DNA of 64,000 nucleotides from Theodoxus fluviatilis. Taxonomy: Eukaryota > Mollusca > Gastropoda > Cycloneritida > Neritidae. The DNA is taken from the NCBI GenBank assembly GCA_034096865.1, contig JAWQFJ010000523.1, forward strand, positions 1 through 64,000, in the 5' to 3' direction. Position numbers and translations under genes: made by a program. This document shows positions 1 to 64,000 of this stretch, in pieces (positions within the stretch are counted from its first letter, which is position 1; each line of letters opens with the position of its first letter). The notes under the pieces are model-generated. The model made no database searches, was not told where the DNA came from, and saw nothing but the letters and a program-made list of their open reading frames with translations.

Positions 1-303
1 GGGGGAGAGTTGGTCTTCTTTTTGGTTTCAGGTGCGGTCTTATCTCTTATGTCTGTGTGCAGCTGCGTGAGTGGCGTGAGTGATGTACATAGGGAAATGT
101 CCATATATGTTTTTTGTATAAACGGCGTGTTAGGGTGTGCAAGTGATGCGTGTGTTTGGCTTCTTGTTTTGTTTCTTTTAGCCTTCATCACTTAGTTTTC
201 CTCGTGCTTGTTTTTGACTCACATGCGAAGCAAAAGTGAGTATGTACTCAGTTTTTTAATGATGTCACTTGGCGGAATAAATTACTGTGAACTGTGAACT
301 CTG
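1..303 (+). mobile_element. LINE 3' end fragment (left-arm copy)
   Basis: This stretch matches, in inverse orientation, the non-coding 3' part of the LINE at 59829-60702: same order of blocks, including the GCGGAATAAATTACTGTG-like end. It finishes in short repeats of ACTGTGA, a typical LINE 3' tail. The window starts inside its G run, so the 5' side is cut off. No coding potential remains. Confidence 0.65.
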
Positions 304-395
304 TGATTAAGTGATGCTCATGATTTTGGTGATCTGCTGTCAAATCAGAAAGATATTGAAGATGATATCAATGATTTGAGAATGAATCATTGCAG

Positions 396-7613
<7,218 letters not shown>

Positions 7614-9103
7614 AGCTCACAGTGCATTTGTCATCAGTACATGTGTAGGAATCATAACTCTCACAACATATCCTGTCTTCCATCATGTGCTGGCTAGGGC
7701 TTTGTCGTGTTCTTTCAGAAGTAGTTTGTACACACGTGATTGATTGGTTGGCAGGGGAAAATCAAGGGCTGCCCATCTGCTCTGTGTGGATGCTGCAAAC
7801 GAAACTCTTTCCTGGTTCATGAATTCTCTAGTCATGCTGGAGATAGTGCACATTGGTATTGTACAACACAACACAATGCTACAGGCTGAAATATGTTGCA
7901 AAGTTGAACCTCTGTGCTGATAGGTTTGCATGCCTGACCGGATGGGTGAGACTGGAGTGTGTGCATGAAACATGTGCATCATTATTTACAATGGATTGGT
8001 CATTTTTATATACATGCTTTTGAAGGCTACTACCTGTTGGATTTTCTGTGGGGGGTTTTTCTTTAATGAATTTCTAGTGTGCAGTAGAGCATTCAAGGAA
8101 TATTGACTGGTTATTAGAGGCAAAAACAGAAGACTTGAATGAGAGTTGAATTCAGTGGAGGTCCAGTCAGTGTCATCAAGCTGTGATGGTTAAATGTTAC
8201 TGGTGGCTTTATGCTTTGATCACAAAATGTCACTTCTTTGTAGTGCAATAGAATATGTATGCATCTATTGCTCCATAGATGAACTGCAACAAAGCATTCA
8301 ACCATAGATGACATTTTTCCAAGGCAGTAAACATCATTGTCAGATACAGCAGCATGGGTGTAGCTCAGTGTTTTCTTCATGTTCACCAGAAGCTCACAAA
8401 TTGATAGTGTCACTTTCAATGAGTGATTTCTTTTTTATCCTTTCACCCTCTGACCTGCTGCGTTCATTAGTGAGCCCACAGAGTGCAACCTGTGAATAAA
8501 TGAAATCCTTTCATGTATCTTGCCTGCCCTCCAGTAAATGTCATCATATTCTGTAAGAACTGGATGTGGTAAATTATTTCACAGAACAATCAAAACTGAT
8601 CCGCCATCTATCATATCCAAAGTGCTGTATTGGCTGTTAGTGTGCTTGCTGTGTAGTAATGAATTACTCTGATTTTCATGAAGTTTTGGCTCAGAAAGAG
8701 GCCAAAACAAACTGTATTTACATTATGAATTGATAACTCAAGAGAAAACCAGCTCATTTCAGGTCATTGTATTCTGTATTAGTCTCCCTAAATGATTTAT
8801 TTCTTTGTATTGATGATGCATGTGATTTCAGCATAGTCCACATTTGTCTTGAAAGCCCTAGTAGCACCAAAGATTATCTTTGATAGCACTGCAAATCGAA
8901 CAGCATATCTTCATCTAATTCGTGAGGTAGATTTGTTGCTCAGTCTCGGAAATCACTGTAAATCCTCTGTTGGATTCATGCAGTGCTAGCAGTATCCAAG
9001 AGGGGAGATTTACTTTCGATAGTGCAATAATGGTCTGTATTGGATGTTTTTGGGTGAACATTATATATTCACTTTTCTGTCGTGTGTGTGTGTGTGTGTG
9101 TGC

Positions 9104-9144
<41 letters not shown>

Positions 9145-10430
9145 GTGTGTGTGTGAAATGGTCTGGATGATGAGTGATACAACATAGGCACTGATGATGA
9201 AAAGTAGATAAAGTTTGACAAAATGATCACTGCTTTTTCTATTTGCCTGTGTTGTTTGTTTCTTGTAACAGGTTCTCTTTTACTTCTTCTGCTTCTCCTT
9301 TTGGGTGTGAATAATGTGAACAAAGACCCAGTGCAGCTCATTACATTGGCATGATATTAGGCAAAATACTGTTACATGTTTGCAATTGTTTGTTACCACT
9401 GTGCTTCAACATTGACTGTATCCCTGACTTACTTGTATCAAAGTAGCAATGGACAGCACGTTCCCACACTACTTGCAAGCTGGTGCTAATCTATGAAAGG
9501 AAGAAAGTAACTTGAAGTTGAAGAAAATCTGAAGGTCTGTTCATGTTTTGGTGGATGTTGCACAGTTAGTGGTTTCTTCACCCAACCTTGTGAGGTTCGT
9601 GACTAGTGAAGTGAAGCCAGAGTGAAACAATGTTGGGGGCAGTGCTTCCTGTTTCTGTTGCCAAGGTTTATGAGTGGACTGAATGGCAGAAAAGGCACTA
9701 TGTTGTACCTGCACTCTGGTACTTGATAACCTAGCCTACAACCCTCATTGCTGTGCACATCAGTTGTTAGTAGTGTTGCTTTGGTTTTGCTTGTGTTGCT
9801 GCTATCCAGTGGGGAAATGATGTTTGAATATTGGTATCTAGTTACCTCTTTTGCATGATTAGAATAATGCTTTTGTGCTCAAATTTTAGTTTTCATGATC
9901 AGTAATTGCACTTATGAATTGATTATTTGCTGGATATGTTCGTGATTGAAAAGGTGATGGAAAGTCTGTTTTATAAACGCATTTAAATTATTTTCAATCT
10001 TTTTTAGTTCAGGCTTATTTGCAGAATAATTTTCTTGATCATAAAACATTTATTAGCTGGTTCATTACTAATACAGTTATGTTTCTTGTTAATGAATACT
10101 TCCAGTTTAATGAGTGTGTTGATAGAATGATTCTATGTTGATTCTTTGATGTATAATTTGTTTCAATGCATTGATCTTAGTAATTTGTCTTGATCTATTT
10201 ATTATAACTTACTAGTGCTACAATATCTTACATTTAATCATTAAAGGAGCACCTGTATTGATCTTGGTTGAGATTGTAGGTGAAGAAATCTTAATATTGA
10301 AATCCTTAGTTCTCTTGAAATGACCACTATCATTCAGCCCTGCTCAGTTTTAACTTGTTTTCCAGACTCTAGTTATCGCTTGTCCATCTTCGAAAAAATT
10401 CCCAATGCCATGGAAAACACAGCTCAGTTC

Positions 10431-10434
<4 letters not shown>

Positions 10435-10503
<69 letters not shown>

Positions 10504-10531
10504 TCTCTCTCACTCTCTCTCTCTCACTCTC

Positions 10532-10569
<38 letters not shown>

Positions 10570-10597
10570 CCCTCCCCCCCCCCCCCAAAAAAAAAAA
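10435..10597. repeat. (CT)n tract followed by C and A runs
   Basis: About 130 bases of CT with a few CACT interruptions, then roughly 20 C (one T) and 11 A. It could form triplex (H-DNA) structure. The Ser-Leu open frames across it are artefacts of the repeat. Mirrored at about 39910-40078, with different tract lengths. Confidence 0.95.
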
Positions 10598-13035
10598 TCT
10601 CCCTCCCTCCTCTCCACTTCTGCACTGTAGAATGGCACTGGTGGGAAAAATTCATTTATTCATCATTCCAAATATCGTCCATGCAATGTGTTGCACTGTC
10701 CATGAAATTATCTCCACTTTGTCAGTGATAACTACACTGAATCATTTTTGAAAAGAATAAACAACAAGTGAAATCTATGGTTGATGCAGGTTTTTCCTTG
10801 CATGGTAGTTGCTGTCCCCTGGTCTTGAATTCAAAAGCTGTGCATCATGTACGCCGACATATCCTGTCCTTGTCTTAGTGAATGCACTGAAGTGGAACAT
10901 TCTTCAAAGGAGAGAGCTTGTGATGATGTTTCTTGCCATCTGTGACAGCAAGTGCTTTCTCTGCCAACCCATTCCTCAAGTGCCCCTCTGTTATTGCCTT
11001 GTGACTTGTATGCCCACTGAAAAGTGACGGATACTGATTGCTCCTTCCGTAACCATTCAACTCTCTGTGCTGCCTGGTGCTTAGCGACCATATTTATTAT
11101 ATGTTGGGCTCTTTTTCACTTCTATTCAGTGTCTCACCCACAAAATGTTGCAACTATTCCTACATGTTTGAAGCAGATGGGTTTTATGTTCTGTGAAGGT
11201 TGTTTTTCCTCCCAGCTTTAATTTTAAGTCATTTTTCACTAACAACGTAGGCATTTATCATCATTGTGTTGTGTTCAATTTTGCACTGTTCACCCTGTAT
11301 GCTGTTGGTGTGTCCATGGTCATTTGCTTCAATGTATGTATAGACGGAAGTAGCAGTTGAGGTGGTTTTCTCCTGGTGCTTTCATTTTATTTTACTTCCC
11401 AATTTGTATCTTTTATTGTGCACTGTCAATACTTGGGTAGTCTTGGAATTCCTTGCTTTGTCTTCTTCACAGAAAACTTTTGAAAGTTGTGAATGAAATG
11501 ATGCAATTGGTGTACCAGTGAAAACAAGAGCTTTTGATTTTGTTCTGAATCTAAAAGTGTCCTCTTTGTCTCTTGTCTAGGTGTCATTTTGAAATGGCCA
11601 CAAGCATTCGTGGCTGTTATCAAATAAAAAGTAAAACTATGTCTATGGAACTTAATGACTTGTTGGCCAGAATTATAGTGCAGTCATTCTCATTCTCACA
11701 AAAATTAGTACTTATGTAAAACTCTTGTTAATCAAGAATCCTACATGTTCAGTGTGGGAATGATCCCATATGTTCATTGTGGGAATGATCCTAAAGTTTA
11801 GTGTTGGAATGATGTAAGAGCATACGGTCTATGTAGAGTTTAACTGACATTGACAGTGAAGGCAATTTTTCACTCCAGAGCTGCAAGTAAATGTATCTGC
11901 AGTGCTTGGTCAGAACTGAAAGTAGATTAGATCTCTGTAGGTCTGATGGCATTTTCCTCTTGATGTTGCCCTAGTCTCTCAGTTGCTGAAGTTATCTCTT
12001 GGTGACGCAGTAGTTACAAGTCAAAGACTGGCTTAAAGAAAAAATTGAGTTTGGAGTGTTTTCAGTACAGTATTAGAGGACATTGTCACAAATACAACAG
12101 CATACTTGAAAAATCTGACTACTGCAAAATAAATGGTGTATTTTATTCTATTTCTGATCAATTAACTCCAAGATGCTTGTGAATTTACGTCCCACCTTGA
12201 ACTTACTGTGTCCACTTCCAACATTGTATATCACAAAATAAAAGTCACATGACTTTCTCCTCTCATTGAGTGCCAAATCGAGCTTGCATATCTGCTTCAA
12301 ATCAAGGTTTCCCTTTTCTCCACACACACACACGCACACAAAAAGCATGAACAAATTTTCTCGTGCTATTTGCAGTCTGATAATTGTCACTGCCGTTTTG
12401 CCTCTGAAAGAACTTGGCTTTTTTCCTTAGAGGTTTTCGTTTCTGCTCGACTTCCCAGCCTTCCTGAATGGAGCCCAGACCTAGACCGGTGCTCTCCAGA
12501 GATCTCTGTGGCTTAACCACAGGGAAGGAATGCCCATGTGTACCAAGTACATCTTGTCACATGTTCCTCTGTTGCCATATAGTGTGCATAGGGCTGCCAT
12601 TTTGTGCAAGTGGAGTGTGTGGACGTGTGAAATAGTTTTCATGAAAGTGTGGTGATTGTGATGGCCATCTGCGAGGCAAAACAAAAACTTTGTTCGTAAT
12701 AAACTGCAAAGGTGTTAATAGTCTGTCTTTGTTGGTTTGATGTTTTTGTCGGTTCCAAATAACTAAGATGCTTCTCACATAACAAGAAAATAAATGTACA
12801 CAGGGAACATTCCAAGTTTTAGAATCTTTTGATGTGCAATACCTCGAAGACATTCAACACAACACCAGGCAAATGTGTATAAATCAATTTAATGAAAAAT
12901 TGTACAGAAAAAAACACGAACAATTTGATTCTTCAACATGACATGGATTTGGCACTGCTAGTTGTGTAGTCGGATTACCAAGTACACATCGGAGACCATG
13001 GCTGAAGCCAGGCGGTAGGATACAGAAGGGTAGGA

Positions 13036-13283
13036 TCATGGCTACTGATGCAATGAGGGTGGGCTTAGATGAGACCTCATGAAATGACTGTTATAATGAT
13101 GATGGTCAATACAGCAAACACCAACCTATGGGTGTCCTCCAATAATAATTCCTACATGGTCATGGCTACTGATGCAATGAGGGTGGGCTTAGATGAGACC
13201 TCATGAAATGACTGTTATAATGATGATGGTCAATGCAGCAAACACCAACCTATGGGTGTCCTCCAATAATAATTCCTACATGG
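13036..13283. repeat. Two-copy 124-bp tandem duplication
   Basis: The segment beginning TCATGGCTACTGATGCAATG at 13036 repeats at 13160 and differs at very few bases (CAATACAG against CAATGCAG). Mirror at 37224-37471. No coding function seen. Confidence 0.92.
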
Positions 13284-14065
13284 TTACTTTTCTTTTTTGT
13301 TTGAACTCCATAACTCTCAAAATATCCTTCATTACTTATCCAAGATTTGATGGGATTTCAAATCTCAAAAGATGTGTAATGCACAAAAATGCACATTGCT
13401 CTGCAATTATGAACCGTCTGTAAGAAAAATGTCAGATTTACACTCGAGCTGGTGACTTGAAACATGAATCTCATTCAGATGAGAAAAGTCTACCCTCTTG
13501 TTCATTTTCATCCCAATATCTTAGGATTGCTAAGGCTGGATTGCTGAAATAGTATTTACTACAGTTTGTGGTGGCACTATACAGAGGAGGGTGGGTGGAG
13601 AGTTGGTGGGTGTGCGTGCCAAAGTTTCACACATTGAACTACAAGTATGGCTAAAACATGGAAAGGTCACTTCACAACTTTTCCACCTGGGTACACTCAC
13701 TACAATGTGAATGGTTGAACCGAAGACACAACACATCTCAACTACAGTAAATATACACATGTATCAATATCACATGCAAAATCAACATAATTCTCAAATG
13801 TATCACAGAATTCATGTGCTTTTGTCTCAGACAGAAGAGGACTACAAAATGCACCTTTAAAATGAAAATGCATAGCTGAAACCTTCCAAAATGAACATGA
13901 ATAGATGATGTAATGAACATGGATAGATGATGTATGTAAATTGAATGAAGGTGCAGCAAATCTGTCTAGTACCGAAGTAAACACAATTTTTTGCACGGGG
14001 CCACAGATCACGGTTGTTGGATGCCATTAGCAGATGGTTTCTCATGTTGTCTGCTCCTAACTTCC

Positions 14066-14137
14066 GGTCAGTGCGCTGACCGCGCTCAGCTTCTGGAGGG
14101 GGGTCTGGCAATTGCCAGCCCCAGTGCGTTAACGCAC
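14066..14137. repeat. Cluster of short perfect palindromes
   Basis: CTGGCAATTGCCAG (14105-14118) and GTGCGTTAACGCAC (14124-14137) are perfect 14-base palindromes six bases apart. A near-perfect one, CGGTCAGTGCGCTGACCG, lies at 14065-14082. The arms differ just beyond 14137. The cluster may be the end of a mobile element; no coding sequence accompanies it. Confidence 0.8.
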
Positions 14138-14660
14138 CCGAAGTAAAGAACTTTCTCATTGTTTCCAGTGAAACTTGCTTCAACTACTGCATAGAGTGGA
14201 AATGTGCAACATTTGAAGGTTAATCTGCTGCCCTTTCAAGACTGGCCTTGTGACAGTAGCACTGTGTTTAGTCCGACAGTCTGCCTGAAAAACTTTGTTC
14301 AGACAGCTACAGCTGTTGGCATTGAGAGAGATAGGCGAGACAAGATCATGCACAGACTGCATAAAGTGACTGCAACAGGGAGTGGCTACTTATTCTGATG
14401 CCCTACATAAGTCATAATATCTTTGGTTTAGGACATAAAGGCTGCCCAAAGGCATTGTCTGCCTATCTCTGACCATTAAAACAGTACATATCCATTTTTA
14501 AGCTCTATGTCTCATCCACCAGTAATGCCCTCAAAAAACAGCTATACAATACCATCAGAGACAACCCATTTCATCCTTGACTCTAGAATGCAAGTGTGAT
14601 GGCGTTCGAGAAGAAGAAGAAGATACCATCAAGAGTCCTTCATACTTTCATTCACTACAT

Positions 14661-14787
<127 letters not shown>

Positions 14788-15069
14788 ATGGAGAGAATCC
14801 AGAGGGAATAGTCATAGATTTAGACAAAACATTTTCAGGGAGACACCCGAGGGTTGTGGACTGGGCAGGAGCTGCATGGACAGCCAGAAACACACCAAAA
14901 CTTCAAATTCAACTGTTGTCATCTCAGCTGGAATGGTGTGGCATGTCTGCTTTCAGGGTTTGCTCCAGTAGCACCTGCACAGCCACCATGAATGTGCCAG
15001 GGAGGTGTCTTGGGGTCCCCGTGCTGTGAGGACGCTCAGCCTATCAGGACCTACCACAAGAACACTGAC

Positions 15070-15182
15070 TCCTCCTCCTCCTCCTCCTTCTTCCTTCTCC
15101 TCCTCCTTCTTCCTCCTCCCCGTTCTCCAAATCCACAAGGACACTTTGAAGCTTTCTCCTCCTCCTCTTTTTTTCTGGAATA
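15070..15182. repeat. CCT/CTT polypyrimidine tracts
   Basis: Two blocks of CCT and CTT triplets (15070-15121 and about 15155-15173), pure pyrimidine on one strand and capable of triplex formation. Mirrored at about 35323-35435. Confidence 0.85.
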
Positions 15183-16633
15183 CTCCTGGTGTCAAGTAAC
15201 AAACACAGTTATACAGTTTCAGAGTACTCTTACGAATGTGTACATTTCTCTTCACTGCCAATAGATGTCTGCAAACATACATAAGTAGACATAAAAACCC
15301 TGTATTCATGTGTACTATACTGGGAGCCTGAATGATCCACAATGATTTCAGAACTTGCAAAGTTAACTGTGAGCTTACAGTCTCCAAGATATATCTAACT
15401 ATCACTGCCACATAATATCAAAGATACCAAAACACTTACTAATACAGACAGACACAATACAAGATGTGTTATCACTGAGTGATTACGTCACTTGAGATGG
15501 AGCACATACATGTACACAATACTGCACAAAAACTATCAAGGCTCAACAGAGCCACTATTCATTATGTATAACATATAAAAAGTGACTGCTATTTGTACTA
15601 GGCAACATACAATGCATTTCAAATAAAGCTAATGTCACTGATTCCATTAGTCATTGACAATAAGTACAACCTTACTATGAGTGGCATCATTCAAGCATGG
15701 ACTAGTTTGTCAATGATGGCAAGAAACAATGTCTAATAGCAGCAGAATATCTTAAGTATACACAACCTCCATGCATGATCTTTTTGGATTGACTGAGCAA
15801 CTTTGTATGAAGGCGAGTTAAAAAAAAAAAAATCACCCCCAGAAGATCTCAAAATGTGACTGAAGGAAGTTTTTGTGTATCTTCACACTATCCACACTTT
15901 TAAAAGTAATCAACTCTACAAATTTCTATTTCCTCCATTTTACGTGAAATGACCATTTCCTGATTCTGCTATTTCTGCCTATCTAAAAATGAGCACTTGA
16001 AAGATATTCATAGTTACATTTCTTTCAGAATCCTCCTACATGGAGAACAGCCCCTTTGAATGAAATCCTTAGTCAACCTTTTATGTGCATTCCCCTTGTA
16101 AAACATCTTCTTTAATGAAGACAACATATCAAGGATTCAGTCCCCATGGATTTAAAATGTACAAATCCCACGCTACAGAGAACAAGGCGTTGATTCTCAC
16201 ACATTGCCCCAAAACCGTCAGCACCACCAGATATCCCTGAAACATACAGAGCTGCCAATCTCATCAGAGTGAGCAAGCTGATCTTGGTCTTCAAAGCTTA
16301 CAATGACACCATGATCTACCAATTGCTACTCCTCTGGCAAACAGTGAGACTCCACCCCCAAGGCAAAGAGCACTAGGGTCTGTGGTGTTATCTCCTGCTC
16401 CGTAGTTCTACAGCCTCCTTGTCTTATCACACCAACACCTCCAAGGCCCTCTAGGGACCTTGTGACACCCAGACGTCACATTCTTAGCACCCTGTCACCT
16501 CAGTTTGGCAGCATTTAGATTCTGCTGGGCTCATCTTCGTTGCTCAACACAGCAGCTACATGTGCTGTTCCTCAGCTTGAACCATGGCCAGTCCAGCAAA
16601 TGATTTCCTCTACAAGTGGATGCACACGATCGA

Positions 16634-19600
16634 TCATGGGAGGGGCTCGTAGTGGTTCTCGTTGGTGCTGCTGGTCATAGTGTTGCAATACACAGGCGCC
16701 GTCTCCGAGTTGGGGTCTGGCTTTCCCTCCACGCTTGTGACCACCCGGTTGGGCTCTACGTAGAGGTTGGACTTGCGATTGGAGATGTTCATCTCCATGT
16801 AGCTTCCATCCATCTTCACATTTTCTCCACTGCCAGAGGCAAGGAGGAGAGATGCCGCCTCGGGAGGGGTGGGGGGGAGGGGTTGCGAGGCAATGGAGGA
16901 GTTGGAGTTGTTGGGGGAGGCAGACAGCAGAGGCTGGGAGGATGGCGAGCCAGGGATGCGGGGCTGGGCCGAGGCCGAGGTGGCGGGGTAGGGATAGGAG
17001 GCAGAGGAGGGGGAGGGGAGCTCCACGACTGCACCAGCCAGCTTGGTGATGCTAGAATGCAGAGGGGTGCCCCCGCACGCCCCCAGGGACTCGGAGGATG
17101 AGGCAGAGGAGGGGGAGGCCCTGTTCAGGTTGTGGCTGACCGTCTTGCTGGCCTGGTCATACACCACCCGCGCCTGCACAGGGGTAAGGTACATGGCATC
17201 TTCTCTGGGCTGAGAATCCATGTTGTTGCTGGAATTTGTGTCCCTCTGGTTGTAGCTCACGTTCTCAAAGTGCACAATAGGTTCCTCATTGGCGTATTTC
17301 CTTTTTTGGCTGCAAAACAGGCAGGTAGATGGGCTCGTGACAAATTGGCTTGTGACAAATTGGCTGACTTAAGGTCAACAAGATGGCTCCTGTCACCAGC
17401 CTAACTGTGCTGATTTAAATAAGAAGAAACAATAATTGCCTTAACAACTCATACAAATTATTTAAAGAATTGCTGTGATCACTATGACAATATTAATATA
17501 TATGCTTATGAAGATCAGATAAAAACATTTTAATAATATATATAAGAAAATGTGTTAAAACAGTACACTGAACTGGCCACAGTAGATGTAAATGTGAACA
17601 CATCAAATAAATAGAAACATGGCTCACTTACTTTCGCTGGAAGATGTAGAAGAATATGAGCAACATGAGGGCCAGCACTCCGCCAACACACAACACTGCC
17701 GTGAGAATCACCGCTGCAAGAGGGAAACATTCAACCCATCACACAAAATAGAACTTTACAGACTAGAATGTCACAATGATGTTTCAAGCATTTTATCATC
17801 ATCAATGAAGAACAAAATATAACTCCACAGTTATGATAAAATAGATCAAGTGTCAACTATTACAAGTTTTGAAGAAATATTTTCAAAGTGCTAATAGACA
17901 AGTGAACATATATATATGGAAATGGATTCACCACTGCTATTCCAAGCAGTGTTTTGGTCAATCACATATTCACTACTGCATTGTACATCCAAATGCAAAG
18001 GATGCAGAGGGGTACTAAGATACAGTGGATACTCAGGACTGCAATGTACAACCCAATCACAGACAGGGCACTTTTACTCCCCACCCCCCACCCCTGTAAG
18101 TACATGCTTTTTTATCTTGTGCCTGACAATGACATTTCAGTATTTAAAAAAATGTGCACCTCTTAGTCTTATTCATCTTGTCTCCTATTGTCTCCATTAT
18201 AACTTGTCTTCATTCTAATGAGATCAAGAACTTAACTTAGAGTTGGTTGTTTCATATAGTACAGTGGACACTATTTATTTCGTTCTGCATTCACAGGGAA
18301 AAGAAGATGCAAGGGCACTACTGAGATACAGTGGATACACACTACAGCATTGTACATCTAGTGACAAGGAAGACCATAAATCAGTACTGAGGTACAGTGG
18401 GTACTCACCACAGCATTGCACATCCAGTGACAAAGAAGACCATAAATCAGTACTGAGGTACAGTGGATACTCACTACAGCATTGCACATCCAGTGACAAA
18501 GAAGACCATAAATCAGTACTGAGGTACAGTGGGTACTCACCACAGCATTGTACATCCAGTGACAAAGAAGACCATAAATCAGTACTGAGGTACAGTGGGT
18601 ACTCACTACAGCATTGCACATCCAGTGAGAAAGATGGATGGAGTTTTATGGCCTGTCAGCCGTTGTAGGCTATGTAAGGCCATTAAGCACAAAAATCATT
18701 ACAATAGTCTAGAGTAAACGCAAATCAAGTCACAAAGTCTGTATTTATTCGCCTCTTTATGAATCACGAAGAGAGACACAGGGGTCTTCGTTGAGAAAGA
18801 AGACCATACATGAGTACTGAGGTACAGTGGATACTCACTACAGCACAGTACATTCAATGAGAAAGAAGACCATACATGAGTACTGAGGTACGGTGGATAC
18901 TCACTACAGCACAGTGCATTCAATGAGAAAGATGACCATACATGAGTACTGAGGTACGGTGGATACTCACTACAGCACAGTACATTCAATGAGAAAGAAG
19001 ACCATACATGAGTACTGAGGTACAGTGGATACTCACTACAGCACAGTACATTCAATGAGAAAGAAGACCATACATGAGTACTGAGGTACGGTGGATACTC
19101 ACTACAGAACAGTACATCCAATGAGAAAGAAGACCATACATGAGTACTGAGGTACGGTGGATACTCACTACAGCACAGTACATTCAATGAGAAAGAAGAC
19201 CATACATGAGTACTGAGGTACGGTGGATACTCACTACAGCACAGTACATTCAATGAGAAAGAAGACCATACATGAGTACTGAAGTACAGTGGATACTCAC
19301 TACAGCACAGTACATTCAATGAGAAAGAAGACCATACATGAGTACTGAGGTACGGTGGATACTCACTACAGCACAGTACATTCAATGAGAAAGAAGACCA
19401 TACATGAGTACTGAGGTACGGTGGATACTCACTACAGCACAGTACATTCAATGAGAAAGAAGACCATACATGAGTACTGAGGTACAGTGGATACTTACTA
19501 CAGCACAGTACATCCAATGAGAAAGAAGACCATACATGAGTACTGAGGTACGGTGGATACTCACTACAGAACAGTACATCCAATGAGAAAGAAGACCATA

Positions 19601-22600
19601 CATGAGTACTGAGGTACGGTGGATACTCACTACAGCACCGTACATTCAATGAGAGAGAAGACCATACATGAGTACTGAGGTACGGTGGATACTCACTACA
19701 GCACAGTACATTCAATGAGAAAGAAGACCATACATGAGTACTGAGGTACAGTGGATACTTACTACAGCACAGTACATTCAATGAGAAAGAAGACCATACA
19801 TGAGTACTGAGGTACGGTGGATACTCACTACAGCACAGTACATTCAATGAGAAAGAAGACCATACATGAGTACTGAGGTACGGTGGATACTCACTACAGC
19901 ACAGTACATCCAGTGACAAAGAAGACCATACATGAGTACTGAGGTACGGTGGATACTCACTACAGCACAGTACATCCAGTGACAAAGAAGACCATACATG
20001 AGTACTGAGGTACAGTGGATACTCACTATTGCCATTATCATGGGTGTTTTGGGCATGCTGACCTAGCTGACTGGAAGGAATCTGCTGGCCTGGGATGCCT
20101 GGAGAACAAGACAGAAGTCCATCTCAGCTTCTACTGAGCATGGTCCATCTCAGCTTCTACTGAGCATCCTTCAACGTCTACTCATTCCACGGCACTCAAC
20201 ACATTTGTCCCAACTTCAACAAAGATGCAGGAAAAGAAAATATGTTGATGTGGTTCAAACAGAAACATGATTTATGAGGGGAAAAAAACAGGTGTAGCAA
20301 CATGATAGGCATCTTTTTCTTAAAACATCAAAATTATGTGAACATTTGTTGTTATATCAATCATAACATTACAAATACACAAGTGCTCTTCATTCATGTA
20401 ATTTGAGGTGATGTGTCTTTGCCATGAAAACAAACTGGAGACGGATTCACAGCACAGAGCCACCCGTGATTCTACAAGCAACAAGAGGGAGTTACGCATT
20501 CTGTCAGGCCAGGGGCAAAGTAGCAGAACCCATGTTAAGTGTTAGTCATGTCTAACCACAGACATGCGCTGCCAGCCAATTAGTATCATTTTCAGTTTGT
20601 TTCCTACTTCACTTTACCACCATGTCCATCCTCCACTGAAACTTGATCTCAACAGCATTGTACAACCAATCAATCCCCACCCTCCCACCCACCCACCCAC
20701 CCACCCACCCACCCACCCGCCTAACAGTTAGTGAAAACTTAATTATATCTCTTTGTTCCACAGAATCATTCACCCATTCACAGCATTAACTCTTAAGATC
20801 ATGTTCTGCCCATTACCGCCCACCCTGCTCAATCCTGTACTGCCCATAGCCGCCCACCCCACTAGCTCTTATCTGACTGATTTTTTAAAATACAAATGGC
20901 ACAATCCTTACAGGACTGGGGAATGAAACATGTGAATGACTTACAGGACCTTAAGAGTTAGGCTGGGCTAAAATAAAAGTATTACTTGCTTTGGTGGAGT
21001 ACTGCAAGGATGCTGACATCATGCAGATGTTACATCTGTGAGATCCATCATCACAAACTGTGCATCACAACAATTTTTTTAAAGAGAGAAAAGGGGGGTG
21101 GGGAGTGGAAGGTGAGGGGTGGAGGGGAGGAAGGGGGGGGGGGGGGGGATGATGCTTTTTCTACAACAAAAAACTATACCAAGTGACTTCTAAACTGCCA
21201 GCCTTCTCTGCATGTTAGTATTTTACCATGCATGGAATTCTTGAAGGGGACCAACAAACTCAATTTATCTGGTTGGTAAAACATCCAAGTCCACCACCCA
21301 CAGCTACAGGACAGGCTGAACATGGTGAATTCCACTAACTCATGCCCGCTGCGTTGCCATGCCGGTGCTTCTAACTTGGGGATCACACACCAGCCCACCA
21401 ACCTCCATGAGAGTGGAGCGTATCCAGGAGCAAATGAGCAGCACCCTCTCTGGGCCCCATGCTACCCCTGAAGGGCCCCATGTCTAAAGCCACTTTGCCC
21501 CTGGCATGGATGACCCCACTGTCCATAGGGGAGGGCAGCTCTATGTATTGCAGCGGAGTGGCTTTAGTGGTCTGGTGTCTCTTGGGCACCACCCCTGATA
21601 CAATGGGTAGAACCCAGTCAGGTCATTTCCAGTGATTGCAACATGTCACTCAACACTGAAATCTGCTTCTCACTGCTACAAATGGCATCTGCATGCATCA
21701 CAGTTGGGACTTTGTTGTGTTCTGTGGCAAGAGTTATAAACATACTTGGGGCTTGAATGAGAAAAAGAGAAATTGGAGCAGTATGATTTTTAGTTTCAAA
21801 AGGATGGAAAAAGAAAATCAAAATGAAGGAACCATACTTTTTTAACATACAACGTCAAAGCCCTGCAAGGGACAGACCGGGAAAATGTGGAATCTTATGT
21901 GATTTTGAATGGAAAATGTGTCTGACATCAAGCAAAAAACTGCAGTATTTACTTGTGACAAACTGACGTACATGCATCAGGTAAAGTCCTTTCAAAAAGC
22001 TTGACCCAGAATAATGTAATCAAGCGTGATAAATGAATCAATATGCTTGCAGAAACAGTAATAATTAAATGAGCAAAACTATGTGCAGTGATGTATACAA
22101 CAAAGAAATAAATGTGTGAACTTTAAGCAGCAGCACCAATAGTCATGCATGAGGAAACCAAAAGACTGGATTCATCATGCACTTTCTTATTGGGGAGATG
22201 TGCTGAATGAAATGCCAAAACAATCCACGAATCCAGTTAGATTCCACTGCTGAATGATGACCTGTACTGTGTGTGGTCAATGTATGTACACACATGGATA
22301 GTCCTTACTAAACAGATACAATGGTTTTTTTGACTAGCGGGCAACATACTTGGCTTCAGTGGTAGGACAAAAAGGTTTATTTTTAATGTTAAAATAGGAC
22401 TAGAAAGGCAGAGGGTGTGGCCATACTTACTGAACTGACAGATGTAGTGGTAGTGGAACTTGAGGAGGCGGCAGGGGTAGTCGTGCCATTTCCAGTTGTC
22501 TGGGCGACGCATGGCCGCACAGTTCTCCAGACTCAGGCCAGGCAGCAGTGAGCCCCCCTCGCCTGAGGCCCAGTTCTGGTAGCTCACCTCCTCCCCTGCA

Positions 22601-23339
22601 ATAGTTTCCATGGTAACCTGAATGTTCTGCAGTCTGTGTCTCACCTTGTCCCAGGGAAAACTTTCTCTGGCAACTAGTGCTCTCTCTTGAATTCTATCAG
22701 ATTAACACACCATTTCCATTGTCCTTTTCAGCACTTGCAGTGTCTCTTGATCACGGACTCATGCTTCACAGCATGAATGAAGTTAGATGTTAATACTAGC
22801 CAAAAGAATTCATCATGGAAAAATTATTGATTTACTGTGATCCGTTACTGGACAACATGCATGAAAACACAAACCTAAGACCACAGCATTCCATCTCATG
22901 ACAAGGACATCAGGCAACTTCAGCTGTATGCAAGATCTGACACCATCTGGTGAAAATTTCAAGTCAGTGGCAATTAAACAAGTCATGGCATTGCTATTCA
23001 GCAAGAAGTACCAAGGCTTCAATGAGAATGGGGTGGGGATGGGCCTAGGAGCTGGAGATGGCTTACCTGTGGTCCAGATCCATCGCCTCTTCAGGTACTC
23101 TGCTCCTAGCCACACACCACTGTTCCTCCAGCCCAGAGCTGAGGAGTCCAAGATGCCCGCAATGTGTGTCATGGTTTCTTGGTCTTTAATCATCAGCATC
23201 TCTCCTCCAAGATTCCAGCAGGCATCACGGGCTTCCGCCCAGAAGACCTCGTCAGACACGAACAGGTAGCATGTGTCCCGGAACCGGTACTTGAAGTGTG
23301 TGTTGTCCTGCACCACAGGTGGGCAGTCCTCAAGGGAAC
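16634..23339 (-). CDS. Transmembrane C-type lectin receptor, left-arm copy, 5' incomplete
   Basis: Mirror of the right-arm gene. Exons on the minus strand, in transcription order: 23339-23067 and 22595-22431 (C-type lectin domain), an optional 21594-21403, 20098-20027 (stalk), 17713-17632 (transmembrane), 17309-16634 (cytoplasmic tail, TGA stop). Phases agree at every junction. No signal-peptide exon was found between 23339 and the axis at 25259, so the gene appears cut by the palindrome. Compared with the right copy it carries a few amino acid changes, for example Ala instead of Thr in the LDSS(A/T)LGWRN segment. Details of domains are given under the right-arm copy. Confidence 0.85.
18300..18620 (-). 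repeat. 66-bp minisatellite, second block (left arm)
   Basis: About five units related to the 18790-20026 array but of a distinct subtype (ACTGATTTATGG instead of ACTCATGTATGG on the minus strand). It is separated from the main block by a dispersed repeat at about 18705-18790, so both blocks probably were one array. A degenerate unit lies further out near 17965-18045. Confidence 0.9.
18790..20026 (-). repeat. 66-bp minisatellite multiplying the receptor's 5' splice donor (left arm)
   Basis: Mirror of 30478-31712: nearly 19 units of 66 bp starting exactly at the donor of the stalk exon (20098-20027). Every unit carries GTGAGTAT or, rarely, GTAAGTAT after TGCTGTA. Copy number and an open frame of the same length (18699-19985) match the right arm. 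Function and reading frame are discussed at the right-arm entry. Confidence 0.95.
20683..20717. repeat. (CCCA)n microsatellite
   Basis: Tandem CCCA units just before the putative MITE at 20786. Mirrored as GGGT repeats at about 29787-29821. Confidence 0.9.
20786..20961. mobile_element. Possible MITE with TTAACTCTTAAG inverted ends (left arm)
   Basis: The left end TTAACTCTTAAGATC and the right end, read inversely as CTAACTCTTAAGGTC, match at most positions and delimit about 176 bp with no coding capacity. TTAA on the left faces TTAG on the right, which may be a mutated target duplication. The interior repeats CTGCCCAT..CCGCCCACCC twice. It could also be an unrelated small inverted repeat. Mirror at about 29548-29723. 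Confidence 0.4.
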
Positions 23340-23534
23340 CTGCACAGGCAAAGCAGTCATGAGGTGACCAAATGTGGCGCACATGTGGAGAGCACATTGT
23401 GTTTCAAAGCATATGAAGAGGTCATTTTTATGGGCTACCCTCGAAGCCAGAATGGGCACAACTGGCTGAAGAGTTGGTGGCAAATACTGAAATAGAAAGA
23501 ATGAACATTTGGATTCCTAACCATGCAAAACCCT

Positions 23535-23640
23535 CTGTGGGTTGGGGGTCAGAATAGACCCACCGCGTCTCCCTATGCAGTTCATAAGAAGCCAATAAAT
23601 AGGGACATCGTGACTTGACTTGCTCTTACTCTAGAGAGTT
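23535..23640 (+). repeat. Dispersed repeat family, intact copy (left arm)
   Basis: It contains GACCCACCGCGTCTCCCTA, then TTCATAAGAAGCCAATAAAT and AGGGACATCGTGACTTG. Related copies are at about 18705-18790 (inverse), 26872-26985 (mirror), 31712-31800 and, split by a LINE, at 53425-53475 plus 55022-55090. The family is not recognised by name; it may be a SINE or a LINE 3' end. This copy serves as the empty-site reference for the LINE insertion at 53476. Confidence 0.7.
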
Positions 23641-24299
23641 TCATAGATTCTGTGTTTAATGACCACGGACAGTTCCCTTTTGTAGTTCTTGCGCGCCATG
23701 CCTAAATTGTTAGATATAAGAGGCAAATTTGATGCTTTCTCTAAATTTAGACATCTGATTGCAATGGTGCAATATTCATTCGGTTGACTCTGTTGTGCCT
23801 GATGAGGTAACACTTGTATGAATAATTTTGAGTAAGTATAAGGCAGCAAATAAGCCTTTTTCTATCATTAGGAAAACACAACCTGAGACAGGCTGAGATC
23901 GACTGCCAATCCCAAGCCTGGCTCCCCTGAGATCCGCAGATTTCTTTGATAAGGAGGGACTGTCTGCAGGTTGGGGGGAGACCCCATCCCATCTGGGGAA
24001 GAGACCACTGCCACCATGGTCTTGGGTTTGGTCTAGGCCATTACCATCCGGCCTGGGACCAGCCAGCAGCTCCTATACCCATGGGTAACAATAAAGTTGT
24101 GGAAAGCAGCAGTGATTTTGTCTCATGCCTGGGCCCTTGTACCATCAAGCCTTGCCTCCACCCCCATCACAATAAAAAAATAGTATTGTATCTTTACATT
24201 TCTTTCTCTTCCAGTCACTCTTGCAAACATGTTGTTTTATTCAAACTATTTTATCCAGTTTAAACATGGTGTTATTGAACAGAAACTGGTATCTCTTTT

Positions 24300-25214
24300 T
24301 TATATATAAAAAGACCAAATCTTAAATTACATTTATTAATTTTATTTGCTTCTTTGCATAAGAAAGTGTGTAGTTACAAGTGACATTTCCAAATTGCAAA
24401 ATGTATGCATGTATTGTACTTTGTAGTGACTTCCAAGGTTTCATGAGGTATTGCAAATTTATTTGTTTGCTCAAACCATATTCATATACTCATCTTAAAA
24501 TCAGGTTAACCTTCATTTCTTTTAAATTTATATCAAATATTGATATAATTGTAACAAAAAAGAACTTTGGTGTGTCCTTTTTGCATTTAGTCATTTGTAC
24601 TACCAGTCATAAATTCATCCTTCTCTGCAAAACACTGCTGAAACTAATACATTGAAGCCAATTAGCCCTTTTAAGTTCTTATGTCCAAAAAAATTATTTG
24701 ATTTTAAATCAAGGGTTTTAATGAATTAAAAGCTCTGAGCAAAGTAGGTTTTTCCATGAGTCAGACTGCATCCTGTCAGAGGTCTGTCAGCAGTCTGCAA
24801 ACACTGAGGGACACTGCCCTGCCACAGCCAGTTTACATTGCGTGCAAAACTCGGGTCAGCCGGTGTCTTGGTGTCCCCGGAAATGACCAGCATCACGGAG
24901 TAAGGCGCCCTCGGTAACTTGAAAGGGCCACCGGAAGTGGGGCCTGGGTATGAAGGTCAAAGCTCACGTGACACTGCAACTCCAAGCATTAGAGAGTACG
25001 AGGTCAACATGCATGGCATTGCCATCAACAAAGGGATAAGTCTGTCCCAAAGTGAGGCTCTCGGCCGTTCATGTACAGAGCCGAGGTGTGAATCCTCCGT
25101 GACCCAAAGCTGTTGACAGGCTATTTGTGAAATGCGCTGCTCACACGAGCCTGAATCACGCCATCAGGAACAAAGTCCTTCCTAGGGCAGTGTGACCTCC
25201 TCTGCACCTGCCTC
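24300..25214. other. Non-coding DNA next to the axis (left side)
   Basis: AT-rich to about 24760, then more GC- and CpG-rich up to the axis. The missing first exon of the lectin receptor would be expected in this interval or its mirror (25293-26220), but no methionine-initiated signal peptide with a usable splice donor was found. One open stretch next to the axis (right-arm coordinates 25289-25336) reads VDYVYEAGAEEVTLP then stop and might be the end of another coding region; this is weak. Confidence 0.5.
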
Positions 25215-25292
25215 GTACACGTAGTCCACCCCCCACCCCCCCTCCCCCCTCCCCCCAAATTTGGGGGGAGGGGGGAGGGGGGGGGGGTGTGG
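25215..25292. other. Palindrome axis: C/G-run hairpin with AAATTT core
   Basis: The axis lies between 25259 and 25260 in an AAATTT hexamer. On the left are three or four runs of six or seven C interrupted by single T or A; on the right the mirror G runs. There is no spacer at all. The right side has an 11-G run where the mirrored left side has 7 C, the kind of length ambiguity expected in homopolymers. The G runs could form a G-quadruplex and the C strand an i-motif. Such a tract could trigger polymerase fold-back or a strand switch, in the cell or in library preparation. Confidence 0.9.
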
Positions 25293-26871
25293 ACTACGTG
25301 TACGAGGCAGGTGCAGAGGAGGTCACACTGCCCTAGGAAGGACTTTGTTCCTGATGGCGTGATTCAGGCTCGTGTGAGCAGCGCATTTCACAAATAGCCT
25401 GTCAACAGCTTTGGGTCACTGAGGATTCACACCTCGGCTCTGTACATGAACGGCCGAGAGCCTCACTTTGGGACAGACTTATCCCTTTGTTGATGGCAAT
25501 GCCATGCATGTTGACCTCGTACTCTCTAATGCTTGGAGTTGCAGTGTCACGTGAGCTTTGACCTTCATACCCAGGCCCCACTTCCGGTGGCCCTTTCAAG
25601 TTACCGAGGGCGCCTTACTCCGTGATGCTGGTCATTTCCGGGGACACCAAGACACCGGCTGACCCGAGTTTTGCACGCAATGTAAACTGGCTGTGGCAGG
25701 GCAGTGTCCCTCAGTGTTTGCAGACTGCTGACAGACCTCTGACAGGATGCAGTCTGACTCATGGAAAAACCTACTTTGCTCAGAGCTTTTAATTCATTAA
25801 AACCCTTGATTTAAAATCAAATAATTTTTTTGGACATAAGAACTTAAAAGGGCTAATTGGCTTCAATGTATTAGTTTCAGCAGTGTTTTGCAGAGAAGGA
25901 TGAATTTATGACTGGTAGTACAAATGACTAAATGCAAAAAGGACACACCAAAGTTCTTTTTTGTTACAATTATATCAATATTTGATATAAATTTAAAAGA
26001 AATGAAGGTTAACCTGATTTTAAGATGAGTATATGAATATGGTTTGAGCAAACAAATAAATTTGCAATACCTCATGAAACCTTGGAAGTCACTACAAAGT
26101 ACAATACATGCATACATTTTGCAATTTGGAAATGTCACTTGTAACTACACACTTTCTTATGCAAAGAAGCAAATAAAATTAATAAATGTAATTTAAGATT
26201 TGGTCTTTTTATATATAAAAAAGAGATACCAGTTTCTGTTCAATAACACCATGTTAAACTGGATAAATAGTTTGAATAAAACATGTTTGCAAGAGTGACT
26301 GGAAGAGAAAGAAATGTAAAAAAAAAACACATTTTTTTATTGTGATGGGGGTGGAGGCAAGGCTTGATGGTACAAGGGCCCAGGCATGAGACAAAATCAC
26401 TGCTGCTTTCCACAACTTTATTGTTACCCATGGGTATAGGAGCTGCTGGCTGGTCCCAGGCCGGATGGTAATGGCCTAGACCAAACCCAAGACCATGGTG
26501 GCAGTGGTCTCTTCCCCAGATGGGATGGGGTCTCCCCCCAACCTGCAGACAGTCCCTCCTTATCAAAGAAATCTGCGGATCTCAGGGGAGCCAGGCTTGG
26601 GATTGGCAGTCGATCTCAGCCTGTCTCAGGTTGTGTTTTCCTAATGATAGAAAAAGGCTTATTTGCTGCCTTATACTTACTCAAAATTATTCATACAAGT
26701 GTTACCTCATCAGGCACAACAGAGTCAACCGAATGAATATTGCACCATTGCAATCAGATGTCTAAATTTAGAGAAAGCATCAAATTTGCCTCTTATATCT
26801 AACAATTTAGGCATGGCGCGCAAGAACTACAAAAGGGAACTGTCCGTGGTCATTAAACACAGAATCTATGA

Positions 26872-26985
26872 AACTCTCTAGAGTAAGAGCAAGTCAAGTT
26901 ACGATGTCCCTATTGGCTTCTTATGAACTGCATAGGGAGACGCGGTGGGTCTATTCTGACCCCCAACCCACAGAGGGTTTTGCAT
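26872..26985 (-). repeat. Dispersed repeat family, mirror copy (right arm)
   Basis: Reverse complement of the copy at 23535-23640. It lies about 190 bp upstream of the first lectin-domain exon of the right-arm receptor gene. Confidence 0.7.
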
Positions 26986-27168
26986 GGTTAGGAATCCAAA
27001 AGTTCATTCTTTCTATTTCAGTATTTGCCACCAACTCTTCAGCCAGCTGTGCCCATTCTGGCTTCGAGGGTAGCCCATAAAAATGACCTCTTCATATGCT
27101 TTGAAACACAATGTGCTCTCCACATGTGCGCCACATTTGGTCACCTCATGACTGCTTTGCCTGTGCAG

Positions 27169-30100
27169 GTTCCCTTGAGGACTGCCCACCTGTGGTGCAG
27201 GACAACACACACTTCAAGTACCGGTTCCGGGACACATGCTACCTGTTCGTGTCTGACGAGGTCTTCTGGGCGGAAGCCCGTGATGCCTGCTGGAATCTTG
27301 GAGGAGAGATGCTGATGATTAAAGATCAAGAAACCATGACACACATTGCGGGCATCTTGGACTCCTCAACTCTGGGCTGGAGGAACAGTGGTGTGTGGCT
27401 AGGAGCAGAGTACCTGAAGAGGCGATGGATCTGGACCACAGGTAAGCCATCTCCAGCTCCTAGGCCCATCCCCACCCCATTCTCCATTGAAGCCTTGGTG
27501 CTTCTTGCTGAATAGCAATGCCATGACTTGTTTAATTGCCACTGACTTGAAATTTTCACCAGATGGTGTCAGATCTTGCATACAGCTGAAGTTGCCTGAT
27601 GTCCTTGTCATGAGATGGAATGCTGTGGTCTTAGGTTTGTGTTTTCATGCATGTTGTCCAGTAACGGATCACAGTAAATCAATAATTTTTCCATGATGAA
27701 TTCTTTTGGCTAGTATTAACATCTAACTTCATTCATGCTGTGAAGCATGAGTCCGTGATCAAGAGACACTGCAAGTGCTGAAAAGGACAATGGAAATGGT
27801 GTGTTAATCTGATAGAATTCAAGAGAGAGCACTAGTTGCCAGAGAAAGTTTTCCCTGGGACAAGGTGAGACACAGACTGCAGAACATTCAGGTTACCATG
27901 GAAACTATTGCAGGGGAGGAGGTGAGCTACCAGAACTGGGCCTCAGGCGAGGGGGGCTCACTGCTGCCTGGCCTGAGTCTGGAGAACTGTGCGGCCATGC
28001 GTCGCCCAGACAACTGGAAATGGCACGACTACCCCTGCCGCCTCCTCAAGTTCCACTACCACTACATCTGTCAGTTCAGTAAGTATGGCCACACCCTCTG
28101 CCTTTCTAGTCCTATTTTAACATTAAAAATAAACCTTTTTGTCCTACCACTGAAGCCAAGTATGTTGCCCGCTAGTCAAAAAAACCATTGTATCTGTTTA
28201 GTAAGGACTATCCATGTGTGTACATACATTGACCACACACAGTACAGGTCATCATTCAGCAGTGGAATCTAACTGGATTCGTGGATTGTTTTGGCATTTC
28301 ATTCAGCACATCTCCCCAATAAGAAAGTGCATGATGAATCCAGTCTTTTGGTTTCCTCATGCATGACTATTGGTGCTGCTGCTTAAAGTTCACACATTTA
28401 TTTCTTTGTTGTATACATCACTGCACATAGTTTTGCTCATTTAATTATTACTGTTTCTGCAAGCATATTGATTCATTTATCACGCTTGATTACATTATTC
28501 TGGGTCAAGCTTTTTGAAAGGACTTTACCTGATGCATGTACGTCAGTTTGTCACAAGTAAATACTGCAGTTTTTTGCTTGATGTCAGACACATTTTCCAT
28601 TCAAAATCACATAAGATTCCACATTTTCCCGGTCTGTCCCTTGCAGGGCTTTGACGTTGTATGTTAAAAAAGTATGGTTCCTTCATTTTGATTTTCTTTT
28701 TCCATCCTTTTGAAACTAAAAATCATACTGCTCCAATTTCTCTTTTTCTCATTCAAGCCCCAAGTATGTTTATAACTCTTGCCACAGAACACAACAAAGT
28801 CCCAACTGTGATGCATGCAGATGCCATTTGTAGCAGTGAGAAGCAGATTTCAGTGTTGAGTGACATGTTGCAATCACTGGAAATGACCTGACTGGGTTCT
28901 ACCCATTGTATCAGGGGTGGTGCCCAAGAGACACCAGACCACTAAAGCCACTCCGCTGCAATACATAGAGCTGCCCTCCCCTATGGACAGTGGGGTCATC
29001 CATGCCAGGGGCAAAGTGGCTTTAGACATGGGGCCCTTCAGGGGTAGCATGGGGCCCAGAGAGGGTGCTGCTCATTTGCTCCTGGATACGCTCCACTCTC
29101 ATGGAGGTTGGTGGGCTGGTGTGTGATCCCCAAGTTAGAAGCACCGGCATGGCAACGCAGCGGGCATGAGTTAGTGGAATTCACCATGTTCAGCCTGCTC
29201 CTGTAGCTGTGGGTGGTGGACTTGGATGTTTTACCAACCAGATAAATTGAGTTTGTTGGTCCCCTTCAAGAATTCCATGCATGGTAAAATACTAACATGC
29301 AGAGAAGGCTGGCAGTTTAGAAGTCACCTGGTAGAGTTTTTTGTTGTAGAAAAAGCATCATCCCCCCCCCCCCCCTTCCTCCCCTCCACCCCTCACCTTC
29401 CACTCCCCACCCCCCTTTTCCCTCTTTTAAAAAAATTGTTGTGATGCACAATTTGTGATGATGGATCTCACAGATGTAACATCTGCATGATGTCAGCATC
29501 CTTGCAGTACTCCACCAAAGCAAGTAATACTTTTATTTTAGCCCAGCCTAACTCTTAAGGTCCTGTAAGTCATTCACATGTTTCATTCCCCAGTCCTGTA
29601 AGGATTGTGCCATTTGTATTTTAAAAAATCAGTCAGATAAGAGCTAGTGGGGTGGGCGGCTATGGGCAGTACAGGATTAAGCAGGGTGGGCGGTAATGGG
29701 CAGAACATGATCTTAAGAGTTAATGTTGTGAATGCGTGAATGATTCTGTGGAACAAAGAATATAATCAAGTTTTCACTAACTGTTAGGTGGGTGGGTGGG
29801 TGGGTGGGTGGGTGGGTGGGAGGGTGGGGATTGATTGGTTGTACAATGCTGTTGAGATCAAGTTTCAGTGGAGGATGGACATGGTGGTAAAGTGAAGTAG
29901 GAAACAAACTGAAAATGATACTAATTGGCTGGCAGCGCATGTCTGTGGTTAGACATGACTAACACTTAACATGGGTTCTGCTACTTTGCCCCTGGCCTGA
30001 CAGAATGCGTAACTCCCTCTTGTTGCTTGTAGAATCACGGGTGGCTCTGTGCTGTGAATCCGTCTCCAGTTTGTTTTCATGGCAAAGACACATCACCTCA

Positions 30101-33100
30101 AATTACATGAATGAAGAGCACTTGTGTATTTGTAATGTTATGATTGATATAACAACAAATGTTCACATAATTTTGATGTTTTAAGAAAAAGATGCCTATC
30201 ATGTTGCTACACCTGTTTTTTTCCCCTCATAAATCATGTTTCTGTTTGAACCACATCAACATATTTTCTTTTCCTGCATCTTTGTTGAAGTTGGGACAAA
30301 TGTGTTGAGTGCCGTGGAATGAGTAGACGTTGAAGGATGCTCAGTAGAAGCTGAGATGGACCATGCTCAGTAGAAGCTGAGATGGACTTCTGTCTTGTTC
30401 TCCAGGCATCCCAGGCCAGCAGATTCCTTCCAGTCAGCTAGGTCAGCATGCCCAAAACACCCATGATAATGGCAATAGTGAGTATCCACTGTACTTCAGT
30501 ACTCATGTATGGTCTTCTTTGTCACTGGATGTACTGTGCTGTAGTGAGTATCCACCGTACCTCAGTACTCATGTATGGTCTTCTTTGTCACTGGATGTAC
30601 TGTGCTGTAGTGAGTATCCACCGTACCTCAGTACTCATGTATGGTCTTCTTTCTCATTGAATGTACTGTGCTGTAGTGAGTATCCACCGTACCTCAGTAC
30701 TCATGTATGGTCTTCTTTCTCATTGAATGTACTGTGCTGTAGTAAGTATCCACTGTACCTCAGTACTCATGTATGGTCTTCTTTCTCATTGAATGTACTG
30801 TGCTGTAGTGAGTATCCACCGTACCTCAGTACTCATGTATGGTCTTCTCTCTCATTGAATGTACGGTGCTGTAGTGAGTATCCACCGTACCTCAGTACTC
30901 ATGTATGGTCTTCTTTCTCATTGGATGTACTGTTCTGTAGTGAGTATCCACCGTACCTCAGTACTCATGTATGGTCTTCTTTCTCATTGGATGTACTGTG
31001 CTGTAGTAAGTATCCACTGTACCTCAGTACTCATGTATGGTCTTCTTTCTCATTGAATGTACTGTGCTGTAGTGAGTATCCACCGTACCTCAGTACTCAT
31101 GTATGGTCTTCTTTCTCATTGAATGTACTGTGCTGTAGTGAGTATCCACCGTACCTCAGTACTCATGTATGGTCTTCTTTCTCATTGAATGTACTGTGCT
31201 GTAGTGAGTATCCACTGTACTTCAGTACTCATGTATGGTCTTCTTTCTCATTGAATGTACTGTGCTGTAGTGAGTATCCACCGTACCTCAGTACTCATGT
31301 ATGGTCTTCTTTCTCATTGAATGTACTGTGCTGTAGTGAGTATCCACCGTACCTCAGTACTCATGTATGGTCTTCTTTCTCATTGGATGTACTGTTCTGT
31401 AGTGAGTATCCACCGTACCTCAGTACTCATGTATGGTCTTCTTTCTCATTGAATGTACTGTGCTGTAGTGAGTATCCACTGTACCTCAGTACTCATGTAT
31501 GGTCTTCTTTCTCATTGAATGTACTGTGCTGTAGTGAGTATCCACCGTACCTCAGTACTCATGTATGGTCATCTTTCTCATTGAATGCACTGTGCTGTAG
31601 TGAGTATCCACCGTACCTCAGTACTCATGTATGGTCTTCTTTCTCATTGAATGTACTGTGCTGTAGTGAGTATCCACTGTACCTCAGTACTCATGTATGG
31701 TCTTCTTTCTCAACGAAGACCCCTGTGTCTCTCTTCGTGATTCATAAAGAGGCGAATAAATACAGACTTTGTGACTTGATTTGCGTTTACTCTAGACTAT
31801 TGTAATGATTTTTGTGCTTAATGGCCTTACATAGCCTACAACGGCTGACAGGCCATAAAACTCCATCCATCTTTCTCACTGGATGTGCAATGCTGTAGTG
31901 AGTACCCACTGTACCTCAGTACTGATTTATGGTCTTCTTTGTCACTGGATGTACAATGCTGTGGTGAGTACCCACTGTACCTCAGTACTGATTTATGGTC
32001 TTCTTTGTCACTGGATGTGCAATGCTGTAGTGAGTATCCACTGTACCTCAGTACTGATTTATGGTCTTCTTTGTCACTGGATGTGCAATGCTGTGGTGAG
32101 TACCCACTGTACCTCAGTACTGATTTATGGTCTTCCTTGTCACTAGATGTACAATGCTGTAGTGTGTATCCATTGTATCTCAGTAGTGCCCTTGTGTCTT
32201 CTTTTCCCTGTGAATGCAGAACGAAATAAATAGTGTCCACTGTACTATATGAAACAACCAACTCTAAGTTAAGTTCTTGATCTCATTAGAATGAAGACAA
32301 GTTATAATGGAGACAATAGGAGACAAGATGAATAAGACTAAGAGGTGCACATTTTTTTAAATACTGAAATGTCATTGTCAGGCACAAGATAAAAAAGCAT
32401 GTACTTACAGGGGTGGGGGGGTGGGGAGTAAAAGTGCCCTGTCTGTGATTGGGTTGTACATTGCAGTCCTGAGTATCCACTGTATCTTAGTACCCCTCTG
32501 CATCCTTTGCATTTGGATGTACAATGCAGTAGTGAATATGTGATTGACCAAAACACTGCTTGGAATAGCAGTGGTGAATCCATTTCCATATATATATGTT
32601 CACTTGTCTATTAGCACTTTGAAAATATTTCTTCAAAACTTGTAATAGTTGACACTTGATCTATTTTATCATAACTGTGGAGTTATATTTTGTTCTTCAT
32701 TGATGATGATAAAATGCTTGAAACATCATTGTGACATTCTAGTCTGTAAAGTTCTATTTTGTGTGATGGGTTGAATGTTTCCCTCTTGCAGCGGTGATTC
32801 TCACGGCAGTGTTGTGTGTTGGCGGAGTGCTGGCCCTCATGTTGCTCATATTCTTCTACATCTTCCAGCGAAAGTAAGTGAGCCATGTTTCTATTTATTT
32901 GATGTGTTCACATTTACATCTACTGTGGCCAGTTCAGTGTACTGTTTTAACACATTTTCTTATATATATTATTAAAATGTTTTTATCTGATCTTCATAAG
33001 CATATATATTAATATTGTCATAGTGATCACAGCAATTCTTTAAATAATTTGTATGAGTTGTTAAGGCAATTATTGTTTCTTCTTATTTAAATCAGCACAG

Positions 33101-33871
33101 TTAGGCTGGTGACAGGAGCCATCTTGTTGACCTTAAGTCAGCCAATTTGTCACAAGCCAATTTGTCACGAGCCCATCTACCTGCCTGTTTTGCAGCCAAA
33201 AAAGGAAATACGCCAATGAGGAACCTATTGTGCACTTTGAGAACGTGAGCTACAACCAGAGGGACACAAATTCCAGCAACAACATGGATTCTCAGCCCAG
33301 AGAAGATGCCATGTACCTTACCCCTGTGCAGGCGCGGGTGGTGTATGACCAGGCCAGCAAGACGGTCAGCCACAACCTGAACAGGGCCTCCCCCTCCTCT
33401 GCCTCATCCTCCGAGTCCCTGGGGGCGTGCGGGGGCACCCCTCTGCATTCTAGCATCACCAAGCTGGCTGGTGCAGTCGTGGAGCTCCCCTCCCCCTCCT
33501 CTGCCTCCTATCCCTACCCCGCCACCTCGGCCTCGGCCCAGCCCCGCATCCCTGGCTCGCCATCCTCCCAGCCTCTGCTGTCTGCCTCCCCCAACAACTC
33601 CAACTCCTCCATTGCCTCGCAACCCCTCCCCCCCACCCCTCCCGAGGCGGCATCTCTCCTCCTTGCCTCTGGCAGTGGAGAAAATGTGAAGATGGATGGA
33701 AGCTACATGGAGATGAACATCTCCAATCGCAAGTCCAACCTCTACGTAGAGCCCAACCGGGTGGTCACAAGCGTGGAGGGAAAGCCAGACCCCAACTCGG
33801 AGACGGCGCCTGTGTATTGCAACACTATGACCAGCAGCACCAACGAGAACCACTACGAGCCCCTCCCATGA
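27169..33871 (+). CDS. Single-pass membrane receptor with one C-type lectin domain and tyrosine-rich tail, 5' incomplete
   Basis: Exons, with phases agreeing throughout: 27169-27441, 27914-28078, optional 28915-29106, 30406-30477, 32792-32873, 33196-33871 (TGA). The first two encode a C-type lectin domain with six cysteines (DCPP, TCYLF, DACWNLGG, ENCAAM, YPCRL, ICQF), VWLGAE in the place of WIGL and WKWHDYPC in the place of the WND region. No EPN or QPD motif precedes ENC, so classical calcium-dependent sugar binding is doubtful. Exon 30406 is a short Gln/Ser-rich stalk. Exon 32792 is a membrane helix (TAVLCVGGVLALMLLIFFYI) ending in QRK. The 224-residue tail is Ser/Pro-rich with about ten tyrosines, including YMEM (YxxM, PI3-kinase type), YANE and YCNT (YxN, Grb2 type), YLTP, YVEP and YEPL. 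Inferred role: cell-surface recognition and tyrosine-kinase signalling. The signal peptide exon is missing. The gene is not named with confidence. Confidence 0.88.
28915..29106 (+). other. Candidate cassette exon in lectin receptor stalk
   Basis: The stretch begins after GTATCAG and ends before GTTGGT. It is 192 bases long, open in the frame demanded by the preceding exon, and phase 1 at both ends, so it could be included or skipped without a frameshift. It would add 64 residues (starting VVPKRHQTTKATPLQYIELP) between lectin domain and stalk. The donor is weak and there is no homology support. The mirror is 21403-21594. Confidence 0.4.
29548..29723. mobile_element. Possible MITE with TTAACTCTTAAG inverted ends (right arm)
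   Basis: Mirror of 20786-20961. It lies in the receptor intron between the candidate cassette exon and the stalk exon. Confidence 0.4.
30478..31712 (+). repeat. 66-bp minisatellite multiplying the receptor's 5' splice donor
   Basis: The array starts at the first base of the intron after stalk exon 30406-30477 and contains nearly 19 units of 66 bp. Each unit begins GTGAGTATCC (GTAAGTATCC in two) and ends TGTGCTGTA, so each supplies a consensus donor. The unit is 22 codons and every donor is in phase 1 like the real one. Reading on from the exon, the frame stays open to 31805, giving Cys-rich 22-residue repeats starting SEYPPYLSTHVW and ending NVLCC. Unit differences are mostly amino-acid changing (Pro/Leu, Asn/Asp, Cys/Phe), which argues against strong protein constraint. 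Whether any copy is exonic is unknown. Confidence 0.95.
31712..31800 (+). repeat. Diverged dispersed repeat inserted in the 66-bp array
   Basis: From GACCCCTGTGTCTCTCTTCG to the TACTCTAGAC end it aligns with the dispersed family at 23535 and 55022 (shared GATTCATAA, AGGCGAATAAATA, GTGACTTGATTTGCGTT). It interrupts the minisatellite between its two blocks. The open frame through the array ends inside it, at 31805. Mirror at about 18705-18790. Confidence 0.7.
31885..32210 (+). repeat. 66-bp minisatellite, second block (right arm)
   Basis: Five or so units of the ACTGATTTATGG subtype, each again with GTGAGTA after GCTGTA or GCTGTG. A decayed unit lies at about 32459-32540. Mirror of 18300-18620. 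Confidence 0.9.
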
Positions 33872-35744
33872 TCGATCGTGTGCATCCACTTGTAGAGGAA
33901 ATCATTTGCTGGACTGGCCATGGTTCAAGCTGAGGAACAGCACATGTAGCTGCTGTGTTGAGCAACGAAGATGAGCCCAGCAGAATCTAAATGCTGCCAA
34001 ACTGAGGTGACAGGGTGCTAAGAATGTGACGTCTGGGTGTCACAAGGTCCCTAGAGGGCCTTGGAGGTGTTGGTGTGATAAGACAAGGAGGCTGTAGAAC
34101 TACGGAGCAGGAGATAACACCACAGACCCTAGTGCTCTTTGCCTTGGGGGTGGAGTCTCACTGTTTGCCAGAGGAGTAGCAATTGGTAGATCATGGTGTC
34201 ATTGTAAGCTTTGAAGACCAAGATCAGCTTGCTCACTCTGATGAGATTGGCAGCTCTGTATGTTTCAGGGATATCTGGTGGTGCTGACGGTTTTGGGGCA
34301 ATGTGTGAGAATCAACGCCCTGTTCTCTGTAGCGTGGGATTTGTACATTTTAAATCCATGGGGACTGAATCCTTGATATGTTGTCTTCATTAAAGAAGAT
34401 GTTTTACAAGGGGAATGCACAGAAAAGGTTGACTAAGGATTTCATTCAAAGGGGCTGTTCTCCATGTAGGAGGATTCTGAAAGAAATGTAACTATGAATA
34501 TCTTTCAAGTGCTCATTTTTAGATAGGCAGAAATAGCAGAATCAGGAAATGGTCATTTCACGTAAAATGGAGGAAATAGAAATTTGTAGAGTTGATTACT
34601 TTTAAAAGTGTGGATAGTGTGAAGATACACAAAAACTTCCTTCAGTCACATTTTGAGATCTTCTGGGGGTGATTTTTTTTTTTTTAACTCGCCTTCATAC
34701 AAAGTTGCTCAGTCAATCCAAAAAGATCATGCATGGAGGTTGTGTATACTTAAGATATTCTGCTGCTATTAGACATTGTTTCTTGCCATCATTGACAAAC
34801 TAGTCCATGCTTGAATGATGCCACTCATAGTAAGGTTGTACTTATTGTCAATGACTAATGGAATCAGTGACATTAGCTTTATTTGAAATGCATTGTATGT
34901 TGCCTAGTACAAATAGCAGTCACTTTTTATATGTTATACATAATGAATAGTGGCTCTGTTGAGCCTTGATAGTTTTTGTGCAGTATTGTGTACATGTATG
35001 TGCTCCATCTCAAGTGACGTAATCACTCAGTGATAACACATCTTGTATTGTGTCTGTCTGTATTAGTAAGTGTTTTGGTATCTTTGATATTATGTGGCAG
35101 TGATAGTTAGATATATCTTGGAGACTGTAAGCTCACAGTTAACTTTGCAAGTTCTGAAATCATTGTGGATCATTCAGGCTCCCAGTATAGTACACATGAA
35201 TACAGGGTTTTTATGTCTACTTATGTATGTTTGCAGACATCTATTGGCAGTGAAGAGAAATGTACACATTCGTAAGAGTACTCTGAAACTGTATAACTGT
35301 GTTTGTTACTTGACACCAGGAGTATTCCAGAAAAAAAGAGGAGGAGGAGAAAGCTTCAAAGTGTCCTTGTGGATTTGGAGAACGGGGAGGAGGAAGAAGG
35401 AGGAGGAGAAGGAAGAAGGAGGAGGAGGAGGAGGAGTCAGTGTTCTTGTGGTAGGTCCTGATAGGCTGAGCGTCCTCACAGCACGGGGACCCCAAGACAC
35501 CTCCCTGGCACATTCATGGTGGCTGTGCAGGTGCTACTGGAGCAAACCCTGAAAGCAGACATGCCACACCATTCCAGCTGAGATGACAACAGTTGAATTT
35601 GAAGTTTTGGTGTGTTTCTGGCTGTCCATGCAGCTCCTGCCCAGTCCACAACCCTCGGGTGTCTCCCTGAAAATGTTTTGTCTAAATCTATGACTATTCC
35701 CTCTGGATTCTCTCCATCTCTCTGTCTCTCTCTCTCTGTCTCTG

Positions 35745-35842
<98 letters not shown>

Positions 35843-38800
35843 TCTTTCATGTAGTGAATGAAAGTATGAAGGACTCTTGATGGTATCTTCTTCTTCTTCT
35901 CGAACGCCATCACACTTGCATTCTAGAGTCAAGGATGAAATGGGTTGTCTCTGATGGTATTGTATAGCTGTTTTTTGAGGGCATTACTGGTGGATGAGAC
36001 ATAGAGCTTAAAAATGGATATGTACTGTTTTAATGGTCAGAGATAGGCAGACAATGCCTTTGGGCAGCCTTTATGTCCTAAACCAAAGATATTATGACTT
36101 ATGTAGGGCATCAGAATAAGTAGCCACTCCCTGTTGCAGTCACTTTATGCAGTCTGTGCATGATCTTGTCTCGCCTATCTCTCTCAATGCCAACAGCTGT
36201 AGCTGTCTGAACAAAGTTTTTCAGGCAGACTGTCGGACTAAACACAGTGCTACTGTCACAAGGCCAGTCTTGAAAGGGCAGCAGATTAACCTTCAAATGT
36301 TGCACATTTCCACTCTATGCAGTAGTTGAAGCAAGTTTCACTGGAAACAATGAGAAAGTTCTTTCTGCGCGTGCGTTAACGCACTGGGGCTGGCAATTGC
36401 CAGACCCCCCTCCAGAAGCTGAGCGCGGTCAGCGCACTGACCGAAGTTAGGAGCAGACAACATGAGAAACCATCTGCTAATGGCATCCAACAACCGTGAT
36501 CTGTGGCCCCGTGCAAAAAATTGTGTTTACTTCGGTACTAGACAGATTTGCTGCACCTTCATTCAATTTACATACATCATCTATCCATGTTCATTACATC
36601 ATCTATTCATGTTCATTTTGGAAGGTTTCAGCTATGCATTTTCATTTTAAAGGTGCATTTTGTAGTCCTCTTCTGTCTGAGACAAAAGCACATGAATTCT
36701 GTGATACATTTGAGAATTATGTTGATTTTGCATGTGATATTGATACATGTGTATATTTACTGTAGTTGAGATGTGTTGTGTCTTCGGTTCAACCATTCAC
36801 ATTGTAGTGAGTGTACCCAGGTGGAAAAGTTGTGAAGTGACCTTTCCATGTTTTAGCCATACTTGTAGTTCAATGTGTGAAACTTTGGCACGCACACCCA
36901 CCAACTCTCCACCCACCCTCCTCTGTATAGTGCCACCACAAACTGTAGTAAATACTATTTCAGCAATCCAGCCTTAGCAATCCTAAGATATTGGGATGAA
37001 AATGAACAAGAGGGTAGACTTTTCTCATCTGAATGAGATTCATGTTTCAAGTCACCAGCTCGAGTGTAAATCTGACATTTTTCTTACAGACGGTTCATAA
37101 TTGCAGAGCAATGTGCATTTTTGTGCATTACACATCTTTTGAGATTTGAAATCCCATCAAATCTTGGATAAGTAATGAAGGATATTTTGAGAGTTATGGA
37201 GTTCAAACAAAAAAGAAAAGTAACCATGTAGGAATTATTATTGGAGGACACCCATAGGTTGGTGTTTGCTGCATTGACCATCATCATTATAACAGTCATT
37301 TCATGAGGTCTCATCTAAGCCCACCCTCATTGCATCAGTAGCCATGACCATGTAGGAATTATTATTGGAGGACACCCATAGGTTGGTGTTTGCTGTATTG
37401 ACCATCATCATTATAACAGTCATTTCATGAGGTCTCATCTAAGCCCACCCTCATTGCATCAGTAGCCATGATCCTACCCTTCTGTATCCTACCGCCTGGC
37501 TTCAGCCATGGTCTCCGATGTGTACTTGGTAATCCGACTACACAACTAGCAGTGCCAAATCCATGTCATGTTGAAGAATCAAATTGTTCGTGTTTTTTTC
37601 TGTACAATTTTTCATTAAATTGATTTATACACATTTGCCTGGTGTTGTGTTGAATGTCTTCGAGGTATTGCACATCAAAAGATTCTAAAACTTGGAATGT
37701 TCCCTGTGTACATTTATTTTCTTGTTATGTGAGAAGCATCTTAGTTATTTGGAACCGACAAAAACATCAAACCAACAAAGACAGACTATTAACACCTTTG
37801 CAGTTTATTACGAACAAAGTTTTTGTTTTGCCTCGCAGATGGCCATCACAATCACCACACTTTCATGAAAACTATTTCACACGTCCACACACTCCACTTG
37901 CACAAAATGGCAGCCCTATGCACACTATATGGCAACAGAGGAACATGTGACAAGATGTACTTGGTACACATGGGCATTCCTTCCCTGTGGTTAAGCCACA
38001 GAGATCTCTGGAGAGCACCGGTCTAGGTCTGGGCTCCATTCAGGAAGGCTGGGAAGTCGAGCAGAAACGAAAACCTCTAAGGAAAAAAGCCAAGTTCTTT
38101 CAGAGGCAAAACGGCAGTGACAATTATCAGACTGCAAATAGCACGAGAAAATTTGTTCATGCTTTTTGTGTGCGTGTGTGTGTGTGGAGAAAAGGGAAAC
38201 CTTGATTTGAAGCAGATATGCAAGCTCGATTTGGCACTCAATGAGAGGAGAAAGTCATGTGACTTTTATTTTGTGATATACAATGTTGGAAGTGGACACA
38301 GTAAGTTCAAGGTGGGACGTAAATTCACAAGCATCTTGGAGTTAATTGATCAGAAATAGAATAAAATACACCATTTATTTTGCAGTAGTCAGATTTTTCA
38401 AGTATGCTGTTGTATTTGTGACAATGTCCTCTAATACTGTACTGAAAACACTCCAAACTCAATTTTTTCTTTAAGCCAGTCTTTGACTTGTAACTACTGC
38501 GTCACCAAGAGATAACTTCAGCAACTGAGAGACTAGGGCAACATCAAGAGGAAAATGCCATCAGACCTACAGAGATCTAATCTACTTTCAGTTCTGACCA
38601 AGCACTGCAGATACATTTACTTGCAGCTCTGGAGTGAAAAATTGCCTTCACTGTCAATGTCAGTTAAACTCTACATAGACCGTATGCTCTTACATCATTC
38701 CAACACTAAACTTTAGGATCATTCCCACAATGAACATATGGGATCATTCCCACACTGAACATGTAGGATTCTTGATTAACAAGAGTTTTACATAAGTACT

Positions 38801-39938
38801 AATTTTTGTGAGAATGAGAATGACTGCACTATAATTCTGGCCAACAAGTCATTAAGTTCCATAGACATAGTTTTACTTTTTATTTGATAACAGCCACGAA
38901 TGCTTGTGGCCATTTCAAAATGACACCTAGACAAGAGACAAAGAGGACACTTTTAGATTCAGAACAAAATCAAAAGCTCTTGTTTTCACTGGTACACCAA
39001 TTGCATTCATTTCATTCACAACTTTCAAAAGTTTTCTGTGAAGAAGACAAAGCAAGGAATTCCAAGACTACCCAAGTATTGACAGTGCACAATAAAAGAT
39101 ACAAATTGGGAAGTAAAATAAAATGAAAGCACCAGGAGAAAACCACCTCAACTGCTACTTCCGTCTATACATACATTGAAGCAAATGACCATGGACACAC
39201 CAACAGCATACAGGGTGAACAGTGCAAAATTGAACACAACACAATGATGATAAATGCCTACGTTGTTAGTGAAAAATGACTTAAAATTAAAGCTGGGAGG
39301 AAAAACAACCTTCACAGAACATAAAACCCATCTGCTTCAAACATGTAGGAATAGTTGCAACATTTTGTGGGTGAGACACTGAATAGAAGTGAAAAAGAGC
39401 CCAACATATAATAAATATGGTCGCTAAGCACCAGGCAGCACAGAGAGTTGAATGGTTACGGAAGGAGCAATCAGTATCCGTCACTTTTCAGTGGGCATAC
39501 AAGTCACAAGGCAATAACAGAGGGGCACTTGAGGAATGGGTTGGCAGAGAAAGCACTTGCTGTCACAGATGGCAAGAAACATCATCACAAGCTCTCTCCT
39601 TTGAAGAATGTTCCACTTCAGTGCATTCACTAAGACAAGGACAGGATATGTCGGCGTACATGATGCACAGCTTTTGAATTCAAGACCAGGGGACAGCAAC
39701 TACCATGCAAGGAAAAACCTGCATCAACCATAGATTTCACTTGTTGTTTATTCTTTTCAAAAATGATTCAGTGTAGTTATCACTGACAAAGTGGAGATAA
39801 TTTCATGGACAGTGCAACACATTGCATGGACGATATTTGGAATGATGAATAAATGAATTTTTCCCACCAGTGCCATTCTACAGTGCAGAAGTGGAGAGGA
39901 GGGAGGGAGATTTTTTTTTTTGGGGGGGGGGGGGAGGG

Positions 39939-39976
<38 letters not shown>

Positions 39977-40006
39977 GAGAGTGAGAGAGAGAGAGTGAGA
40001 GAGAGA

Positions 40007-40081
<75 letters not shown>

Positions 40082-41367
40082 GAACTGAGCTGTGTTTTCC
40101 ATGGCATTGGGAATTTTTTCGAAGATGGACAAGCGATAACTAGAGTCTGGAAAACAAGTTAAAACTGAGCAGGGCTGAATGATAGTGGTCATTTCAAGAG
40201 AACTAAGGATTTCAATATTAAGATTTCTTCACCTACAATCTCAACCAAGATCAATACAGGTGCTCCTTTAATGATTAAATGTAAGATATTGTAGCACTAG
40301 TAAGTTATAATAAATAGATCAAGACAAATTACTAAGATCAATGCATTGAAACAAATTATACATCAAAGAATCAACATAGAATCATTCTATCAACACACTC
40401 ATTAAACTGGAAGTATTCATTAACAAGAAACATAACTGTATTAGTAATGAACCAGCTAATAAATGTTTTATGATCAAGAAAATTATTCTGCAAATAAGCC
40501 TGAACTAAAAAAGATTGAAAATAATTTAAATGCGTTTATAAAACAGACTTTCCATCACCTTTTCAATCACGAACATATCCAGCAAATAATCAATTCATAA
40601 GTGCAATTACTGATCATGAAAACTAAAATTTGAGCACAAAAGCATTATTCTAATCATGCAAAAGAGGTAACTAGATACCAATATTCAAACATCATTTCCC
40701 CACTGGATAGCAGCAACACAAGCAAAACCAAAGCAACACTACTAACAACTGATGTGCACAGCAATGAGGGTTGTAGGCTAGGTTATCAAGTACCAGAGTG
40801 CAGGTACAACATAGTGCCTTTTCTGCCATTCAGTCCACTCATAAACCTTGGCAACAGAAACAGGAAGCACTGCCCCCAACATTGTTTCACTCTGGCTTCA
40901 CTTCACTAGTCACGAACCTCACAAGGTTGGGTGAAGAAACCACTAACTGTGCAACATCCACCAAAACATGAACAGACCTTCAGATTTTCTTCAACTTCAA
41001 GTTACTTTCTTCCTTTCATAGATTAGCACCAGCTTGCAAGTAGTGTGGGAACGTGCTGTCCATTGCTACTTTGATACAAGTAAGTCAGGGATACAGTCAA
41101 TGTTGAAGCACAGTGGTAACAAACAATTGCAAACATGTAACAGTATTTTGCCTAATATCATGCCAATGTAATGAGCTGCACTGGGTCTTTGTTCACATTA
41201 TTCACACCCAAAAGGAGAAGCAGAAGAAGTAAAAGAGAACCTGTTACAAGAAACAAACAACACAGGCAAATAGAAAAAGCAGTGATCATTTTGTCAAACT
41301 TTATCTACTTTTCATCATCAGTGCCTATGTTGTATCACTCATCATCCAGACCATTTCACACACACAC

Positions 41368-41410
<43 letters not shown>

Positions 41411-42900
41411 GCACACACACACACACACACACGACAGAAAAGTGAATATATAATGTTCACCCAAAAACATCCAATACAGACCATTATTGCACTATCGAAA
41501 GTAAATCTCCCCTCTTGGATACTGCTAGCACTGCATGAATCCAACAGAGGATTTACAGTGATTTCCGAGACTGAGCAACAAATCTACCTCACGAATTAGA
41601 TGAAGATATGCTGTTCGATTTGCAGTGCTATCAAAGATAATCTTTGGTGCTACTAGGGCTTTCAAGACAAATGTGGACTATGCTGAAATCACATGCATCA
41701 TCAATACAAAGAAATAAATCATTTAGGGAGACTAATACAGAATACAATGACCTGAAATGAGCTGGTTTTCTCTTGAGTTATCAATTCATAATGTAAATAC
41801 AGTTTGTTTTGGCCTCTTTCTGAGCCAAAACTTCATGAAAATCAGAGTAATTCATTACTACACAGCAAGCACACTAACAGCCAATACAGCACTTTGGATA
41901 TGATAGATGGCGGATCAGTTTTGATTGTTCTGTGAAATAATTTACCACATCCAGTTCTTACAGAATATGATGACATTTACTGGAGGGCAGGCAAGATACA
42001 TGAAAGGATTTCATTTATTCACAGGTTGCACTCTGTGGGCTCACTAATGAACGCAGCAGGTCAGAGGGTGAAAGGATAAAAAAGAAATCACTCATTGAAA
42101 GTGACACTATCAATTTGTGAGCTTCTGGTGAACATGAAGAAAACACTGAGCTACACCCATGCTGCTGTATCTGACAATGATGTTTACTGCCTTGGAAAAA
42201 TGTCATCTATGGTTGAATGCTTTGTTGCAGTTCATCTATGGAGCAATAGATGCATACATATTCTATTGCACTACAAAGAAGTGACATTTTGTGATCAAAG
42301 CATAAAGCCACCAGTAACATTTAACCATCACAGCTTGATGACACTGACTGGACCTCCACTGAATTCAACTCTCATTCAAGTCTTCTGTTTTTGCCTCTAA
42401 TAACCAGTCAATATTCCTTGAATGCTCTACTGCACACTAGAAATTCATTAAAGAAAAACCCCCCACAGAAAATCCAACAGGTAGTAGCCTTCAAAAGCAT
42501 GTATATAAAAATGACCAATCCATTGTAAATAATGATGCACATGTTTCATGCACACACTCCAGTCTCACCCATCCGGTCAGGCATGCAAACCTATCAGCAC
42601 AGAGGTTCAACTTTGCAACATATTTCAGCCTGTAGCATTGTGTTGTGTTGTACAATACCAATGTGCACTATCTCCAGCATGACTAGAGAATTCATGAACC
42701 AGGAAAGAGTTTCGTTTGCAGCATCCACACAGAGCAGATGGGCAGCCCTTGATTTTCCCCTGCCAACCAATCAATCACGTGTGTACAAACTACTTCTGAA
42801 AGAACACGACAAAGCCCTAGCCAGCACATGATGGAAGACAGGATATGTTGTGAGAGTTATGATTCCTACACATGTACTGATGACAAATGCACTGTGAGCT
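33872..42900. other. Non-coding region between convergent genes (right arm mirror)
   Basis: Mirror of 7614-16633: 3' untranslated DNA of the receptor and WDR45B. It holds the polypurine blocks 35323-35435, (CT)n 35720-35846, the palindrome cluster 36373-36443, the two-copy duplication 37224-37471, (GA)n 39938-40078 and (CA)n 41356-41432. No exon was recognised. Arm differences cluster near 36367-36375 and 39013. Confidence 0.7.
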
Positions 42901-52412
<9,512 letters not shown>

Positions 52413-53424
52413 GTTTACGATCGAAACCACAGGGGCACCTGTCTAGATTCTCTGCCTCTGGTTGACTCCACACGTTATAGCCCTATCGCGTCAAGGGTGG
52501 AACACTCTAGTTATCGATTATTGAAGACTATCACAAGCGCATTGCCTTGTCATTTTGCCTTTACTCTAAGTCTAAATCTACAGATTGTTCACGAAATTCT
52601 TGTTTTCCAAATCACAGTCTTATACGGTATGTAGTATGAGGCATTTTTACAGCTTGAGCTATCATGATAATTTGTATGCATCTGTAATCTGAAATTTTAC
52701 ATCCCTTCTGCGCGTATGCGTAATCTTCGAGAGAAAAGTACTTTTACAGATAAAAATAGAGGATGGAATCAAGGCCGAGGTGAAATAAAAAATAAACTTT
52801 CATCAACATTTTGATTTTAAATTAGTGTAGAAATTAACTTGTCACTGTCTTAATTTGCAACGTCCGTCTTCCTTTTAAATAGGCACTTTATAGAACAAAA
52901 AAGAAAGCTTTACTATTTTTTCTCAAACTCCAGTCATTCAGCACTTTCACAGGTTTTCCACCTGGAGTATTTTACTTTCGTATGTCTCGCACACACAAGG
53001 AAAAACCATAGGTCTATATATTTTTATGTAAAAGAAGTGGCTGATTTACGAAATAACTGACGATACAGATATCACATCCATTTTTCACTTGATAGGAACA
53101 CACCATGGTGTCATATCGAATGACACGGGAACTTTTTTAACGAAAAGAAGCAACCCGGGTTGAACTGTAGACAATTTTGTCGAAAATGTTAGGCCTCGAT
53201 TTATTTCGATCAATTCAAGGGGCATAATCAAATCATTTCGATCAATTCAAGGGTCATAATTCATATAGCGTACGTGTACGGTGTTGCGTGTTTGCAAGCG
53301 AATTAAAATTTTCGGCAGTGTATGTCCAGAAACAACCAATACACATACTCCTCAAGATATATACGAATGAACACTCGAACAGCAAATACTTCCGTGTACG
53401 TACAGTAGGCCTACTTTTCCATTC
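52413..53424. other. 5' flank of WDR45B
   Basis: Presumed promoter and 5' untranslated side of WDR45B (minus strand). No TATA box or recognised element is evident. It contains an inverted 22-base copy of the WDR45B exon 1 donor junction at 52760-52781 (20 of 22 identical) and a short direct repeat of TTTCGATCAATTCAAGGG around 53210-53255. Confidence 0.5.
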
Positions 53425-53475
53425 TCGGTCCCCCTGTGGGTTCGGGGTAAGAATTGACCCACCGCGTCTCCCTAC
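53425..53475 (+). repeat. Dispersed repeat, 5' half split by LINE insertion
   Basis: GGTAAGAATTGACCCACCGC and onward match the intact copy at 23535. The sequence breaks at GTCTCCCTAC (53466-53475), which recurs at 55022-55031 where the element continues. Confidence 0.75.
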
Positions 53476-55021
53476 CCAGAGGTAGATACCGATGTCCCTC
53501 CAGCAACCAACAATTACGACGACCACCCCATCCTTCGTGTAGAAGTGAAAGCAGCAATGAAATCGCTGAAGAAGGGGAAGTCAGAAGGAATGGACAACAT
53601 CCCAGGAGAGCTGGTACAGGCAGGGGGGGAAGAGATGATCAGTGCTTTACTGACCATCATCACCCTCCCAAAGAAAGGCAACTTACAGCTATGCCAGAAC
53701 TACAGAACTATCAGCCTCATCAGCCACCCGAGCAAAGTCATGGTGATCATCTTACTGAACAGATTGAAGCCACAAGCAGAGAAGATCATCGCTGAAGAAC
53801 AGGCAGGCTTCAGACAAGGGCGCAGTACAACGGAGCAGATCTTCAACCTCAGGATACTGTGCGAGAGGTACCTACAACACCAACAGGACCTCTACCACGT
53901 CTTCGTGGACTTTAAGAAGGCTTTCGACAGGGTATGGCATGCAGCACGGTGGGCTACCATGAGGCTGTACAACATCAACGCCAACCTGATCAGAGTCATA
54001 GAACACCTGTATGACAATGCCACAAGTGCCGTATACTTCAACAGCAGCATTGGGGACTGGTTCAGAACCACAGTCGGAGTGAGACAAGGCTGTTTGCTCT
54101 CTCTCTCACCCTCTTTAACATCTTCCTGGAAAGAATAATGACGCCCTAAAAGACCACGAGGGAACAGTCAACATTGGCGGCAGAACAATCACAAACTTAC
54201 GTTTTGCTGACGACATAGATGGCCTGGCCAGAAGTGAAAAGGAGCTGGAGAACTTAGTGGAGCGCCTAGACACAACCTCCACAAATTTTGGCATGCAGAT
54301 CAGTGCAGAGAAGACCAAATTAACTGATGACCAACAACACCAACGGCATCAGCACTGACATCAAGGTCTGTGGCGAGAAACTGGAAACCGTCAACAACTT
54401 CAAATACCTGGGAGCAATTGTCACAGATCCAGGATCCAAACCTGAAATACTCGCCAGAATTGCTCAGACCATAGCAGCACTCACAAAACTCAAGACCATC
54501 TGGAAGGACAGGAACATAGCCCTCAGCTCAAAGATCAGACTGATGCGCGCCCTGGTTATGTCCATATTTTTGTATGCCTGTGAGTCATGGACACTAACAG
54601 CGGACTTGGAGAGAAGGATACAGGCCATGGAAATGAGATGCTTTCGACGACTTCTCGGCATCTCCTACAAGGACCGCATCACACAACGAGGAAGTCCGAA
54701 ACAGAATCAGGCAAGCCCCATGAAGAACTACTGACCATGCACTGTGAAAAGACGCAAACTAAAGTGGTATGGGCACGTCTCACGATCGTCAGGGCTTGCC
54801 AAGACTGTACAAGGCATAATAAAAGGAGGGAGGAGGAGAGGCAGACAAAGGAAAAGATGGGAGGACAATGTCTCAGAGTGGACAGGGATGAGGCTCAGCG
54901 AAGCCTTGAGACAGTCCGAGAGGCGAGAGGAATGGAGAGAACTGGTTGCCAGATCATCTGTGGTGCCCCAACGGTCGTCCAGACTACGGGACAAGTGAAG
55001 TGAAGTGAAGTGAAGTGAAGT
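53476..55021 (+). mobile_element. Truncated non-LTR retrotransposon with degenerate reverse transcriptase
   Basis: LINE fragment inserted in a dispersed repeat and flanked by a 10-bp target duplication GTCTCCCTAC (53466-53475 and 55022-55031). It begins within the reverse transcriptase: GKSEGMDNIPGELVQAGGEE, then FVDFKKAFDRV (catalytic Asp, motif A), GVRQGC, FADDIDGLA (motif C, about 54198-54230), then AEKTK and FKYLGAIVTD. The C-terminal part has RRKLKWYGHV and GGRRRGRQRKRWEDN near 54744-54880. The frame is broken several times (around 54105, 54138 and 54320), so it is dead. It ends in (GTGAA)n, a LINE-type tail. 5' truncated; clade not assigned. Confidence 0.9.
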
Positions 55022-55090
55022 GTCTCCCTACGCGATTCGTAAGAGGCGAATAAATAGGGACACCGTGACTTAATTTGCGTTACGAGTGTG
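55022..55090 (+). repeat. Dispersed repeat, 3' half after LINE insertion
   Basis: Resumes with GTCTCCCTACGCGATTCGTA and continues AGGCGAATAAATAGGGACAC, as in the uninterrupted copies. Confidence 0.75.
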
Positions 55091-55389
55091 TCCTTACGAG
55101 CGAGGAACGTAGGCAACGCTTAGCCCTCGCAATTCTCTCGAGATTTTGAGCCAAACAAACGCGCCCCTTGCCTCAGACTTAAGACAAAACTAATCCATAA
55201 ACACACCTTTTGGAAAGTTTCCCTTCTTGATAGCAACAATAGGCGTACGCACCCTTTCAAGAAGACTCACAAAGTCAGTCACACTGTTTGATATTCTGAA
55301 ATATTTTAGATAATTTGTCATATCATTAATTTGGGTTATAGAGAGAGACAGCTCGGCATTTCCCATTGATTAGTTTCGTATGTCTCAAA

Positions 55390-55911
55390 ATGGCGACCTT
55401 TGGCAGAGCATTAGCGAGGACCTGCAGAAACATCCTTAGCAGTCATGCAACTACGCCACAATACGCCGTTTTGAGCATGCCGGTGCGATGGATGTCATCA
55501 GGTACGATGTAGTCTTCTGCGCACTTTACCTGTCGGGCGATTTATTCGTGTTTGTACGCGACCTTTAAGTGACCCATCGTCTGCTCTGCGTCCCAGAAAC
55601 TGACCATGATGGTGACCTCCACAGGACTAGCTCTAGTCTAGTGCTTCAGTTGTTGTCGTGCGTGGGTCACTCGAACTGACCCTGCACTTCTTGAATTTGT
55701 CTCCAAGGGGGCACAAATATATTGTGCTTTTTTACGTGGCATTAAAAACCTAATGCTTCTTGACTACACTGTTGTTACAACTATACAAGTGTTGAAAAGT
55801 ACATACTCATTGCCAGACGCCACTGACAAGGGCAACATTGAACACACGTTCACCACTTATCAAGAACCACTTATTTAAGCTTTCTCTGTCATACATCCCC
55901 CCCCCCCCCCC

Positions 55912-55945
<34 letters not shown>

Positions 55946-56562
55946 AATGAAGAAAAAAGTAGGAAAGACTTAAATCCATGCAGCATTTATCTACTTGGTT
56001 CAGTTTGTTTCAGGTAATATGGCTTTAAAAATAAATTAATAAAGAAAGAAAAACGTTAATATATAACAGAAATTTGGGGGATTTTTCCCCATTGTTTTAA
56101 TTCAAATATATATTTAATTTAAAGTAACTTAGTAAGGTTGCTGTTCCTTAACCCATTATGACCAGATGCTACACGCGCGTGTTACATCTGAGATCTCCCT
56201 TTCAGACCGGATGCTACGCAGACGTCGCATTTGACAGTGGTGTACTTCTTGTTTCTAGGAAGTGTAGAAGTGAAGAAATGTTTGTTTTTTTAGTGTTGTC
56301 TACTTTGTGTTTTTTCCTGAATAAACCTCAGGTTTTAGGAAGCCGTTTTCATCACACGCTGTAGGTCTTAATGGGTTAAACATCAGTCAGAGAAACAATT
56401 GGTCTCAAGATAAAAGACATGAAGGCAAGCTAAGAAATCTTGGTTAACTCTTCATAACCAGAAAGGAAGGAAAACAATCTCTATGCCAGTGTCAGCTTTT
56501 AAGATTTACATGCCTTTTATTCCTTGTACAGTGGAACCCCTGAAATATGACCCCCTCATTTA

Positions 56563-56653
<91 letters not shown>

Positions 56654-57519
56654 ATTTAAGACTGGAATGCAGATGACGGGCAGAATTAGTTTTTTATCAG
56701 CCCCCTCATTCATGACTCCCCCTCTAATGCAACTTACGACCAACTTTTCCAGGATTTGTGCAACTTTTTCTCAAAACATCCTTCACATTCTGTTAGTTTT
56801 CTCTTTTTGGCAGAGGCAGACAGAATGATGGGTAGAGAGAGAGAAGAAAAAAACCAGTATGTGAGACAATGGTCCAGGATGGGGGTGAGGTGGATAATTA
56901 CTCCTCTACAAGAGACAACAGACTTATCTGACATCTGCCTCTGTGGGCCACTGGTGTCCAAACCTGTATAGGGGGAGGTGGGGGGTGGGGAGAGAGAGAG
57001 AGAGAATTTCATTCATCACCCTGAAAAGATGAAAAAAAAAAAGTACACTCTCAGCAAAGAGATAAGTTGCATGAAAAAGTCAACATGATAACTGAATAAC
57101 TGAAGCAGTTACATATAATAAAGGCATCTTGTATGTGAATCTATTGCATTTTGTCTTTTGAGCCTGTTTTTTTCATTTTCCTACATAAACTGTTGAGTTA
57201 TGTATTCATTTCACTTTATTCCCTCTTTTAAGACCGATTTTTCTGGGATTTTATAAAAGTCGTAAAAGAGGGGTCCACTGTACTAGTAAAAGTGAGATTC
57301 TGTGGATGACTGCAACAGAAAAAAACACCAGTGACTTGAAATGATGATGGATAAGTCTTGAAAATTTCCCCCCCTTCTTGTGGCTTTTTTTTCTCTCAGT
57401 GTAGCAGTAAATGCATACTGTACTTGCAGTTTTTGTCACTCTCTGATGTTTCATACACGAAAAATCTATTTGAGGTTACTATTGATTCTTGTGAAGGAAT
57501 TACACATTTTAAATGTGCA

Positions 57520-57578
<59 letters not shown>

Positions 57579-60500
57579 TGTTGTGTGTGTGTTTTTCCAA
57601 CAGGCAAAAAAAGTGTAGAATCAGCAGCACAACTAAGTGTTGATCTGGTGTCCAGAAACAAACAAAAATAAATGTTGTAGTCTTATGAACATTCATACAT
57701 ATAAACAGAAACATAGTGTGATTTTTTTAAATTAAAAAAAGTTTTATGAAAAGGTTTCCCCCCAAAATGTCCACCCAAATGTACAAGAATCAAAACTACT
57801 TAATACCAAGTAATACAACTTTTCTTCTCAACTGCAGACAAGCAACAAAGCAGATACTTCCAATTCAAAGCTTTGGCATGTACACCCACACTGGATAGTC
57901 TTACAAAATCTACAAACTGGACCAATACAGGAATATAACAAAACAAAACTACTGCTAAAGTATACAAATAAAATGTGTTAATCCATTTGTGCAACTCATG
58001 CCTAATGTGTATCAATTTTTTCTGCTACAGTGAAGGTGGGAAGAAATGGAATGAAAGTGACACTGATGCATGGGTTTGTTGCAGGGCAGTATGAGTACAT
58101 TGTGGTGGACAAACGAGGTGAGAAGAAGACTGTGGGCGTTATCCAGCTGAACCGTCCCAAGGCCCTGAACGCCCTCTGTGATGGACTGATGAACGAGGTG
58201 GGCGCAGCCCTGAGGGACTTTGAAGCAGACAAGGACGTTGGCTGCATCGTCTTGACAGGCAGCGACAGAGCCTTTGCTGGTACCTTGTCCATGTCTTAGA
58301 GTGTGCAGAGTTTCCTTGGTAGTGGGCGGAGTGACAGGGTTAATCCTGGTTATCAAGAATGAAGGTCTTCACATGTCTTGCCTTTCATTCCTGTGTTGCA
58401 CATTAGCAACAGTTTATTTTTATGTGAGTGGCAGCCCCTGCTGCCATGAAATTGTCCTCATGGGATTCCTCCATGATGCACAGAATCTGCTTCTACCAGT
58501 GACACAAGATGTGTGCACTGCAGTGTTGTGTATTTGCTGGTATTGACTTTTTTTTCAACAATGATTAGAACTGGGTACTTATTGAGGCAGGGGAGGTTCA
58601 ATGTGATGCCTTCGATTTTGTTTGGTCTGTGAGCCAGTATTGAGTTGGCATAAGCCTCATGAAGTGGGTATGCGTTTATGTGTTGCATACTTCTGTTAAG
58701 CTTGTCTGTGGATGCCAGTGAAACATTGATCAAGTGATCAAGTAGTCTTTTGATTGGGGGTTAAGTTGTAAAGCAGTTTCAGATCCATACAAGAGCAAGA
58801 AATCGGTCTTTGTGTAAAACCTATACTTGGTTGATACCTATCACAGAGGCCCACTGAGGTGTATGTGTGTGTGAGTGTGTGTGTGTGTGTGTGTGAGTGA
58901 ATTATGTGCCAGTTGGCTGAAATGTGCTTTTTATGGGCCTTACACCTTGCCATGTACAGAATGTTTGTTTGCGAGGACATGTATCTGAGAATTTAATAAA
59001 TTTAAAGTATGTATTTTATAAGTCATATGTATAAGCTAATTTTTTTAGGTGTGAATGTGTTGGAGTTTGTTAGCAAAGTGAAGTCAAATGCAGAAGAAGA
59101 AAAAAAGAAGTTAAATTATCAATGTTTTGCCTTTGAATTTATTGGATCTTGTGTGTCATTTTGATTAATTTATGCTTCAGTAGTTTGTAACAATTGTGTT
59201 AATACAATTATTTTGCAAGTTTAAGATTACTGAAAAATGTTAAAGAAAAACAGGAACTAACTGAACTTTGCTGAGGATTGCATTTATGTTTTAACTTTTA
59301 TTATTTGATTTTTCATATGCTGTCAGTGAAGACATCTCAAGGATGAGAAAAAGCCCCGTAATGCTAAGGCCAAGGATGAGAAAAAGCCCCGTAATGCTAA
59401 GGCCAAGGATGAGAAAAAGTCCCGTAATGCTAAGGCCAAGGATGAGAAAAAGCCCCGTAATGCTAAGGCCAAGGATGAGAAAAAGCCCCGTAATGCTAAG
59501 GCCAAGGATGAGAAAAAGCCCCGTAATGCTAAGGCCAAGGATGAGAAAAAGCCCCGTAATGCTAAGGCCAAGGATGAGAAAAAGCCCCGTAATGCTAAGG
59601 CCAAGGATGAGAAAAAGCCCCGTAATGCTAAGGCCAAGGATGAGAAAAAGCCCCGTAATGCTAAGGCCAAGGATGAGAAAAAGCCCCGTAATGCTAAGGC
59701 CAAGGATGAGAAAAAGCCCCGTAATGCTAAGGCCAAGGATGAGAAAAAGCCCCGTAATGCTAAGGCCAAGGATGAGAAAAAGCCCCGTAATGCTAAGGCC
59801 AAGGATGAGAAAAAGCCCCGTAATGCTACAGTACACAGTAATTTATTGCGCCAAGTGACATCATTTAAAAAACGAGCACGAGGAAAACTAAGTGATGAAG
59901 GCTAAAAGAAACAAAACAAAAAGCCAAACACACGCATCGCTTACACACCCTAACACGCCGTTTATGCAAAAAACATGGACATTTCCTGATGTACCTCACT
60001 CACGACACACACGCAGCTGCACACAGACAAGAGATAAGACTACACCTGAAACCAAAAGGGTTAACTGGTAAATGGGGCAATATACAATGAACAGTTAAAG
60101 TTACTATTTAAGAACTGTTGACAAAAGAGGAACAAACTAAGATGATACACCCACCCACCCACGCCCCTTTTAAGTGGCAATAAATAATACATATGAACAG
60201 AGACAAGACCACTAAGACGTACCCCCCCACCACCCCACCCCCATCCCACCCCCCGTCACCACACAAAAGAATACAATAGAACAATACAAAAACAACCCTG
60301 CGCAAGTGAAAGCTACAAGAAGACCAACCCTTCCCCACCCCCACCCCCTCCCCCACCCCTCCCCCCACCCCCAACCACACTCAGTAGCAGTCCATATAAC
60401 CCAGAGGAAGCACAAAAGAGAAAGTGGCACTGTCATAGATGTGGAGAAGTGTGTGCGCACCGCCGACAGGATCAGCGGCGGCAAAGCTGCCTGGGGAGGT

Positions 60501-63500
60501 TCTGGACAGCGTTGAGCTCCGTCACCGCCGTGGGGAAGAACGAGTTCTGAAAACGGCATGTGCGCGTTTTGAGGGACCTGAAACGACGGCCAGAGGGAAG
60601 GAGCTGGAAGAGGGAACAAGCAGGGTGGGAGGGGTCCGCCACAATCTTACGGGACTTGCGCACTATGCGCTGGGCGTAGATAGAGGCTAGGGAGGGCAGA
60701 TCAAGGCCAAGGATTAGAAAAAGTCCCGTAATGCTAAGGCCGAGGATTAGAAAAAGCCCCGTAATGCTAAGGCCAAGGATGAGAAAAAGCCCCGTAATGC
60801 TAAGGCCAAGGATGAGAAAAAGCCCCGTAATGCTAAGGCCAAGGATGAGAAAAAGTCCCGTAATGCTAAGGCCAAGGATGAGAAAAAGCCCCGTAATGCT
60901 AGGGCCAAGGATGAGAAAAAGCCCCGTAATGCTAAGGCCAAGGATGAGAAAAAGCCCCGTAATGCTAAGGCCAAGGATGAGAAAAAGTCCCGTAATGCTA
61001 AGGCCAAGGATGAGAAAAAGCCCCGTAATGCTAGGGCCAAGGATGAGAAAAAGCCCCGTAATGCTAAGGCCAAGGATGAGAAAAAGCCCCGTAATGCTAA
61101 GGCCAAGGATTAGAAAAAGCCCCGTAATGCTAGGGCCAAGGATGAGAAAAAGCCCCGTAATGCTAAGGCCAAGGATGAGAAAAAGCCCCGTAATGCTAGG
61201 GCCAAGGATTAGAAAAAGCCCCGTAATGCTAAGGCCAAGGATGAGAAAAAGCCCCGTAATGCTAAGGCCAAGGATGAGAAAAAGTCCCGTAATGCTAAGG
61301 CCAAGGATGAGAAAAAGCCCCGTAATGCTAAGGCCAAGGATGAGAAAAAGCCCCGTAATGCTAAGGCCAAGGATGAGAAAAAGCCCCGTAATGCTAAGGC
61401 CAAGGATGAGAAAAAGCCCCGTAATGCTAAGGCCAAGGATGAGAAAAAGCCCCGTAATGCTAAGGCCAAGGATGAGAAAAAGCCCCGTAATGCTAAGGCC
61501 AAGGATGAGAAAAAGCCCCGTAATGCTAAGGCCAAGGATGAGAAAAAGCCCCGTAATGCTAAGGCCAAGGATGAGAAAAAGCCCCGTAATGCTAAGGCCA
61601 AGGATGAGAAAAAGCCCCGTAATGCTAAGGCCCCCCAAAAAGGTGTGGTTACAGTAACCCGACCAACCTTATTTTTTCCTGCAGACCCTAAACTCTTGTG
61701 TGTTTTTTAAATAATGGAAAATAAAATTTTAAAATTTACTGTTAACAAACTGTGTGCCATCCATCTTCCCTGCCCAATGAGCACTTGGAAAATCCACTAT
61801 TTACATTTTTTAAAAGTGTGTTCAGTGAAAGAAAAAACTTGATTTATGTTCAATCTGGCCTCTTCTAAAGCAATAAAAAAAAATAGTTCAGGCCAACTTA
61901 CCAACTCTTTTTCTTATACTGTGTTACCATAACCACAACCCTTTTTTCCCCCCCAAATCATCATAGCAAAGCTCTGGCATCCAAGTCACTTGTTTCAAGG
62001 CCGCAATTTGGAATGGTCATGATGTGGTCTTGTTGCAGCCGGGGCGGACATCAAGGAGATGCAGGGGAAGAGCTTTTCCCAGGTGTTTGGTGGCAGTTTT
62101 CTCAGTCACTGGACCTATGTTAGTGATTGTACCAAACCTGTCATCGCTGCGGTCAATGGGTTTGCTGTAGGTACTCCAGTAGCACGGCTCCTCTGACTGA
62201 CCAAACCTGGCAATGAGTGGTGAGGGGAAACTAATGTCTTGGTCTTGTGTAATGGAAGTAGAAAGTTTTGATAGTACACTGATACAGTGCTGTGTACTTC
62301 AGTGTTAGTAATATGGCAGAAAATGGGCTTGGAAAAGATGATCTTCCAGAATTGAGAGGGGCTCAAACATTTTCATCTCTTTTATGTTCAATAAGTTCAT
62401 TTGTTTCTGTTTTGGTCTTTGCTGTTATTCAAATGAAAAATGGAAAATCTTTGGGCAATATAATGGAATTGCTTGATTGCTAGATAATAAAGTGCATCAT
62501 TTTCAGGGCTTATGGTGCTGTTGTTTAGAAGTTTGTAGAAATGTAAAATGAGCATTTTCATGTTCATCATTAGCAAAAACCTGCTGCAGGGTTGCACACT
62601 TTTGCTCTGCTCATTGCTGGTGATAGCGTCTTCCTGCTGCCTGGTGAACTTTCCTCGAGGTGAAAAATTCAGTCTGGAGTCACAGACAAAAAGTCTTGCA
62701 GGAAGGATTAACTTTCAAGGAAGTATTTGATGACAATACACCAATTCTTTTGTTACACTTACAGGAAAACTTTCCTCTCTTTTCAAACATTCATATTAAC
62801 TCAAGTGGAGACTAAGAAACCTTTGAAGATATTTGCTTGTAAATGGCAGCTCGTGGTGATGTCTGAAGGATTTTGACCCTTGTGTAATGTGTCGCTAATT
62901 TTCCTTATTTTTTTCATTCTGTCTTCTCTTTCAAAGGGTCTTACTTGAAAAATTAAATTCTTTACACGAGGAACTGGGTAGCAGTAGATTTTGAGCCCTG
63001 CTCAATTGTTCTTCTGCATTGAGGCTTGCACTTATTGCTTTGGCAGGTTTGGTTGGCAGTCCTGCTTTGTGTGTGTGATCCTTTGTGTTCGCATGTACAT
63101 GCGCCTGTGATTTACAAATGATATCATGAGAGCTAATCAATGCTTTGATAAGTACAGTGCAGAGTCATTTTGTTGCAGTTGGTGCTGTTATTCCAGACTT
63201 GCTCCGCAAGTCTTTCTACGATGTGTTCAGTTCTAACTTTCCCCAATTCTGGGATGAAGCGGCCCGGCTGCAGACCCCAACCATAGCTGCAGTGAATGGC
63301 TATGCTGTAGGTCCTTTTGTCAAGCCTCTTCCCAAGAGATAAGATGAGCTGCAGTCAAGGACTGCTGGCTGTTTTGTCAATACATGCACTACACCAAGAG
63401 TATGCCACACACCCTTTTATACAGTTCGTAAACTAACCCCTTTGAGTACTGGTGACAGACTCACAAGGTTGAGAAGATCACATGCATTCTTGGAATTTGT

Positions 63501-64000
63501 TGTGTTATTCATTGTGGAATACATTGTGCTGACAGCTTTGCAGTAACAGTATAGTGAATCCTCACTGTAATGTGTAGAGCGTGAAAGGAGCATTTATGTT
63601 AGGAGACTTTATAAGACAAGTGGGTTTAATACTCTCAGATCTGCACATTACAGTCAGTAATTTTTTTCCAGAGTAAAGGATTTGATAATTTGCCTTTGCT
63701 TGTCCAATTTCTAACAAAGAAATTCCAATATTGTAAACCCTATTGCACAGTTTAGAGATTAGAGACATGATGTAACTTTAGAAGGCTATTTCAGTTGAAG
63801 TACATTTAATTGCTTGACCTTTTTTAGGTTAAGAAGTTAAGCAAGGGATGAATGTTATGAGAGTTGGATAACTGTTGCCTCTGCGAATGAACCACTGTTT
63901 TCTTGCAGTTGGGTGGGGGCTGTGAGCTTGCCATGATGTGTGACATCATCTACGCTGGAGAGAAGGCACAGTTCGGCCAGCCTGAAATCACGCTGGGCAC
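55390..64000 (+). CDS. ECHS1: ECHS1, mitochondrial short-chain enoyl-CoA hydratase, 3' cut by window end
   Basis: Hydrates 2-enoyl-CoA in mitochondrial beta-oxidation and valine breakdown; crotonase fold. Exons: 55390-55501 (start, Arg-rich mitochondrial presequence [20 protein letters not shown]), 58085-58279 ([41 protein letters not shown]), alternative third exons 62039-62166 or 63179-63306, and 63909 to beyond the window ([30 protein letters not shown]). The last exon holds both family catalytic glutamates (in GGGCEL and QPEI). Splicing exon 2 to 3a gives [11 protein letters not shown] and the exon 3 to 4 join gives NGFALGGGCEL, as in vertebrate ECHS1. The exon 3 donors are GCT|GTAGGT, chosen because this restores the family sequence. 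Intron 2 carries the large 33-bp arrays and a LINE. Divergently oriented to WDR45B, start codons about 3 kb apart. Confidence 0.95.
56152..56375. mobile_element. piggyBac-like MITE
   Basis: A 224-bp element flanked by TTAA on both sides (56148-56151 and 56376-56379). Its ends are CCCATTATGACC and, inverted, CCCATTAAGACC, one mismatch in 12. CCC...GGG termini with TTAA target duplication are the signature of piggyBac transposons. Inside, ACCAGATGCTACACGC and ACCGGATGCTACGCAG form a subterminal direct repeat. There is no transposase frame, so it is non-autonomous. Confidence 0.78.
56564..56651. repeat. (AC)n microsatellite
   Basis: About 44 uninterrupted AC units in ECHS1 intron 1. Confidence 0.97.
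57522..57577. repeat. (TG)n microsatellite
   Basis: About 27 TG units in ECHS1 intron 1. Confidence 0.97.
59335..59828. repeat. 33-bp minisatellite, block 1
   Basis: Fifteen nearly identical units containing AAGGATGAGAAAAAGCCCCG and TAATGCTAAGGCC, in ECHS1 intron 2. As 33 is a multiple of three and the unit has no stops, long frames open on both strands; these are not genes. Confidence 0.97.
59829..60702 (-). mobile_element. LINE 3' end inserted in the 33-bp array
   Basis: On the minus strand it encodes the C-terminus of a LINE ORF2: [20 protein letters not shown], then [20 protein letters not shown], ending in a stop at 60472. A 3' untranslated part with C-rich tracts follows and ends near CAGTAATTTATTG. 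The 33-bp array stops in mid-unit at its 3' end and resumes in register at its 5' end, so the LINE landed inside an existing array with at most a 1-base duplication. 5' truncated. Confidence 0.85.
60703..61632. repeat. 33-bp minisatellite, block 2
   Basis: About 28 units of the same 33-bp repeat as block 1. Variants AAGGATTAG, AGTCCCG and GCTAGGGCC recur in several units, indicating local unit duplications. The GATTAG variant puts a stop in the Lys-rich forward frame, so that frame is not maintained. Confidence 0.97.
61633..62038. other. End of ECHS1 intron 2
   Basis: AT-rich intron sequence after the array; nothing further recognised apart from the acceptor of exon 3a. Confidence 0.7.
62039..62166 (+). 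other. ECHS1: ECHS1 alternative exon 3a
   Basis: Length 128 bases, entered at phase 1 and left at phase 0. It encodes the canonical (A)[17 protein letters not shown] segment and ends [11 protein letters not shown]. Preceded by CTTGTTGCAG. It carries the Gly-Ala-Asp oxyanion-loop region expected of an active hydratase. Confidence 0.93.
62167..63178. other. Spacer between ECHS1 exons 3a and 3b
   Basis: About 1 kb of AT-rich DNA without repeats or coding signs. It is ordinary intron sequence between the alternative exons. Confidence 0.75.
63179..63306 (+). other. ECHS1: ECHS1 alternative exon 3b
   Basis: Length 128 bases, the same phases as 3a, acceptor TTTTGTTGCAG, donor GCT|GTAGGT. It encodes [17 protein letters not shown] and ends [10 protein letters not shown]; it aligns to 3a without gaps. 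ADIKEM is replaced by AVIPDL, while [10 protein letters not shown] and WDEA resemble vertebrate ECHS1 better than 3a does. Including both exons would shift the frame and meet a TAG within 3b, so they should be mutually exclusive. Confidence 0.88.

Follow-up and report, generated by a model that had tools for sequence, protein, structure and literature searches.

A tandem duplicate of exon 3 in a Theodoxus fluviatilis gene for mitochondrial enoyl-CoA hydratase and its probable use as a mutually exclusive exon

Introduction

Tandem exons that are used mutually exclusively are a known arrangement (PMC9741552), and several mitochondrial enzymes have been altered by it. In nematodes and other rhodoquinone makers, the mutually exclusive exons 6a and 6e of coq-2, which encodes a polyprenyltransferase, replace the core of the enzyme, switch its choice of substrate, and are used with the change from aerobic to anaerobic conditions; both splicing and function were shown by RNA-seq and mutants (PMC7434440). 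The oyster alternative oxidases CvAOXA and CvAOXB differ by a tandem duplicate coding exon (the terminal exon 10) near active-site residues; the copies are of equal coding length, one is conserved and the other is faster changing, and both mRNAs have been measured and shift upon air exposure (PMC5589949). Exons 4a and 4b of OGDH stem from an ancient tandem duplication and give isoforms of different properties, in which calcium sensing is altered and exclusion is achieved by distant branch points (PMC7969005).

We analyzed the first 64,000 nucleotides of Theodoxus fluviatilis contig JAWQFJ010000523.1 (referred to here as the window), at the end of which lies the beginning of a gene for mitochondrial enoyl-CoA hydratase, ECHS1. 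This enzyme acts in the breakdown of fatty acids and valine and is usually regarded as one enzyme per gene. The gene in the window has two consecutive versions of exon 3, designated 3a and 3b, and our reading is that 3b is a long-selected tandem duplicate and that the gene probably uses the two versions mutually exclusively, giving rise to two mitochondrial enoyl-CoA hydratases. The pair would share with coq-2 the exclusive use of exons in an enzyme of a mitochondrial pathway, with the oyster oxidase a duplicated exon of equal coding length near the active site, one copy being conserved and the other changing faster, and with OGDH an old tandem duplication in a mitochondrial metabolic enzyme. 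It differs from the oyster pair in being internal, from OGDH in touching active-site loops rather than calcium sensing, and from both coq-2 and the oyster oxidase in being known from sequence alone.

Our searches of the open PMC literature found no mutually exclusive or tandem duplicated exons in ECHS1 or enoyl-CoA hydratase; 3b may already be a predicted isoform in public eukaryotic annotations. Literature searches that paired ECHS1 with molluscs, oysters, or hypoxia, or enoyl-CoA hydratase with anaerobic mitochondria, yielded nothing of use, and in the available text of a helminth paper (PMC8659336) the lone mention of enoyl-CoA sits in a reference. If our reading is true, a core enzyme of fat oxidation joins coq-2, the alternative oxidase, and OGDH as an enzyme retuned by tandem exons.

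Gene structure and identity of the encoded enzyme

All exons of the gene lie on the forward strand. Exon 1, delimited by its translation from the ATG and a GT donor, spans 55390 to 55501 and encodes an Arg-rich N-terminal segment that looks, by eye, like a mitochondrial presequence. The constant exon 2 (58085 to 58279) matches the ECHS1 chains of PDB and ends with the first base of a split codon. It is followed by exon 3a (62039 to 62166), the canonical version with the GADIKEM motif, by an intron of 1012 nt (62167 to 63178), and by exon 3b (63179 to 63306), the alternative GAVIPDL version. Exon 4, again constant, starts at 63909 and is cut by the window end at 64000; it carries Gly141, Glu144, and Glu164. 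An earlier note on this DNA had singled out 3a and 3b as exons of 128 bases with identical phase and identical donors, and the sequence bears this out: both are 128 nt long, have the same phase, lie between exons 2 and 4, have acceptors ending in TTGTTGCAG, and pass from GCT at the exon end to GTAGGT in the intron. A possible alternative acceptor for 3b lies 21 nt upstream, and an exon start at 63158 would be in frame, with the added stretch (63158 to 63178) open and seven more residues in loop-2 of the predicted isoform b.

The combinations 1-2-3a-4 (isoform a) and 1-2-3b-4 (isoform b) are each open for 175 codons, that is, to the window end. Joining 3a to 3b shifts the frame to an early stop, as the same note had stated, and leaving out both copies also leads to one.

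Exon 3 here comprises coding nucleotides 308 to 435, and its split codon 103 and last codon 145 correspond to rat residues 96 and 138, respectively. In human ECHS1, exon 3 contains c.310 and intron 3 contains c.414+5, so that, by the numbering in PMC7366304, human exon 3 likewise ends with codon 138. The intron position is equal in the two genes, the human end at c.414 (codon 138) matching codon 145 here, where the N terminus is seven residues longer, and 3a has the canonical sequence. As to the claim that vertebrate ECHS1 lacks such a pair, the human numbering in PMC7366304 fits a single exon at this place and contains no 3b, but numbering alone leaves room for a further exon.

The beginning of the encoded protein is, by its sequence matches, that of ECHS1. 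The best PDB matches of isoforms a and b were 9rgq (E = 4.3e-62) and 2hw5 (E = 4e-56), both mitochondrial enoyl-CoA hydratases; we take 2hw5 and 8zru to be the human enzyme. The 9RG series is rat enoyl-CoA hydratase (ECH) (PMC13126182), to which isoform a scored 212.2 and isoform b 192.6. Over the first 175 residues, which are those within the window, the Pfam ECH_1 model gave 166.3 bits for isoform a and 147.7 bits for isoform b against a cut-off of 27, and for a query of this length none of the 25 NCBIfam models listed per isoform reached its full-length cut-off. The catalytic Glu144 and Glu164, being encoded by the shared exon 4, are common to both isoforms, and each is glutamate in 80/80 prokaryotic relatives (the best 80 of at least 578). 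The oxyanion-hole residues Ala98 and Gly141 are also present in both.

Structural roles and residues of the swapped block

According to the note, the isoforms would differ at the oxyanion/substrate loop. The alignment agrees: the exchanged block equals rat residues 96 to 138 and takes in both loop-2 and the loop at 112 to 121. In the rat enzyme, loop-2 runs from Ala96 to Lys101. Binding of the CoA adenine to the main-chain oxygens of Ala96 and Ala98 makes this loop move, and the oxyanion hole, to which Ala98 and Gly141 contribute their backbone NH groups, is thereby closed (PMC13126182). Ile100 packs against the adenine, Lys101 and Lys282 hold the CoA 3'-phosphate, residues 112 to 121 form the substrate-specificity loop, and a substrate with pantetheine in place of CoA has a kcat/KM about a millionfold lower (PMC13126182). 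The paper nowhere uses the term Asp99. For the roles of alpha-3 and of the pocket residues we rely on PMC6048173, which reports that enzymes of the long-chain type, among them rat ECH, have an alpha-3 shorter by two residues; both isoforms equal rat ECH in length here, so both would be of the long-chain type. On this mapping, exon 3 forms a single cassette in which the loops for adenine sensing and for acyl specificity are joined, with the catalytic acids outside it.

The divergence reported for the GADIKEM loop is readily seen. Isoform a has the loop-2 motif A96-G-A-D99-I-K101; isoform b reads V-G-A-V-I-P, with three of the six positions changed (Ala96Val, Asp99Val, and Lys101 to Pro) and Gly97, Ala98, and Ile100 retained, and just beyond the motif Glu102 is replaced by Asp and Met103 by Leu.

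We compared these changes with the best 80 of at least 578 confirmed prokaryotic relatives, which were retrieved with isoform b as the query, so that the choice leans toward 3b-like sequences. Twelve sites of the block are common to at least 76 of the 80; all 12 are present in 3a and 10 in 3b, for which the hypergeometric P is 0.0009, given that 18 of 43 residues are kept. The two that 3b has lost are Ala96 (80/80) and Asp99 (79/80). At the other changed positions these best 80 of at least 578 are more varied: position 101 is Lys in 39 and Pro in 1, position 102 is Glu in 65, and position 103 is Met in 59 and Leu in 13. Pro117 of 3b occurs in none of the 80. Because 41/80 of these same best relatives lack Lys101, that residue is not defining for the fold, and its loss by itself would not be unusual.

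Isoform b scored 143.5 bits and isoform a 143.0 bits against EchA8 (3h81), which prompted us to consider 3b as a bacterial-like exon. This idea was dropped, as b scored above a in 18 of the 80 prokaryotic loci (the best 80 of at least 578) and did not do so in the other 62. Viral contigs gave no match.

Age of the duplication and traces of selection

The claim that the two exons encode homologous segments holds up well. Their protein sequences align without gaps and share 18/43 residues, with a BLOSUM62 score of 82 against a mean of −39.6 for shuffled sequences, and 0 of 100,000 shuffles of 3b scored as high. At the DNA level, identity at codon positions 1, 2, and 3 is 27/43, 23/43, and 14/43, pS is 0.80 (synonymous sites are saturated), pN is 0.42, and 11 of the 18 residues common to 3a and 3b are written with different codons. 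A blastn comparison of the two regions found one clear match (62142 to 62175 against 63282 to 63315, E = 2e-5), the next best being 18 bases, inverted, with an E of 0.04; the similarity reaches no further than the first bases of the donor, just past the exon, and the flanks beyond are not alike. When the 64 kb was scanned in six frames without gaps, no third copy of exon 3 scored above 30.

We also simulated neutral change, generating 20,000 copies of 3a at 65 differences by random mutation free of indels, which makes the simulation lenient. Of these copies, 3,187 stayed open, 1 kept at least 18 residues, and 0 did both. The likeness of the two proteins, the saturated synonymous sites, and the lack of any neutral copy as good among 20,000 together argue for long past selection on the 3b protein; 3b, as judged by these measures, carries the mark of long past selection as protein-coding sequence, and the duplication of exon 3 is by all appearances old.

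Each copy also keeps ECHS1 features that the other lacks, much as had been noted before. Identity to human ECHS1 is 25/43 for 3a and 20/43 for 3b, and identity to the rat enzyme is 26/43 and 19/43. Ten human residues are kept by 3a alone (A96, D99, K101, E102, M103, Q104, L117, H119, K128, and V130) and five by 3b alone (D110, S113, S114, D121, and Y137), so 3b did not arise by recent copying of 3a as it stands today. In a tree of the 43-residue block, built from 29 rows (3a, 3b, human, rat, and 25 of the 80 prokaryotic loci, themselves the best 80 of at least 578) and mostly unresolved, 3a clusters with human and rat (82/90), and 3b stands apart from 3a, its very long branch being placed next to two bacterial rows (weakly supported, 70/58). 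With its 43 columns the tree resolves too little to date the duplication, and the very long branch fits relaxed constraint as well.

Splicing and alternative explanations

Splicing of 3b and its exclusivity are what we infer from this arrangement. The frame, at the least, would restrict stable mRNAs to one copy or the other. Since 128 is not divisible by 3, transcripts with both copies or with neither would run into an early stop and probably be degraded. Steric exclusion needs a shorter intron, 1012 nt being too long, and exclusion by distant branch points needs a long stretch free of AG. AGs lie at −16, −18, −23, and −28 ahead of the 3b acceptor, and the OGDH type of mechanism accordingly finds no support; ahead of 3a there is none nearer than −41. 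The AGs at −16 to −28 would compete with the 3b acceptor and count against our reading. Pyrimidines make up 9/17 positions before both acceptors. Competing RNA pairing between introns is one known means of exclusion; here the duplex energies for the 3'-terminal 399 nt of intron 2 and the introns on either side of 3b lay within the spread of 30 shuffles for each of 3 pairs. This comparison, made over long stretches and with one partner shuffled, is a blunt one, insensitive to short elements.

The same frame shift would suit a regulatory poison exon, in which 3b is included after 3a and sends the ECHS1 mRNA to decay, its protein sequence being irrelevant. The early stop that follows from 3a plus 3b agrees with this, and the intron of 1012 nt would permit the splicing-in of both. 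A poison exon, however, needs neither the conservation of amino acids between 3a and 3b despite saturated synonymous sites nor the retention of family-conserved residues, and we consider it very unlikely. Those retained residues bear also on the idea that 3b is a relic, formerly used but no longer spliced, and drifting, the loss of its use perhaps being recent. Such drift could explain why 3b has lost Ala96 and Asp99, near invariant in the best 80 of at least 578 prokaryotic relatives, as well as its long branch in the 43-column tree and the crowding of AGs before its acceptor. Yet 3b has an intact frame, AG and GT at its ends, no indels, and 10 of the 12 sites conserved in those 80 relatives, the open frame being kept in 3,187 of 20,000 neutral copies with equal change; we regard the relic as unlikely.

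The flanks of the two exons, which have no clear similarity, might suggest that 3b came from elsewhere, as the exon 3 of a second ECHS1 gene that was misplaced in assembly or left behind in the intron, and the gene does contain long tandem repeats of a kind that can mislead assembly. These 33-bp arrays are situated upstream of 3a (59338 to 61632), none of them between 3a and 3b, and the phase and borders of 3b fit the present gene exactly; an artefact or paralogue remnant seems highly improbable to us. We return to a duplicate of exon 3 that shows the traces of long selection and is probably used in place of 3a.

Predicted properties of the two isoforms

Under mutually exclusive use, one swap would replace loop-2 (96 to 101), the alpha-3 region, and the substrate-specificity loop (112 to 121) as a block. 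Isoform a would be an ordinary hydratase, and both isoforms would share Glu144 and Glu164 from exon 4, Gly97-Ala98, and Gly141. From the residues of 3b we predict that isoform b, with Pro in place of Lys101, makes a single salt bridge to the CoA 3'-phosphate instead of two and has a changed loop-2 (Ala96Val and Asp99Val) and a changed floor of the acyl pocket (Met103Leu), and Pro117 would perhaps make its specificity loop stiffer. On this prediction isoform b would hydrate another set of enoyl thioesters or work with different kinetics, the chemistry being kept and the grip on CoA and the acyl chain altered. Mixed hexamers of isoforms a and b could also form, as rat ECH is a hexamer.

Isoform b may instead be weak or inactive as a hydratase, because Ala96 and Asp99 are near invariant in the prokaryotic relatives (the best 80 of at least 578); the loss of Asp99 is the strongest ground for doubt. 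That isoform b scores lower than isoform a on Pfam ECH_1 and on rat ECH likewise speaks against our reading. A more specific proposal is a splice switch that retunes the reading of the CoA handle: with the oxyanion loop that senses adenine and the loop for acyl specificity exchanged at once, 3b would provide an alternative mitochondrial hydratase for another thioester pool or another direction of flux, for example under low oxygen. We put this forward tentatively and think it unlikely. The low-oxygen role is a guess after coq-2 and the alternative oxidase, and the sequence gives no sign of it. If our reading is true, this natural exchange, limited to loop-2 and the specificity loop, would offer a ready-made test case for the switching of the oxyanion hole by the CoA adenine, a mechanism that was reported for rat ECH in 2026 (PMC13126182).

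Repeats and neighboring features

Intron 2 of ECHS1 contains two arrays of a 33-bp unit, at 59338 to 59828 (14.9 copies, 99% matches) and 60703 to 61632 (28.2 copies, 97%). The unit length is divisible by 3, and the arrays are crossed by long open frames on both strands. The same intron holds, at 59834 to 60452, diverged pieces (87 to 97% identity) of a dispersed repeat found at 50220 to 50620; 290 bases of it (50220 to 50509) recur, identical and inverted, at positions 1 to 290 of the window. Upstream of ECHS1 exon 1, a reverse transcriptase fragment lies on the forward strand at 53458 to 54138 (Pfam RVT_1, 75.7 bits), and the next frame, at 54324 to 54734, has no Pfam match. Rfam gave no match in the 64-kb window at gathering scores. 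On the reverse strand, a tandem array of period 77 (43869 to 44938) lies within an apparent gene for a WD-repeat PROPPIN protein, presumably WDR45B-like, for two exons of which Pfam PROPPIN matches were obtained below the cut-off; translations of the array repeat SLASASFLP peptides, as though the array had taken in the beginning of a coding exon several times. A long open frame on the forward strand at 30381 to 31805 encodes a short repeated peptide (SEYPPYLSTHVWSSFSLNVLCC) and is likely a minisatellite.
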